In this document: positions 1-64,000 of the stretch, piece after piece
Position numbering within the stretch: position 1 is the first letter of the stretch
Layout of the letters: each line of letters starts with the position of its first letter
DNA from: Rhizobium sp. FY34
GTDB lineage: Bacteria > Pseudomonadota > Alphaproteobacteria > Rhizobiales > Rhizobiaceae
Reading direction: 5' to 3'
Assembly: GCF_005222845.1 (NCBI RefSeq)
Contig: NZ_STFZ01000016.1
Location: 1-64,000, forward strand
DNA: 64,000 bases
Program-made: the position numbers and the translations under genes
Notes under the pieces: generated by a model
Told to the model about the DNA's origin: nothing
Seen by the model: the letters and a program-made list of their open reading frames with translations, nothing else
The model's database searches: none

Positions 1-2
1 GA

Positions 3-71
3 GCCTGTAAAACGGACCAGAGCTTTGAGGCCATGATCTATATGGCAGCGGCTGTGATCAACTCACGATGA
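3..71 (+). pseudogene. C-terminal tail of a probable IS-element transposase (cut by window edge)
   Basis: An open frame enters from the left edge and runs 22 codons to a TGA at 69-71. The end (KTDQSFEAMIYMAAAVINSR) resembles the C-termini of IS4/IS5-group DDE transposases from memory. None of the catalytic residues lie inside the window, so the family and intactness cannot be judged. It may be a complete gene continuing left of position 1. It suggests that an insertion sequence borders the recombinase island. No terminal inverted repeat could be identified. Confidence 0.4.
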
Positions 72-569
72 ATCCCCACAGACCCTAGCCGACCGACATA
101 CAATTGGTTGTTAAGTATTCCAGTTCCTCGTCGGCGATGTCCCCGGATCGCGGTTCCCTTCAACGTCTGTCCACGCGGACCCGGAATGCCCTAAGATTCA
201 GGATTTCTGCGATGTGGTCGGGACTGGCAAGGTATCACAACAGAGGGGCCTTTCTGTGCTGGCGTCACCAAAGCTGGTCGAACAAGTAAAAGGATGTAGT
301 GGGCGCTCTGGCCCGGCCGAAGTTGCCATCAGCTTCCCCACGACGAATCTCAGCGCCTTCGGAACGAGCCGCTGGTCTCGTTCCGATCGCCTTCGGCGAC
401 CGGCGCTTCCGATTAGTCGCGTGGCCCCGCGCTTCGGTGACGCCTGTCCGGCGCGCTCTTCTCACGCGCCTTCGTCGCTGCGGCCATCCCCCTTGCGGGG
501 CATGCCCTTCGAAAGAGCCTATGCGCGCCGGCCATGCGTCAACCCCGGCCTCCGTTTGCGGACGTCAGG
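72..569. other. Noncoding stretch downstream of the helicase, hairpin-rich
   Basis: I see no convincing gene here; the several overlapping short open frames are Arg/Pro/Ala-rich and typical of high-GC noise. Bases 72-300 look featureless. Bases 354-500 hold a run of short GC-rich inverted repeats, listed separately. The stretch lies immediately 3' of the recombinase/helicase operon, so it could carry that transcript's termination region or an end of the element. Confidence 0.5.
354..500. repeat. Cluster of short GC-rich hairpins
   Basis: Several perfect inverted repeats lie close together. A 9-bp stem occupies 360-368 and 377-385 (CGGAACGAG / CTCGTTCCG, 8-base loop). A 5-bp stem TCGCC/GGCGA occupies 387-399 with a TTC loop. 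A 6-bp stem GGCGCG/CGCGCC occupies 450-455 and 465-470. A CCCC/GGGG stem occupies 488-500. The arrangement is read directly; any role as terminator, structured RNA or element end is inference. Confidence 0.45.
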
Positions 570-2450
570 TTACACTGGCCGCTGGCCGTCGTGCGTCAGG
601 GCCAGCGCAACTTTCCTATCAAGTGAGCGCGGGTACGGGACAACCGCGCTGACGAGGTCCGGTGGCGACCCTATCACAATGACGCGGTCGGTCGCCCGGG
701 TCACCGCCGTGTAGATCATTGCGCGATCCATGTTCGCGGAAGGCTGCACCGGTATGACGACGTTTTTGAACTGGCTACCCTGCGCTTTGTGGACGCTGAT
801 GCAGTATGCAAGCGCCAGCCTGTCGATCTCGCTTGGACCGATCCGGTGCTTCCCGTCTTCGAACTCGGCGACCACAGTATCGGCGTCGAGGCCAACCACG
901 CGGCCCATCGAACCGTTCCAGAGATTCCGATCGTAGTCGTTTACGGTCCAGATACAGGGATCGCCCTCGGCAAAACCGTTCAACGACGGAGCGCCGGCGG
1001 CGACCCGTGCGGCATGGAAGTAGGCGTTGATGGCATCAATTCCGGCCGGCCCCGCGTAAACCGAACCGACGACCTGAACTTCCTCGCCTCGAAGGTCGTG
1101 CAAAACATCCTCGATCGCGTGGATTACCCCGTTTCCGTTCGCCCGGACGAGGCTGCACCCGCCGCGGCGGGACGCATAGGCATGAAGGTCGGGAACTTCC
1201 CCGCCACGAATGGCAACCGACACTTGGGGTATTCCCGTGCTTTCGGTAGCCCTGAGAATGCGTGTCAATTCGGTTTTCGGAATCCGCTTCTCTTCGACAA
1301 GCCTGTGAAGTGTCAGACCGAAGCCGATAGGCGGCAACTGAGCGGTGTCGCCGACCAGCAGACAACGCGCTTCCTTCGGCAAATGGAACAGGATAAGGTA
1401 GAGGATCGGGAGGTCGAGCATCGACGCCTCGTCGATGATAACCATCGTATGGCGGCCAAGTTCGATCCTCCCGTCCGCCACACCCTTCAGCCAGGACGCG
1501 ACTGTCTGCGCGTGTTTACCCGTCGCCTCGGCAATTCGCTTGGCAGCCCGTCCGGCTATGGCGAGCTGATAGACTGCCATTCCAAAATTGCGCGCAGTGG
1601 CGTTGACCGCTTTCAACGCCGTGGTCTTTCCCACGCCCGCGCCACCGATCAACAACGAGAAGCGATGGCCAATCGCCATCCCAACCGCCTCGCGCTGCTG
1701 GTCCGTGAGGGTGCCTCGCGGGTCAAATTCATCGAGGAAGTGAGCTACATCCTTCGCCGTAATCCCGTCGAGGAATAGATCGTTGCCATCGACAGCCGCG
1801 ATATGCTCCTCGATGCGGGTCTCGATAAAGCGCTCCATATAGGCCGCTCCCGCAGGCTGGTAGCCACCGTCAATCGGTAGCGCAGCGCGGTCGCCTACAG
1901 CCGCCTCGAGGGCGCGTTCCGCCTTTTCTACGCTGACGTCCAGACGTTTTGCTGTCTGGGCAACCAGCTCGTCGCGCGGACACCAGGTATGCTTGCGGTC
2001 TATCCGATCGTACAGAACCGACTCGACGGCCGCCACCTGTCGCCTGACGTCATTCGCCGGGATGCCAATACCGAAGGCAACACGATCGACCTGACGCCAA
2101 GAGCAGATCGTGAGCAATCGATAGGGATTGTCTCTGATCTTCGCCAGGGCGTCGGGACCCCAGAAGTCCACTGCCTTGCGGGCGACCTTGGGATCGATAC
2201 CGTTCTCGTCGAAGAAGACTACGCAGTCGGCCAGGGCGATCTGGTTGGCCCACGCCTCGACAACGATGGCCGCTTGGTTTCTGTCCAGAACCTCGGCCAG
2301 CCGATCGACATCGCCGTCACCGAGGGCCGTATATAGTTCGGTTCCGAAGTGCTTCCAAAGCCGCGCGGCCGTCGCCTTGCCGACACCGGCAAACTCCGGC
2401 CGCGAAGACAAGAATTCCACGATGTACCTGCCGCGCGGGATGACGTTCAA
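570..2450 (-). CDS. RecD2-like superfamily 1 DNA helicase in a recombinase operon
   Basis: 626 aa. The N-terminal part has a helix-hairpin-helix-like segment (about 20-36) and the DNPYRL motif (107-112) characteristic of RecD2. The helicase core follows: LTDQQREAV (248-256), Walker A GGAGVGKT (269-276), Walker B VIIDEAS (337-343), motif III GDTAQLPP (367-374), then HKAQGSQF and YTAVTRA motifs near the C-terminus. RecD2 proteins unwind DNA 5' to 3' and act without RecBC. No recB or recC is nearby. The start is TTG, supported by AGGAGGG seven bases upstream, and it overlaps the preceding stop as TTGA. Last gene of the six-gene operon, so it probably processes DNA during movement or maintenance of the element; that role is inferred. 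Confidence 0.85.
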   Translation of the reverse strand: MNVIPRGRYIVEFLSSRPEFAGVGKATAARLWKHFGTELYTALGDGDVDRLAEVLDRNQAAIVVEAWANQIALADCVVFFDENGIDPKVARKAVDFWGPDALAKIRDNPYRLLTICSWRQVDRVAFGIGIPANDVRRQVAAVESVLYDRIDRKHTWCPRDELVAQTAKRLDVSVEKAERALEAAVGDRAALPIDGGYQPAGAAYMERFIETRIEEHIAAVDGNDLFLDGITAKDVAHFLDEFDPRGTLTDQQREAVGMAIGHRFSLLIGGAGVGKTTALKAVNATARNFGMAVYQLAIAGRAAKRIAEATGKHAQTVASWLKGVADGRIELGRHTMVIIDEASMLDLPILYLILFHLPKEARCLLVGDTAQLPPIGFGLTLHRLVEEKRIPKTELTRILRATESTGIPQVSVAIRGGEVPDLHAYASRRGGCSLVRANGNGVIHAIEDVLHDLRGEEVQVVGSVYAGPAGIDAINAYFHAARVAAGAPSLNGFAEGDPCIWTVNDYDRNLWNGSMGRVVGLDADTVVAEFEDGKHRIGPSEIDRLALAYCISVHKAQGSQFKNVVIPVQPSANMDRAMIYTAVTRATDRVIVIGSPPDLVSAVVPYPRSLDRKVALALTHDGQRPV

Positions 2451-2833
2451 GGAATGACCCTCCTGCCCGTCAGCGTTGAATGTTCATACCTGGCGACCTT
2501 ATGTCGAAGTTCTAAGTTTTCACTTCGTACCGACGCCAACTGCTGTTCGAGCGCTGTTATCCTCGCCTTGTCGCCGCTGTCGTGGGTAGGCTTCTCCGTC
2601 GATCTCGGCGGCTCAAGGCCCAAATCTTTGACCGCTTGGATCAGCCGGTTTTCGAAGCGGGCATTCTGGTCGAACGTCTCTCTGTTGAAGCCGCAGGCCG
2701 TTGCAACGGCAGTCTTGTTCACCTTGCCGCCACGGCTAGGAAGCTTCAAACCGGCCGCTTGCAGGCGCTCGACATAGGTTTCGAGCTTCGCGTAATTTTC
2801 TTCGCTAATCTTCTGAAAACGGTTGAGGCTCAT
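2447..2833 (-). CDS. Small protein with HTH-like N-terminus and C-terminal coiled coil
   Basis: 128 aa, no family recognised with certainty. Residues about 37-57 (KVNKTAVATACGFNRETF) look like a helix-turn-helix, and about 92-115 form a heptad-rich coiled coil (ITALEQQLASVRSENLELRH). The ATG overlaps the stop of the preceding gene by ATGA and its own stop overlaps the helicase TTG start. The combination suggests a dimeric DNA-binding accessory factor for the recombinases, analogous in position to TnpC of Tn554. No sequence relationship to TnpC is claimed. Confidence 0.75.
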   Translation of the reverse strand: MSLNRFQKISEENYAKLETYVERLQAAGLKLPSRGGKVNKTAVATACGFNRETFDQNARFENRLIQAVKDLGLEPPRSTEKPTHDSGDKARITALEQQLASVRSENLELRHKVARYEHSTLTGRRVIP

Positions 2834-3252
2834 TTCTCCGTACTCCGATCGCGTTCCACCTTGGGCAATGGCATGTTCAAATCGGATTCGGAGAGGCCTT
2901 TGCTTCGAGCGTTATACTGCCAGGTCGCGAACTTCTCGTGGAAGCGGTTCCTCTCCGCTTTCAGCACGGCGATCTCCGCCTCGAGCCTGTCTACCCGACC
3001 AAGTAATATGGCCAATTCGGTTGAAACCGACGAGGCCGACGGCGTCACTGGCGACGAGCGAAGTCTGTCCTTGGCTTGTTGGAAGGCAGTTCGGATGTTT
3101 TCCTGCTTATCCAATCCCTGACGTGTGAAGGGCCGCTTGAGCATGACCCCTACTTGCTCCGTCAGAAGCTCCCAGCTCAACTTTCCCTGCCAAGAGATCA
3201 AGAGGCTAACAATCCGTTCGATCTCATCGTCGCTAAGACGCGCCTTCGCCAT
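2830..3252 (-). CDS. Small coiled-coil accessory protein (TnpC-like position)
   Basis: 140 aa. The N-terminal half is helical and resembles small proteins following tyrosine recombinases in Tn554-type modules. Residues about 78-115 (LAILLGRVDRLEAEIAVLKA and onward) form a clear coiled coil, followed by FHEKFATWQYNA. It starts three bases after the stop of the 707-aa recombinase, with AGGA upstream of the ATG, the only non-overlapping junction of the operon. Probably a non-catalytic helper that orients or tethers the recombinases. The function is inferred from position and architecture only. Confidence 0.75.
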   Translation of the reverse strand: MAKARLSDDEIERIVSLLISWQGKLSWELLTEQVGVMLKRPFTRQGLDKQENIRTAFQQAKDRLRSSPVTPSASSVSTELAILLGRVDRLEAEIAVLKAERNRFHEKFATWQYNARSKGLSESDLNMPLPKVERDRSTEK

Positions 3253-3255
3253 CGA

Positions 3256-5379
3256 CTAATCCTCCCACATTGCGGCGAGGATGCCATCGGCCTCGGCGTC
3301 CTCATCGGAGGGAGCATCATTGCGTCTCGGACGGTGTTCCTTGACCTCTTGTCGGTCGCGAAGAGCCATCGCCACTTCGTTGTCTTGTGAGCCGCCGTCG
3401 AGGTTTACAATCGTGCCGTCGGGGATGGATGGATCGTCGTGAATCGCCAGCATCCTGCGCAGCTTCTCGATGCTTATCTCATGTGCCTGAACCCATTTGT
3501 CCGCACCGTAGTAGTCGTTCCCTATCGCTTCGACGGCGTCCGCGAGTTGCTTCTCGTTCAACGCCAGACGTTTCGCTACGCGCTCTTTGTGTTTCAGGTC
3601 TCCCTTGACGAAGACGTTTTCGGAACAACCGAGGCAATCACCATGGGTCTGGCACGGAAGCAGAGAATAATCGTGGACACAGATACCGAGTTCGGTGACC
3701 AGTGCAGCACCAATTTGGGCATCGGCAAACTCGCGGCGGTCGACAGGTCGGTTTACGCCGGTGCCTTTGGCAGCTTCGAACATCGGCCCGATCCCGCTTC
3801 CGTCGTCCAGGGCCTCCCTGATCTGGCTTAAAACCTCATCGGACGACACGTGATTGTAGGCTTGGTTCTGCTCGACCTTCCGGCCGCTCCATTTTGCGAT
3901 ATCCAGGTCGCTCAAGCCTTTCAGCTGTGCAACAGTATTGAGCCAATGACGGAAGGAGTGGGTGGTGACCCTGATCGGTTTTCCGTTACGTTCCGTAAAT
4001 CCCCATCGGTCAAACACTGAGGGTACTCCGTCGAGTCCCGTAAGCCAGCCTTGGAACTTCGGAACGGTGCAAGCTTCGATCATGCAGGGGAACGTCGCTC
4101 GATTGCGATGTGCACCGTTGTACGGCAGTAGGATTAGGGTTTCCGAGTAGAGCTGATCGCGGGCGCTGTTGAATTGCGGAAAGTCACGTGGAAGCAGCCC
4201 TCGAATGTTTTTTTCAAGGTCTTGGAAGCTGATCTCGTCGATATTGCCTCGTCGGGAAGTCACGGTTCTCCATCTGAGCCTTTGGTCCCTGACATACTGA
4301 TTGGCCGCTGTTCGGCGAGACAATCCGTTAAGCGCCATTAGGTCGCTCTTCGCGATCCACTCCAAGCCGCGCAGATGCGAGAAAGCCTCAGGTAGCCAAA
4401 TCCCATCGGAATATGCCTCGTACCAAGCCGCGACCGCTCTGGGTTCGCCACAAAGCGACCTAAGCCGCTCGACGGCTTGCTGCACTATGGATGCCATGAC
4501 GGAGGGGACCCACTTCACCTGTGGTGGGTTGCCTTTCCCAGGATAGACGCGAATGCCATAAGCTTCCACCATCTCACCCGTCTCTGGATTTCGGGCTTTT
4601 TCATACACCTCGCAATCGAGACGAAGCTGAAGCACCTCATGCGCTCTTATCGGTATCGACACGCAAATTGCACAGATTGAGGAGAACAGTCGGTCAACGA
4701 AGGTATCTGCGTTCCTGAAGACATGGGCGAGCGCATGGTATGCCTCTGGGCTAGGAAGCTTCTCATCGCGCCATGCTTTGGCCTCCTGTCCGAGAACCTC
4801 GGTCTTGTCCTTCGGTTTTTTAATCCCGTGCTTCCACTGAAACGGAGCGTTCAGGAATCTGCGCTCCATACAGAACCGGTGAACCTGTTGGATGTAAATC
4901 GCGAACTGGTAGTGACGTCCGGCTCCGACGCCGTCCCTCGCCATCGCGACGGCAGTATTGAGCACAAAGACGTTCAGATTTTCGATGACGGGTTCGGTTC
5001 GCAGAGACCTGAAGGCCGCCTCGATGAACTGTAATGCATAAAGCCGCTTCACTGTGTTTTCGAACACCACGGGGGCCGACGAGTGCAGGTACCGGATGTA
5101 GGCCTTGGCAAACTCCTTTATACCGTCCGCGAGCGGCGCGCCGCTGACGACCTCCTGCCTATTGGTCACTGTGGAACCCAGGTTGTAAAACGCCAGAACG
5201 CGGCTGTCTCTGTTCTGACCCTTCGTGACGAACGATGCACCGACCTCCCATAGGTCCCCCGGCCACGCGTCTTTGGGGGTCAATACGTCGAGCGCCTTGG
5301 CGAGAGCGATGAAGGTATGCACACGGTCTGCGGGATACTCGAGACCAGTTGCTACCAGCTTAACGACGTTCCCGGTCAC
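3256..5379 (-). CDS. Large tyrosine recombinase (third of trio) with C-terminal Cys cluster
   Basis: 707 aa, far longer than the roughly 300-400 aa of a typical phage integrase. The catalytic constellation is visible: Arg245 (PIRAHEVLQLR), a probable Lys near 282-289, H474-S-F-R477-H478, Trp497 and the nucleophile Tyr508 in QNQAYNH. After the catalytic domain comes a Cys/His cluster, ICVHDYSLLPC...DCLGC (Cys567, 576, 582, 585), that looks zinc-binding. The GTG start has GAGGTGG upstream and overlaps the preceding stop as GTGA. It catalyses DNA strand exchange, presumably with the two upstream recombinases, during integration or excision of the element. Confidence 0.85.
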   Translation of the reverse strand: MTGNVVKLVATGLEYPADRVHTFIALAKALDVLTPKDAWPGDLWEVGASFVTKGQNRDSRVLAFYNLGSTVTNRQEVVSGAPLADGIKEFAKAYIRYLHSSAPVVFENTVKRLYALQFIEAAFRSLRTEPVIENLNVFVLNTAVAMARDGVGAGRHYQFAIYIQQVHRFCMERRFLNAPFQWKHGIKKPKDKTEVLGQEAKAWRDEKLPSPEAYHALAHVFRNADTFVDRLFSSICAICVSIPIRAHEVLQLRLDCEVYEKARNPETGEMVEAYGIRVYPGKGNPPQVKWVPSVMASIVQQAVERLRSLCGEPRAVAAWYEAYSDGIWLPEAFSHLRGLEWIAKSDLMALNGLSRRTAANQYVRDQRLRWRTVTSRRGNIDEISFQDLEKNIRGLLPRDFPQFNSARDQLYSETLILLPYNGAHRNRATFPCMIEACTVPKFQGWLTGLDGVPSVFDRWGFTERNGKPIRVTTHSFRHWLNTVAQLKGLSDLDIAKWSGRKVEQNQAYNHVSSDEVLSQIREALDDGSGIGPMFEAAKGTGVNRPVDRREFADAQIGAALVTELGICVHDYSLLPCQTHGDCLGCSENVFVKGDLKHKERVAKRLALNEKQLADAVEAIGNDYYGADKWVQAHEISIEKLRRMLAIHDDPSIPDGTIVNLDGGSQDNEVAMALRDRQEVKEHRPRRNDAPSDEDAEADGILAAMWED

Positions 5380-6896
5380 GCGGCCACCTCACCGCTAATT
5401 TCTCTTTTGACGGCACAGAGCTGGATGACCTCGGCCGCCGCTAGGATGGTTCGGTCCCTTATCGTGTAAATCTTGGGGGAATATCCTTCCGCTTCCATCC
5501 GGTCGCGGTCGGCGATCAGCGCCGCCATGAACTCCTCGTGCGGGCCGTCGATCCACGGTTGGAAATGGCGACAGGTGTAGCAGGCGAACGGGGCGGCCAG
5601 ACCGCAAAAGCTCATCTGACCACACGTCCCGAGCGCCTCCGCCACGTTGTTGAGAGACCTGTCAAAGATACGGCTGGAGCAATCGCCACCCCGCCGCGCT
5701 TCCTGTTCGGTGGTGACTACGACGCCGGCGAACGCGTGCGCAAGCGGTGCCATCTCCATCGCTAGGTGACGATCGAGACGGAGGACCATCGCGGGGCTGG
5801 CTTCGAAGTAGACTTCGACGTTTTGCGTATCCGAATGATCGAGAAGCTCGGCGACCGTATGCTTGTCCTTGCCGTCGTCCACGGCGCGCTGGGCCAAGGT
5901 GATGCGGAACCTGCGTGCGTTCGTCTTGAGCCCCGTTATTTGGCCAATCGTATTGTTCACAACCCTGCCGATCTCGCCTGAGGTGACATGGTAACGCAGT
6001 CCAGGAAGCCTTCCTTCGCGGTAAGCAAAGAACATCGGACTCTCGTTTTCTTGGAGGCCAAAACGTTTGCGGCGATGCTTGTTGTTGTCGATAACGCGCT
6101 CCAGCAGGTTGCCCACCTGCTTGCCGCAATAGCGGGTTTTGAACGAATCTCTTGCCTTCTGACCATGCTGCTTCGCCCGAGGCATGCGGAGCGCATATTG
6201 ACGTCCCTCATCACCTTCGGAGACAAGAAGGTCCTTCTCTTTCAGAGCTGCGATCTGGATCGGGCGTGGGCCGTAGGCAAGGAACAGCCAGGTGATTGCG
6301 AAGGCGTCGAGGTCGATCTCTCCTTTCGCGTAGGCATCGTTCAACGCCGACTGGATCGTGAGAAGTTCGGTATCGGTGAACGCGCCTTTCTCGGGATCAC
6401 GCGTCCGTATCGAGGTCCCCTTGATATTTCCGCGGATGGTCGCGGCGGTGAGGTACTCAAGCGCGTCATTCGACGCGATGCCGAACCCGAGATTTTCCAT
6501 GTCGCTCAGCAAAATGCGAACGACAGCGAGTTTCCACTCGGTTGCGGCGTTGAGGCGGCTCTTCAACGTCAAGATATGAGAGAGTTCGATCCTGTCGTGA
6601 ACAGTATCGGAGTCTTGTAAGACTACCCGATAGAAACGAAAAAATTGGTTGTGCAGGTTGCTCGAATGCGAGAACGATTTGTTCTGCAATGAGATAGTCA
6701 GTGCCCATTTCAACCGATGGACCATTCTCCTTGAAAGCCTGTCGAAGATGCCGAACTTCATTCGCTCGCTATGAGTTAGCCCGCCCACGGGCCAGACGTC
6801 ATCGTTAGGATGGAACTCGATACCCTCAAGCGTCGTCGCGGTCGACGGCAGCGGTGGCTGTAGCTCGGTTTGATCGACTTTCTGACGCACAGTCAT
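5376..6896 (-). CDS. Tyrosine recombinase (second of trio) with altered HxxR box and C-terminal Cys cluster
   Basis: 506 aa. The catalytic domain contains Arg211 (YGPRPIQIA), a divergent box II NARRFRIT in which Arg328 replaces the usual His of HxxR, His354 in LLDHSD and the nucleophile Tyr363 in VEVYFE. A C-terminal extension has CGQMSFCGLAAPFACYTC (Cys425, 431, 439, 442), a likely zinc site followed by RHFQPWIDGPH. The size and C-terminal cysteines recall TnpB of Tn554-type transposons. ATG start overlapping the preceding gene by ATGA. Likely a partner in a multi-recombinase complex; whether it is catalytically active by itself is uncertain because of the box II change. Confidence 0.85.
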   Translation of the reverse strand: MTVRQKVDQTELQPPLPSTATTLEGIEFHPNDDVWPVGGLTHSERMKFGIFDRLSRRMVHRLKWALTISLQNKSFSHSSNLHNQFFRFYRVVLQDSDTVHDRIELSHILTLKSRLNAATEWKLAVVRILLSDMENLGFGIASNDALEYLTAATIRGNIKGTSIRTRDPEKGAFTDTELLTIQSALNDAYAKGEIDLDAFAITWLFLAYGPRPIQIAALKEKDLLVSEGDEGRQYALRMPRAKQHGQKARDSFKTRYCGKQVGNLLERVIDNNKHRRKRFGLQENESPMFFAYREGRLPGLRYHVTSGEIGRVVNNTIGQITGLKTNARRFRITLAQRAVDDGKDKHTVAELLDHSDTQNVEVYFEASPAMVLRLDRHLAMEMAPLAHAFAGVVVTTEQEARRGGDCSSRIFDRSLNNVAEALGTCGQMSFCGLAAPFACYTCRHFQPWIDGPHEEFMAALIADRDRMEAEGYSPKIYTIRDRTILAAAEVIQLCAVKREISGEVAA

Positions 6897-8176
6897 GGGT
6901 TTTGCCCTTCGGTTTTGACGCTAATATCAAGCTTGTTGTGCATTTTCCGGAGGACCTCGTTGGACCTGCGGGCGACGGTTCGACGGAGGTAAAACTTCGC
7001 AGAAGCCTCGTCCCTCCAACCCATGATCCTCCGCCGCCACTTCACCTCGTCCTGTTCCGAGATACCGTTTCTGTCGACATAATCGGAAAAGGTCTCGTTC
7101 CATGAATGCCTGAGGACATGCGGCGTGACGTCACCAGGCAATCCGGGAACGCGCTCCCGAAGCACCTCGAACATCTTGTTGACGTTCGAGGGGGACATGG
7201 CCGCGCCGGTAGGAATGCTGAGGATCAGGAACTGTCCCTCTGCCTTCTTGGCACCTGGCAATTTCGAGCGATGGTGGACAATCCACTCGTAGACGAGCTG
7301 CGTAGTCCGAGGGCTAAGCTCGAGCTTGCGGGCAGCGGTTTTCGTGCTCGCTCCCGGCGCTATGCGCCTGTCGAGGACGTTGTCTGGACGACGATGGATG
7401 GTGATGTAGCCTCTTGGACCCGTCACATCGCAGTCGCCGACCATGATCCCGAGAAGTTCCCCGCGCCGGATGCCCAGTTCGATCAGTAGCCTGATCATTA
7501 CGAAATTGCGGAAACGGACTGTACGTTCAAACGGATTGTCCGGGTGGTCCGGATCGATGACCGCGCGGAGCCGCACCAGCACTTCCGGATCAAGCCCCTC
7601 CCGCTGGCCGACATCGTCGCGGTTTCGCTTCCGTAGGCCGCGGGCATGGGTGGCGAGTTTGCTCAGGCATTCGTCCCGCATATCGCGGTATAGAGCCCAC
7701 CGCTCTGGCCAAGCCTGGAGACGTGAAAGATGGTCCGAGCTGGTGAACTCGAGAAATGACCGAATGACACTCAGTCGATTGCCCTTCTCGCCCGACTTGA
7801 CGCCACCTGTCGGCATGTGACCACTTGGCGTGATCACGTTTGACGCTCGGCGATGAAGTGCGGACAGTAGATCGTCAAGGGACCAACCACACGCGTTTAC
7901 GAGGTCGATGACCTCTGAGAGCTCGAGGAACGTTCCCTCCTGCAGGCGCTCTCCGATGTCGATACCGCGCAAGTCCGCCCAGAGGTAAAAAACCATAAGG
8001 GAACGAAGTTCATTGAAGAGTGTGTTTGGCTGAACTCCAAGCGCCCGTCGGTGGGCGGTAGTCCAAAAACTCGGAGCGTCGATTGGAACGCCGGTAGACG
8101 CCCGGACAAGGAAGGGCATCCGCTCGCCATTGGAGAAGCGGGACCAACGAACAATAAATGGACTTTCGTTCTTCAT
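6893..8176 (-). CDS. Tyrosine recombinase (first of trio)
   Basis: 427 aa from the chosen ATG; an in-frame TTG at 8206 would add ten residues encoded within the palindrome. The N-terminal half is a SAM-like core-binding domain (about 45-190). The catalytic domain has Arg237/238 (GIRRGELL), Lys279 or 284, H353-V-L-R356-H357, Trp387 (GWRDEASAKF) and Tyr396, so the full tyrosine recombinase set is present. No Shine-Dalgarno is seen before either start. Its 5' end touches a 100-bp palindrome, so expression may be controlled by DNA or RNA structure. First gene of the operon, comparable in position to tnpA of Tn554 and the first gene of RIT or gamma-mobile trios. Confidence 0.88.
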   Translation of the reverse strand: MKNESPFIVRWSRFSNGERMPFLVRASTGVPIDAPSFWTTAHRRALGVQPNTLFNELRSLMVFYLWADLRGIDIGERLQEGTFLELSEVIDLVNACGWSLDDLLSALHRRASNVITPSGHMPTGGVKSGEKGNRLSVIRSFLEFTSSDHLSRLQAWPERWALYRDMRDECLSKLATHARGLRKRNRDDVGQREGLDPEVLVRLRAVIDPDHPDNPFERTVRFRNFVMIRLLIELGIRRGELLGIMVGDCDVTGPRGYITIHRRPDNVLDRRIAPGASTKTAARKLELSPRTTQLVYEWIVHHRSKLPGAKKAEGQFLILSIPTGAAMSPSNVNKMFEVLRERVPGLPGDVTPHVLRHSWNETFSDYVDRNGISEQDEVKWRRRIMGWRDEASAKFYLRRTVARRSNEVLRKMHNKLDISVKTEGQNP

Positions 8177-8276
8177 TGATACGGATGTCGGCCGCATGCC
8201 GTCCAATGATGGTCGAAACCGACGAAACTGGGTCAGGTTCAGCCATCATTAGACGGTATGCGGTCGACATGTATCA
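8177..8276. repeat. Imperfect palindrome of about 100 bp upstream of the recombinase operon
   Basis: The left arm 8177-8212 and right arm 8243-8276 are inverted copies. Over about 34 bases they differ by three substitutions and one 2-base gap (left arm begins TGATACGGATG, right arm reads TGATACATG on the other strand). The 30-base centre is itself partly symmetric (GAAACCGAC against GTCAGGTTC). The first recombinase ATG lies directly outside the left arm. It could be a recombination site, an autoregulatory operator, or a hairpin in the mRNA leader. Confidence 0.7.
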
Positions 8277-8297
8277 GCTAGAATGCTTATCCGGGAA

Positions 8298-8322
8298 TTG
8301 CTTCCTTTTCAACCGGAAGCAA
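8298..8322. repeat. Inverted repeat, 8-bp stem
   Basis: TTGCTTCC at 8298-8305 and GGAAGCAA at 8315-8322 pair perfectly around a 9-base loop. It lies between the recombinase palindrome and the 3' end of ssb, with a perfect TTTTGCAAAA palindrome at 8344-8353. These may be binding sites near the right end of the island or part of a promoter region. The boundary itself is not determined. Confidence 0.4.
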
Positions 8323-8472
8323 CAACACAAATCGACACTGTAATTTTGCAAAACTGGCCACTACTCACCTGACGAAAATGAGGCCAACTGGCATAAAAAG
8401 GTGCAACTCCGATTAACGCAGCTTATTCAGAGAGATCGGCTGTCTAATTTACAAAACGCCGACCACTCTCTG

Positions 8473-9024
8473 CTAGAAGGGAATGTCGTCGTCCAGGTCC
8501 CGCGCAAAACCGCCGCCGGAACCACCAGCCGACGCGCCGCCACGACCGGAACCGGAGCTTGCCGGCGCACGATCGTAATCGTCGCCATAACCGCCTCCAA
8601 AATCTCCGCCGCCGCCAGCCGGTGCACCGCGGCCTCCGCCGAAATTGCCGCCGCCCTGGCCCGCTCCGTCACCGCGACCGCCGAGCATGGTCAGCGTCGA
8701 GTTGAAGCCCTGCAGCACGACTTCCGTCGAATAACGGTCATTGCCGGTCTGATCCTGCCACTTGCGGGTCTGCAACTGACCTTCGATGTAAACGGTCGAG
8801 CCCTTTTTCAGATACTGCTCGGCGACCTTGCAGAGACCTTCATTGAAGATCACCACCGTGTGCCATTCCGTCTTCTCTTTGCGCTCGCCGCTGTTGCGGT
8901 CGCGCCAGCTTTCAGACGTTGCAATGCGCAGATTGGCGATCGGACGACCATCCTGCGTCCGGCGGATTTCGGGGTCTGCCCCGAGATTGCCGATCAAAAT
9001 AACCTTGTTGACGCTGCCAGCCAT
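8473..9024 (-). CDS. ssb: Single-stranded DNA-binding protein
   Basis: 183 aa. The OB-fold domain spans about 1-110, beginning [21 protein letters not shown] Gly-rich flexible linker follows (about 112-170), and the acidic tip ends DDDIPF, the conserved tail that recruits repair and replication proteins. It coats single-stranded DNA as a tetramer in replication, recombination and repair. It diverges from uvrA across a 279-bp region carrying a LexA box, as is common in alphaproteobacteria. Its 3' end marks the first core gene after the recombinase island. Confidence 0.97.
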
Positions 9025-9151
9025 TCTCTCACCTTGTCTGCCGCCGCACGCGGCACCTCAAAAATTGTCATTGGCACCAGTGTAGACCATCCCTCCCGCC
9101 TCCGGGCCGGTTGCTTCGTTAATCCACAGCCAAAATCGAAAGGCGAAATTT

Positions 9152-9166
9152 GTTCTTTATTTGTTC
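9152..9166. promoter_or_regulatory. LexA (SOS) box between ssb and uvrA
   Basis: GTTCTTTATTTGTTC is an exact GTTC-N7-GTTC direct repeat, the LexA operator form known in alphaproteobacteria such as Rhizobium and Rhodobacter. It lies 138 bases upstream of the uvrA start and 128 bases upstream of ssb. It predicts damage-inducible uvrA and possibly ssb. Confidence 0.8.
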
Positions 9167-9303
9167 TAGTATTTCCCTATGATCCTGTCAACGGGATGCA
9201 GCGTAGCACCGAGTCGAAAGCAGCCCCGCCACCATTCTGACCTCGACACGCGCCGAGGGATGACTAAATAAGGGGCTTGTCCTCCCAAAGAGCCAATTTC
9301 ACG

Positions 9304-12225
<2,922 letters not shown>

Positions 12226-12232
12226 TCCGCCT

Positions 12233-12619
12233 CTACCACAGGCGCTGCACCGGAAACTCATTAAAGGCCGTGCCGGCGCTTACCAGAACAAGCTCTTCGC
12301 AATAGGCCTGTGCTGCGAGGAGCCGATCGAAGGGATCTTTGTGGCGCATGGAAAAGCGGCCAGCGAGAAGGGCGTGATTGTGAGCGATCGGGAGAAGCCG
12401 AAAGTTCTCCGCAAGAACGAGCGTTTCAAAGTTTTCGGCAATAGGTTTGACATCTGGCCACTTGCCGATCCGGTATTTGGTTGCAATCTCGAATGCCGAT
12501 ATCGTGCTGACAGCCACGTTGTTGTCGGGTTCGGAAATCAGGTCCCGACATTTCTGGCCAAGTCTTACGTCGTCAAACAGCCACCACACCAGAGCATGGG
12601 TGTCGAGCAGTAGGTTGAT
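12233..12619 (-). pseudogene. VapC-type PIN-domain toxin lacking a standard start codon
   Basis: The reading frame encodes a VapC-like PIN RNase. INLLLDTHALVWWLF carries the first catalytic Asp, FEIATKY a conserved Glu and KDPFDRLLAAQA the later Asp. The residue where ATG is expected, 12617-12619, is ATC, and an in-frame TGA lies four codons upstream. The first usual start is GTG at 12589, which would delete the first catalytic Asp and leave 118 aa. Either a start-codon mutation silenced the toxin, or translation begins at an unusual codon. The gene overlaps the antitoxin 3' end and converges on uvrA. Confidence 0.65.
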
Positions 12620-12897
12620 TTTCCGTTGTCACCCGGAAACGAATACTTCCCCTCGCAGGCCTCCAACTCGTCCTCAGACATAGGCTCAAGGAAGAGGTCT
12701 GGCGGCAATCTGTCGCGAAGATGGGCCAGGGCACCGGGGCGGCGGGGCTGTTGCTGCTCATTGCTGTTGCCAACCACCGCCACGAGCTTTGCAATCGGCG
12801 CATTCTGGCGCGCAAGCAGGATTTCCTCGCCGGCCTCGACGCGGTCTATCAGTCTGGAGAGTTCGGTATCAGCTTCCAGCACGCGGATCACAGTCAT
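12565..12897 (-). CDS. VapB/Phd-like antitoxin
   Basis: 110 aa from ATG 12897, which has AGAGGT upstream; a longer frame to 12951 lacks such support. The N-terminal part (MTVIRVLEADTELSRLIDRV, then EEILLARQNAPIAKLVAV) is a Phd/YefM-type fold that binds DNA and neutralises a PIN toxin. The last 20 or so residues (after EACEGKYSFPGDNGK) are read through the start of the toxin frame and look less natural, so a small indel may have extended the C-terminus. It is paired with the overlapping VapC-like frame downstream. Confidence 0.75.
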   Translation of the reverse strand: MTVIRVLEADTELSRLIDRVEAGEEILLARQNAPIAKLVAVVGNSNEQQQPRRPGALAHLRDRLPPDLFLEPMSEDELEACEGKYSFPGDNGKSTYCSTPMLWCGGCLTT

Positions 12898-12960
12898 CGG
12901 CAGACCTCTGATGTTCCGGCCCATCCTAGCATTTTCAGCCCACAGTCTCAACGGGCGGCG

Positions 12961-14460
12961 TCAGGCAGAGATCAACGAATAGAGAGCCGAAAGTGCCGAC
13001 GGGATATGGGTGATCAGCGTTTCGGCTGTCAGGCCGCGACGGGCGTGAAATCCTGCCTCGCCATGCAGCCAGACACCGGCGGCAGCCGCCTCGAAGGCCG
13101 GCATGCCTTGTGCCATCAGTGCGCCGATCATGCCGGCCAGCACATCGCCTGATCCAGCCGTCGCAAGATCGGCCGGTGCATGCACATTGATGAGCGCCCG
13201 GCCATCGGGTGCTGCAATCACCGTATCTGCCCCCTTGTAGACGATGACCGCATGTGAGCGGGCGGCGGCGGCCTGCGCCTTTTCCACCTTGCCCAGCATC
13301 CGGTCCGCGGCAAGATCGGCAAAGAGACGGCCGAATTCTCCCTCATGCGGCGTCATCACCAGGCGCAGCTCGCCCTCGCGAAACAGGTTGAACAATGCGT
13401 CTGGCTGAGGTGCAAAGGATGTGATCGCATCGGCATCCAGAACCACGGGACGGTTTGCGATCTGCTCGACAAAGCGACAGGCTCTGTCGCCTATGCCGAA
13501 ACCCGGTCCGATAACGAAGGCTGAAAGTTTGCCGCTCTGCAGCCAGGCGTCAAGCGAGGCCGCGTCATCGACCTGGCGCAGCATGATGGCGGTGAGTGTC
13601 GCCGCCTGGGTGCCAAGCGCATCGCCGGGCGCGCCGATGGTGACGAGGCCTGCACCGGTAGTCAGAGCCGCCTCAGCCGACAGCCGTGCTGCACCCGTCT
13701 GCCAAGCTCCGCCGCTGAACACGCCGAGATGGCCGCGCCGGTATTTGTGGCTCTCGCCGGTCACCTGCGGCAAATGGGAGGCCCAGGCAGAAGGCGTGTT
13801 GACGCCGATTATACCAGCACAGGCGGTGATGATCCGCCCCGGAATGCCGATATCAAAGACATCTACCTGCCCGCACAATTCCCGGCCAGGCATCAGCAGG
13901 TGACCGGGTTTTTTCGCCATGAAGGTGACGGTGCGCTCCGCCCGGAAGGACCGGCCCAGTACCATGCCGCGCCGCCCGCACAGGCCCGATGGCAGATCGA
14001 TGGCCAGAACCGGCAGCCGTGCCTCGAAAACCCGGTCCATCACCTCCGCCACAGCGTCCGGCACGGCCCGCGACAAGCCAGCGCCAAACAGCGCGTCGAT
14101 GATGATGTCACCCTTTTCCGGCGTAAACTCTGATAGAGGCCAAACGGCAACCGGGCAGAGGTCGAAGGCGCGCAAAGCATCGCCCTTGAGGTCTGCCCTA
14201 TCGCCCAGCGCAAAGGCGGCAACAGGCACCCCGCTTTCATAAAGTGCGCGCGCTGCCACATAGCCATCGCCGCCATTATTGCCCGGCCCACATAACACAA
14301 CGTGCCGCAATGCGCCTGGATAGGCCGCAAGCGCTGCGGCAGCAACCGCGCGCCCTGCCCTGTCCATAAGGTCGAAGGAGTTGAGGCCGGATGCCGCAGC
14401 CGCCGCATCGGCTGCCGTCATTTCGTCCGGCGTTAGAAGAATTGTCGCATTTTCAAACAT
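12961..14460 (-). CDS. nnr: Bifunctional NAD(P)H-hydrate repair enzyme (epimerase/dehydratase)
   Basis: About 499 aa. The N-terminal YjeF_N domain (about 1-215, with VVLCGPGNNGGDGYVAAR) epimerises R- and S-NAD(P)HX. The C-terminal ribokinase-like domain (about 225-499, with VLDADAITSF and AGSGDVLAGMIGALMAQG) is the ADP-dependent dehydratase that restores NAD(P)H. The longer frame begins with TTG at 14472; ATG at 14460 (MFENATILLTPDEM) fits homologues better, though neither has a clear ribosome site. Located next to glnB, as often in rhizobia. Confidence 0.93.
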   Translation of the reverse strand: MFENATILLTPDEMTAADAAAAASGLNSFDLMDRAGRAVAAAALAAYPGALRHVVLCGPGNNGGDGYVAARALYESGVPVAAFALGDRADLKGDALRAFDLCPVAVWPLSEFTPEKGDIIIDALFGAGLSRAVPDAVAEVMDRVFEARLPVLAIDLPSGLCGRRGMVLGRSFRAERTVTFMAKKPGHLLMPGRELCGQVDVFDIGIPGRIITACAGIIGVNTPSAWASHLPQVTGESHKYRRGHLGVFSGGAWQTGAARLSAEAALTTGAGLVTIGAPGDALGTQAATLTAIMLRQVDDAASLDAWLQSGKLSAFVIGPGFGIGDRACRFVEQIANRPVVLDADAITSFAPQPDALFNLFREGELRLVMTPHEGEFGRLFADLAADRMLGKVEKAQAAAARSHAVIVYKGADTVIAAPDGRALINVHAPADLATAGSGDVLAGMIGALMAQGMPAFEAAAAGVWLHGEAGFHARRGLTAETLITHIPSALSALYSLISA

Positions 14461-14643
14461 GTGCCCATTCAAGCGCAGTCAGGATAAAAAACAAGCCGCA
14501 TTTTTCTCGCTCAGAGTGATGGTTTAAAAGGCAAATGCACAATTTATGGACTTAAAATTCAACGTCACCAAGATTGTCTGATCTTCGCTGTGTCGTGACA
14601 TTCACACCTCTTGCCATGGACCGTGGGAAACCATAGCCTGCAA

Positions 14644-14669
14644 TGCGGCACACGAGGCAGGGTGCGCAA
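14644..14669. promoter_or_regulatory. Possible NtrC binding site
   Basis: TGCGGCAC and GTGCGCA form an imperfect inverted repeat about 50-70 bases upstream of the sigma-54 promoter of glnB. The half-sites resemble the GCAC/GTGC arms of NtrC sites. The match is partial and the position is shorter than usual for a remote enhancer, so this is tentative. Confidence 0.35.
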
Positions 14670-14701
14670 AGCTGGGAATAGTACCAAGGCGTTTCTGGTA
14701 A

Positions 14702-15130
<429 letters not shown>

Positions 15131-15192
15131 ACAAAAGCCCGGCCGCCAAGAACCGGGCATCACACCATGATTTTTTATCCAAGGGAGAGACC

Positions 15193-16602
15193 ATGACGAC
15201 CGCAAGCGACATCATGAAACAGATCAAGGAGAACGACGTCAAGTTCGTCGATCTGCGCTTCACCGACCCCAAGGGCAAGCTTCAGCACGTCACCATGGAC
15301 GTGGTTGCAGTTGACGAGGACATGTTCGCCGATGGCGTCATGTTCGACGGCTCTTCGATCGGCGGCTGGAAGGCCATCAATGAATCCGACATGGTGCTGA
15401 TGCCGGATCCTGCAACTGTGCACATGGACCCGTTCTTCGCACAGTCGACCATGGTCGTCATCTGCGACATTCTCGATCCGATCTCGGGCGAAGCCTATAA
15501 CCGCGACCCGCGCGGCACTGCAAAGAAGGCCGAAGCCTATCTGAAGGCGTCGGGCATCGGCGATACGATCTTCGTCGGCCCGGAACCGGAATTCTTCGTC
15601 TTTGACGATGTGAAGTACAAGGCTGATCCTTTCAATACCGGCTTCAAGCTCGATTCGTCGGAACTTCCGTCGAACGACGATACCGATTATGAAACCGGCA
15701 ATCTCGGCCACCGTCCGCGCGTCAAGGGCGGCTATTTCCCGGTTCCGCCGATCGACAGCCTTCAGGACATGCGTTCCGAAATGCTGACGGTTCTGTCGGA
15801 AATGGGCGTCGTCGTCGAAAAGCATCACCACGAAGTTGCGTCTGCCCAGCACGAGCTTGGCGTGAAGTTCGACACGCTGGTGCGCAATGCAGACAAGATG
15901 CAGATCTACAAATATGTAGTGCATCAGGTCGCCAATGCCTATGGCAAGACGGCAACCTTCATGCCGAAGCCGGTTTATGGCGATAACGGCTCGGGCATGC
16001 ACGTGCACCAGTCGATCTGGAAAGACGGCAAGCCAACCTTTGCCGGTGATGAATATGCCGGCCTGTCGGAAAGCTGCCTCTATTACATCGGCGGCATCAT
16101 CAAGCATGCCAAGGCTATCAACGCCTTCACCAACCCGACGACCAATTCATACAAGCGTCTGGTCCCCGGTTATGAAGCACCGGTTCTGCTCGCCTATTCC
16201 GCGCGCAACCGCTCTGCCTCCTGCCGCATTCCGTTCGGCACAGGCCCCAAGGCAAAGCGCGTGGAAGTTCGCTTCCCCGATCCGGCCCAGAACCCCTATC
16301 TCGGTTTTGCCGCCATGCTGATGGCCGGCCTCGACGGCATCAAGAATAAGATCCATCCGGGCAAGGCCATGGACAAGGATCTCTACGATCTGCCGCCGAA
16401 GGAGTTGAAGAAGATCCCGACCGTCTGCGGATCTCTGCGCGAAGCGCTGGACAGCCTCGACAAGGATCGCAAGTTCCTGACCGCCGGCGGCGTGTTCGAT
16501 GACGACCAGATCGATGCCTATATCGAACTGAAGATGCAGGAAGTCATGCGTTTCGAAATGACCCCGCATCCGGTCGAATTCGATATGTACTATTCTTGCT
16601 GA
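15193..16602 (+). CDS. glnA: Glutamine synthetase type I
   Basis: 469 aa, dodecameric GSI. It makes glutamine from glutamate, ammonia and ATP. Visible motifs include the N-terminal [24 protein letters not shown], the [19 protein letters not shown]-binding segment, and KDLYDLPP with Tyr398, the adenylylation site used by GlnE. The ATG follows AAGGGAGAG. It is co-transcribed with glnB, and a strong hairpin terminator lies 37 bases after the stop. Confidence 0.98.
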
Positions 16603-16638
16603 TCGGCTCTTAGCCGCTCCGCAACGACGAGTCTTTCG

Positions 16639-16666
16639 CACCGGCAGGTCATCCTGCCGGTGTTTT
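16639..16666 (+). terminator. Rho-independent terminator of glnBA
   Basis: Perfect 10-bp stem CACCGGCAGG / CCTGCCGGTG with a TCAT loop, followed by TTTT. Confidence 0.88.
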
Positions 16667-16733
16667 CGTTGAAGAATTCTGCCCTGCCCGCTCTTTCTGG
16701 CGCAAGGCTTGTTCGCAAAGGTTTGCAAACTGA

Positions 16734-17660
16734 ATGGCTGAGACTTCGAATGGCCCGCGTGCCGTTGATTGGCTTCTGTTCCTGGCCGCTCCGGTGTTCT
16801 TCTCTTCCAACCTGATTTTCGGCCGCGGCATTACCGGCGATATCGGTCCATTCATCACCGCCTTCATCCGCTGGGCCGGCGCCACGCTCACCATTCTGCC
16901 CTTCATCTACCATGACCGACAAACATGCTTCGCCTTTGTGCGCCAGCATGGCCTGTTATGGCTGGCGCTGGGTATTCTGGGCATGGGTATTTGCGGAGGC
17001 TTCGTCTATTGGGCGCTGACATTGACGACGGCATCGAATGCGACGCTGATCTACACCACCTCGTCGCTGTTCATCATTCTGTTTCAGTGGCAGTTTCAGG
17101 GGCGAAGGCTCGTCTGGCAGGAAGTGCTCGGCATGTTGGTCGCCTTTGTCGGCGTCACAGCGATTGTGTTGAAGGGGGATCTGCAGGCGCTGCGCCATCT
17201 GACCTTCAATATCGGTGATTTCGGCATTCTTCTGGCCGCCGTCGCGTTTGCCGCCTATTCCATGCTGCTGCGCAATCCGGCAGCGGCAGCCGTGCCGCCG
17301 CTATCCCTGTTTGGTCTGCTTGCCGCATCGGGTGCAGTGGTGCTGTTCCCGCCCGCCGTGTTCGAAGTCCTTGCCGGTGCGCCTTTACCGAATAGCGGCA
17401 GCGACTGGCTGAAGCTTGCCGGCATTATCGCCTTTGCGTCGCTTGCCGCCTTCTACTGCTTCCAGCATTCGGTGCGCGTCTTCGGCCCGGCACAGGCGGG
17501 CGTCACGCTCTACCTCATGCCACCGGTATCGATCATTCTGGCCGTCCCGTTTCTCGGCGAGACATTCGAGGTCTACCACGCAGCCGGCATGGCTCTGGTC
17601 ATTGGCGGCGTCGTTCTCGCCACCCTACCGAAACGCGCCAGTGCAAGGCAGGCGACCTGA
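16734..17660 (+). CDS. EamA/DMT-family permease
   Basis: 308 aa with about ten hydrophobic segments arranged as two EamA repeats, including VDWLLFLAAPVFFSSNLIFG at the start and AGMALVIGGVVLATLP at the end. Members export or import small metabolites across the inner membrane; the substrate cannot be told. Preceded by the glnA terminator, so it has its own promoter. ATG at 16734 chosen as the only start before the first membrane helix. Confidence 0.88.
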   Translation: MAETSNGPRAVDWLLFLAAPVFFSSNLIFGRGITGDIGPFITAFIRWAGATLTILPFIYHDRQTCFAFVRQHGLLWLALGILGMGICGGFVYWALTLTTASNATLIYTTSSLFIILFQWQFQGRRLVWQEVLGMLVAFVGVTAIVLKGDLQALRHLTFNIGDFGILLAAVAFAAYSMLLRNPAAAAVPPLSLFGLLAASGAVVLFPPAVFEVLAGAPLPNSGSDWLKLAGIIAFASLAAFYCFQHSVRVFGPAQAGVTLYLMPPVSIILAVPFLGETFEVYHAAGMALVIGGVVLATLPKRASARQAT

Positions 17661-17750
17661 TCGGCCTCCCCTTGCGTTATGTCACATGCCAAGACCTCTT
17701 GATGTCGGTTTTATGAATGCCCACATGCGATGGGAAAGGAAGTTCACCCC

Positions 17751-18080
17751 ATGAAACTACGGAACGCAAAATTCACCATCGGCGAAGTTGTTCGTCACAA
17801 GATGTTTCCCTTCCGCGGAATCGTGTTCGATGTGGATCCCGAATTTTCCAATACCGAGGAATGGTGGAATGCCATCCCGGCGGAGATCCGACCGAGCAAG
17901 GACCAGCCCTTCTACCATCTTCTCGCGGAAAATGACGAGACGGCCTACATCGCCTATGTCTCTGAACAGAACCTTGAGCATGATGACAGCGATGAGCCGC
18001 TGCGCAACCCGCAGGTCTCGCAGATCTTCGATCGCCAGCCAGGCGGCCAGCTTAAGCCGAAGGCGATCCTCGCGCATTAA
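17751..18080 (+). CDS. hspQ: Heat shock protein HspQ (YccV-like hemimethylated-DNA-binding family)
   Basis: 109 aa. The fold-defining stretch KFTIGEVVRHKMFPFRGIVF is followed by EEWWNAIP and the C-terminal YVSEQNL segment typical of HspQ. In enterobacteria HspQ is a specificity factor for Lon; the related domain binds hemimethylated oriC DNA. The ATG at 17751 has AAAGGAAG eight bases upstream, so the longer frame from 17730 was rejected. Single-gene unit closed by a terminator. Confidence 0.88.
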   Translation: MKLRNAKFTIGEVVRHKMFPFRGIVFDVDPEFSNTEEWWNAIPAEIRPSKDQPFYHLLAENDETAYIAYVSEQNLEHDDSDEPLRNPQVSQIFDRQPGGQLKPKAILAH

Positions 18081-18110
18081 AGCGTGAAGATCTGATATTA
18101 TAGAATCGCA

Positions 18111-18139
18111 AAGGGCGCCGAGTTGGCGCCCTTCTTGTT
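18111..18139. terminator. Bidirectional terminator between hspQ and the IalB-like gene
   Basis: Perfect 9-bp stem AAGGGCGCC / GGCGCCCTT with a 5-base loop, followed by CTTGTT on the plus strand. It lies between convergent genes and probably serves both. Confidence 0.7.
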
Positions 18140-18165
18140 GATAGATTGCAGCAGGCAGACTGGAA

Positions 18166-18801
18166 TTACTGGCCGGCCTTGGCGGCGTTCTGTGCGTCTT
18201 CCAGCTTCTTGCGGGCTTCTTCAGCCTTCTTCTGCATGCTTTCCTGCAGGCTGCGCTGGCTTTCGGCAAGCTGCGACTGCGAAATCGCGGCGCCATCGAA
18301 TGCGCCGGTAAAGCCGGAGAGCGGAACCTTGATCGGATTCGGCGCGCGGCGGAAATTGATCGAGGTGAAGACAACCTCACCGCCCTTTTTCAGGCTGGCG
18401 ATCATTGCATCCGTCAGCGGCACTTCAGCAGTGCAGCGATCGGGAATGCACAAAACGTAATCGAGCTTCTGGCCCTTGCCGCCATCGATCTGCATCACCA
18501 CTCCCGGCTGGATCAGGCGAGCGGACGGGACCGATACCTGCATGATCTTGCGGTTGACCTTGCCTTCCACGGTGATGAGGCCAACAGCCGTGATCAACTG
18601 GCCATTCGGCGACAGAAGCACATTCTGTACGGCGCAGACATCGCTATCGTCCTGCTTGTCGCATGTCTTGAACCAGCCGAGCGGCGGGGCGCCGGCAGCC
18701 TGCTGTTGCTGCTGTGCGAAAGCGGCAACCGGGGCTGCGCAGATGGAAAGAGCGAGGGCGGACAGGGCCGTCCGCAGAACCTTGTTTGCCGTGATCATCA
18801 T
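18166..18801 (-). CDS. Invasion-associated locus B (IalB) family periplasmic protein
   Basis: 211 aa. Signal peptide with a hydrophobic core and cleavage near AAPVAAFAQ (about residue 30), then a Gln-rich segment. The IalB domain includes GWFKTCDKQDDSDVCAVQN and YVLCIPDRCTAEVPLTDAM, with paired cysteines likely disulfide bonded. A helical, charged Gln/Glu/Lys C-terminus follows (about 170-211). The family is widespread in Rhizobiales and named from Bartonella; its molecular function is unclear. Convergent with hspQ. Confidence 0.88.
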   Translation of the reverse strand: MMITANKVLRTALSALALSICAAPVAAFAQQQQQAAGAPPLGWFKTCDKQDDSDVCAVQNVLLSPNGQLITAVGLITVEGKVNRKIMQVSVPSARLIQPGVVMQIDGGKGQKLDYVLCIPDRCTAEVPLTDAMIASLKKGGEVVFTSINFRRAPNPIKVPLSGFTGAFDGAAISQSQLAESQRSLQESMQKKAEEARKKLEDAQNAAKAGQ

Positions 18802-19062
18802 ACCGAGATCCGTCTCCTGAAAGCGGTTTGGGGAATAGCTTTCGCCGTTCCATGCCGGGGGTCTTGTTGCTCCACCTGTCGTTCAAATGAGGCAATTGAA
18901 TGACCCGCCCGTTGGCCAACCTGTTACATCGCAGAGGCCGGGATATCCAGTCCTAGTTTTGTATTTCCGCGAATGAGCGGCAAGTTTCATCAGCAATATT
19001 GGTGTTGCGCCGTTGGATGCGATAGTTTCCGCCGAATCGTTTCGCCATCGATGGAGGTAGAG

Positions 19063-20871
19063 ATGCGCCGCCTGACAACGCTTTCCCTGGTCATGCTGTC
19101 CTGGATCGGCAGTGCCGCCGCCGAACCCGTGCACGGGATCGCAATGCATGGTGGGCCGGCGCTTGCGCCGAACTATAGCCATTTTCCCTATGTCAATCCG
19201 GACGCGCGCAAGGGCGGCAGCGTCGCCTATGGCGTGGTCGGCACATTCGACAGCCTGAACCCGTTCAATCTGAAGAGCATCCGCACCACGGCGCGCGGCG
19301 TGTGGGACAATATTTTCGGCAATCTCATCTATGAGACGCTGATGGTACGCTCGTCAGACGAGCCTTTCACGCTCTATGGTCTCTTGGCGGAAAGCGTCGA
19401 GATGGACGAGGAGCGCAGTTTCATCCAGTTCAATCTTAATCCAAAGGCGCGTTGGTCGGATGGCATGCCGGTGACGCCCGAAGATGTGATCTTTTCGCTG
19501 GAAGTGCTGCGCGACAAGGGGCGCACGCCTTTCAACAACCGGCTGAAGCCCGTCGAAAAGATGGAGAAGATCGGTGAGCATGGCGTTCGCTTCACCTTCA
19601 ATGGCACGGTCGACCGCGAATTCCCGCTGATTCTCGCCTCCGGCACGCCGATTCTGCCCAAACATGCGGTGGATGCGGCAACATTCGACCAGTCTAGTCT
19701 GAAAATCCCGGTCGCCTCCGGCCCCTATTTGATCAAGTCCGTCAGTCCCGGCCAGAAGATCGTTTACGAGCGCAATCCGGTCTATTGGGGCAAGGACATT
19801 CCCTCCAAGGTCGGTTTTGACAATTACGACCAGATCACGGTGGAATATTTCCTGCAGGAAAACACGCTGTTTGAAGCCTTCAAGAAGGGCGCGGTGGATG
19901 TCTATCTCGATGGCAATCCGAATCACTGGGCGCGCGCCTATGATTTCCCGGCCGTATCCAGTGGTGATGTGGTGAAGGACGTCTTCAAGCCCGAGCTTCC
20001 GACGGGCATGCTGGGCTTCGTCTTCAACCTGCGCCGGCCGGTTTTCCAGAATGGCGATGTGCGGGCCGCCCTCACCCGATCCTTCGATTTCGAATGGGCA
20101 AACCGCAACCTGTTTGACGCCTCCTATACCCGCACCCAGAGCTACTGGCAAAATTCCGATCTCTCCTCACTCGGCCATGTGGCAGACGACAAGGAGCTGG
20201 CGCTTTTGGGACCCGCTAAGGACAGGATCCCTGCTGCTGTGCTTGAGGGGAAGCCGACGCTTGCTGAAACCGATGGGTCCGGCAGCGACCGCAAGGTGCT
20301 GCGCGAGGTGGTCGAACTCTTCAGGAAGGGTGGCTATACCATCAAGGCGGGCAAGATGGTGGATGCGAGTGGACGGCAATTGTCCTTTGAAATCATGACG
20401 CAGAGCCAGGACCAGGAAAAGGTCGCCATCGCCTTTCAGCGCACGCTGCGCACGATCGGTGTCGATGTATCGATCCGCACCGTGGATGATGCGCAGTACC
20501 AGAGCCGCTCGGGCAGCTTCGATTACGATGTCATCATGAAATCCTACCCGTCCTCTCTGTCGCCGGGCATCGAACAGGTGGGACGCTGGGCCAGTGATTC
20601 GAAGGATCGCCAGGGCAGTTTCAATTTCGCAGGCCTTGCCGATCAGGATGTCGATCGCCTGATCCAGGCAATGCTAAGTGCCCGCACCCGCGAGGATTTC
20701 ACCACGGCCGTGCGCGCCTATGATCGGTTGCTTCTTGCGGGAAATTATATGGTTCCACTCTACCATATTCCCGAGCAATGGGTTGCACGGTGGAAACATA
20801 TCGTTCATGCCGAAAAGGTGCCGCTTTACGGCTATCAATTGCCAACCTGGTGGGATGCAAGCGCGCAGTAG
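19063..20871 (+). CDS. Extracellular solute-binding protein, family 5 (YejA-like)
   Basis: 602 aa with a signal peptide (MRRLTTLSLVMLSWIGSAAA, cut near residue 20). The mature part is a class C oligopeptide-type periplasmic binding protein: GTFDSLNPFNLKS, the WSDGMPVTPEDVIFSLE signature and the C-terminal LPTWWDAS. Similarity in layout to YejA suggests peptides or microcin C-like substrates. ATG 19063 has GGAGG upstream; a longer frame to 18973 lacks a signal peptide start. No permease genes are adjacent, so it may be an orphan subunit or serve a transporter elsewhere. Confidence 0.9.
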   Translation: MRRLTTLSLVMLSWIGSAAAEPVHGIAMHGGPALAPNYSHFPYVNPDARKGGSVAYGVVGTFDSLNPFNLKSIRTTARGVWDNIFGNLIYETLMVRSSDEPFTLYGLLAESVEMDEERSFIQFNLNPKARWSDGMPVTPEDVIFSLEVLRDKGRTPFNNRLKPVEKMEKIGEHGVRFTFNGTVDREFPLILASGTPILPKHAVDAATFDQSSLKIPVASGPYLIKSVSPGQKIVYERNPVYWGKDIPSKVGFDNYDQITVEYFLQENTLFEAFKKGAVDVYLDGNPNHWARAYDFPAVSSGDVVKDVFKPELPTGMLGFVFNLRRPVFQNGDVRAALTRSFDFEWANRNLFDASYTRTQSYWQNSDLSSLGHVADDKELALLGPAKDRIPAAVLEGKPTLAETDGSGSDRKVLREVVELFRKGGYTIKAGKMVDASGRQLSFEIMTQSQDQEKVAIAFQRTLRTIGVDVSIRTVDDAQYQSRSGSFDYDVIMKSYPSSLSPGIEQVGRWASDSKDRQGSFNFAGLADQDVDRLIQAMLSARTREDFTTAVRAYDRLLLAGNYMVPLYHIPEQWVARWKHIVHAEKVPLYGYQLPTWWDASAQ

Positions 20872-20921
20872 AAGCAGATTGCGCCCGTCCGCCCGCCGCT
20901 TGCGAACAAAGGACGCTCGCC

Positions 20922-21593
20922 ATGGAAAGACTGACAATCGACCTCGTATCCGACGTGGTTTGCCCCTGGTGCTATCTCGGCAAGGCGCGGCTGGAACTGG
21001 CGATTGCCGAGGTGCAGGACGAGGTCGGCATCGACATCAACTGGCGCCCCTATCGGCTCAATCCCGAATATCCGCCGCAAGGTGTGGATCAGAAGGCCTC
21101 CCTGGAAGCTAAGCTTGGTGGTGCTGCCGCCGTTGCCCGCGCGCACGACATGCTGAGCGGCTTGGGTCGCGAGGTCGGCATTGCCTTTGATTTCGACGCC
21201 ATCAAGATCGGCCCCAATACGCTGGATGCGCATCGCCTGATCCTCTGGGCGATGACGGAAGGTCGCGAAATTCAGGACCGCGTCGTCACCGGTCTGTTCA
21301 AGGCGAATTTCGAGGAAGGTCGCAATGTCGGCGATCACGCCGTTCTGCTCGATGTTGCCGAAAAGGCCGGCCTTGATCGCACGGTCACTGCAACGCTGCT
21401 GTCGTCCGATGCTGACAAGGATACGGTGATTGCCGAAATCGATGCTGCGCAAAAAATGGGCGTGAGCGGCGTGCCCTTCTTCATTATCGACCAGCAATAT
21501 GCGGTGAGTGGCGCACAGACGCCCGAGGCCCTGGCCAATGCCTTCCGCGATATCGCCAAGTCCAAAGCCGAGGCCCGCGCCGAAATGAACTGA
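20922..21593 (+). CDS. DsbA-family (FrnE-like) thioredoxin-fold oxidoreductase
   Basis: 223 aa. The active-site CPWC is at residues 14-17 (SDVVCPWCYLGK), with the cis-Pro loop in SGVPFFI, and DAHRLI in the inserted helical domain. No signal peptide, so cytoplasmic, as for FrnE proteins implicated in oxidative stress. Starts 50 bases after the binding-protein gene, with AAAGGA upstream. Confidence 0.9.
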   Translation: MERLTIDLVSDVVCPWCYLGKARLELAIAEVQDEVGIDINWRPYRLNPEYPPQGVDQKASLEAKLGGAAAVARAHDMLSGLGREVGIAFDFDAIKIGPNTLDAHRLILWAMTEGREIQDRVVTGLFKANFEEGRNVGDHAVLLDVAEKAGLDRTVTATLLSSDADKDTVIAEIDAAQKMGVSGVPFFIIDQQYAVSGAQTPEALANAFRDIAKSKAEARAEMN

Positions 21594-21671
21594 CAGGCCC
21601 TTGGCCTCGTCACTTGCGAATTGACGATGAGCCCCCAGCCACTTATCCCGGCAGGATGAATTTCCGCCGGG

Positions 21672-22622
21672 ATGATTTGCTTGCGCGCCTCTGATTCGAC
21701 TTTGAAGGGCGTCCTCATCGCCTTTGCCTGTTTTGCCGCCTATTCCTTCAGCGATGCTGCCATCAAGATGGTCGATGGGCGCGTGCCGCCCTTCCAGGCG
21801 GGCTTCATCGGCACGCTTGTCGGCGTGCTGGCCGTTCCCTTCCTGTTGAAATCCGGCGATCACTGGACCGACATGGTGCGCACCACCAATCGGCCTCTCT
21901 GGCTGCTGCGCTTCGTCTGCTCGGCGATCGGCACGGTCGGCAGCATCGTCGCCTTCACCCATCTATCGATGGCAGAGGCCTTCTGCCTGATCTTCCTGCT
22001 ACCCTCCTTTGCCACCATCATGTCGGTGATCTTTTTGAAGGAAAAGGTCGGGCCGAAGCGCTGGATGGCGGTCATCCTCGGCTTTATCGGCGTGCTGGTG
22101 GTGCTACGGCCAGGCTTTCGCGAATTATCCTTCGCGCATCTGACAGCACTTGCCTCTGGCTTTACCGGGGCGGTCTCGGTCATCATCTACCGCTATCTGG
22201 GCCCCAGCGAGAAGAACATCTCGATGTTCGGCGCCGGCCTTATCGGCGGACTTGTCGTCTGCGCCTTCGCCATGCTGCCGAACATGGTCATGCCCTCGGC
22301 CTATGATTTTCTGCTGATCTTTATCTTTGGTCTGCTGGCTGCCGTCGGCACCGTACTGTTGATGGTTGCTGCCTATTATGCGCCAGCCGCCATCGTCACG
22401 CCGATCCAGTATAGCCAGATGCTCTGGGCGATCCTCTTGGGCTATGTGATCTTCGGCGACCATGTCGATCTGTGGATGGGCGCCGGCATTGCGCTCATCG
22501 TCGGCTCCGGCCTGCTGACACTGTCACGCGAGCGCATGCGAGGCACCACGCTTCCTCCGCCGGTCGCGGGCCAGAGCGAGGCGGCACTGGCGGTGAAGCC
22601 GGAGGATGACAGGAAAGGCTGA
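21672..22622 (+). CDS. EamA/DMT-family permease
   Basis: 316 aa with about ten transmembrane segments in two EamA repeats (KGVLIAFACFAAYSFSDAAI first, and IVTPIQYSQMLWAILLGYVIFG in the second). Substrate unknown. The ATG at 21672 has only a weak ribosome site (CCGCCGGG). It converges on mfd with 29 bases between stops. Confidence 0.87.
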   Translation: MICLRASDSTLKGVLIAFACFAAYSFSDAAIKMVDGRVPPFQAGFIGTLVGVLAVPFLLKSGDHWTDMVRTTNRPLWLLRFVCSAIGTVGSIVAFTHLSMAEAFCLIFLLPSFATIMSVIFLKEKVGPKRWMAVILGFIGVLVVLRPGFRELSFAHLTALASGFTGAVSVIIYRYLGPSEKNISMFGAGLIGGLVVCAFAMLPNMVMPSAYDFLLIFIFGLLAAVGTVLLMVAAYYAPAAIVTPIQYSQMLWAILLGYVIFGDHVDLWMGAGIALIVGSGLLTLSRERMRGTTLPPPVAGQSEAALAVKPEDDRKG

Positions 22623-22651
22623 GGCGCAGCACCTCAACCTTCTTTCGGGCC

Positions 22652-25600
22652 TCAACCCTGTTTCGCCAGTTCCGCCAGTTGCACCATGATCTGCGCTGCC
22701 GTCGAAAGCCGCTTTTCCGGCGTCGGCAGGTCGCGGGTCAGGAATACGCTGTGGTCGGGGCGGATTTTTGCCATCGATCCCTGCTTGGCGATATAGCCGA
22801 CCAAGCCCGCCGGATTGGGGAACTGCCGATCGCGGAATTGCAGCACAATGCCCTTCGGCCCGGCTTCCACCTTGTCGACATTGGCCGTGCGGCACAGCGA
22901 CTTGATATAGACCACCTTCAGCAGGTTCTGCACCTCGACAGGCATCGGGCCGAAGCGGTCGACCATTTCCGCACCGAAACCGTCGATCTCGGCAAGGTCG
23001 GTCAATTCGCCAAGACGACGGTAAAGTCCCATGCGCAGATGCAGGTCCGGCACGTAATTGTCCGGAATCATGACGGTGATGCCGACCGAAATCTGTGGCG
23101 ACCAGCCGGTGTCCTGCACATCGTCATCGCCCTTCACCTCGGCAACAGCCTCCTCCAACATCTGCTGGTAAAGCTCGAAGCCGACTTCCTTGATATGGCC
23201 GGACTGTTCTTCGCCCAAAAGATTGCCGGCGCCGCGAATATCAAGATCGTGGCTCGCCAGCTGGAAGCCAGCGCCCAGCGTATCCAGCGATTGCAGCACC
23301 TTCAGGCGCCGCTCGGCCGTCGTCGTCAGCGTCTTGTTGACCGGCAGGGTAAACAGCGCAAAGGCGCGCACCTTGGAACGACCCACGCGACCGCGCAGCT
23401 GATAAAGCTGGGCAAGCCCGAACATATCGGCACGGTGCACGATCAGCGTATTGGCGGTCGGCACATCGAGGCCAGATTCGACGATGGTCGTCGACAAAAG
23501 CACATCATACTGGCCGTCATAGAAGGCATTCATGATGTCTTCCAGTTCGCCGGCTGCCATCTGGCCATGGGCAATCGCCACCTTCAGCTCCGGCACGTCC
23601 GATTGCAGGAAGGCCTGGATTTCAGGCAGGTCGGCAAGCCGTGGGCAGACATAGAAACTCTGGCCGCCGCGATAATGTTCGCGCATCAGCGTCTCGCGGA
23701 TGACGAGCGCATCAAATGGCGAGATGAAGGTGCGCACCGCCATGCGATCGACCGGCGGCGTTGTGATCAGAGACAGCTCGCGCACACCCGTCATCGCCAG
23801 CTGCAGCGTGCGCGGAATGGGCGTGGCCGACAGTGTCAGCACATGCACGTCGCTTTTCAGTTCCTTCAGCTTTTCCTTATGCTTTACGCCGAAATGCTGT
23901 TCTTCATCGATGATCAGAAGACCGAGATTGGCAAAGCTGATGCCGGTTCCCAGCAGCGCATGGGTGCCGACGACGATATCCACCTTGCCTTCGGTGATAT
24001 CCTTCTTCGTCTGGTTCAGCTCCTTGGTGGTCACAAGTCGCGAGGCCTGTTCCACCCGGATCGGCAGTCCACGGAAGCGCTCCTTGAAGGTTTTGAAATG
24101 CTGACGGGCCAGCAGCGTTGTCGGCACGACAACGGCCACCTGCGCGCCATTCATGGCAGCAAAGAAGGCAGCCCGCAGCGCCACTTCCGTCTTGCCGAAG
24201 CCAACATCGCCGCAGACGAGACGATCCATCGGTCGCCCGGCGGCCAGATCGCCGCGTACCGAATCGATAGCGCTCGCCTGATCTTCCGTCTCGTCATAGG
24301 GGAAGCGCGCGGCAAATTCGTCGTAGAGCCCTTCCGGTGTTTCGAGAACCGGAGCGCGGCGCGTAATGCGGGTTGCGGCAAGCTTGATCAGCGCGTCTGC
24401 CATATCAAGCAAGCGCTTCTTGAGCTTTGCCTTGCGCGCCTGCCAGGCACCACCGCCCAACTTGTCGAGACTGGCTTCGGCGGCATCCGACCCATAGCGC
24501 GACAGAAGATCGATGTTTTCAACCGGCAGGAACAGCTTTGCCTGGTCGGCATAATGCAGTTCAAGACAGGCGCGCGGCGCACCCGCCGCCTCGATCGTCA
24601 CCAGGCCGACAAAGCGGCCGATACCATGTTCGGCATGCACGACGAGCGAACCTTCGTCGAGGCCCGCCACTTCGGAAATGAAATCGGCACCGCGCTTGCG
24701 GCGCTTGGAGCGGCGCACCATGCGGTCGCCGAGAATATCCTGTTCACCGATGACGACGAGATCGCCGGTCTCGAAGCCACCCTCGATGCTGAAGACGGCA
24801 GCGGCCGCCTCGCCCTTGTCGAGCTTTCTGATGTCGGAGAGCTTTTCGATCTGCTTGATGCGTTTCAGGCCGTGCTCGTCCAGCACCTGCAGCATGCGAT
24901 CCAGCGATCCGGCAGACCAGCCGGTGATCAGAACCTTTGCGCCGCCCGCCCGCTTATCGGCAATGTGCTTGACGACAAGATCGAAGATATTGACCCGTTC
25001 GTCGCGGTTTGCCCGGTCGGCATCGGCTTCAGCCTGCGCCTTGGCCCAGCGCGGGCCGGCATGGGCGTCGAGCGTCACCACCCGGCGCGCCTCGCCATCA
25101 TGCTCGTTGAACGGGGTCAGCCGGATTGCGCCGAACTTGTCGAGATGCGAAACGAAGTCCGACCCACCCAGATAGAGCTGGCCGGGCGAGACGGGCTTGT
25201 AGGGCGCCGATTGCGCCGTGCTGCCCTTTGTCGTCGATCCGGCAAGCTGGCGGGCCTCGAAATAGTCATGAATGAGCTTGGAGCGCTCCTGGGCTGCCTC
25301 GCGCGCCGTATGGTCGGTGACGATGCGGAAACCCTTCAGATAATCGAAGGCGGTTTCCAGCCGCTCGTAAAACAGCGGCAGCCAATGTTCCATGCCGGCA
25401 TAGCGCCGGCCTTCCGAAACGGCCTGGTAGAGCGCATCGTCGCGGGTCGCCGCGCCAAAGGTCGACAGATAGGCCTTGCGGAAACGGCTGATCGTATCCG
25501 GCGTCAGGGTCACTTCGCTCATCGGGTTGAGATCGAGAGACCGGGCCTGGCCGGTGGTGCGCTGGCTTGCCGGGTCGAACATGCGGATGGATTCGAGCGT

Positions 25601-26173
25601 ATCGCCAAAGAAATCCAGCCGAACCGGCTCTTCGGTGCCCGGCACGAAGACATCGAGAATACCGCCGCGCACGGCAAATTCGCCGACCTCGCGCACGGTG
25701 GAGACCCGGTCAAAGCCGTTTCGCTCCAGCCGTGCGGCAATATCGTCCATGCGGATCGTGTTGCCTGGCTTGGCCGAAAACGCGAGGCTATCAATCACCT
25801 CTGCCGGGGCGATCTTCTGCATCATGGCATTGACGGTAACAAGCACAATGGCCGTATGCGGCTTCTTGGCAAAGGCAATCAGGCCAGATAGAGCCGTGAG
25901 GCGGCGCGCAGACACATCCGCGCTTGGCGATACACGGTCGTAAGGCAGGCAGTCCCAGGCCGGCAGTGTCAGCACCGGAATGTCGGGCGCGACGAAGGAC
26001 AGCATCTGTTCGATATCGGCCATGCGCTGGCCATCGGAAATCACATAGGCAACCGGCAGGCCGGCGCGTGCCAGATCCGCCAAGAGCAGCGGTTCCATGC
26101 CCGATTGAACATTGGCAATGGTCAAGCCCGCCGCGGATGCGGCGATCTTCTTGGCATCGAAACCCGAAATCAT
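22652..26173 (-). CDS. mfd: Transcription-repair coupling factor
   Basis: 1173 aa. N-terminal UvrB-like domains (about 1-330) are followed by a CarD-like RNA polymerase interaction domain (GSLVVHAEHGIGRFVGL). The RecG-like translocase has Walker A CGDVGFGKTEVA and DEEQHFGVKHKEK, with the TRG region and a UvrA-binding inhibitory C-terminus after it. Mfd displaces RNA polymerase stalled at lesions and recruits UvrA. The start codon overlaps the sdhE stop by ATGA, so the two are translationally coupled. Confidence 0.98.
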   Translation of the reverse strand: MISGFDAKKIAASAAGLTIANVQSGMEPLLLADLARAGLPVAYVISDGQRMADIEQMLSFVAPDIPVLTLPAWDCLPYDRVSPSADVSARRLTALSGLIAFAKKPHTAIVLVTVNAMMQKIAPAEVIDSLAFSAKPGNTIRMDDIAARLERNGFDRVSTVREVGEFAVRGGILDVFVPGTEEPVRLDFFGDTLESIRMFDPASQRTTGQARSLDLNPMSEVTLTPDTISRFRKAYLSTFGAATRDDALYQAVSEGRRYAGMEHWLPLFYERLETAFDYLKGFRIVTDHTAREAAQERSKLIHDYFEARQLAGSTTKGSTAQSAPYKPVSPGQLYLGGSDFVSHLDKFGAIRLTPFNEHDGEARRVVTLDAHAGPRWAKAQAEADADRANRDERVNIFDLVVKHIADKRAGGAKVLITGWSAGSLDRMLQVLDEHGLKRIKQIEKLSDIRKLDKGEAAAAVFSIEGGFETGDLVVIGEQDILGDRMVRRSKRRKRGADFISEVAGLDEGSLVVHAEHGIGRFVGLVTIEAAGAPRACLELHYADQAKLFLPVENIDLLSRYGSDAAEASLDKLGGGAWQARKAKLKKRLLDMADALIKLAATRITRRAPVLETPEGLYDEFAARFPYDETEDQASAIDSVRGDLAAGRPMDRLVCGDVGFGKTEVALRAAFFAAMNGAQVAVVVPTTLLARQHFKTFKERFRGLPIRVEQASRLVTTKELNQTKKDITEGKVDIVVGTHALLGTGISFANLGLLIIDEEQHFGVKHKEKLKELKSDVHVLTLSATPIPRTLQLAMTGVRELSLITTPPVDRMAVRTFISPFDALVIRETLMREHYRGGQSFYVCPRLADLPEIQAFLQSDVPELKVAIAHGQMAAGELEDIMNAFYDGQYDVLLSTTIVESGLDVPTANTLIVHRADMFGLAQLYQLRGRVGRSKVRAFALFTLPVNKTLTTTAERRLKVLQSLDTLGAGFQLASHDLDIRGAGNLLGEEQSGHIKEVGFELYQQMLEEAVAEVKGDDDVQDTGWSPQISVGITVMIPDNYVPDLHLRMGLYRRLGELTDLAEIDGFGAEMVDRFGPMPVEVQNLLKVVYIKSLCRTANVDKVEAGPKGIVLQFRDRQFPNPAGLVGYIAKQGSMAKIRPDHSVFLTRDLPTPEKRLSTAAQIMVQLAELAKQG

Positions 26174-26499
26174 TCGCTTGGTCCGTGCTTTGCCTTCAAA
26201 GCCTCGACTGTCACGATGTCGAAGTCCGGGCGATAGGCGGCCAGCCGCCCAAACATCAGCTGGGGCAGGTGCTCCGGCACCGGATCGGCGCCGGTGATCC
26301 AGCGGTTGAGGTCCTGATCCTCTTCCGCCATGATCGTCTCCAGATCATCCAGCTCGCTGTCGGATAGCGCGCTGATTTCGTTTTCGGCAAACTCGCCAAA
26401 CACGAGATCCATCTCGCGAATGCCACGGTGCCAACAGCGATAAAGAATGCGACGGCGGCGGGGGTCGAGATCGGCGCTTGTGCGCGTCAGTCCAGTCAT
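26170..26499 (-). CDS. sdhE: Succinate dehydrogenase assembly factor SdhE (FAD assembly)
   Basis: 109 aa. The conserved RGIREMD motif (RGxxE) needed for flavinylation is near residue 26, followed by the helical acidic LSDSELDDLETIM region. SdhE promotes covalent FAD attachment to SdhA. ATG 26499 chosen over a TTG at 26508. It overlaps mfd by four bases and diverges from recG, a layout common in Rhizobiales. Confidence 0.9.
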   Translation of the reverse strand: MTGLTRTSADLDPRRRRILYRCWHRGIREMDLVFGEFAENEISALSDSELDDLETIMAEEDQDLNRWITGADPVPEHLPQLMFGRLAAYRPDFDIVTVEALKAKHGPSE

Positions 26500-26593
26500 G
26501 GGCTTCAAACCTTCGTTGTGCCGCTGATATAGGATGAAAACTTCCCATTGTCAGCCTTGCCAAGCAGGCAAATTCCGGCGCATTTTGCCGCCC

Positions 26594-28711
26594 ATGCGTC
26601 CTGCCCTGCTCGATCCCCTGTTTGCATCCGTTGGAAGTCTGCCCGGCATCGGCCCGAAACTGGCCGAACTGATCGCCCGCGTGACGAATCGCGAGGATGC
26701 GGATGACTGCCGTGTCGTGGATGTGCTCTTCCATGCCCCCTCCTCGATCATCGACCGGCGCAACCGACCGGGCATTGCGCTTGCGCCTCAAGGGTCGATC
26801 GTCACCATTGAAGGCCGCGTCGACCGCCACCAACCACCGCCGCCCGGAAAATCCAATCAGCCCTACCGCGTCTTTTTGCACGATGAGACGGGCGAACTGG
26901 CGCTCACGTTTTTCCGCGTGAAGGGCAATTGGCTGGAAAAGTCCTTGCCCATCGATGAACAGGTGATGGTGAGCGGCAAGGTGGACTGGTTCAACGGTCG
27001 CGCCTCCATGGTGCATCCCGACCTGATGGTGAAAGTTTCGGAAGTCGGCGAAATGCCGCTGGTCGAGCCCGTCTACCCGATGACGGCCGGCCTGATGCCC
27101 AAGGTTCTGCGCCGGGCGGTTGAAGGCTCACTGGCCCGCCTGCCGGATCTGCCCGAATGGATGGATCCGCATCTGCTTGAAAAGCAGCGCATGCCATCGG
27201 TGGCCGACGCCTTTCGCCAGCTGCATGATCCGCGTGATGCGCTGGATCTTGATCCGCAGGCGATCTGCCGGCGAAGGCTTGCCTATGACGAGTTTCTCGC
27301 CGGCCAGGTCTCCCTTGCACTCGTGCGTCAGCGCTTACGTAAGGTCGCCGGTCGACCGATCCGCGTCGAAGGCAGGCTGGGGGCGGCCATCAAGGCGGCC
27401 CTGCCCTTTTCGCTCACCGGCAGCCAGGTACAGGCGATTGCCGAGATCCGCGCCGATATCGCCAAGGACGAGCGCATGCTGCGGCTGGTGCAGGGCGATG
27501 TGGGCGCCGGCAAGACGCTTGTTGCGCTGATGGCCATGGCGGACGCGGTGGAAGCCGGCGGCCAGGCGGTGCTGATGGCGCCGACGGAAATCCTGGCGCG
27601 CCAGCATTTCGCAACGATCAGTCGGTTCGGCGCAGCGGTCGGTCTCAGGGTCGAGGTGCTGACAGGCCGGGTCAAGGGGCGCGAGCGCGACGCGGTTATG
27701 GAGCGCATTGCCTCTGGCGAGGCGCAGATCATCATCGGCACCCATGCGCTTTTCCAGGATGCCATCGTTTACAAGGATCTGATGCTGGCAGTGGTCGACG
27801 AACAGCATCGGTTTGGCGTGCACCAGCGTCTGCGCCTGACGGCCAAGGGCATTTCGCCGCATATGTTGGTGATGACCGCCACGCCTATTCCGCGCACGCT
27901 GGTACTGGCCGCCTTCGGCGATATGGATGTTTCCAAGCTCACGGAAAAGCCTGTAGGCCGCAAGCCGATCCAGACCGTGACCGTGCCGACCGAACGGGCC
28001 GATGAGATCATCGCCCGGCTGCGATCAGCGCTGGGCGACGGCAAGAAAGCCTATTGGATCTGCCCGCTTGTGGAGGAAAGCGACGAATCCGAGCTGATGT
28101 CGGCGGAAGAGCGTCATGCCCTACTCGCCAAGGCATTCGGCCCGCAGATGGGCGCAAAGGTCGGTCTCGTGCATGGCCGCATGACAGGCCCGGAAAAGGA
28201 TGCGGTGATGGCGGCCTTCAAGGCCGGCGATGTGCGTCTTCTGGTCGCCACGACCGTTGTCGAAGTCGGCGTCGATGTGCCGGATGCCACGATTATGGTC
28301 ATCGAACATGCCGAGCGTTTCGGCCTTGCACAGCTGCACCAGTTGCGCGGTCGCGTCGGTCGCGGTGCGGAAGCCTCGACCTGCATCCTCCTCTACAAGG
28401 GGCCTTTAAGCGAAACCGGCCGGGCGCGGCTTTCCATCCTGCGCGACAGCGAGGACGGCTTTCTGATTGCCGAGGAAGACCTGAAATTGCGCGGCGAAGG
28501 CGAATTGCTTGGCACCCGCCAATCCGGCACGCCGGGCTTTCGCATTGCAAGCCTTGAGGCGCATGGCGATCTGCTGGAGATCGCCCGCAAGGATGCGACC
28601 TATATTCTCGACAAGGACCCGGAGCTGACGAGCGAACGTGGGCAAGCTCTGCGCGTGCTGCTCTACCTGCACCGGCGCGACGAGGCGATCCGGTTTCTGC
28701 GCGCGGGATAA
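26594..28711 (+). CDS. recG: ATP-dependent DNA helicase RecG
   Basis: 705 aa. Helix-hairpin-helix-like SLPGIGPKLAELIARV at the N-terminus, an OB-fold wedge (about 60-160), then helicase motifs QGDVGAGKTLVAL, the DEQH box VVDEQHRFGVHQR and TATPIPRTL. The C-terminus has GLAQLHQLRGRVGRG. RecG reverses stalled forks and resolves branched DNA. ATG at 26594 (MRPALLDPLFASVGS) matches the family start; a longer frame to 26534 was rejected. Confidence 0.97.
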   Translation: MRPALLDPLFASVGSLPGIGPKLAELIARVTNREDADDCRVVDVLFHAPSSIIDRRNRPGIALAPQGSIVTIEGRVDRHQPPPPGKSNQPYRVFLHDETGELALTFFRVKGNWLEKSLPIDEQVMVSGKVDWFNGRASMVHPDLMVKVSEVGEMPLVEPVYPMTAGLMPKVLRRAVEGSLARLPDLPEWMDPHLLEKQRMPSVADAFRQLHDPRDALDLDPQAICRRRLAYDEFLAGQVSLALVRQRLRKVAGRPIRVEGRLGAAIKAALPFSLTGSQVQAIAEIRADIAKDERMLRLVQGDVGAGKTLVALMAMADAVEAGGQAVLMAPTEILARQHFATISRFGAAVGLRVEVLTGRVKGRERDAVMERIASGEAQIIIGTHALFQDAIVYKDLMLAVVDEQHRFGVHQRLRLTAKGISPHMLVMTATPIPRTLVLAAFGDMDVSKLTEKPVGRKPIQTVTVPTERADEIIARLRSALGDGKKAYWICPLVEESDESELMSAEERHALLAKAFGPQMGAKVGLVHGRMTGPEKDAVMAAFKAGDVRLLVATTVVEVGVDVPDATIMVIEHAERFGLAQLHQLRGRVGRGAEASTCILLYKGPLSETGRARLSILRDSEDGFLIAEEDLKLRGEGELLGTRQSGTPGFRIASLEAHGDLLEIARKDATYILDKDPELTSERGQALRVLLYLHRRDEAIRFLRAG

Positions 28712-28723
28712 AGGATAGCTGTG

Positions 28724-28754
28724 GCGGGCGCCGCCTTCAGGCGGCTCCCGCTTT
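28724..28754. terminator. Terminator hairpin between recG and the phytase-like gene
   Basis: GCGGG-C-GCCGCC / GGCGGC-T-CCCGC with a TTCA loop (one internal mismatch), followed by TTT, between convergent genes. Confidence 0.7.
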
Positions 28755-28770
28755 GCAATGCGGTTGGAAA

Positions 28771-30258
28771 TTACTTCTTCATACCCGGCAGCGTAACGCG
28801 GAACACCTGGAACATCGTGTCTACATCCGCACCGCCTTCGGCCTTGTAGGCAGCGCCGACCTGGAAACCGTCCTGCGTCAGGAAGTCGTTGTCATTGGCA
28901 ACGAAGAGGAAATAATCATCCGGGGCAGAGGCGTCGAGCGCGCTGGCAATCGACATGGCTTCCCATTTTTCCGAAAGGTTGTTGCTGTCGTTCGGGGCGC
29001 CATTGTGCAGGCCGAACCGGGCAAGTTCCGCCGTATCGTTGAGATCGATGAAGGCTGACACTGCGGCCGGCTTGACCGCTGCATCGAGAACACCCTTCGG
29101 GGCAACCGGCTTCATGCCGTCGAAATCGCCATTGGCGATATCGGTTGCGGCAGACAGATCGACCAGTTCGATCTTGCGGAACACCGAGGTGTCGCCCTTC
29201 AGGCCCTGACCATTGTTGCTGTCGCGGGCAATCATCAGGAATGCCTTGTCGGACAGCGCCAGGATCTCGCTCTGGGCGGCAACAGCCACCTTGCCCTTGT
29301 TGTCGAAGGTCGGCAAAGGCACGACATATTCATGCACAAGCTTCAGATTGCCGACGTCGCTTGCATCATAGACCAGTGCGCGGGTGTTCATGCGCGTGGA
29401 GGAGGAATCGCCGCCATCCTGACGGGGCGCCGATTGCAGCACTGCAATGACGAATTTGCCATCCGGCGTCATCGACATGCCTTCAAGGCCCTGGTTGTTC
29501 TGGCGACCGAAATCAGGATCCTTCGGGTCCGGCTTCTTGCCGCCCGCATCGACATTGTTGGACGAAAAGTTGAGCGCATCCTTGCGCATGGGCAAAAGCG
29601 CCTTGGGCGGCTGCGCGGCGGACAGCATCTTGCCGTCGGCGCCGAAGCGATAGATGTAGGGGCCGTATTCGTCGCTGATCAGCATGGAGCCGTCCGACAG
29701 AAGCACGACGGCTTCCGGATCGAGCGACACCTTGCCGGTGCGCGCTTCCGGCAGTGCCGGCAGAGCGCCGGAGGCGGCCCGAACGCCCGATTCCGGATCA
29801 AGCCCAGTCATGTTCTTGCCCTGATTGTCGAGAAGCAGAACGGTATCGGCAAGCTTTGCCACAACGCCCGTCTGCTGCTTGTCGGCCGCAATCGCCGCAC
29901 CGGCGGCCGCCGGCGTCAGGCGCAGCTCGATGCGGTTGATGCGGGTGTTGTAATCGGTGGTGCCTTCGACATTATAGCCGCGATCCGGCAGCAGCCAGAG
30001 CGCGCCGGAATAGGCATCACCGTCCTTTTTCCAGCTCTTGGTATCGAAGGCCATGCCGGAACCGGAGCCGAATGTCTCGCCGAACTTGTCCTTGAGATTG
30101 GCCGGCATGCGGCCGATTGCAACAAGGCCCTTGTTCGTCACGGTCACGCCGGCGGCGCTGACGCTGCCCTCGGCAAATGCCGCAACGGGAGAAAGGAAAA
30201 TCGAAGCGGCAAGCGCCAATTTCAGGCAATGTGAAATTCTGTGACCGGAACGGATCAT
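28771..30258 (-). CDS. Secreted esterase-like/phytase-like protein
   Basis: 495 aa with a signal peptide (about 1-30, hydrophobic LKLALAASIFLSPVAAFA). The mature part matches the PF13449-type beta-propeller fold described as esterase-like activity of phytase family: GSGSGMAFD, LLPDRGYN, VLLSDGSMLISDEYGPYIYRF and GLEGMSMTPDGKFV blades. Periplasmic; the physiological substrate is unknown. ATG 30258 has AGAGGA upstream. Confidence 0.82.
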   Translation of the reverse strand: MIRSGHRISHCLKLALAASIFLSPVAAFAEGSVSAAGVTVTNKGLVAIGRMPANLKDKFGETFGSGSGMAFDTKSWKKDGDAYSGALWLLPDRGYNVEGTTDYNTRINRIELRLTPAAAGAAIAADKQQTGVVAKLADTVLLLDNQGKNMTGLDPESGVRAASGALPALPEARTGKVSLDPEAVVLLSDGSMLISDEYGPYIYRFGADGKMLSAAQPPKALLPMRKDALNFSSNNVDAGGKKPDPKDPDFGRQNNQGLEGMSMTPDGKFVIAVLQSAPRQDGGDSSSTRMNTRALVYDASDVGNLKLVHEYVVPLPTFDNKGKVAVAAQSEILALSDKAFLMIARDSNNGQGLKGDTSVFRKIELVDLSAATDIANGDFDGMKPVAPKGVLDAAVKPAAVSAFIDLNDTAELARFGLHNGAPNDSNNLSEKWEAMSIASALDASAPDDYFLFVANDNDFLTQDGFQVGAAYKAEGGADVDTMFQVFRVTLPGMKK

Positions 30259-30424
30259 GACGGCTATCCTCTTGAAAAACAGGGAAGGCAAGCCGTTCCT
30301 CGCCTGAGGACAGAATGGAAAACCCACATCTTTTCCATCATGCCCTGCCGCGAAACGACCCCTTGCACAGAGGTCTAGGCGGCGAACATGACGGTTGGAT
30401 GAAGGTCGATGGAGCTTGCTCCGC

Positions 30425-31123
30425 TCAACTGCTCTGCGGACTTATCTCGGCAGGCGGTGGCGCCAGAAGCGTGGCTTTCGGTATCCATTGCGGCGCGATC
30501 AATCCGCCGGAAATCAACAATTTTGCGGCATCTTCCGGCGTCATGTCGAGCATGATGATCTTGTGCCTGGGCACAAACAGAAGGAAGCCGGCCGTCGGCA
30601 CCGGCGTTGGCGGCAGAAACACGGCAATCATCTCGTCACCGGTCTCGTTCAGCCGGGCAGCCACCTCGCCCTGGGCTTCTGTCGAGATAAACACCAGCGC
30701 ATAGGTGCCGGGGCTTGGAAACTCGATAAGGCCGACCTTCTTGAACGAAGTGGACTGATCCTTCAGAACCGTCTCGAAGATCTGCTTCAGGCTCTTGTAG
30801 AGCGTGCGCACCAGCGGTGTGCGATGCAGGATCGATTCGCCGAAACTCACCACCGAGCGGCCAATCAGGTTGCGCCCGAGAAAGCCGATCATGGTGATGA
30901 ACACCATGGCTATCAAAAGCCCCGTGCCCGGAATGGCAATGTCGAGATAATATTCGGGATTGTAGCGCTGGGGAATATAGGGCGTCACCCAGCTGTCGGC
31001 CCAATCGATGAAGGTAAAGGTCAGCCAGATGGTAATGGCGAGCGGGGCGCAGATGATAAGACCGGTCAGGAAGTTGTTGCGCAACCGCCCGACGATGGTG
31101 ATCCGTTCCGGGATGTCCGTCAT
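30425..31123 (-). CDS. DUF502 family inner-membrane protein
   Basis: 232 aa. Two transmembrane helices near 15-40 (LRNNFLTGLIICAPLAITIW) and 62-85 (AIPGTGLLIAMVFITMIGFL), then the cytosolic DUF502 region with GESILHRTPLVRTLYKSLKQ and FLPPTPVPTAGFLLFVP. Function not established. ATG 31123 fits the family start. It lies between the phytase-like gene and glmS, all on the minus strand. Confidence 0.85.
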   Translation of the reverse strand: MTDIPERITIVGRLRNNFLTGLIICAPLAITIWLTFTFIDWADSWVTPYIPQRYNPEYYLDIAIPGTGLLIAMVFITMIGFLGRNLIGRSVVSFGESILHRTPLVRTLYKSLKQIFETVLKDQSTSFKKVGLIEFPSPGTYALVFISTEAQGEVAARLNETGDEMIAVFLPPTPVPTAGFLLFVPRHKIIMLDMTPEDAAKLLISGGLIAPQWIPKATLLAPPPAEISPQSS

Positions 31124-31225
31124 GCCTGCCCGTCGTTCATGCTGCACTGCCGTAAAAGGCCGGGTGAAACCGGACAATGCCGGAGGCTGACCCGGACGGC
31201 AAGGCCGCAATTGTGAAATAGTGGA

Positions 31226-31251
31226 AAGGCGAGCCCGTGGTCTCTCGCCTT
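31226..31251 (-). terminator. Possible terminator of glmS
   Basis: Perfect 8-bp stem AAGGCGAG / CTCGCCTT with a 10-base loop, 16 bases after the glmS stop; the following T run is short (TTT). Confidence 0.45.
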
Positions 31252-31267
31252 CCCGCTTACCTGCTGA

Positions 31268-33094
31268 TCACTCCACCGTCACCGATTTGGCCAGATTGCG
31301 CGGCTGATCGACATCCGTGCCCATGAACACGGCGGTGTGATAGGCGAGCAACTGGATCGGCAGAGCAAAGATCATCGGTGAGATGACCTCATCGACATTG
31401 GGCAGCACGATGGTCGCCATGGTCGGCAGTTTGGAGGCCGCCGCACCCTTCTCATCCGTGATGAAGATGATCCTGCCGCCGCGCGCGGCCACTTCCTGCA
31501 TGTTGGAGACGGTCTTCTCAAAGAACCGGTCATGCGGGGCAATGACGATCACCGGCATATTTTCATCGATCAGCGCGATCGGCCCATGCTTCAGCTCGCC
31601 CGCCGCATAGCCTTCCGCATGGATATAGGAGATTTCCTTGAGCTTCAGCGCGCCTTCAAGCGCCAGAGGGAAGCTCGTGCCGCGTCCCAGATAAAGCACG
31701 TCCTTAAAGCGCGACAGATCCCGCGACAGGCTCTCGATCTGCGGCTGCAACAGGTTGAGCACCTTGCTCATCACCCGCGGCATCTCGATCAGATGCTTGA
31801 CCATCGCCTTTTCATCCGCTTCAGACAGCGTGCCGCGCGCCCGACCGGCCTTGATAGCAAGGGCGGCAAGCACCGCCAGCTGGCAGGTGAAGGCCTTGGT
31901 CGAGGCCACGCCGATTTCCGGTCCGGCCAGAATTGGGAAGACGGCATCGGCTTCACGCGCGATGGTCGATTCCTTGACATTGACGATGGCACCGATCGGA
32001 AGACCGGCCTCCTTGCAATAGCGCAGCGAGGCGAGCGTATCGGCGGTTTCACCCGATTGCGAGATGAACAGCGCCGCCTGATCGCTGGAGAGCGGCATTT
32101 CGCGATAGCGGAATTCGGAGGCCACATCGATCTCGACCGGCAGGCGCGCATAGCGCTCGAACCAGTATTTGCCCACAAGACCGGCCAGATAGGCCGTACC
32201 GCAGGCCGAAATCGCAAGGCTTTTGACCTTGGAAAAATCGATCGCATCGCCGTCATTCTTCACCGTGGCACTGGCAAAATCCACATAATGGCTGAGCGCA
32301 TGCGAGATGATCTCCGGCTGCTCGTAGATTTCCTTTTCCATGAAGTGGCGGTGATTGCCCTTGTCCACCATCAGGGCTGCGGCCTGCGAAATCTGCACCG
32401 GGCGCGAGACCGGCTTGCCGGCATAGTCCATGATCGACACGCCCTTGGCGGTCATCACCGCGCAATCGCCATCGACCAGATAGGTGATGCGGTTGGTAAA
32501 GGGCGCAAGGGCAATGGCATCCGAGCCTAAAAACATCTCGTCTGTGCCGTGGCCGATTGCGAGCGGCGGCCCGAAGCGCGCGCACATGATCGTGCCCGGA
32601 TCATCGGCAAACATCACCACCAGCGCATAGGCGCCGGTGACGCGGTTCAGCATGGCAAGCATTGCCGTCTGGTGATCCATGCCCTCGCGGGTGAACTTTG
32701 CCAGAAGATGCGCCACCACTTCGGTGTCCGTCTGACTTTCAAACACGGCGCCTTCGGCTGTCAATTCGTCGCGAAGCTCGGAAAAGTTCTCAATTATGCC
32801 ATTGTGGACGACGGCGACGCCATCGACGAAATGCGGATGCGCATTCGTTTCGTTCGGAACGCCATGGGTTGCCCAGCGGGTATGGGCAATGCCGATCAGG
32901 CCCGGAAGCGGCTCGACGGCAAGCTTCTTTTCCAGGTTGAACAGCTTGCCCTCGGCGCGACGACGCTCCATCACGCCGTCATGGATTGTCGCCACACCGG
33001 CGGAATCATAGCCGCGATATTCCAGCCGCCGTAGCGCGTCGACCAGCCGCTCTGCAACAGGTGCTCTGCCGACAATGCCAACGATACCGCACAT
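31268..33094 (-). CDS. glmS: Glutamine-fructose-6-phosphate aminotransferase (isomerizing)
   Basis: 608 aa. The N-terminal glutaminase begins MCGIVGIVG, with Cys2 as nucleophile, and contains HTRWATHG. The two SIS domains carry ISACGTAYLAGLVGKYW and the sugar-binding SQSGETADTL. The C-terminus ends RNLAKSVTVE. It makes glucosamine-6-phosphate, the entry to cell-wall precursors. Downstream of glmU in the same direction with 111 bases between; no glmS ribozyme is seen. Confidence 0.98.
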   Translation of the reverse strand: MCGIVGIVGRAPVAERLVDALRRLEYRGYDSAGVATIHDGVMERRRAEGKLFNLEKKLAVEPLPGLIGIAHTRWATHGVPNETNAHPHFVDGVAVVHNGIIENFSELRDELTAEGAVFESQTDTEVVAHLLAKFTREGMDHQTAMLAMLNRVTGAYALVVMFADDPGTIMCARFGPPLAIGHGTDEMFLGSDAIALAPFTNRITYLVDGDCAVMTAKGVSIMDYAGKPVSRPVQISQAAALMVDKGNHRHFMEKEIYEQPEIISHALSHYVDFASATVKNDGDAIDFSKVKSLAISACGTAYLAGLVGKYWFERYARLPVEIDVASEFRYREMPLSSDQAALFISQSGETADTLASLRYCKEAGLPIGAIVNVKESTIAREADAVFPILAGPEIGVASTKAFTCQLAVLAALAIKAGRARGTLSEADEKAMVKHLIEMPRVMSKVLNLLQPQIESLSRDLSRFKDVLYLGRGTSFPLALEGALKLKEISYIHAEGYAAGELKHGPIALIDENMPVIVIAPHDRFFEKTVSNMQEVAARGGRIIFITDEKGAAASKLPTMATIVLPNVDEVISPMIFALPIQLLAYHTAVFMGTDVDQPRNLAKSVTVE

Positions 33095-33205
33095 AGGAAC
33101 CTCTTTCCGTTTTTACCGCGAATGCGCACAACTCCTACCGCACCGCACGCGATGCGCAATCGGTATGGCGGTCAATTTCAATTTCTTACAGTAACCGAGA
33201 GAACG

Positions 33206-34567
33206 TTACCGTTCTGCCTTCTTAGCAGCCTTGAGCGCCAGTGCCCGCGCGCGGATCGCCTTTGCGCGGTCAGGTTTTACCTCCTGGCGAGCCCGGCCAA
33301 GCGCCAGCGCATCACCCGGCACATCCTGCGTAATCACGCTGCCAGATGCCACATAGGCGCCATCGCCGATCGAGACGGGCGCCACGAGCGCCGAATTGGA
33401 GCCGATGAAAGCATTCTCACCGATGCGCGTCTCGAACTTGTTCACGCCGTCATAATTGCAGGTGATCGTGCCGGCGCCAATATTGGTGCCTGCGCCAATG
33501 AAGGCGTCGCCGATATAGGTCAGGTGATTGACCTTGGCGCCCGCGCCGATCTCGGCCTTCTTCACCTCGCAGAAATTGCCAACCTTGGAGCCTTCGCCGA
33601 GGTTCGCGCCGGGTCGCAGGCGTGCAAAAGGGCCAACCGTTGCGCCAGACGCTACATGCGCGCCTTCCAAATGAGAAAAGGCATGGATCACGGCACCCGA
33701 TTCCACGGTCACGCCGGGGCCGAAGACCACGTTCGGCTCAATCAACACATCCGGCTGCAGCACCGTGTCATGGGCAAGATAGACCGTTTCCGGCGCAATC
33801 ATCGATACGCCAGATACCATCACCTCGTGACGCCGGCGCTGCTGCCAGCTCATTTCCAGAAGCGCCAGTTCGGCGCGGTTGTTGCAGCCGGCAAGCTCTG
33901 CCTCCGGCGCGTCGATAGCAACTACCCTTGCGCCAGAGGCCCGCGCGATCTCGACGAGATCAGTCAGGTAATATTCACCCTTGGCATTCTTGTTGTCGAT
34001 CTTTTCCAGCCATTCCAGCGCGCGTTTGCCGTTGATGGCCATCAGCCCGCTATTGCACCAGGTGACTTTGCGCTCCTCGTCGCTGGCATCCTTTTCCTCG
34101 CGGATCGCTACCAGTTCGCCGCCCTCGACCAGAAGGCGGCCGTAACCAAAAGGCGTTGGCGTGTGAAAACCAATCACCACCAGATCTGCGCCTTCGGCCA
34201 ATTTCTCACGCGCCGACAGCAAGGTCTGCGGGCGCACAAGCGGCACGTCGCCATAGGTCACCACCACGTCGTCATAGCCCTTGGCGATCGCATCGCGGGC
34301 CATCAGCACCGCATGGCCAGTACCCTTGCGCTCGGTCTGCAACATGGCGGACAGTGCCATACCGTCCAGACGGGCGGCCTTTTCCACCTTCTCGGCATCG
34401 CGCCCGAGAACCAGGGCCGCATCCGACATGCCGGCTGCCAGCACCGACCGCATGACATGCGCAATCATCGGCAGGCCGGCAATCGGATGCAACACCTTCG
34501 ACATGGAGGATTTCATGCGGGTGCTGTCGCCGGCGGCAAGAATGACGGCAAGGCATGTGCGGGTCAT
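33206..34567 (-). CDS. glmU: Bifunctional GlmU (glucosamine-1-P acetyltransferase / N-acetylglucosamine-1-P uridyltransferase)
   Basis: 453 aa. The N-terminal nucleotidyltransferase has [11 protein letters not shown] (the usual form is LAAGxGTRM, so Ser replaces Gly at one site) and VTYGDVPLV. The C-terminal left-handed beta-helix has hexapeptide repeats with [12 protein letters not shown] and [11 protein letters not shown]. It forms UDP-GlcNAc. ATG 34567 has AGGAG upstream. It precedes glmS on the same strand. Confidence 0.97.
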
Positions 34568-34653
34568 GCTGAGTCTCCTACAAAAGTCTGCGCCGTTCAT
34601 ATCAGCAGTTTTATCCCGCCGCCAACCGGCGATCACGAGCGGATCAAAACGCA

Positions 34654-34678
34654 GAAGGCGCCCGCAAGGGGCGCCTTC
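34654..34678 (-). terminator. Terminator of the BMP transporter operon
   Basis: Perfect 10-bp stem GAAGGCGCCC / GGGCGCCTTC with a 5-base loop, 24 bases after the binding-protein stop, then GCGTTTTGAT on the minus strand. Confidence 0.75.
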
Positions 34679-34701
34679 GCAGAGGTATCAAAGATGAAAG
34701 C

Positions 34702-35775
34702 TCACTTCGGCAGCTTGTCGTCCACGCCTTCGACGTAGAAGTTCATGCCCAGAAGCGCGCCGTCATCAGCCTTAACGCCGGCCTTCAGCCATTCCGTGCC
34801 GTCCTGCTTTTTGATCGGGCCGGTAAAGGGATGCAGTTCGCCGGACTTGATCTTGGCTTCGGTTTCTTCGGCCATCGCCTTCACGTCATCAGGCATGTTC
34901 GTATAAGGCGCCATGGTCAGGATACCATCCTTCAGGCCGTCGAAGACCTGTTCCGACTTCCAGGTGCCATCGAGAAGCGCCTTGGTGCGCTTGATGTAAT
35001 AGGCGCCCCAGGTATCGACGATCGCTGTCAGCTGGGTCTTGGGACCGGCAGCGATCATGTCGGAGGCCTGGCCGAAGGCATAGATGCCACGCTCGGCGGC
35101 AACCTGCATCGGCGCGGTTGTGTCGGTGTGCTGGGTCAGGATATCGACGCCCTGGTCGATAAGGGCCTTGGCGGCATCGGCTTCCTTGCCCGGATCAAAC
35201 CAGGTATTGGCCCAGACGACCTTCAGCTTGAATTCCGGGTTGACGGATTTTGCACCCAGTTCGAACGCGTTGATGCCCATCACCACTTCCGGGATCGGGA
35301 AGGATGCAATGTAGCCAGCCACGCCCTTCTTCGACATCTTGGCGGCGATCTGGCCGAGGATGTAGCGGCCTTCATAGAAGCGCGAATTGTAGGTGGCGAG
35401 GTTTTCAGACGCCTTGTAGCCAGTGGCATGCTCGAACTTCACCTTCGGGAACTTGGCGGCAACCTTGACGGTTGCATCCATGAAGCCGAACGAGGTGGTG
35501 TAGATCAGGGCGCAGCCCGAGCGGGCCATGCGCTCGATGGCGCGTTCGGCATCCGGGCCTTCCGGAACGCTTTCGAGGTAAGGCGTCTCGATCTTGTCGG
35601 CAAAGGCCTTCTGCAGTTCCTGGCGACCGATGTCATGCGCCTGTGTCCAGCCGCCATCCGTCTTGGTGCCGACATAGACGAAGCAGACCTTGGTCTTTTC
35701 CTGGGCCTGTACGCCGCTCGTAAAACTGCCCAGAGCGGCAGCCGTAGCGGCAAGTGCGATAATCAGCTTCTTCAT
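34702..35775 (-). CDS. BMP-family ABC transporter substrate-binding protein
   Basis: 357 aa with a signal peptide (cut near GVQAQ, residue 24; no lipobox seen). The Bmp/PnrA fold is visible in VCFVYVGTKTDGGWTQAHD, TTSFGFMDA and GYIASFPIPEV. This family binds purine nucleosides or related compounds. Last gene of an ATPase-permease-permease-binding protein operon; 45 bases separate it from the second permease. Confidence 0.9.
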   Translation of the reverse strand: MKKLIIALAATAAALGSFTSGVQAQEKTKVCFVYVGTKTDGGWTQAHDIGRQELQKAFADKIETPYLESVPEGPDAERAIERMARSGCALIYTTSFGFMDATVKVAAKFPKVKFEHATGYKASENLATYNSRFYEGRYILGQIAAKMSKKGVAGYIASFPIPEVVMGINAFELGAKSVNPEFKLKVVWANTWFDPGKEADAAKALIDQGVDILTQHTDTTAPMQVAAERGIYAFGQASDMIAAGPKTQLTAIVDTWGAYYIKRTKALLDGTWKSEQVFDGLKDGILTMAPYTNMPDDVKAMAEETEAKIKSGELHPFTGPIKKQDGTEWLKAGVKADDGALLGMNFYVEGVDDKLPK

Positions 35776-35820
35776 TTACAACCCCTGTTTGGCTTCAAGC
35801 TTCGTTTTTGTGTGGCCGCC

Positions 35821-36735
35821 TCAGCGGTCCGGCACGAAGGGTTTCCCCAGGCAAGCCGGCGTATTGATGAGCGTGGTGCGGCGATTATGCGAGATGACGA
35901 TGAGAACGACAATAGTGACGGCATAGGGCAACATCGACAGGAACTGCGAGGGAACGCCGATGCCAAATGCCTGGGCGTGCAATTGCAGGATGCCGACGGC
36001 ACCGAAAATATAACCACCGGCCAGAACCCGCCACGGGCGCCAGGAGGCAAAGACAACAAGCGCAAGCGCAATCCAGCCGCGGCCTGCAGCCATGTTTTCC
36101 ACCCATTGCGGCGTGTAGACGAGCGACAGCTGTGCGCCGGCAAGGCCTGCACAGGCGCCGCCGAACATCACAGCCAGATAGCGCGTGCGGATGACATTGA
36201 TGCCGAGCGCATGTGCCGAGCCGTGATTGTCGCCAATGGCGCGCATCTTCAGGCCCGTGCGGCTCTTGAACAGGAACCAGCCGACGCAGACAACCAGCGC
36301 GATCGACAGATAGAAGGTGATATCCTGGGCAAACAGCAGGCGTCCGACAAACGGAAGCTCTGACAGGAACGGTATGATGATCGGCTGCAGCTTGACGCCC
36401 GGAATGCCGACAAAGCTTTCGCCGATCTGGCCCGACAGGCCAAGCCCGAGAATGGTGAGCGCCAATCCCGTTGCGACCTGGTTGGTGACCAGCGTCAGCG
36501 TCAGAAAGCCGAAGAGCAAGGAGAAAATGGCGCCGCCGGCAATACCGGCCAACACGCCCAGAAGCGGCACACCGGTGAGATAGGAGCAGGCAAAGGCGCA
36601 GACGGCGCCCATGATCATCATACCCTCGACACCAAGGTTCAAAACGCCGGCGCGCTCGGTCACGAGTTCGCCCAAGGCGGCAATGACCAGCGGGGTTGCA
36701 GCCGTGATAATGGTCAGAAGAATGGCTTCAAGCAT
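35821..36735 (-). CDS. ABC transporter permease (BMP/nucleoside type)
   Basis: 304 aa with about eight to nine transmembrane helices and the BPD_transp_2 fold: ERAGVLNLGVEGMMIMGA near the start and TGLKMRAIGDNHGSAHALGI in the middle. ATG 36735 overlaps the upstream permease stop by eight bases. It pairs with that permease to form the membrane channel. Confidence 0.9.
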   Translation of the reverse strand: MLEAILLTIITAATPLVIAALGELVTERAGVLNLGVEGMMIMGAVCAFACSYLTGVPLLGVLAGIAGGAIFSLLFGFLTLTLVTNQVATGLALTILGLGLSGQIGESFVGIPGVKLQPIIIPFLSELPFVGRLLFAQDITFYLSIALVVCVGWFLFKSRTGLKMRAIGDNHGSAHALGINVIRTRYLAVMFGGACAGLAGAQLSLVYTPQWVENMAAGRGWIALALVVFASWRPWRVLAGGYIFGAVGILQLHAQAFGIGVPSQFLSMLPYAVTIVVLIVISHNRRTTLINTPACLGKPFVPDR

Positions 36736-37828
36736 GGGGAGACCTCGCCTCGGCGCTTGCACGGCCATCGGAGAAAATCAGGCGGATGCGGTAGAGGATC
36801 AGCGTATCGCAGGACAGCACGAAAAACAGCAGAAGGCCCTGGAAGACACGTGTCACCTTGTCCGAGACGCCGATGGACAGCTGCGCCGCTTCGCCGCCAA
36901 GATAGGTGAGCGCCAGCACGAAACCAGACGCAATGATGCCAAGCGGGTTGAGGCGCCCGAGAAAGGCAACGATGATGGCGGTGAAACCATAGCCCGGTGA
37001 AATGCTCGGCTGCAGATGTCCGATGGAGCCGGAGACTTCCGATATGCCGGCAAGACCGGCACAGGCGCCAGACAGCATCAGCGAGAACCACACCATGCGG
37101 CGCGACGAAAAGCCGGCAAAGCGCCCTGCCCGCTCCGAACTGCCCAGAACCGTGACCTGGAAGCCTTTCAGCATATAGCGCATCATGAACCAGACGGCGA
37201 CGGCCGCCACCAGCGCAAAGACGATCGCCCAATGCGCCCGACCGGATTCCAACAGTTCGGGCAGCACCGCATCGGCTGAAAAGCTCACCGATTGCGGGAA
37301 GTTGAAGCCCTTCGGATCGCGCCATGGCCCGCGCACCAGCCAGTCGAGAAAAAGCTGGGCGATATAGACCAGCATCAGGCTGACGAGGATCTCATTGGTG
37401 TTGAAACGGGTTTTCAACAGCGCCGGAATACCGGCAAACAGCGCGCCGCCGATTGCTCCCATCACCAGCATCAGCGGCAGAACGAGCGGTGACTGCCATT
37501 GCGGCACAAGGATCGGCAGCATCGAGCCGCAGATCGCACCCATGGTGAACTGCCCTTCGGCGCCGATATTCCAGTTGTTCGAACGGTAGCAGACGGAAAG
37601 GCCGACGGCGATGAGGATCAGCGGTGCGGCCTTGATCGCAAGTTCGTGCAGCGACCAGACTTCCAAGAGCGGTTCGATGAAGAAGCTGTAGAGCGCGTGG
37701 CCGGGATCCTTGCCCAGCATCAGGAACATGATGGCGCCGGCCAGAAGCGTCAGCACCAGGGCCAGGATTGGCGAGACAAGGGCAAACAGGCTGGAGGCGC
37801 TGGCGCGTCGTTCAAGCTCAATGCGCAT
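36728..37828 (-). CDS. ABC transporter permease (BMP/nucleoside type)
   Basis: 366 aa, BPD_transp_2 permease with NNWNIGAEGQFTMGAICGS and FQVTVLGSSERAGRFAGFSS. ATG 37828 has GGAGG seven bases upstream and overlaps the ATPase stop, so the two are coupled. First of two permeases in the operon. Confidence 0.9.
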   Translation of the reverse strand: MRIELERRASASSLFALVSPILALVLTLLAGAIMFLMLGKDPGHALYSFFIEPLLEVWSLHELAIKAAPLILIAVGLSVCYRSNNWNIGAEGQFTMGAICGSMLPILVPQWQSPLVLPLMLVMGAIGGALFAGIPALLKTRFNTNEILVSLMLVYIAQLFLDWLVRGPWRDPKGFNFPQSVSFSADAVLPELLESGRAHWAIVFALVAAVAVWFMMRYMLKGFQVTVLGSSERAGRFAGFSSRRMVWFSLMLSGACAGLAGISEVSGSIGHLQPSISPGYGFTAIIVAFLGRLNPLGIIASGFVLALTYLGGEAAQLSIGVSDKVTRVFQGLLLFFVLSCDTLILYRIRLIFSDGRASAEARSPHA

Positions 37829-39392
37829 GGGCGCCCTCCGCATGGCTGCTACTATCGTGCACGCCGCCCATCAGCAGGCCGATTTTTTCGAGCGACAGTT
37901 CGCCTGCCGGATAGGGTCTGGACAGGCGCCCCTCGGAGATGACGGCAATATTGGTCGCCACCTCGAAAATCTCGTCGAGATCCTGGCTGATGACGATGAC
38001 GGCGGAACCGGCACGCGCCAGATCGATCAGCGCCTGGCGGATGCGACGGGCAGCGCCGGCATCGACCCCCCAGGTCGGCTGGTTGACGACCAGCACCGAG
38101 GGCTGCCGGTCAAGCTCGCGGCCAATGATGAATTTCTGCAGATTGCCGCCAGACAGCGAGCCAGCGGCTGGGTCTTCGCCGCTCTTGCGCACATCCATGG
38201 CCGCGCAGATGCGCTGGGTTGCCTGACGGATCACGCCATGGCGGATCACACCGGACATTCCGCCCGTGAGGAAGGCCTTGCGATCAGACTGATTGCGCGA
38301 CAAAAGCAGATTGTCCGACAGCGACATATCGGAGACAGCCGCATGGCCGTGGCGCTCTTCGGGCACGAAGCCTGCGCCAAGCAGACGACGCCCATTGATG
38401 CCCATGCGCCCGACCGGCCTGCCGCGCAAACGGATCGATTGATCGTCTGTCACCGGATATTCGCCGGAAATGGCATCGAACAATTCGCCCTGCCCGTTGC
38501 CGGCAACACCGGCAATTGCCAGGACTTCGCCGGCCCGCACCTGCAGATCGAGATTGGAAAGCGGCACGGCAAACGGCGTGCGGGCTGCAACAGACAGCGC
38601 CTTGACGTCCACCAGAACCTCGCCAAGCGAAGGTTCAGCCTCGCGCTCGACGCTCGCAACATCCGAACCGACCATCATGCGGGCAAGCGATGCCGGCGTT
38701 TCGGTGCGCGGATCGCAGGCGCCGGTCACCTTGCCATGGCGCAGCACCGTTGCCCGGTCGCAGATGCGCTGAACCTCCTCCAGCCGGTGGCTGATATAGA
38801 GAACCGAGCGCCCTTCCGCCTTCAGCTTGAACAGCGTCTCGAACAGTTTGTCGGCTTCCTGCGGCGTCAGCACCGAGGTTGGCTCATCGAGAATGATCAG
38901 TTTCGGGTTTTGCAGAAGCGCCCGCACGATCTCGATGCGCTGGCGCTCGCCGACGGAAAGATCCGCCACATGCGAATTGGGATCAAGCGGCAGGCCATAG
39001 GCGCGCGAGAGCGTTGCGGCCTCGTCGGCGATCTTGGCGAGTGGAATTTTCGGATCGAGCGAGAGCGCGATATTTTCGGCAACTGTCAGCGCTTCAAACA
39101 AAGAGAAATGCTGGAAGACCATGCCGATGCCAAGCCTGCGCGCTTCACCTGGAGAGGTCACCGTTACCGGCTTGCCCATCCAGACAATCTCGCCAGCACT
39201 CGGCTGCAGTACGCCAAACAGCATCTTGACCAGCGTTGACTTGCCGGCGCCGTTTTCGCCCAGAAGTGCATGGATTTCACCTGGCGCAACCGACAGATCG
39301 ATCGCGTTACAGGCGGCAAAGCTGCCGAATAGTTTCGTCAGGCCTTCAACCGAAAGAAGCGAACCCGCTTGCGGACCCTGCGCGTCAGTCAC
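37818..39392 (-). CDS. ABC transporter ATP-binding protein with two nucleotide-binding domains
   Basis: 524 aa. Domain 1 has Walker A GENGAGKSTLVK, signature LSVGERQRIEI and Walker B LIILDEPTSVL. Domain 2 has the degenerate Walker A AGVAGNGQGEL and signature LSGGNLQKFIIGREL, the usual asymmetric layout of sugar and nucleoside importers. The start is GTG at 39392. First gene of the operon; the 150 bases upstream must hold its promoter. Confidence 0.93.
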   Translation of the reverse strand: MTDAQGPQAGSLLSVEGLTKLFGSFAACNAIDLSVAPGEIHALLGENGAGKSTLVKMLFGVLQPSAGEIVWMGKPVTVTSPGEARRLGIGMVFQHFSLFEALTVAENIALSLDPKIPLAKIADEAATLSRAYGLPLDPNSHVADLSVGERQRIEIVRALLQNPKLIILDEPTSVLTPQEADKLFETLFKLKAEGRSVLYISHRLEEVQRICDRATVLRHGKVTGACDPRTETPASLARMMVGSDVASVEREAEPSLGEVLVDVKALSVAARTPFAVPLSNLDLQVRAGEVLAIAGVAGNGQGELFDAISGEYPVTDDQSIRLRGRPVGRMGINGRRLLGAGFVPEERHGHAAVSDMSLSDNLLLSRNQSDRKAFLTGGMSGVIRHGVIRQATQRICAAMDVRKSGEDPAAGSLSGGNLQKFIIGRELDRQPSVLVVNQPTWGVDAGAARRIRQALIDLARAGSAVIVISQDLDEIFEVATNIAVISEGRLSRPYPAGELSLEKIGLLMGGVHDSSSHAEGAHAH

Positions 39393-39542
39393 TCACATCC
39401 CCTCATTCACCGCGCGCGCACCTTCTACGAGGCTTGTCTGGCTGCGCTGTGTCGACTGTTGGCCGACATCGGCCGGCACGGATATCGATTGATACCCGAT
39501 TTGTTGCTACGCACAACCGAAAAGACGATTGTTCACGGCCCT

Positions 39543-40277
39543 TTACCGGCTTTTGCCGAGCTTGGGGAAAAGCTGTAGCACACCGCCGATACAAAACAGA
39601 TAGATGCCTGTCAGCACGACGCTCCAGGTCAGCCATGCCGGCGAATTGAAGTGCAGCAGAACCGAATAGCCCGACAAGGCACACCAGAGCAGGAAGATGC
39701 CGAGGTTGAGTGTGCGCAAGCGCTTGACGCGCACCGGATGCAGGAAATTGATTGGCAGGAAAGTGAGGAAGACCGCCGCCATGACGATGATAAGCGCCGT
39801 CAATTCGCTGGCCTTGATCACGAAAAGGGTGAGGACCACCATGTTCCAGACGACCGGGAAGCCGGAAAAGAAATACTCGTCCGTCTTCATGCCCGTATCG
39901 GCATAGTAGATGGCCGAGGATACGACGATCATGCCGGCGGCCACAAAGGACCAAGTCTCGCCGATCATACCGCTCTGGTAAAGCGCAAAGGCCGGCAGCA
40001 GCACATAGGTTACATAGTCGATGATATTGTCGAGCGTATCGCCAGACCAGTTGGGCAGAACTTCCTTCACCCGCACTTTTCTCGCAATCGGCCCGTCAAT
40101 GCCGTCGATGAGCAGCGCCAGACCCAGCCACCACCACATGGAGACGAAGTCCTTCTCGGCCGCCGCGACCACGCCTAGAAATGCGAGAAAAGACCCGGAT
40201 GCCGTGAGGATATGCACGGAAAAAGCGCGGATCTCCGCATAAGGCACTTTGCGGTAGTTGAAGATTCGCCTGATCAC
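39543..40277 (-). CDS. pcs: Phosphatidylcholine synthase
   Basis: 244 aa. The CDP-alcohol phosphotransferase motif DGIDGPIARKVR...GDTLDNIIDYVTY is present, and about eight transmembrane helices follow the Pcs pattern. It condenses CDP-diacylglycerol with choline to phosphatidylcholine, a pathway typical of rhizobia, Agrobacterium and Brucella. It diverges from the UbiH-type gene and precedes the nucleoside transporter on the same strand. Confidence 0.95.
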   Translation of the reverse strand: MIRRIFNYRKVPYAEIRAFSVHILTASGSFLAFLGVVAAAEKDFVSMWWWLGLALLIDGIDGPIARKVRVKEVLPNWSGDTLDNIIDYVTYVLLPAFALYQSGMIGETWSFVAAGMIVVSSAIYYADTGMKTDEYFFSGFPVVWNMVVLTLFVIKASELTALIIVMAAVFLTFLPINFLHPVRVKRLRTLNLGIFLLWCALSGYSVLLHFNSPAWLTWSVVLTGIYLFCIGGVLQLFPKLGKSR

Positions 40278-40429
40278 GCCCTGCTCCGAAATCCTATGTT
40301 AGGAAGGACGATATGCGGCCAATCGGCGCGTATTGCAACCTCAACCGCGCTGCGGCAATGCAGGCCATGGATATGTGTCTCAATCTTGCCTACAGTCTTG
40401 CAAGCTTGACGAAACGAAGAAGAACGAAG

Positions 40430-41656
40430 ATGCAGCACACGCAAAGCCCTATCGAGATTGCTGTGATTGGTGAAGGTCTGGCCGGTTCGGTCGCCGCTCT
40501 GGCGCTGGCGCGTGCCGGGCGCAAGGTCACGCTGATTGCTCCTGTAGTGGAGCGCATGGACCGGCGCACCACGGCTTTGATGGACCAGTCGATCCGTTTC
40601 ATGGATACGCTCGGGCTTTGGAACATGCTGGCACCTGCCTCGGCGGCGCTTTCCACCATGCAGATTCTGGATGGTACAAAACGCCTGTTTCGCGCGCCGC
40701 CGGCTCAGTTTCGGGCCGCAGATCTCGGGCTTTCTGCCTTCGGCTATAATATTCCAAACGCGACATTGTCGGCAGTGCTTGCCGATGCAATCTCCGGCGA
40801 ATCAAACATTTTTCGCCTCGACGCCCAGCTCGAACGGCTTGACCTGTCGGGCAACGAGGTGATTCTCACGCTGTCGGATGGCGAGATCAGAACCGCCGCC
40901 TTCGTCATCGGCGCCGATGGCCGCAGCTCGAAGGTTCGCGAAGGTGCCGGCATTACCACGCGCCGTTGGGCCTATCCGCAAACCGCCGTCGTTCTCAATT
41001 TTTCCCATGAGCAGCCTCACGGCAATGTCTCGACCGAATTCCATACCGAAACCGGCCCCTTCACCCAGGTACCGCTGCCCGGCTCCCGCTCCAGCCTTGT
41101 CTGGGTGGTGAAGCCGCTGGAGGCCGAACGCCTAATCGCGCTGCCGCTGGAAGACCTTTCGCGTGAGGTGGAGATGCGCATGCAGTCCATGCTCGGCAAG
41201 GTCATGGTCGAGGAGGCGCCGGAAGCCTGGCCGCTTTCCAGCCTGATGTCGGAGCGTTTCGGCAAGGGTCCTGTGGCGCTGGTCGGAGAAGCAGCCCATG
41301 CCTTTCCGCCGATTGGCGCTCAGGGTCTCAACCTGTCCCTGCGCGACGTGATGGCGCTGACGGAAGTGCTGAAAACCGAAGGCGGCAGCGCGATTGCCGG
41401 CGATAGCGGTGACCGCTTCCACCGCAACCGCCGCGGCGACGTGATGACCCGCACCTTTGGCGTTGACCTGCTCAACCGCTCGCTTTTGTCGGAATTCCTG
41501 CCCATGCAGGTGGCGCGGGCAGCCGGCCTACATTTGCTCACCGCCGTTGGCCCCTTGCGCAATGTTCTGATGCGCGAGGGCATCGAGCCCGGCCGCAGCC
41601 TGAAGGAATTGGCCGCCAGCCTACGGCATCCCTTCCACCGGAAGAAAGCCGGCTGA
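40430..41656 (+). CDS. UbiH/UbiF-family FAD-dependent hydroxylase
   Basis: 408 aa. FAD-binding GxGxxG motif IAVIGEGLAGSVAALALARAG at the N-terminus, VIGADGRSSKVRE in the middle, and the GEAAHAFPPIGAQGLNLSLRDV motif typical of UbiH/COQ6 ring hydroxylases. The likely role is a hydroxylation step of ubiquinone synthesis, but the exact step is not determined. ATG 40430 chosen over an upstream frame start at 40313. Its 3' end overlaps the convergent AEC gene by 36 bases. Confidence 0.88.
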   Translation: MQHTQSPIEIAVIGEGLAGSVAALALARAGRKVTLIAPVVERMDRRTTALMDQSIRFMDTLGLWNMLAPASAALSTMQILDGTKRLFRAPPAQFRAADLGLSAFGYNIPNATLSAVLADAISGESNIFRLDAQLERLDLSGNEVILTLSDGEIRTAAFVIGADGRSSKVREGAGITTRRWAYPQTAVVLNFSHEQPHGNVSTEFHTETGPFTQVPLPGSRSSLVWVVKPLEAERLIALPLEDLSREVEMRMQSMLGKVMVEEAPEAWPLSSLMSERFGKGPVALVGEAAHAFPPIGAQGLNLSLRDVMALTEVLKTEGGSAIAGDSGDRFHRNRRGDVMTRTFGVDLLNRSLLSEFLPMQVARAAGLHLLTAVGPLRNVLMREGIEPGRSLKELAASLRHPFHRKKAG

Positions 41657-42583
41657 GATCAGGTAGAGCAGCACCGGCAGCGTTGCAATCGACAGAACGG
41701 TGGTCACCAGCACCGTGGCCGATGCACGCTCCTGCCAGACACAGTAATGCTGGCCGATGACGAAGACATTCGTGGCGGTTGGCAGCGCCGCCAGAAGCAC
41801 GGCGGAATGCACCCAGGCGGCATCCATGCCGCCGACGGTTTTGAGCACCAGATACATCAGCGCCGGAAGCGCCACGAGCTTTGCAAACGCGATATAGCCG
41901 ATTTCCACGGGCACCCGCTTCAAGGGCCGCAGTGCCAGCGTCACGCCCATGGCAAACAGGGCGCACGGGGCTGCTGCCTGCGCCAGGTAATCGACAAGCC
42001 GCATGGCGGCAAGCGGCACATCGACCCCAAGGGCTGCGACGAGAAATCCGGCCGCCGTCGATAGAATGAACGGGTGCAGCGCGACCTTGCGGATCACATC
42101 GCCTGCAACGGCAAGCGGTGGGCGCCTGTCGCCTCCCGAGAGCGCCATCATTGCCGGTGCGACAATGAAATGCAGGGCATTTTCAAAGCAGACGATCAGG
42201 GCCACCGGCACGGCCGCCTGCTCGCCCAGAACCAGAAGCGCAAGGCCCGGCCCCATATAGCCGATATTGCCATAGGCGCCGCCGAAAGCCTGGATGGTGC
42301 ATTCGGCAAAGCTTGCCTTGCGCAGGCCATAGCCGATCAGAAAAATCAACACATAAATGCTGTAGACCGCGAAAAGCTGGGCGAGAATAAAATCGATACG
42401 CGTCAGGTCTTCGATCGGTGTGCGCGACACAAGCTTGAAAAACAGCGCCGGAAGCGCCGCATAGATGATGAACGTATTCATCCAGCCAAGCGCCTCGGCC
42501 CCCTGCCGGCTTGCCTTTGCGGCACTATAACCGATCAGGATCAGGCCGAAGAACGGCAGCAGAAGAGCAAGAATGGCGGCCAT
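41621..42583 (-). CDS. AEC-family (auxin efflux carrier-like) transporter
   Basis: 320 aa with about ten hydrophobic helices: LLPFFGLILIGYSAAKASR, YAALPALFFKLVSR and GYMGPGLALLVLGEQAAVPV are typical of AEC carriers. Family members move organic acids such as malate or malonate; the substrate here is unknown. Tail-to-tail overlap with the UbiH-type gene. Confidence 0.87.
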   Translation of the reverse strand: MAAILALLLPFFGLILIGYSAAKASRQGAEALGWMNTFIIYAALPALFFKLVSRTPIEDLTRIDFILAQLFAVYSIYVLIFLIGYGLRKASFAECTIQAFGGAYGNIGYMGPGLALLVLGEQAAVPVALIVCFENALHFIVAPAMMALSGGDRRPPLAVAGDVIRKVALHPFILSTAAGFLVAALGVDVPLAAMRLVDYLAQAAAPCALFAMGVTLALRPLKRVPVEIGYIAFAKLVALPALMYLVLKTVGGMDAAWVHSAVLLAALPTATNVFVIGQHYCVWQERASATVLVTTVLSIATLPVLLYLISAGFLPVEGMP

Positions 42584-42631
42584 GGTCTCCCCGGCCCCGC
42601 CGGCTGTCAGACGGGGCGCTTGGCTTCCGCT

Positions 42632-43387
42632 CTAGCCGATTTGCATCAGGATTGGGAAGCTCTGCTGGAACCAGATGGCCATGTCGCTGACATAGCCGAA
42701 GATGAAGGCAAGGCCGGTCAGCACCAGAAGTGCGCCCATGGCTTTTTCCACATGGCCGAGATGACGGCGAAAGCGGGTGAGGAAGCGCATGAAGGCGCCG
42801 GAAAAGCCGGCGGCAATCCAGAAGGGCACGGCAAGCCCCAGCGAATAGACAGCGAGCAGCAGTGCGCCATCGCCCACCGTTTCGCGCGAGGCGGCAACAC
42901 CGAGAATGGCGCCGAGAACCGGGCCGATACAGGGCGTCCAGCCAAAGGCGAAGGCGAGCCCCATCACATAGGCGCCCGACACCGTTGCCGGCTTGCCGCC
43001 CGACTGGAAGCGCGCCTCGCGTGACAGCATGCCGATGCGAAACACCCCGAGGAAATTCAGGCCCATGATGATGATGATGGCGCCGCCGATCTTTGACAGA
43101 AGATCGATATGCTGGCGCAGCATGACGCCGATCGTGGTGGCGCCAGCCCCGAGCGCCACAAACACCGTGGCAAAGCCGAGCGTGAAGAACAGCGCCGATA
43201 GCAGTACGGCGCGGCGCGCGCGCGTGGTCTCGATCGCCGTCTGTCCACGAAACTGATCGACCGAAATGCCTGCCATATAGCAGAGATAGGGTGGCACGAG
43301 CGGCAGAACGCAGGGCGATAGGAAGGATAGAGCGCCGGCGATCAAGGCACTGAACAGCGAGATTTCGGCAATCGACAAGGCAGGCAT
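42632..43387 (-). CDS. ccdA: CcdA-family cytochrome c biogenesis protein
   Basis: 251 aa, six transmembrane helices. The paired intramembrane cysteines are in LSFLSPCVLPLVPPYLCY and FGWTPCIGPVLGAI. CcdA carries reducing equivalents from cytoplasmic thioredoxin to the periplasm for cytochrome c maturation. ATG 43387 (MPALSIAEIS) preferred over an upstream frame start at 43444. Confidence 0.9.
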   Translation of the reverse strand: MPALSIAEISLFSALIAGALSFLSPCVLPLVPPYLCYMAGISVDQFRGQTAIETTRARRAVLLSALFFTLGFATVFVALGAGATTIGVMLRQHIDLLSKIGGAIIIIMGLNFLGVFRIGMLSREARFQSGGKPATVSGAYVMGLAFAFGWTPCIGPVLGAILGVAASRETVGDGALLLAVYSLGLAVPFWIAAGFSGAFMRFLTRFRRHLGHVEKAMGALLVLTGLAFIFGYVSDMAIWFQQSFPILMQIG

Positions 43388-43501
43388 TCTCCGCAAGCAG
43401 ACTTTGCTTCCCCTCCCATAGGCGGCAAGAGCCTGTCGTGCCAATCACCTTTTCATGTGATGCCGGGAGGCATGTTGCCGCAAGCGATGAGGTTCATTCC
43501 C

Positions 43502-43867
43502 TCAATGCTGCACTGGTCCGAGGGTCTCAGCCTCTCCAGACAGGGTTTCGCGGATGGTTCGCGCCATTTCGAGCTCGAAGGGATCTGAGTCATCCGCCGG
43601 ATCTTGCCCGTCGGTAGCATCGGCCACTTCCAGCTGTGCCGCACGGGCTGCGGCCAGAAAGCGGGCGCAGGCAACATCATGCGGAATTTCGCCCTTCAGG
43701 GCCTGCGTACAGCCGATGATCGCCTCGCGATAGACCGCGTCTGCCGCGCCCGGCCAGTTGTCGAGAAGAACGCTTGCTGCATGCCGGGTTGATTCGATGC
43801 GAATATAATCCCGGCTTTCGCCCGAAAGCTCGATCGTCACGGTCCTGACCCAGAGATCTTTTGCCAT
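43502..43867 (-). CDS. DUF982-family protein
   Basis: 121 aa. The core follows the DUF982 pattern common in Rhizobiales: MAKDLWVRTVTIEL, then ASVLLDNWPGAADAVYREAI, CTQALKG and CARFLAAARAAQLEV. The C-terminus is acidic. Function unknown. ATG 43867 matches the usual family start; the frame continues to 43960 without support. Confidence 0.82.
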   Translation of the reverse strand: MAKDLWVRTVTIELSGESRDYIRIESTRHAASVLLDNWPGAADAVYREAIIGCTQALKGEIPHDVACARFLAAARAAQLEVADATDGQDPADDSDPFELEMARTIRETLSGEAETLGPVQH

Positions 43868-43969
43868 GCCTGCTCCATCTGTCGCCAATCCGATGATGGC
43901 GGATCTGACTTGAGCGAAACTGACACGCGCCTGTGCTGCATGCACAACGCCCTGCCCCAATCGCGCACA

Positions 43970-44587
43970 TCAATAGCCCTGCGAGAGCGCCGCATTGGGA
44001 TTGCGACGGAACCAGTCCACCTCGCGCTCCACATCCTGAAGGGCGTATTCGGCGTCCCCGATATCACGGCGTGCCCGGCGAATGTCCCGGTCAAGATCGT
44101 CGATCTCGTCGCGGATCGAGCGCCGCTCATTGTCGTCCTTGGCGTTTTTCAAGTCGTTGTAGCGCTGGTCGATGCGCATTTCCTTGGAGGACACTTCGGA
44201 CCGCGCCGAATCGACGCGCGAGCGCCACTGATGGGCTTTTTGCCCGAGACTATAGCCGCGCAGGAAGCCTGTGGCGGTTTCCACCGGGCAGACATTGTAA
44301 TAGGCATCGCCCGCTTCGCCACGGCTCAAGCCATTGAGTGGCGTGCAATAGCGCTGAAGCCCTGTCTGGTAGCCGGCAAACCAGGTTGTCTGGTCCGGAA
44401 CGATCTTGATGCGGGCGCAGGATTTCACATGCGCTGCAAAGCGTTCCTGCGGATCGTGGCCGGCACTGCCATCGGCATCACCGATGACCTTCCAATCGGC
44501 TGCAACGCATTCTTCCTTGGACATGGAATTGCACGAGGCAAGTCCGATCAAGGCAACGGATACTGCCAGCAAAGCCCAAACACGCAT
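43970..44587 (-). CDS. DUF2799-like lipoprotein
   Basis: 205 aa. Lipoprotein signal with lipobox LASC at residues about 16-19. The body resembles DUF2799 (KEECVAADWKVIGDADG, YQTGLQRYC, GFLRGYSLG), and a charged coiled-coil region follows at about 130-190 (LDRDIRRARRDIGDAEYALQ). Envelope protein of unknown function. Confidence 0.8.
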   Translation of the reverse strand: MRVWALLAVSVALIGLASCNSMSKEECVAADWKVIGDADGSAGHDPQERFAAHVKSCARIKIVPDQTTWFAGYQTGLQRYCTPLNGLSRGEAGDAYYNVCPVETATGFLRGYSLGQKAHQWRSRVDSARSEVSSKEMRIDQRYNDLKNAKDDNERRSIRDEIDDLDRDIRRARRDIGDAEYALQDVEREVDWFRRNPNAALSQGY

Positions 44588-44748
44588 AAAAAATCCCCCC
44601 GAAACACCAGCACGAAGGCCCCGCCAGCGCGCAATTTATAAGGGGATGGACGGACGCACGCCAAGAGGTAAACAGAATGTAAACGCAAAATACACAGGCG
44701 AGCGATCAAAAAAGCGCAAATGTGTTTGATGAAAATCTACCGGCAAAT

Positions 44749-44824
44749 TGGTGAGAGCGCAGGGATTCGAACCCTGGACCTACTGATTAAAAGTCAGTTG
44801 CTCTACCGGCTGAGCTACGCTCTC
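44749..44824 (-). tRNA. tRNA-Lys (anticodon TTT)
   Basis: 76 bases including an encoded CCA. The acceptor stem GAGAGCG / CGCTCTC is perfect, the discriminator is A, and the anticodon loop reads CTTTTAA in stem CTGA/TCAG. The T-arm contains GGTTCGAATCC. Confidence 0.97.
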
Positions 44825-44929
44825 CCGAGGAGGGCTTTGGCGCCCTTCGAAAGTGCGCGGAACATAGGCAGGTCGCCTCCTGCGGTCAACCCGCAGGAAG
44901 CAAAATTCGACGGTTTTCGACAGGCAATC

Positions 44930-45190
44930 TTAATGTGCCGGTTCGCCGCTCTCTTCTTCCTCAAAGGAGACGGCCACAGAGCCGTTGGAGGAGAGCCGTA
45001 CGGTGTCACCTTCCACATAGGCCACGAGTGCCAGCGGCACATAGTGGTGATGCCCTTCATGGCTGCCCTCGCCGCTGCTTTTCTTGGTCAGCTTGATTCG
45101 CTCACCTTCGACACGGTCCACATTGCCAACGGGTATGCCATCGGCACCGATGATCTGGGCGTGGTGCGGGATCTGGTTTGCATCGATCAT
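44930..45190 (-). CDS. DUF2171-family protein
   Basis: 86 aa. QIIGADGIPVGNVDRVEGERIKL is a PRC-barrel-like segment typical of DUF2171, followed by a His/Gly/Glu-rich loop and VPLALVAYVEGDTVRLS. Function unknown; rhizobial relatives are often near stress genes. Confidence 0.8.
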   Translation of the reverse strand: MIDANQIPHHAQIIGADGIPVGNVDRVEGERIKLTKKSSGEGSHEGHHHYVPLALVAYVEGDTVRLSSNGSVAVSFEEEESGEPAH

Positions 45191-45271
45191 GGTGATCTCC
45201 TTGGTTTATGAAGATCAGAACGCCCGCCGGCGGGAAAGGATGCATGCGATCCGGCAAGCCGACCATTTTTC

Positions 45272-45610
45272 CTATTCGTGCACGGTATAGGAGCCCATCT
45301 TGCAAAGGTCCTGGGTATCTTCGAGCGTATCGAGGTTTGAATCCTCGGTAAATTCGAAGCGCATATCGTATTCGCAGACACTGCGGCCATCGCGAATGGT
45401 GATGCGCACGCTTTCGCCGGGCTCGAGCACGTCTTCACCGAACACATCCTGTTCCCAGTCGTCCACACCGACCGGTGAGGTATAAAAGCGCTCAAGCGTC
45501 GAATTGGTGGTATTGCTCAGCATGAAGATGAGATCTTCAGCCTTGGCTGTCGCCGAACAGGCCGAAAACAGGCTGGCGAGCAGAAGTGTCTTGCGCAGTA
45601 TGGCAGTCAT
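45272..45610 (-). CDS. Small secreted protein, conserved in Rhizobiales
   Basis: 112 aa. Signal peptide about 1-22 (LRKTLLLASLFSACSATAKA), then FMLSNTTNSTLERFYTSPVG and DGRSVCEYDMRFEF with two cysteines that may pair (the second in QDLCKMGSYTVHE). From memory, similar proteins in rhizobia are often labelled argininosuccinate lyase; nothing here supports that enzyme. ATG 45610 has GGGGGA upstream. Confidence 0.8.
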   Translation of the reverse strand: MTAILRKTLLLASLFSACSATAKAEDLIFMLSNTTNSTLERFYTSPVGVDDWEQDVFGEDVLEPGESVRITIRDGRSVCEYDMRFEFTEDSNLDTLEDTQDLCKMGSYTVHE

Positions 45611-45791
45611 GGTGTCCCCCAAATAATGCCCGTCCAGGGCGGCTTATCTATTGCCCGGGCCTAATATTCTGCAAGTCCATTCCCCAACTATCATGAATGG
45701 CCGAGACCTTACCGTTATTTCATTTGGATCATCGGCTGTTTCGTGTCATCCCGACGCTCCCCCAGCCCAGACAGACCGCATGGATTGACCT

Positions 45792-47102
45792 TTGAAGACC
45801 GAAACGCCCGCCAACCAGCCGCCGAAGACGCCGTCCGCCACCCCGGATCTGGCGTCCATCCTCAGCTCATCGCATGGAAAGCGACGCCGCTCGCGCTTTG
45901 TCGTCTGGCCGGTCGTTCTGCTGGTGCTCGCCGGTGCAGGCGCTGGCGCCTATCTCTTCCTTCCAGAGGGCGGCCCAGCCTTCACCTATGCAACGCAGCC
46001 GGCCAAGCGTGGTGACCTGTCGGTTGTCGTCACGGCCACAGGCTCCGTGCAGCCGACCGACCATGTCGATATTTCCAGCGAGCTTTCCGGCACGGTACGC
46101 AAGGTCAATGTCACCTATAACAGCCCGGTCAAGGCCGGCGAGATACTGGCGGAACTCGACACCAACAAGCTGCAGGCCGATGTGCAGAGCGCGCGCGCCA
46201 AGCTTGCCTCCGCACGCGCCAATGTGGTGAAGGCGCAGGCCGAGATGGGCTCTGCAAAGACCCAGCTCGACCGCTTGACCTCGCTGGTCACCAACCGCAT
46301 TTCCAGCCAGCAGGAACTCGACACGGCGCAATATGCCTATGATTCGGCCCGTGCCACCGTGGAGATCAATGAAAGCTCTGTCCTGTCCTCGGAAGCCGAT
46401 CTGCGGCTGGCCGAAGTCAACCTTGCCAAGGGCCGGATCGTCTCGCCCATCGATGGCGTCGTGCTGACCCGAGATGTCGATCCGGGACAGACGGTCGCCT
46501 CGTCTTTGTCGGCCCCCATCCTCTTCACCATTGCCGGTGACCTGAAGCGCATGGAACTGCAGGTGTCTGTGGACGAGGCGGATGTCGGCCAGGTCGCGGA
46601 AGGCCAGAGCGCCAGTTTCTCGGTGGATGCCTATCCTGACCGCAATTTTCCGGCCGTCATCAAGGCGGTGCGCTTTGCCTCCGAAACCGTGTCCAATGTT
46701 GTGACCTACAAGGCCATTCTCTCGGTCGACAATCAGGACCTTTTGCTGCGGCCCGGCATGACGGCAACCGCCGATATTACGGTAAAATCGGTGAAAGATA
46801 CACTGCTGGTGCCGAATGCGGCCTTGCGCTTCTCACCGCCTGCCGTGGGTGAACGTCCAAGCGGCAGTATTCTGTCGCGCCTGTTTCGTGCGCCGCGTCC
46901 ACCGGGCGCCGGGCGCAGCACCAATGCGCAGAAGGCGGATACAGCCCCCACCAGCCGGCCGGTATTCGTTCTGCGCGATAACCGCCCGCAGCGAATCATG
47001 GTCGAGACGGGGCCCACCGACGGCCAGTTCACCATCGTCAAATCGGGCGATCTTCAGGATGGTGCACCGTTGATTACCGGCGCCACGGCCCGCAACAATT
47101 GA
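45792..47102 (+). CDS. MacA-like periplasmic adaptor of a tripartite efflux system
   Basis: 436 aa. One N-terminal transmembrane anchor (about 37-57, FVVWPVVLLVLAGAGAGAYL), then lipoyl and alpha-hairpin regions (about 75-210), beta-barrel and membrane-proximal domains (PIDGVVLTRDVDPGQTVAS). The only usable start is TTG at 45792, with an in-frame TGA two codons before it. It links the inner-membrane MacB-type transporter encoded downstream to an outer-membrane channel. Confidence 0.9.
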   Translation: MKTETPANQPPKTPSATPDLASILSSSHGKRRRSRFVVWPVVLLVLAGAGAGAYLFLPEGGPAFTYATQPAKRGDLSVVVTATGSVQPTDHVDISSELSGTVRKVNVTYNSPVKAGEILAELDTNKLQADVQSARAKLASARANVVKAQAEMGSAKTQLDRLTSLVTNRISSQQELDTAQYAYDSARATVEINESSVLSSEADLRLAEVNLAKGRIVSPIDGVVLTRDVDPGQTVASSLSAPILFTIAGDLKRMELQVSVDEADVGQVAEGQSASFSVDAYPDRNFPAVIKAVRFASETVSNVVTYKAILSVDNQDLLLRPGMTATADITVKSVKDTLLVPNAALRFSPPAVGERPSGSILSRLFRAPRPPGAGRSTNAQKADTAPTSRPVFVLRDNRPQRIMVETGPTDGQFTIVKSGDLQDGAPLITGATARNN

Positions 47103-47116
47103 GGACGGTGCCGAGC

Positions 47117-47833
47117 ATGGCCGATTACCCCCTCATAGAACTGCGATCCGTCTCAAAAACCTATGGGCGCGGCGAAGCCACCATTCGCGCGCTGGACGGG
47201 ATCGATTTGACGATCTCGGCCGGACAATTTGTTGCCATAATGGGACCATCTGGCTCAGGCAAATCGACGGCGATGAACATTCTCGGCTGTCTGGATGTGC
47301 CAACCGCTGGCGAATACCTGTTCCAGGGCATCCCCACTTCGGGCTTTGACCGAAAGCAGCTGACGCTGCTGCGTCGCCATATGCTGGGCTTCGTTTTCCA
47401 GGGATTCAATCTTCTGGCGCGCACATCGGCTGTGGAAAATGTCGAGCTGCCGCTCGTCTATCGCGGCATGGAGCCGCGCGAACGCAGGCTTCGGGCACTG
47501 CGGGCGCTCGAACAGGTGGGGCTGAAAGGCCGCGAAAACCATACGACCCAGGAATTGTCAGGCGGCCAGCAGCAGCGTGTGGCGATTGCCCGTGCCATCG
47601 TCACCAGCCCCGCTGTGCTGCTCGCCGATGAGCCGACCGGCAATCTCGATACGAAGACCAGTGTCGAGATCATGGAACTGATCACACGATTGAACACCGA
47701 AGAGGGCATTACCGTCATCATGGTCACCCATGAGGAGGACATAGCCGCCCATGCGAAGCGCCTGCTGCGCTTTGTCGATGGCAAGCTTGCTTCAGACAGC
47801 GCGGCTGCCGAGGAGGCTCACCATGTGGCTTGA
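47117..47833 (+). CDS. MacB-type ABC transporter ATP-binding protein
   Basis: 238 aa. Walker A GPSGSGKSTAMNI, Q-loop FQGFNLL, signature LSGGQQQRVAIARA, Walker B VLLADEPTGNLD. In enterobacterial MacB this domain is fused to the permease; here they are separate genes. ATG 47117 has GAGG upstream; it follows the adaptor directly. Confidence 0.93.
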   Translation: MADYPLIELRSVSKTYGRGEATIRALDGIDLTISAGQFVAIMGPSGSGKSTAMNILGCLDVPTAGEYLFQGIPTSGFDRKQLTLLRRHMLGFVFQGFNLLARTSAVENVELPLVYRGMEPRERRLRALRALEQVGLKGRENHTTQELSGGQQQRVAIARAIVTSPAVLLADEPTGNLDTKTSVEIMELITRLNTEEGITVIMVTHEEDIAAHAKRLLRFVDGKLASDSAAAEEAHHVA

Positions 47834-49025
47834 AACGATCCGGCTTGCCTGGCGCGCCATCAGCCGTAACCTTCTGCGCTCCTTCCTCACGGTGCTGGGT
47901 GTCGTCATCGGCGTGGCCGCCGTCATCGCCATGGTCACCGTCGGCAATGGCACGACGGCGCAGGTGCGCCAGGAATTATCAAGGCTCGGCACCAATACCC
48001 TGTTCGTGCGCCCCGGCCAGTGGGGGCCAGGTCGGGCCAGTGCCGAGGCCAAGCGCTTCACCGATGCCGATGTGCTGGCCATTCAGGAACAGATCCCCGG
48101 CCTTCGCGCCGTCGCCCCCATCAACCGCGCAACGGCAACCGTCATTGCTGGCGGCCAGAACCGCTCCACCAGCATTATCGGCACCACCAATGACTATCTG
48201 GTGGCGCAGGACTGGGATATGGCGCTTGGCCGCAGCTTCCTGCCGTCTGAGGAGCGCGGTACGGCAGCCTGCATGATCGGCCAGACCGTGCGGCGCGAAC
48301 TGTTCGGCACAGCCGATCCGGTTGGCCAGACGATCCGCGTGAGCAATGTCGCCTGCCCGGTCATCGGCGTCCTTAGCCCCAAAGGCCAGTCCGGAATGGG
48401 CGATGATCAGGACGATACGATCCTGATGCCGCTGAAACTGCACCAGCGGCGTATCGGCGGCACGACGACGATTGCCAGCATCACATTGTCGGCCGAGGAC
48501 GGCGTCTCGACGGCCAAGGTTCAGGCGGATGTGGAAAACCTGCTGCGCGAAAGACGACGCATCGCAATTGGCCGTGATGATGATTTCTCCGTCAACGACA
48601 TGACGCAGATTGCTTCGGCCATGACCGGAACAACGACGCTGCTTACCGGCCTTTTGGGCGCCGTTGCCGCCGTCAGCCTGCTGGTCGGCGGTATCGGCAT
48701 CATGAATATCATGCTGGTCTCGGTGACCGAGCGCACGCGCGAAATCGGCATCCGGTTGGCAATCGGTGCCGTCGAAGGCCAGGTGCTGATGCAATTCCTG
48801 GTGGAGGCGGTGATGCTTTCGGTGTTTGGCGGCGTGACCGGCATTCTGGCCGGCCTTGGCCTTGCCTATGGCGTCGTCAGCCTGCTCAACGTGCCGTTTG
48901 TGCCAAGCGCCACCATCATTGCCACCGCCTTTGCCTTCTCGGCGCTGATCGGCATGGTGTTTGGCTATTTCCCGGCACGGCGCGCGGCGCAGCTGAACCC
49001 CATAGAGGCGCTGCGCCACGAATAG
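47823..49025 (+). CDS. MacB-type ABC transporter permease
   Basis: 400 aa. One N-terminal helix (SFLTVLGVVIGVAAVIAMVT), a large periplasmic MacB_PCD domain, then three FtsX-type helices (LLGAVAAVSLLVGGIGIMNIML onward) ending LNPIEALRHE. ATG 47823 overlaps the ATPase stop by 11 bases. With its partner it drives export, perhaps of macrolides, lipopeptides or siderophores; substrate unknown. Confidence 0.92.
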   Translation: MWLETIRLAWRAISRNLLRSFLTVLGVVIGVAAVIAMVTVGNGTTAQVRQELSRLGTNTLFVRPGQWGPGRASAEAKRFTDADVLAIQEQIPGLRAVAPINRATATVIAGGQNRSTSIIGTTNDYLVAQDWDMALGRSFLPSEERGTAACMIGQTVRRELFGTADPVGQTIRVSNVACPVIGVLSPKGQSGMGDDQDDTILMPLKLHQRRIGGTTTIASITLSAEDGVSTAKVQADVENLLRERRRIAIGRDDDFSVNDMTQIASAMTGTTTLLTGLLGAVAAVSLLVGGIGIMNIMLVSVTERTREIGIRLAIGAVEGQVLMQFLVEAVMLSVFGGVTGILAGLGLAYGVVSLLNVPFVPSATIIATAFAFSALIGMVFGYFPARRAAQLNPIEALRHE

Positions 49026-49047
49026 GCCTCTTTACAGGGGCACCCCG

Positions 49048-49941
49048 TTACAGAACAGGAAGTACCGGGCGTTCGGCCATCGCCTTTTCGATAATGGCGA
49101 TGAGGCGCGCACGCTCGGCTCCCTCATGTGCCAGGCGCGGTTCGCGCACCCGGTCATTCGAGCCGATTGCCAGCACTTCCGCCAGCTTGATATTCTGGAC
49201 GAGGAAGGTCGAGACATCGAGATCGAGCAGCGGGCGGAACCAGCGATAGATGGCGCGCGCTTCGTCGTAACGGCCAGCCTGAGACAGCTTCCAGATGGCA
49301 ACTGTCTCCTTCGGGAAGGCGACGACCAGACCGGCCACCCAACCATGGGCGCCCATCATCAGGCTTTCAAGCGCCAGATTGTCGACACCGGTGAACACGT
49401 CGAAGCGATCGCCAAAGGCGTTGAACACGTCGGTGACGCGGCGAATATCATCGGTCGATTCTTTCATCGCGACGATGAGATCGGACTTTGCCAGCGCCTC
49501 GAACATTGGCAGCGTCACATCGACGCCGTAGCCGATCGGATTGTTATAGACCATCGACGGCAGGCCGGAGGCCGTCGCGACCGACAGGATGTGGTTCAGC
49601 GTTTCAGCCGGAGCCGACTTGTAGGGAACGCCGGGAAGGATCATCAGACCATCGGCGCCGGCCTGGGCGGCAGCCTTGGCGGCAGTCGCGGCCCGACGGG
49701 TGGAGCTTTCGCAGATCGTCATCAGCACCGGCAAAGCGCCCGATACCGATTTCGCCAACTTCAGGATCTCAAGCTTTTCCGAAGGCTCGAGCGTCATGTT
49801 CTCACCCAGCGAGCCGCAGACGATCATGCCATCGACGCCCGCCTCGAACTGCAGCGCAAAGCAGCGCTCCATTTCCTTCAGATCAAGCGATCCGTCCTCG
49901 TTGAACTTCGTGGTAACTGCTGGAAAAACACCGCGCCACAT
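49048..49941 (-). CDS. DapA-family aldolase/lyase
   Basis: 297 aa TIM-barrel enzyme. The active-site elements GSLGENMTLEPSEK, the Tyr of MVYNNPIGYG and the Schiff-base Lys of IVAMKESTDD are all present. It probably acts on a 2-oxo acid rather than in lysine synthesis, because it is paired with a divergent GntR regulator, a layout of catabolic members. ATG 49941 has AAAGGGGA upstream. Confidence 0.88.
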   Translation of the reverse strand: MWRGVFPAVTTKFNEDGSLDLKEMERCFALQFEAGVDGMIVCGSLGENMTLEPSEKLEILKLAKSVSGALPVLMTICESSTRRAATAAKAAAQAGADGLMILPGVPYKSAPAETLNHILSVATASGLPSMVYNNPIGYGVDVTLPMFEALAKSDLIVAMKESTDDIRRVTDVFNAFGDRFDVFTGVDNLALESLMMGAHGWVAGLVVAFPKETVAIWKLSQAGRYDEARAIYRWFRPLLDLDVSTFLVQNIKLAEVLAIGSNDRVREPRLAHEGAERARLIAIIEKAMAERPVLPVL

Positions 49942-49956
49942 GGCCGTCCCCTTTGC

Positions 49957-49966
49957 TGATATATCA
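49957..49966. promoter_or_regulatory. GntR operator, copy 1
   Basis: TGATATATCA, a perfect 10-base palindrome just upstream of the DapA-like start. Confidence 0.7.
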
Positions 49967-50003
49967 CACATTGGTGTCACGAAGATTGCATCCCGTCAAG
50001 GTC

Positions 50004-50013
50004 TGATATATCA
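50004..50013. promoter_or_regulatory. GntR operator, copy 2
   Basis: A second identical TGATATATCA, 47 bases from the first and 8 bases before the GntR start codon. Confidence 0.7.
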
Positions 50014-50020
50014 GAATAGG

Positions 50021-50662
50021 ATGGAGATTTATGAACGTGCCGCCCCGCAAGCCTCGCTGAGCCGTCAGGCCTATCGGGCGCTGGAGCATATGATCGTGAC
50101 GCTGCAACTGGCCCCCGGCGCCATGGTGACGGAACGCCAGTTGATCGATGTGTCCGGCCATGGCCGTACGCCTGTGCGCGAAGCCATCCAGAAACTTGAA
50201 TGGCAGGGACTGATCCTCGTCAAACCGCGCGTCGGCCTGCAGGTGAGCGAGATCATCGCCTCCGATCACTGCGAGATCATGGTGGTGCGCCGGCAATTGG
50301 AACCGCTTGCGGCAAGCCTTGTGGCAAGCCATGCGACACCTGCCCAGCGCGATGCGCTGATCGACTGTGCACGTGACATGAGCGGGGCTGCAGCCACCGC
50401 CGATATTCATGCCTTCCTCGCCGCTGACAAGCGCTTTGACGATATTGTTGAAGAGGCCTGCCCGAACCGCTTCCTCACCGGGTCGCTTGCCCCCTTGCAG
50501 ACCCATTCCCGCCGGCTCTGGTTCTCGACCGCCTCCACGGACGCCATGGATCGCTCTGTCGGCCTGCATGTCGGCGTCATCCGCGCCATCCAGAACGAAG
50601 ACGCCGCCGGAGCGGCGGCGGCGACGGAACGGCTTCTGGATTACCTGTCGGAAAGGTCCTGA
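50021..50662 (+). CDS. GntR-family (FCD subfamily) transcriptional regulator
   Basis: 213 aa. Winged helix at about 10-75 (ALEHMIVTLQLAPGAMVTER, then GRTPVREAIQKLEWQGLI), then an all-helical FCD effector domain with RRQLEPLAASLVA and LHVGVIRAIQ. It probably controls the divergent DapA-like gene and itself through the two TGATATATCA sites. The open frame continues upstream to 49676, but ATG 50021 is the family start. Confidence 0.9.
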   Translation: MEIYERAAPQASLSRQAYRALEHMIVTLQLAPGAMVTERQLIDVSGHGRTPVREAIQKLEWQGLILVKPRVGLQVSEIIASDHCEIMVVRRQLEPLAASLVASHATPAQRDALIDCARDMSGAAATADIHAFLAADKRFDDIVEEACPNRFLTGSLAPLQTHSRRLWFSTASTDAMDRSVGLHVGVIRAIQNEDAAGAAAATERLLDYLSERS

Positions 50663-50668
50663 CAGCGC

Positions 50669-51061
50669 TCAGGCGCTGGTTGTTTCCCCTGCCCGCTCGC
50701 GGGCCAGCGCTGCGAGATCTGCCGGCTGAAGTTCGACCGATTCGCCGCAGCCACAGGCGGATGTCTGGTTGGGATTGTGGAAGGTGAAGCCGGAGCGCAG
50801 CTTCGTCACTTCGAAATCCATCTGCGTGCCGAGCAGATAAAGGACGGCAGACGGTTCGATCCAGACGCTGGCACCATCGTGCTCGATGCGGTCATCCTTG
50901 GCATTCGGCTCGGTGACAAGATCCACCGTATATTCCATGCCGGCGCATCCGCCCTTCTTGATGCCGATGCGGATACCCTTGGCATCCGGGCCGGAATTTT
51001 CGACGATTGCCTTGACACGGCCCGCTGCCGCATCGCTCATGGTCATCACTGCAAAGCCCAT
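50669..51061 (-). CDS. sufA: SufA/IscA-type iron-sulfur carrier
   Basis: 130 aa. The three conserved cysteines of A-type carriers are in GGCAGMEY and ACGCGES. It carries Fe-S clusters from the SufBCD scaffold to apo-proteins. Last gene of the suf cluster; separated from sufT by the ParD/ParE remnant. A shorter start at Met6 is possible. Confidence 0.93.
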   Translation of the reverse strand: MGFAVMTMSDAAAGRVKAIVENSGPDAKGIRIGIKKGGCAGMEYTVDLVTEPNAKDDRIEHDGASVWIEPSAVLYLLGTQMDFEVTKLRSGFTFHNPNQTSACGCGESVELQPADLAALARERAGETTSA

Positions 51062-51153
51062 CGGCCCATTCTCCTTGACGCAACCGGGTTCAAGGCCCGG
51101 CGGTTTTCATGTCCAATGTAAGCGCAGGACGGCGCCGGATCAATAAGCGGAAA

Positions 51154-51231
51154 TCACCGCACGAGTTTCGGCCAATCGCGCGCGGCCTCCAGGATGTCCT
51201 GTTTGGCTCTCGGCGTAACAACCAGAGCCAT
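51154..51231 (-). pseudogene. ParE toxin remnant (N-terminus only)
   Basis: ATG at 51231 overlaps the ParD stop as TAATG and opens a frame MALVVTPRAKQDILEAARDW, then PKLVR and TGA. The start matches the first helix of ParE toxins, which normally run to about 95-100 aa. Only 25 codons survive, so the toxin is destroyed by a deletion or frameshift. Confidence 0.7.
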
Positions 51232-51509
51232 TAGCGAGACTTCGAAGCAATATAGCGTTCCAGGTCCAGCTCGATATCCCGGAATGCCTGGTCCCCATCA
51301 ATCGGCTCGCCACTGTCCAGCCCTTCCTGGATCAGCGCGTCGAGTTCGCCGGGTGCGAAATTGGCAAGCAACCTGTGCACCTGAAAGGCATTCAGAGCCG
51401 CCGAAACCACTTCATCGGCAGATTTGAAATCGCCGGTTTCCAGAGCGCTCTCAACAATGTCGCTCATGTCCTGGGACAGTTCGATACGGATCGGGTTTGC
51501 GCGCGCCAT
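51231..51509 (-). CDS. ParD-like antitoxin
   Basis: 92 aa. The N-terminal ribbon-helix-helix (NPIRIELSQDMSDIVESALE, then FKSADEVVSAALNAF) binds DNA as a dimer; the C-terminal part wraps around ParE in complete systems. Here the toxin is only a remnant, so the antitoxin is orphaned. ATG 51509 preferred over 51530. Confidence 0.82.
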   Translation of the reverse strand: MARANPIRIELSQDMSDIVESALETGDFKSADEVVSAALNAFQVHRLLANFAPGELDALIQEGLDSGEPIDGDQAFRDIELDLERYIASKSR

Positions 51510-51553
51510 GTCATGCTTCTCCGCTTTCACACAAGCCTAGCGCAACACCGCCC

Positions 51554-51934
51554 TCAATACCAGCCGACGGCCACCTGCGCCTCTTCCGACATGCGCTCCG
51601 GCGTCCATGGCGGGTCAAAGGTCATCGAGACCTCGACGCCGGAAATGCCCTCGACGGAGCCCACCGCATTTTCCACCCAGCCCGGCATTTCGCCGGCCAC
51701 CGGGCAGCCTGGCGCCGTCAGCGTCATCACCACCTTGACCATGCGGTCATCCTCGATATCGATCTTGTAGATCAAACCGAGTTCGAAAATATCTGCGGGA
51801 ATTTCCGGATCATAGACGGTCTTCAGCGCCGCGATCACGTCATCGGACAGGCGCGCCAGTTCCTCCTGCGGAATGGCAGACTGGATCAGCCCTTCGCGGG
51901 CATCCCATTTCAGTTCTGGTTCGTCGATAGCCAT
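51554..51934 (-). CDS. sufT: SufT-like (DUF59/MIP18) Fe-S assembly protein
   Basis: 126 aa. DVIAALKTVYDPEIPADIFELGLIY and MTLTAPGCPVAGEMP are the MIP18/PaaD signature with one conserved Cys. It supports Fe-S maturation. ATG 51934 is 11 bases after the sufS stop, so the two are co-transcribed; in Agrobacterium this position was called sufX. Confidence 0.9.
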   Translation of the reverse strand: MAIDEPELKWDAREGLIQSAIPQEELARLSDDVIAALKTVYDPEIPADIFELGLIYKIDIEDDRMVKVVMTLTAPGCPVAGEMPGWVENAVGSVEGISGVEVSMTFDPPWTPERMSEEAQVAVGWY

Positions 51935-51944
51935 GACAATATCC

Positions 51945-53165
51945 TCAGGCAAAGAAGTTTCGCGCATAATCCAGCGCATCTGCCAGCGCGTCCACTTCGG
52001 CGCGCGTGTTGTACATCGCAAAGGATGCACGGCAAGTGGAGGTCACGCCGAAGCGTTTCAAGAGCGGCATGGCGCAATGAGTGCCGGCCCGCACGGCCAC
52101 ACCCTTGCGATCGATAACCATCGATACATCATGGGCATGGATGCCGGCAATCTCGAAGGAGAAGATCGCCCCCTTGCCCGGAGCATCGCCGATGATGCGC
52201 AGCGCATTGATCGCTTTCAGCCTTTCGTTCGCATAGGCCGTCAGATCCGCCTCATGGGCGGCAATTGCCTCACGGCCGATGCTTTCGATGTAATCCAGCG
52301 CATAGCCCAAGCCGATCGCCTGCACGATTGGCGGCGTACCGGCCTCGAAACGATGCGGTGGATCGTTGTAGGTAACGAAATCCTGGTCCACGTCGATGAT
52401 CATTTCGCCGCCGCCCTGGAAGGGCCGCATCTGCCGGAGCCGTTCCTGCCGACCGTAGAGCACGCCGATGCCGGAGGGGCCATAGAGCTTGTGGCCGGTC
52501 ATCACATACCAGTCGCAGCCGAGATCCTGTACATCGACCGGCATATGCACAGCCGCCTGGCTGCCATCGACGAGAACGGGAATATCCCACTCATGGGCAA
52601 TCCGGCAAACCTCTTTGATCGGCACGACAGTGCCGAGTGCATTCGACATATGCGTGATGGCGACAAGCTTTGTCTTCTCCGTCAGGCATTTCTCGAAATC
52701 CTCGATGTGGAAGGCACCGTCCTCATCCACGGGCACCCAGACCAGCTTGACGCCTTGCCGCTCGCGCAGAAAATGCCAGGGCACGATGTTGGAATGGTGC
52801 TCCATGATGGAGAGGACGATCTCGTCGCCTTCCTTCAGGTGCGGCATGGCATAGCCATAGGCGACGGTGTTGATCGCTTCCGTCGAATTCTTGGTGAAGA
52901 CGATATCATCGATCGACGGCGCATTGAGGAAGCGCCGCACCTTTTCACGCGAAGCCTCATAGGCATCGGTCGCGGCATTCGACAGGTAATGCAGGCCGCG
53001 ATGCACATTGGCATATTCGTGGCTATAGGCATGGCTGATCGCGTCGATCACGCTTTGCGGCTTCTGTGCCGAGGCACCATTGTCCAGATAGACCAGCGGC
53101 TTGCCGTGGACCATGGTGGACAGGATGGGGAAATCCCGGCGGATCGCTTCGACGTCATAGGCCAT
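51945..53165 (-). CDS. sufS: Cysteine desulfurase SufS
   Basis: 406 aa PLP-dependent enzyme of the SufS group. Start MAYDVEAIRRDFPIL, the PLP-lysine in TGHKLYGPSGIGVLYG, and the Cys-bearing RAGTHCAMPLLKRFG. It supplies sulfur to SufBCD. ATG 53165 chosen over a frame start at 53270. Followed directly by the sufT-like gene. Confidence 0.96.
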   Translation of the reverse strand: MAYDVEAIRRDFPILSTMVHGKPLVYLDNGASAQKPQSVIDAISHAYSHEYANVHRGLHYLSNAATDAYEASREKVRRFLNAPSIDDIVFTKNSTEAINTVAYGYAMPHLKEGDEIVLSIMEHHSNIVPWHFLRERQGVKLVWVPVDEDGAFHIEDFEKCLTEKTKLVAITHMSNALGTVVPIKEVCRIAHEWDIPVLVDGSQAAVHMPVDVQDLGCDWYVMTGHKLYGPSGIGVLYGRQERLRQMRPFQGGGEMIIDVDQDFVTYNDPPHRFEAGTPPIVQAIGLGYALDYIESIGREAIAAHEADLTAYANERLKAINALRIIGDAPGKGAIFSFEIAGIHAHDVSMVIDRKGVAVRAGTHCAMPLLKRFGVTSTCRASFAMYNTRAEVDALADALDYARNFFA

Positions 53166-53278
53166 GGGCAGTGATCTCGATATTTGCGCGTCCGGTCCGA
53201 AACGAGGCTCTACGGACCGCAACGACGAAAAACGGATTGGTGCAATGCTCCGGCGCCTTGGCCGGAGCATTGGTCTTA

Positions 53279-54553
53279 TCAGGCGTGCTTTTCGAGCCAG
53301 CTGGAAATGATGGCTTCCAGCGCGTCAACCAGCGCTTCGTCTTCGAGTTCTTCGACAATCTCGGCCACGAAGGCATTCACCAGCATGGCACGCGCCTTGT
53401 TGCGCGGCACGCCGCGCGCCATCAGATAGTAGAGATGGTTGGCATCGATATCGGCAACCGTCGCGCCATGGCCGCACTGCACGTCATCGGCAAAGATTTC
53501 GAGTTCCGGCTTGGCGGAAAACTCGGCCTCGTCCGACATTAGCAGCGTGTTGCAGGCCATGCGGGCATCGGTCTTCTGCGCATCAAGCGCCACCTTGATC
53601 ATGCCCTGGAAAACGCCACGCGCCCGGTCAAACACCACATTGCGGAAGATTTCCGTCGAGGTCGTGTTGGGCACATTATGGCCCAGAACCAGCGTCACAT
53701 CCGTATGCGTATCGCCGCCAAGCAGGTTGACGCCACGAATCTGCAGATCGGACCCCTCGCCCGCCACATCGATGCGCAATTCCTGGCGCACAAGTCTGCC
53801 GCCGGCATTGATCACATAAAGGCGCAGCTTGGCATTGGAGCCGATGCGCACACGCATCTGGCCCAGGTGCGTATCGGAAACGCCCTGCTGTTGCAGCACG
53901 ATCCAGGTCACATCGGCGCCGTCTTCCAGCGAGATATCGGTGACGGAGGAAACGAAGGCTTCACCCTGGCTGACCGACATATGCCGCTCGATCACGGTCG
54001 CCTTCGAACCTGCGCCGAAGCTGACCGGAAAGCGCGTATGCACCTGGCCGGCGCCATGCAGCGCCTGGATTTCGATCGGCTGATCGATCACGCTGCCGGC
54101 TGGAAATTCCAGCACGAAACCGTCGCGCACAAAGGCGCCGTTGATCTTGCCGATCGTATCGTCCCGGTCGATGATCGAAAGACCCGGCGCGGCCGTTCCC
54201 TCGGCCAGCATGGTGGCAAAGGAGGCCACCAGAACGCCATCGACAGAGACCTTGTCATCGGCAATCCCCTGGTTCGTCACGATCACCGGCGCGCCGTCCA
54301 CCAGCACTGCGGGGGCTGCGATCACGGCCACTGGTTCTGCCGCCGGAATGTTGCGGATCAGCGTCTTCAGGTCCGTATAGTGCCAGGCTTCCACCCGGCG
54401 CGTCGGAAGCCCGTTCAGCTTCAGGTCCTGCACCAGCCGGTCACGGGCGCTGATCACGGCACCATTGCCCGGCAATTCGCCCACCTGGGCACCGAACGCC
54501 TCGATCAGCGCAGATTCAGCGGCGGTCTGCCGGCTCGTCGTCTGCATGTTCAT
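53279..54553 (-). CDS. sufD: Fe-S cluster assembly protein SufD
   Basis: 424 aa, the UPF0051 family: a beta-helix core with LEDGADVTWIVLQQQG and the C-terminal DEAEFSAKPELEIFADDVQCGHGATV. It forms the SufBC2D scaffold. ATG 54553 has AAGGA eight bases upstream. It lies 24 bases after sufC. Confidence 0.95.
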   Translation of the reverse strand: MNMQTTSRQTAAESALIEAFGAQVGELPGNGAVISARDRLVQDLKLNGLPTRRVEAWHYTDLKTLIRNIPAAEPVAVIAAPAVLVDGAPVIVTNQGIADDKVSVDGVLVASFATMLAEGTAAPGLSIIDRDDTIGKINGAFVRDGFVLEFPAGSVIDQPIEIQALHGAGQVHTRFPVSFGAGSKATVIERHMSVSQGEAFVSSVTDISLEDGADVTWIVLQQQGVSDTHLGQMRVRIGSNAKLRLYVINAGGRLVRQELRIDVAGEGSDLQIRGVNLLGGDTHTDVTLVLGHNVPNTTSTEIFRNVVFDRARGVFQGMIKVALDAQKTDARMACNTLLMSDEAEFSAKPELEIFADDVQCGHGATVADIDANHLYYLMARGVPRNKARAMLVNAFVAEIVEELEDEALVDALEAIISSWLEKHA

Positions 54554-54577
54554 ACCCAATATCCTTCTCGTGGCGCC

Positions 54578-55333
54578 TCAGGCCGCTTCGCCGATGATGT
54601 CGGCGTAACCATTGGCTTCCAGATCCAGTGCCAGGCTCTTGTCGCCGGTGCGGATGATCTGGCCCTTGTAGAGAACATGGACCGTATCCGGCACGATGTA
54701 ATCGAGCAGGCGCTGGTAATGCGTGATGACGATCACGGCGCGGTCCGGCGAACGCAGCGCATTGACGCCATCGGCAACGATCTTCAGCGCATCGATATCG
54801 AGGCCGGAATCGGTCTCGTCGAGCACGCAGAGCTTTGGCTCGAGCAGTGCCATCTGCAGGATTTCGGCGCGCTTCTTTTCACCGCCCGAGAAGCCGACAT
54901 TCAGCGGACGCTTCAGCATGTCCGGGTTGATCTTCAGCTCGGCAGCAGCCTCCTTGACGCGGCGGATGAAATCCGGCGTCGTCAGTTCCGGCTCGCCGCG
55001 CGCCTTGCGCTGCTCGTTCATCGCTACCTTCAAAAACTGCATGGTGGCAACGCCTGGAATTTCCACCGGGTATTGGAAGGCGAGGAAAATGCCCTTGGAG
55101 GCGCGCTCGGCCGGATCGAGATCCAGAATGCTCTCGCCATTGTAAAGGATCTCGCCCTCGGTCACTTCATAGTCTTCGCGACCCGAAAGAATGTAGGAGA
55201 GCGTCGACTTGCCAGACCCGTTCGGCCCCATGATGGCGGCGACTTCGCCGGCCTTCACGGTGAGATTCAGGCCGCGGATGATCTCGGTACCGTCTTCGGC
55301 AATGCGGGCGTGCAGGTTCTTGATTTCAAGCAT
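54578..55333 (-). CDS. sufC: Fe-S cluster assembly ATPase SufC
   Basis: 251 aa. Walker A GPNGSGKSTLSYI, signature FSGGEKKRAEI, Walker B LCVLDETDSGLDID. It hydrolyses ATP to remodel SufB-SufD. ATG 55333 has AGGAAG upstream. It is separated from sufB by about 830 bases holding the HEPN/MNT pair. Confidence 0.97.
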   Translation of the reverse strand: MLEIKNLHARIAEDGTEIIRGLNLTVKAGEVAAIMGPNGSGKSTLSYILSGREDYEVTEGEILYNGESILDLDPAERASKGIFLAFQYPVEIPGVATMQFLKVAMNEQRKARGEPELTTPDFIRRVKEAAAELKINPDMLKRPLNVGFSGGEKKRAEILQMALLEPKLCVLDETDSGLDIDALKIVADGVNALRSPDRAVIVITHYQRLLDYIVPDTVHVLYKGQIIRTGDKSLALDLEANGYADIIGEAA

Positions 55334-55407
55334 ATTGGTCTTCCTGTCCATAAGGCGGTTCAAGGGCCGCCTGTTCAAGCGTCGTCACAAAGGCGAAAGC
55401 CTTACAT

Positions 55408-55787
55408 TCAATTGCGTGCCAGAAAGTCAGTCATCAACTTTCCCGCATCCTGCATCAGCGCCTCAATTTTCGGCACCAGTGCATCAAATTTTTTCTCATC
55501 GAAATCGGCGACCGTCCCTTTCGGGCTTGGATACCGATAGCGTGTGGCAGCAGGCGAAAGTTCGTCCAGCTCGACAAAGCGCTCGAACAGGTCGTGCCCA
55601 TTGGGAAGCAGGTCCGCCAAGCCTCGGTTTCCAAGACACCCCGCAGCAGCTTTTCGACAGACTGCTGCAGGAAATAGGCCGCCTGCCGACGGTGGTTCGC
55701 CTTGATTTCCAGGGCCACATCAAGTTCTTCCCGCGCCAACTGAAGGAATGACAGGATCCGAAGCCGCCGCAACTCATCGGGTGTCAT
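55408..55787 (-). pseudogene. HEPN-domain protein, frameshifted
   Basis: The first 55 codons (from ATG 55787) encode a HEPN start: ILSFLQLAREELDVALEI and AAYFLQQSVEKLLRGVLETE. The frame then changes, and the natural continuation LADLLPNGHDLFERFVELDE, ending LMTDFLARN, is in the next frame from 55620. One missing G near 55621-55625 (GAGGCTTGG for GAGGGCTTGG) explains the break; restored, the protein would be about 126 aa. The ATG overlaps the MNT stop as TATGA. As it stands the product is probably inactive, unless there is programmed frameshifting or a sequencing error. Confidence 0.75.
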
Positions 55788-56167
55788 ACCGGCACCTCGC
55801 CATAGAGAAGGCGACCATGATCGACAATCTGGCGAACAAAAGACGTATTCAGCCCCAGGCTGGCGCGAAACACCTCAAGATCACACGGCACGACATCCGC
55901 ACCAATGCCGGTTCCCATCAAGGGCGCATAGACCCGGTCGTAATCCTCGCCATCAAATCCACCGGCCTCTTTTGTTACGAGCAGCACATCGAAATCGCTA
56001 TCGGCACGGGCATTGCCGAGCGAACGGCTACCGAAAAGCCAAATCATCTGAGGATCGAGTGCTGCCACCAGTCGATCGACAATCTCCGCCAGCACAGCTT
56101 CCTCGCTGCCGAACGAACCGAAGTTCGCACGGACTGCGCGCAGTGGCTGGTGGAGATCGCTATCCAT
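55784..56167 (-). CDS. MNT-type nucleotidyltransferase (MntA-like antitoxin)
   Basis: 127 aa. The minimal nucleotidyltransferase motif FGSRSLGNARADSDFDVLLV carries the GS and the DxD of the active site. In HEPN/MNT systems MntA AMPylates and silences the HEPN toxin. The start overlaps the sufB stop as TGATG, so it is read with suf. The HEPN partner downstream is frameshifted. Confidence 0.85.
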   Translation of the reverse strand: MDSDLHQPLRAVRANFGSFGSEEAVLAEIVDRLVAALDPQMIWLFGSRSLGNARADSDFDVLLVTKEAGGFDGEDYDRVYAPLMGTGIGADVVPCDLEVFRASLGLNTSFVRQIVDHGRLLYGEVPV

Positions 56168-57636
56168 CAGCCAACGCTTCCTTCCAGTGAAATGCCGATC
56201 AGCTTCTGCGCTTCCACGGCAAATTCCATCGGCAGTTCCTGGATGACTTCCTTGACGAAACCGTTGACGATCAGTGCAATCGCCGCTTCCGTCGGAATAC
56301 CGCGCTGCAGGCAGTAGAACAGCTGGTCCTCGGAAATCTTCGAGGTGGTCGCCTCATGCTCGAACTGCGCAGACGAATTCTTCGCCTCGATATAAGGCAC
56401 CGTATGGGCGCCGCAGCGATCGCCAATCAGCAAACTGTCGCACTGCGTGAAGTTGCGGGCATTGGTTGCCTTACGATGCGCCGTCACCTGGCCGCGATAG
56501 GTGTTCTGCGACACGCCGGCGGCAATGCCCTTGGAGACAATACGGCTCGACGTGTTCTTGCCGAGATGGATCATCTTGGTGCCGCTATCGATCTGCTGAT
56601 GACCATTGGAGACCGCGATCGAGTAGAACTCGCCGCGGCTGTCATCACCGCGCAGGATGCAGCTTGGATATTTCCAGGTGATTGCCGAACCGGTTTCCAC
56701 CTGCGTCCAGGAAATCTTGGAGCGATGGCCACGGCAATCGCCACGCTTGGTGACGAAATTGTAGATGCCGCCCTTGCCCTGCGCATCGCCCGGATACCAG
56801 TTCTGCACGGTCGAATACTTGATTTCGGCATCATCCAGCGCCACCAGTTCGACGACGGCAGCATGCAGCTGGTTTTCGTCGCGCTGCGGGGCCGTGCAGC
56901 CTTCCAGATAGGAGACGTAGGCGCCTTCCTCGGCGATGATCAGCGTGCGCTCGAACTGGCCGGTATTCTTCTCGTTGATGCGGAAATAGGTCGACAATTC
57001 CATCGGGCATCGCACCCCCTTCGGCACGAAGACGAAGGAACCATCGGTGAAGACGGCGGAATTCAGCGTTGCGTAATAGTTGTCGCTGGTCGGCACCACG
57101 GTACCGAGATATTTCTTCACCAGTTCCGGATATTCGCGGATGGCTTCCGAGATCGACATGAAGATCACGCCAGCCTGCGCCAGTTCCTTCTTGAAGGTGG
57201 TGACGACCGAGACGCTGTCGAAGACGGCATCAACGGCAACGCGCGGCTTTTCGACGCCCGCGAGAATTTCCTGCTCGCGCAGCGGAATGCCAAGCTTTTC
57301 ATAGACCTTGAGGATTTCCGGATCGACATCTTCCAGCGAGGTCGGGCCGGGCGTCGTTTTCGGTGCAGCGTAGTAATAGAGATCGTTGAAGTCGATCTTC
57401 GGGTAATCGACGCGCGCCCAATCGGGCTCATCCAGAGTCAGCCAGCGGCGATAGGCGTCAAGACGCCATTCCAGCATCCAGTCCGGTTCCTGCTTCTTGG
57501 CAGAAATGAAGCGGATAATGTCTTCGGACAGGCCCTTGGGAGCCTTGTCGACTTCGATCACGGTTTCGAAGCCATACTTGTACTGGTCCACATCGATCTG
57601 GCGAACCTGATCGATCGTATCCTGCACAGCAGCCAT
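56167..57636 (-). CDS. sufB: Fe-S cluster assembly protein SufB
   Basis: 489 aa. The UPF0051 core includes [40 protein letters not shown] and [20 protein letters not shown], with the C-terminal [20 protein letters not shown]. It is the main scaffold subunit. A 7-bp hairpin (TGCCGGA / TCCGGCA, 57653-57674) lies just upstream, between sufS2 and sufB, and may modulate expression. Confidence 0.97.
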
Positions 57637-57775
57637 GTTCAGTCTCCAATCTTGCCGGAATCAAGGGTCCGGCAGCTTGTCAGTATTGGGCGGGTTAGCC
57701 CACATGTGGTGGCCAAAAGGCGATTTTCCCACCTCTTGGCAAGTAGATTCTTGTCTTTTCGCAGATCCGGACCGC

Positions 57776-58942
57776 TTATGCGGCCTGGCCTGCCGGTCTT
57801 CGCCGTCCGGCAACCTTGCCAAAGGCGACAAGTGCCGCATCGATGTCGGTGTCTGTCGTGTCTGGCCCCAGCGATATACGCAGAGCCCCGAGGCCCGGAT
57901 CGCAGCCCATCGCCGCCAGAACATGGCTTTCGCCCACCTTGCCGGAGGCGCAGGCAGCACCGGCCGATAGCGCCACGCCTTCCAGATCAAAGGCGATCTG
58001 CCCGGTTTCCGATTTCAATCCCGGCAGGGTGAAAAACGTCGTATTGGCCACGCGTTCGACATCCGCACCATGCACGATCAGGTCAGCAGCCAGGGCGCGC
58101 ATGCCAGCCTCGAGCCTGAAGCGCAGACCGCCGATCCGCACCGAGCGCTCGCCAAGAAGCGCCAACGCCTCTTCAGCGGCCGCACCAAAGCCGATAATGC
58201 CCGGAAAATTCTCGGTGCCCGAACGATGGCCTTTTTCCTGGCCACCGCCGCGAATGAGCGGCAGCGGCATCATCACCTCGCCGCGCGCCACCAAGGCGCC
58301 AACGCCCTTCGGGCCGCCGATCTTGTGCGAGGATATGATCAGGAAATCCGCACCCAGTTCTGCCATATCGACAGGGATACGTCCGACGGCCTGTACCGCA
58401 TCCACCACCAGCAGACCGCCCTTGGCATGGAGAAGTCGTGCGGCGTCCGCAACCGGCTGGATGACACCCGTCTCATTGTTGACGAGCATCAGGGCCAGCA
58501 TCGGCAGGCCAAGGTTCGAATCATGGGCTTCAAGCGCATTGGTCAGCGCATCCAGATCCAGAAGCCCAGTGCGGGTCACAGGGATTTCACTCACTGAATC
58601 GGGAGCAAACCGCCCGCCTTCGCGCAATGCTGGATGCTCGATGGCCGAAACATAGAGATGCCCGACGGCAAGCGGCGCACGACCCATGCGAAACTGCGGT
58701 GTCAGCACCATATTGGCCGCTTCGGTTGCGCCGCTGGTAAAAGTCACCGCCTGGGAATCGGCACCGACAAGCGCTGAAACCTGCGCCCTTGCGCGCGCCA
58801 AAGCGGCGCGCGCTGCACGGCCTTCGCCATGCACGGAAGAGGCATTGCCGGGCAGGTCATAGGCATCCATCATGGCCTGACGGGCAGCACGCGACAGCGG
58901 CGCCGTGGCATTCCAATCCAGATATGTGCGCGCAATTGCCAT
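57776..58942 (-). CDS. sufS2: Cysteine desulfurase, first gene of the suf operon (sufS2-type)
   Basis: 388 aa, IscS/NifS-type PLP enzyme. TYLDWNATAPLSRAARQAM at the start, the PLP-lysine in ISSHKIGGPKGVGALV, and the catalytic Cys in SAGAACASGKVGESHVL. Provides sulfur for Fe-S assembly. ATG 58942 fits the family; the longer frame reaches 59053. It is led by the Irr-type box upstream and followed by sufB after 139 bases. Confidence 0.93.
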   Translation of the reverse strand: MAIARTYLDWNATAPLSRAARQAMMDAYDLPGNASSVHGEGRAARAALARARAQVSALVGADSQAVTFTSGATEAANMVLTPQFRMGRAPLAVGHLYVSAIEHPALREGGRFAPDSVSEIPVTRTGLLDLDALTNALEAHDSNLGLPMLALMLVNNETGVIQPVADAARLLHAKGGLLVVDAVQAVGRIPVDMAELGADFLIISSHKIGGPKGVGALVARGEVMMPLPLIRGGGQEKGHRSGTENFPGIIGFGAAAEEALALLGERSVRIGGLRFRLEAGMRALAADLIVHGADVERVANTTFFTLPGLKSETGQIAFDLEGVALSAGAACASGKVGESHVLAAMGCDPGLGALRISLGPDTTDTDIDAALVAFGKVAGRRRPAGQAA

Positions 58943-59055
58943 TGCCTGCTTCGGTTCCCGGTCTAGATCTTTGAGGCGCGACGCATTTTCCTTGAAATTT
59001 TCGCCGCGCATGCCGTATGAGACGACCAACTGGGCCGCCAGAGGCGGACCCAACT

Positions 59056-59084
59056 TTCGAATGGTTCTAAAGTGTTTTTAGAAA
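59056..59084. promoter_or_regulatory. Irr-type iron control element (ICE box) upstream of suf
   Basis: TTTCGAATGGTTCTAAA matches the ICE consensus TTTAGAA-N3-TTCTAAA with one mismatch, and a third half-site TTTAGAA follows at 59078-59084. It lies 114 bases upstream of sufS2 and 72 bases upstream of the divergent hydrolase. Irr is the heme-responsive iron regulator of rhizobia, and suf is a known target in Agrobacterium. Confidence 0.6.
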
Positions 59085-59155
59085 AGCTGAGCGTGTTCGT
59101 CAAGTCAACGCGCTTATCAAACACTTGGAAACATCAAAAATTGACCGGAGTACAG

Positions 59156-59833
59156 ATGCCCGAAGTGATTTTCAACGGCCCCGCCGGCCGTCTCGAAGGA
59201 CGCTACCAGCCTTCCAAGGAAAAGAGCGCCCCGATCGCCATCATTCTGCACCCGCATCCGCAGTTCGGTGGCACGATGAACAATCAGATCGTCTACCAGC
59301 TGTTCTACATGTTCCAGAAGCGCGGCTTCACCACGCTGCGGTTCAATTTCCGTGGCATTGGCCGCAGCCAGGGCGAATTCGACCATGGTGCCGGCGAATT
59401 GTCGGATGCCGCATCGGCGCTCGACTGGGTGCAGAGCCTGCATCCCGATTCAAAGAGCTGCTGGGTTGCCGGCTACTCCTTCGGCTCCTGGATCGGCATG
59501 CAGCTTCTGATGCGCCGCCCGGAAATCGAAGGTTTCATGTCGATCGCACCGCAGCCGAACACCTATGATTTCTCCTTCCTCGCCCCCTGCCCGTCTTCCG
59601 GCCTGATCATCAACGGCGATTCAGACAAGGTTGCGCCGGAAAAGGATGTCAACGGCCTCGTCGAGAAGCTGAAGACCCAGAAAGGCATTCTCATCACCCA
59701 CCGTACGGTGGAAGGTGCAAACCATTTCTTCAATGGCAAGGTCGAGCACCTGATGGGCGAATGCGAGGACTATCTCGATCGTCGCCTGAATGGCGAACTG
59801 GTGCCGGAACCGGCCGCCAAGCGCATCCGCTAA
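59156..59833 (+). CDS. Alpha/beta hydrolase
   Basis: 225 aa. Oxyanion-hole strand IILHPHPQFGGTMNN, nucleophile elbow GYSFGSW, the acid in NGDSDKVAPEKD and the catalytic His in GANHFF. No signal peptide; cytosolic esterase-like enzyme of unknown substrate. ATG 59156 has CGGAG upstream. Its promoter region is shared with sufS2. Confidence 0.9.
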   Translation: MPEVIFNGPAGRLEGRYQPSKEKSAPIAIILHPHPQFGGTMNNQIVYQLFYMFQKRGFTTLRFNFRGIGRSQGEFDHGAGELSDAASALDWVQSLHPDSKSCWVAGYSFGSWIGMQLLMRRPEIEGFMSIAPQPNTYDFSFLAPCPSSGLIINGDSDKVAPEKDVNGLVEKLKTQKGILITHRTVEGANHFFNGKVEHLMGECEDYLDRRLNGELVPEPAAKRIR

Positions 59834-59858
59834 AGACCACCAAGAGCAAGACATCAGA

Positions 59859-59883
59859 AACGGTCCTTCGGGGCCGTTTTTTT
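59859..59883 (+). terminator. Terminator of the hydrolase gene
   Basis: AACGGTCC / GGGCCGTT stem (one G-T pair) with a TTCG tetraloop, then TTTTT. Confidence 0.85.
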
Positions 59884-59890
59884 ATGGGTA

Positions 59891-61066
59891 TCAGTTGGAC
59901 GCAAGCGCGATGGCCAGCGGCTCGCGATAGACCCGCACGCAATTGCGACCGGCAGCCTTGGCATCATAGAGCGCCGCATCGGCGCGACGCATGGCAGACG
60001 AAAGGTCGCCGCTGGAGGTAAGGGCCGCAAGGCCAAAGCTTGCGGTAACCCGGAAATTCTGCGGCAGGCCGGAGATCGTCTGCATGGCAATAGCGCCTCT
60101 CAGCGCCTGAGCAAGCATCAGCGCCGATTCCATCGTCACATCGGGCAGCATGACGCAAAACTCTTCGCCACCCAGACGCCCCACCACCGCCTCCGGCGGC
60201 GCACTGGATTGTAGGAGATCGGCAAAGCTGCGGATCACCAGATCGCCGCTGTAATGGCCATAGGTGTCATTGACCCTCTTGAAATGGTCGAGATCGCACA
60301 GGATCACCACATGGGAGGATATCTTTGCGCGCCTCAGCGCCATCTCGCAATGCGCATCGAAGCCGCGCCGGTTGAACACCTGGGACAGCGCATCGACCTG
60401 CGAATTGGTCCGCTCGTCTGCCATGATTTCCAGAACAAAGACCGACAGCAGCATCAGGCCGATGATGACGACGAAGACACCCGTCGAGCTCTGCGAAATC
60501 AGCGCATAGTTGGAATGAATATAGTCCTTTGGCCCCTTGCCGGCGCCGACCATAACGGACATCGCCGCCTTGGCCAAAAACTGTATGCCGGCCAGAATCA
60601 GCAGAACCATCATGACCCGGTCGATGGCGCTGCGGCGTGCCGAGATCAGCACCGCCAGCCCGCTGAGGAAAAGTGCGATGGCAAAGGGAGTCTGGTAGCT
60701 TATCGAATGCGTCCAGGTGCCGCGCGGCAGATCATAGATCAGAAAATCGACGACGATCGAAAAACAGAAGAACAGGCACAGCGCCTGCGGATGTGCCGGA
60801 ACTCCGTAGAGCTTACCGATACCGACACGCATGAGCAGAAGCCCGCCAAGAACGGACGCAAAGGCGGCGATAGCAAAGATTTTCACCCAGTCGGTATAGG
60901 CAACCAGCAGTTCTGCGATCGTGGACAGGGATGCGACGGCATAGGCACAGGCAATCCAGCGGGCCGCCACACGCGACCGGCTCCTTGTCGAAACGATCAT
61001 GAAGACCGTGGAGAATGAAAGGCTGACCAGCAGGTTCACAACCAGAAAGAAGTTAGCTCCGTTCAT
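59891..61066 (-). CDS. Membrane-anchored diguanylate cyclase (GGDEF)
   Basis: 391 aa. About six to seven N-terminal transmembrane helices (1-220) form the sensor, and a GGDEF domain follows (about 235-391) with FNRRGFDAHCEMALRR, CDLDHFKRVNDTYGH and the active GRLGGEEFCVML. The inhibitory RxxD I-site is not present at the usual place (APPE there). It synthesises c-di-GMP, so it may lack product feedback. ATG 61066 chosen over 61093. Confidence 0.9.
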   Translation of the reverse strand: MNGANFFLVVNLLVSLSFSTVFMIVSTRSRSRVAARWIACAYAVASLSTIAELLVAYTDWVKIFAIAAFASVLGGLLLMRVGIGKLYGVPAHPQALCLFFCFSIVVDFLIYDLPRGTWTHSISYQTPFAIALFLSGLAVLISARRSAIDRVMMVLLILAGIQFLAKAAMSVMVGAGKGPKDYIHSNYALISQSSTGVFVVIIGLMLLSVFVLEIMADERTNSQVDALSQVFNRRGFDAHCEMALRRAKISSHVVILCDLDHFKRVNDTYGHYSGDLVIRSFADLLQSSAPPEAVVGRLGGEEFCVMLPDVTMESALMLAQALRGAIAMQTISGLPQNFRVTASFGLAALTSSGDLSSAMRRADAALYDAKAAGRNCVRVYREPLAIALASN

Positions 61067-61174
61067 TCGCGTTCCGCATGCCATTACCCCCATTCTTCAG
61101 GAGTATGCTTTAGCATCCTCGTCAAAACGAAGGGTTAAGCACTTCACGTTGCGGAAGGCAAAGCACAGGACCCG

Positions 61175-61588
61175 TTACGCCGCGTCCCCGACCGGTACAT
61201 CTGGCACGTCCTGTCTGTCGATGTGATAGGGCCGTATGAGTAAATCGGCAGGGATAATCCAGCTTGCTGCAATTTTCTGGATCATCGAAAGTGACAATGG
61301 CCTGATGCGTTCAAGCACTTCTGTCGCGCGGGCCTTGCTGCCAATGATGTCTGCCAGATCCCGGCGTTTGAGACCATGCTCCTGCATATAGGCGGCAATC
61401 ACATCGATAGGATCCGCCTCTGGCAGCGGATGATGCTTGTTGTCATAGGCATCGATCAGATCGCAAAGAATATCGAAACGGTCCTGTTCCTGCGTATCAG
61501 GACCGGGCGGGCTGACAAAGTATTTTTCAACTTCGCAAACCGCCCAATCGTAATCCTCAAGCGTCCTCAGAGGTCTGATATCATTCAT
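61175..61588 (-). CDS. higA: HigA-type antitoxin
   Basis: 137 aa. The C-terminal HTH (MQEHGLKRRDLADIIGSKAR, then EVLERIRPLSLSMI) is typical of HigA. The ATG at 61588 overlaps the higB stop by eight bases. It neutralises HigB and represses the operon. Confidence 0.88.
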   Translation of the reverse strand: MNDIRPLRTLEDYDWAVCEVEKYFVSPPGPDTQEQDRFDILCDLIDAYDNKHHPLPEADPIDVIAAYMQEHGLKRRDLADIIGSKARATEVLERIRPLSLSMIQKIAASWIIPADLLIRPYHIDRQDVPDVPVGDAA

Positions 61589-61889
61589 TCGGGTTCACCG
61601 TTCTGGCATCGATCTTGTCATAGTGTGCGTGCGTTCCCACAAATTTGATTAGCACGCGGTAATGGGGTGCGAAGCTGACGCGCGCGACAATCCGATACTT
61701 GTTGCCACCAATATCAAACACGACGCGACCATCACCGACAAAATCCGCGGCATTGAAATCCTGACGCAGTTGAGCAAAGTTCTCCCAACGCGCAGCCTCC
61801 ACTGTTTTCCACCACAGGAGCATCGCACCGTTTGCGGCGGGATGCCGGGCGCAGAACTCGGTGATCGGTCGCTTCGCAATAATCCTCAT
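61581..61889 (-). CDS. higB: HigB-type toxin (mRNA interferase)
   Basis: 102 aa RelE-superfamily toxin: MRIIAKRPITEFCARHPAAN, then AARWENFAQLRQDF, then FDIGGNKYRIVARVSF and the C-terminal GTHAHYDKID. It cleaves mRNA on ribosomes. The toxin gene precedes the antitoxin, the usual higBA order. All expected segments are present. Confidence 0.9.
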   Translation of the reverse strand: MRIIAKRPITEFCARHPAANGAMLLWWKTVEAARWENFAQLRQDFNAADFVGDGRVVFDIGGNKYRIVARVSFAPHYRVLIKFVGTHAHYDKIDARTVNPNE

Positions 61890-61898
61890 CGCGCCTCG

Positions 61899-61921
61899 AA
61901 AGTTCCCTCCACGGGAACTTT
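61899..61921. promoter_or_regulatory. Probable HigA operator
   Basis: Perfect 9-bp inverted repeat AAAGTTCCC / GGGAACTTT with a 5-base spacer, 9 bases before the higB start. Confidence 0.65.
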
Positions 61922-62107
61922 AGTAGAAATGACATGCGGCCCCGCTACTGTCAACAATCCGTCGTCTGGTCGCGGCAGGCTCTGCATCCACCACGACCGT
62001 CCATATTCCGGACGACCTGTTCATCTCTTTTTTAAAGTGATTCCGCCGGAAAACAGTGTTAGACGCCCGACTGCACCTTCCAGCCAACACCTGCCAGAGA
62101 ATAGATC

Positions 62108-63364
62108 ATGTCCAGGTTCAAGTCCGACTTCCTCCGCACGCTCGATGAACGCGGTTTCATCCACCAGGTTTCCGATGAAACGGGCCTTGATGAACTGCTG
62201 ACCAAGGAGACGGTGACGGCCTATATCGGCTATGATCCGACGGCACCCTCGTTGCACGCCGGCAGCCTGATCCAGATCATGATGCTGCACTGGTTCCAGG
62301 AAACCGGCCACCAGCCGATCTCGCTGATGGGCGGCGGCACCGGCATGGTCGGCGACCCTTCCTTCAAGGAGGAAGCCCGCAAGCTTATGACGGTGGACAT
62401 GATCGAGGACAATATCGCCTCCATCAAGCGCGTTTTTGCCAGCTACCTCGATTACGACAAGGGGCCTAAGGGCGGCGCCCTGATGATCAACAATGCCGAA
62501 TGGCTGCGCGACCTGAATTACCTCGAATTCCTGCGCGATGTCGGGCGGCATTTCTCGGTCAACCGCATGTTATCCTTCGATAGCGTCAAGACCCGGCTTG
62601 ATCGCGAACAGTCGCTGTCCTTCCTCGAATTCAACTACATGATCCTGCAGGCCTATGATTTCGTCGAACTGAACCAGCGCTACGGCTGCCGGTTGCAGAT
62701 GGGCGGCTCCGACCAATGGGGCAATATCATCAATGGTATCGATCTCGGCCACCGCATGGGCACGCCGCAGCTTTACGCGCTCACCTCGCCGCTTCTGACC
62801 ACCTCGTCGGGTGCCAAAATGGGCAAGTCGGCGAACGGCGCCGTGTGGCTGAATGCCGACATGCTGTCGGTCTATGATTTCTGGCAGTATTGGCGCAACA
62901 CCGAAGACGCGGATGTTGCCCGCTTCCTGAAGCTCTACACGAAGATGCCGATGGACGAGATCGCAAGGCTTGCGGCGCTTGGCGGCTCGGAGATCAACGA
63001 GGCCAAGAAGATCCTTGCCACCGAAGTCACCGCCATCCTGCATGGGAGCAAAGCCGCCGAAGAGGCCGCCGAAACGGCACGCAAGACCTTCGAAGAGGGC
63101 GCGCTTGCCGACAACCTGCCGTCGATCGAGGTCGCGAAAGCGGAACTGGAAGCCGGCATCGGCCTGCTGGCGCTGATCGTCAAGGCCGGCCTTGCCGCTT
63201 CCAATGGCGAAGCCCGCCGCCATGTCCAGGGCGGTGCCGTGCGCATCAACGATCAGCCGATTGCCGACGAGCGCACGCAGATCGGAACGGGTGAAATCAC
63301 CGCAGACGGCGTGATCAAGCTGTCGCTCGGCAAGAAAAAACATATTCTGGTACGCCCTGTCTGA
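62108..63364 (+). CDS. tyrS: Tyrosyl-tRNA synthetase
   Basis: 418 aa. Class I signature [14 protein letters not shown] (HIGH-like), the Tyr pocket [14 protein letters not shown]-like [10 protein letters not shown] and a C-terminal S4 RNA-binding domain ([20 protein letters not shown]). It charges tRNA-Tyr. Confidence 0.97.
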
Positions 63365-63393
63365 CGGGCATACACAGAGCGGAACGATCACGA

Positions 63394-63419
63394 AGGCCCG
63401 GTTCACGCCGGGCCTATTT
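63394..63419. terminator. Bidirectional terminator between tyrS and the AsmA-like gene
   Basis: Perfect 8-bp stem AGGCCCGG / CCGGGCCT with a 6-base loop, followed by ATTTC. Confidence 0.7.
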
Positions 63420-63424
63420 CGTCA

Positions 63425-64000
63425 CTACTGGAATTCGAAGATCTGGCGAAACACGCCGGGCGCGATGATCGACAGCGGATTGATGGTCATCTTCGGCTGA
63501 TCGAAGGATCCCGCCACCTTGAAGGTGATGCCCAGGAGGCCGCGGTCGCGCCCATTGCCCAGCAGCGTGCCGATGATCGGCAGTTCGGCAAACAGCCGGT
63601 TGAGACCATAGGCCGGCATGAATGTGCCCGTCATGTCCATATTGCCGGATGCATCGCGCAGCACGCCCTGAAAGGTCGCGCCGATCTGCTCGCCTCGCAC
63701 CACACCATTTTCCACCGAAAACGCCCCTTGGCGATAAACAATGCGGGCAAATCCGCGCTGGAATCGGGCCGAACTGACGTCGATATCCTTCTTCACCGCT
63801 GAATTCAGGCTTTGCCCATCATCGCCGACGGGCGTGGAGACGATCGATTGCAAACGGCTTTCGTTCATCAGCGCAAATTTGCGTATGTCGATGGAGCCGC
63901 TCCAGTTATTGTCCTTTTCGTTGTCGAGCCGCAGGTTCAAAAGCCCACCCTGCAGGTGATCGTAGAGATTGGCAAACCGCGCCACGGAGCCGGCATCGCC
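63425..64000 (-). CDS. AsmA-like (DUF3971/YhdP-type) envelope protein, C-terminal part
   Basis: The frame is open to the right edge and encodes the last 191 residues. LYDHLQGGLLNLRLDNEKDN, FSVENGVVRGEQIGATFQGV and the closing KMTINPLSIIAPGVFRQIFE match the C-terminus of large AsmA/YhdP-like proteins that bridge the envelope and move lipids. The N-terminus lies outside the window. Confidence 0.8.
   Translation of the reverse strand, partial: GDAGSVARFANLYDHLQGGLLNLRLDNEKDNNWSGSIDIRKFALMNESRLQSIVSTPVGDDGQSLNSAVKKDIDVSSARFQRGFARIVYRQGAFSVENGVVRGEQIGATFQGVLRDASGNMDMTGTFMPAYGLNRLFAELPIIGTLLGNGRDRGLLGITFKVAGSFDQPKMTINPLSIIAPGVFRQIFEFQ

Follow-up and report, generated by a model that had tools for sequence, protein, structure and literature searches.

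The analysed window comprises the first 64,000 nucleotides of contig NZ_STFZ01000016.1 from Rhizobium sp. FY34, and the ORF listing places six open reading frames, all on the minus strand, at positions 570-8206, directly after ssb. In the direction of transcription they encode a GinA-like tyrosine recombinase (YR1, 6893-8176; 427 aa from the ATG at 8176, with the frame open to 8206 and giving 437 aa if a TTG, with which the ATG is in frame, is the start), a GinB-like tyrosine recombinase (YR2, 5376-6896, 506 aa), a large tyrosine recombinase in the GinC position (YR3, 3256-5379, 707 aa) with an R...HxxRH...Y signature and a C-terminal cysteine cluster, a small coiled-coil protein in the GinD position (cc1, 2830-3252, 140 aa), a second small protein distantly related to the VPA1267 family (cc2, 2447-2833, 128 aa), and a RecD2-like SF1B helicase with intact motifs (570-2450, 626 aa). 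The successive junctions from YR1 to the helicase are ATGA, GTGA, a 3-base gap, ATGA and TTGA. Both the ORF list and the junction sequences agree with the original prediction of six same-strand genes with these overlaps, and its reading of them as a mobile-element recombination operon is supported; the predicted span contained the right genes, but its end at 8276 lies about 100 bp upstream of the YR1 ATG.

In Pfam and NCBIfam searches YR1 matched Phage_integrase (37.7 bits, cut-off 27.1) and YR2 the site-specific integrase model NF041502 (423.8 bits, cut-off 350), while YR3 had no Pfam integrase match. A structure search with the AlphaFold model of YR3 (mean pLDDT 70.7) recovered structures of integron integrase, XerH and Cre, the best at E 1.2e-4 and five hits at ≤0.001, with TM-scores by query length that are low, at 0.20-0.29. 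Its catalytic residues are kept: in an alignment of 38 rows that takes in the 14 helicase-free operons discussed below, R245, R477 and Y508 are present in 38/38 and H474 and H478 in 37/38. The helicase scored 349.6 bits against RecD2 (TIGR01448), below the equivalog cut-off of 500, over profile positions 74-697 of 713, and its closest solved structure is 3e1s. Helicases of the RecD2 type act in repair. Homology links cc1 to the fourth gene in four-gene operons. For cc2, which has a predicted helix-turn-helix-like part followed by a long C-terminal helix (model pLDDT 77.5), the match to VPA1267_fam is weak (42.2 bits, cut-off 90), and Foldseek gave no fold relative at ≤0.001. Both cc2 and cc1-type proteins weakly match DUF6262, below its cut-off, a domain that we take to be linked to TnpC.

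The insertion site of the island could be read from its two ends. On the left, the element begins at window position 8473 and meets the 3′ end of ssb (8473-9024, minus strand), whose product retains its normal end, DDDIPF. An attL core, CCCTTCT, lies within the last ssb codons (8475-8481, minus) and coincides with the crossover point of occupied versus empty sites, and a left subterminal motif, TGTAAATTAG (TGTAAACTA in most relatives; 8444-8453, minus), has an inverted copy near the right end; the subterminal repeats of the element are TGTAAACT. A matching right end adjoins marC and gyrA on contig C18 of the same genome. From the arrangement in relatives we infer that these are the two ends of one island, the middle of which, between contigs C8 and C18, is absent from the assembly. 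Empty sites are present in genus-mates, where uninserted copies read CCNTTYTGA: ssb ends in TGA in 21 of the 23 genus-mates compared, which are those without the element, and in the other two (G002, G015), as in the window, it ends in TAG, followed by the GTAAACTA end (GTAAATTA in the window). The direct-repeat core common to both ends is CCNTTYT. On the helicase side, the tail 3′ of the gene (309-569, minus) is homologous to the tail of a cargo-free relative, L079, in a match that covers 309-640 at 91% identity. L079 is complete at 8,211 bp, with these six as its only recognised genes, and is the one element in which the cargo-free form is seen; further complete elements measure 8,431, 16,185 and 22,063 bp. 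The comparison of insertion sites proposed earlier yielded a left end at ssb, a right end at marC-gyrA, an empty site and cargo of variable length. The six genes appear to be the full moving kit of a mobile island with the 3′ end of ssb as its target.

The same order recurs elsewhere. Among 17 helicase loci in genomes, all six genes are adjacent in eight, are accompanied by extra DNA in three and are decayed in one; four have no full trio in the examined flank (L088, L091, L092, L095), two of these, L091 and L092, keeping cc2-type genes and L095 consisting of fragments, and the sequence of L089 begins 336 bp before the helicase. In L086 and L093 other genes separate YR3 from cc1. The order is also found in G177, G983, L070 and G123, the last from another family of the same order of bacteria, and because it persists there at 24-44% protein identity, chance association is excluded. 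Nine of 14 helicase records from a plasmid collection were read, and the layout is present in five (L108, L110, L111, L115, L116), with the fourth gene identified by position alone in all of these except L111; the second-pass profile scores used here are inflated, as the profiles include the scored sequences. The remaining four (L109, L112, L113, L114) lack a trio in the examined flank and, together with the four genome loci above, rule out the idea that the helicase always stands beside trios. The helicase is present in six of eight sampled genomes with a GinC- or GinB-type match (G000, G002, G123, G177, G769, G983; absent from G323 and G1082). The six-gene order spans alphaproteobacteria, one betaproteobacterium (L111) and genomes of other classes (among them L070). 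VPA1267-type genes stand away from the helicase in 2 of 12 genomes (G786, G791), and none of the six families was seen around those at L077 and L078. Since L079 holds only the six genes and their order recurs across classes, cc2 and the helicase look like core genes rather than cargo. The 14 helicase-free trio operons described below also show no convincing cc2.

Our best reading is that the window's island is a helicase-bearing, GInt-like variant, GInts being compared here by published description. As in GInts (Tn6571-type, ginABCD; Bardaji 2017, PMC5385486), three recombinase genes and a small fourth gene form an operon at one end of the element, insertion at the end of ssb leaves its product intact between short imperfect direct repeats, and variable cargo lies between the operon and the far end, here in elements of 8.2 to 22 kb. 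With the ssb target and genes one to four in agreement with GInts, the set counts as a variant of an already known type of element. GInts are also described with a TnpC-like helix-loop-helix GinD, a short AT-rich 3′ end, a circular intermediate and a requirement for all four gin genes; in PMC5385486 some GInts lie where a ribonucleotide reductase gene ends. L069 adjoins the 3′ end of what we judge by reading to be a putative ribonucleotide reductase gene. GInt cargo starts after ginD, whereas here cc2 and the helicase intervene; a cargo-free form exists here; and YR3 keeps R, HxxRH and Y, whereas GinC of published GInts is described as lacking the first arginine (PMC5385486) or a catalytic set that includes the tyrosine (PMC10214605). 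The reference GInt, that of P. stutzeri DSM 4166, has GinC WP_014595881.1 and GinD WP_043942113.1, as named in PMC10214605. One survey reports ginC-ginD blocks to be absent from Alphaproteobacteria, and a helicase goes unmentioned in the main texts of the GInt papers searched. The earlier statement that no named family has the full set holds to the extent that the six genes are absent from the searched main texts on GInts and on strand-biased circularizing elements (SEs), but it left GInts, the nearest family, unnamed.

We consider it somewhat probable that these genes make up the core of a GInt-type island at the ssb 3′ end and that its helicase drives unwinding during copy-out. By analogy with published GInt genetics, YR1-YR3 and the GinD-like cc1 would perform attL x attR recombination. 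Conservation and predicted domains suggest that cc2 could bind DNA through its helix-turn-helix-like part, pair through its coiled coil and bring the helicase to the recombination intermediate. This structure, a figure-eight bridged by a single strand, would probably be unwound by the helicase, after which replication would copy the element out as a circle. The helicase may power the island's copying, and a replicative or single-strand route, as originally suggested, is plausible. In PMC5385486, PMC9345347 and PMC10214605, SEs are given a copy-out model, and empty sites are missing for some GInts. Four-gene GInts function without the helicase, according to PMC5385486, so the enzyme is dispensable for recombination chemistry, and those elements would use host helicases for the unwinding step. 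It is possible, but doubtful, that cc2 together with the helicase is a portable engine for copy-out that several different multi-recombinase operons took up: GInt-like operons in alphaproteobacteria, in a betaproteobacterium (L111) and outside the class (L070, L074, L075), and operons of other layouts, also outside the class (L071, L072, L073). If so, the pair would mark out a class of tyrosine-recombinase elements able to move replicatively under their own power, without borrowed host helicases.

A rather unlikely alternative to copy-out is ordinary cut-out and paste-in excision, with the helicase helping only later, in moving Holliday junctions along, in removing bound recombinase or in restarting a fork at the nick. 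Such a function would suit the repair role of RecD2-type enzymes, and PMC5385486 reports empty sites for some GInts, but for other GInts in the same source, and for SEs, an empty site was not detected.

We regard as improbable a view in which the pair was acquired early as cargo, for example for defence or stability, in first place behind a standard four-gene GInt. In its favour, we read 14 helicase-free trio operons, a hand-picked sample rather than a census, drawn from 6 of 89 YR3-matching and 7 of 63 YR2-matching plasmid records plus L068 and L106; L053, which is decayed with YR1 on the opposite strand, was excluded, and the operon of L118 is interrupted by an IS. In profile searches cc2 was not convincingly present in any of the 14: with the first-pass profile nothing fell below 1e-5 (best 3e-3, L048), and the second-pass matches of L052 (1e-5) and L048 (2e-5) are read as coiled-coil similarity. 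Among the PADLOC models, RecD-like ones match the helicase at up to 153.1 bits, and on a YR3 tree, a quick one with long deep branches that we flag, the helicase label requires at least four changes, compatible with gain or loss, helicase-free L106 being nested within a helicase-bearing group. Against the early-cargo view, the 8.2-kb L079 retains both genes although it has no recognised gene beyond the six, the 4-base cc2/helicase overlap is kept at 8/8 loci with adjacent genes, and the position of the pair is unchanged across alphaproteobacteria, a betaproteobacterium and genomes outside the class. The distances of the pair also correlate with those of the recombinases. With L087 and L094 removed beforehand, rho was 0.777 for YR3 against helicase (n=22), 0.638 for the 196 pairs below 45% YR3 identity, and 0.865 for cc2 against helicase (n=21), and 0 of 999 permutations were equally high. 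That this is a plain GInt with an incidental, local helicase is very improbable: layout and site are those of GInts, but the recurrence of all six genes in order, in G123 at 24-44% identity and in separate plasmid records, already contradicts it.

Other multi-recombinase elements share parts of the plan. SEs, compared by description, have several recombinase-fold proteins, a small protein and inverted terminal motifs, but their order is intA-tfp-intB-srap (PMC9345347, PMC10214605), and the main texts of these papers do not contain the word helicase. Tn554 (tnpABC) also sets a small TnpC-like partner beside multiple tyrosine recombinases, but these are two, TnpA and TnpB, against three in the window, and it is not known to carry a helicase (PMC10214605). 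The RIT archetype has three recombinases of 315-410 aa (PMC10214605), against 427, 506 and 707 aa in the window. RIT elements have 34-bp terminal inverted repeats; short inverted subterminal motifs were noted in the elements studied here. Gamma-mobile trios (GmtY-GmtZ-GmtX) had also been named as sharing part of the plan, and they are three-gene recombinase operons, with cc2 distantly related to VPA1267, a family whose name presumably denotes a neighbour of the trio. Membership is unsupported, and the family was rejected: none of the six window proteins matched GmtY (NF040693, cut-off 340) at E≤1, and cc2 or the helicase was found at 0/4 GmtY loci with readable flanks, among five loci of which L131 ends at a contig edge and L133, which is readable, scores under the GmtY cut-off.

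The naturally occurring cargo-free six-gene element of 8.2 kb, from Ensifer sp. IC4062, with clear ends, a known target, and occupied and empty sites in relatives, offers a compact test system for how GInts, SEs and Tn554 circularize and whether they replicate. Were the helicase to drive copy-out, it would be, to our knowledge, the first element-encoded motor for such transposition. Some of these islands carry defence genes, on the spread of which their mode of movement bears; contig C18 carries Mza-like cargo.

As the original prediction held, the window carries six successive minus-strand genes, encoding three tyrosine recombinases (YR1, YR2 and YR3), two small coiled-coil proteins (cc1 and cc2) and a RecD2-like helicase, joined through overlaps of ATGA and GTGA, a 3-base gap, and overlaps of ATGA and TTGA. 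YR1 has 427 aa from an ATG start at 8176, or 437 aa from a TTG start farther upstream. The source genome is 5.04 Mb, and the window is the initial 64 kb of its contig C8.

This gene order recurs. A scan of genome contigs with a three-row helicase alignment yielded 17 helicase loci, at eight of which the six genes directly follow one another in the same order (L079-L085 and L087, the helicase being cut by the contig end in L087 and shortened near one in L084); L082 is Neorhizobium galegae DS1978, family Rhizobiaceae. Extra DNA separates YR3 from cc1 at three of the 17 (L086, where YR2 is split, L090 and L093), one (L094) is decayed, and the full recombinase trio was not seen within the available flank at five. 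In the Bradyrhizobium copies L086 (7732-8733) and L093 (6699-7718), NTP_transf_8 nucleotidyltransferase genes lie between YR3 and cc1 on the operon strand. Beyond the scan, the order is found in genomes G123, G177 and G983, in L070 from another class of the phylum, in L074 and L075, where gene 4 is recognised by position only, and on a Paraburkholderia replicon (L111). Plasmids of Rhizobium, Sinorhizobium, Mesorhizobium and Bradyrhizobium share the layout, with helicase identities of 31-34%. In counts that each include the window's own genome, YR3 was matched in three of 150 relatives and in four of the 385 genomes searched from the class, and the YR2-type family in five of the 297 from the order; the helicase is present in six of the eight distinct genomes so matched.

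The contents of four complete elements argue for placing cc2 and the helicase in the element core rather than in its cargo. The element of Ensifer sp. IC4062 (L079; 8,211 bp) spans ssb to just ahead of marC-gyrA; besides the six genes it has ~0.4 kb, where only stop-to-stop frames of at most 149 residues were seen. Alone among the four, it lacks any candidate cargo. That of Mesorhizobium soli (L083; 8,431 bp) has ~0.7 kb after the helicase, possibly with a small gene, and those of L080 and the genus-mate G002 reach 16,185 and 22,063 bp. Within the G002 cargo (L013, 18339-19999), a gene with matches to two families of the thymine-modification type, aGPT-PPlase3 and ADDT, lies next to a thymidylate-synthase-like gene. 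In L083 (12609-18763) the right end is TTCTAG, the left-end signature, and marC lies only ~5.5 kb farther on; this is perhaps a second island in tandem. Since the window matches the L079 tail (91%) down to position 309, its cargo or insertion begins at or beyond that point. Positions 1-90, at the contig start, read as resembling an IS transposase 3' end.

Helicase-free operons also exist: a hand-picked sample numbered 14, with an ssb match within the locus in 11. A YR3 tree covers 38 loci, of which 24 have the helicase and 14 are these operons. On it the helicase label requires no fewer than 4 changes, where shuffled labels average 11.7 (0 of 500 shuffles as low); helicase-free L106 nests within a helicase-bearing group. 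Helicase distances correlate with those of YR2 (0.746, n=21), YR3 (0.777, n=22) and cc2 (0.865, n=21); for none of the three did any of 999 permutations reach as high a value. On two E. coli plasmids (L117, 13016-17779; L118, 14233-18996) an annotated avs4 defence gene directly follows helicase-free operons at ssb.

Pairing of the helicase with a gene of the VPA1267 family, to which cc2 is distantly related, is possibly a wider pattern. This family matched 12 of 398 phylum genomes, 10 with a RecD2-like helicase within 2 kb; among them, L071-L073 carry the pair after different recombinase operons (for example, genes of 478, 1114 and 224 aa) that fall below the GmtY cut-off. The pair was not found in four readable GmtY loci.

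The window element resembles GInt, the known three-recombinase island, in layout, insertion site and the carriage of variable cargo, but departs from it in cargo position and in residues of the third recombinase, GinC, and is therefore called a GInt-like variant. According to PMC5385486, all four gin genes are needed, and some GInts had no detected empty site. Strand-biased circularizing elements (SEs) are described as probably copying out by way of a figure-eight bridged by a single strand (PMC9345347 and PMC10214605); a helicase encoded by the element itself, together with a DNA-binding partner, would fit the unwinding step of such copy-out. The word 'helicase' does not occur in the main texts of PMC5385486, PMC10214605, PMC9345347 and PMC10121019. 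Among the titles listed by wider literature searches, which covered few subscription journals and main texts only, none was recognisable as the six-gene set; this does not prove its absence from print.

In the helicase, motifs I, II, III, V and VI are near-invariant over 24 aligned rows, gaps aside; among solved structures the RecD2-type entry 3e1s is its closest relative (E 3.5e-70). RecD2-type enzymes act in the 5'-3' direction. In alignments YR3 retains the recombinase residues, and its structure model (mean pLDDT 70.7) matches integron-integrase, XerH and Cre entries; in YR2, R331 and Y363 are present in all 37 rows, H354 in 34 and R211 in 31, and the first histidine position is variable. 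The cc2 prediction has an N-terminal helix, then a helix-turn-helix-like part, which on our reading of the model consists of helices 40-47 and 52-56, and lastly a long helix at the C terminus. A Rhodovastum plasmid (L109, 7497-11073) carries, in order, an annotated primase-like gene, a cc2-like gene and the helicase.
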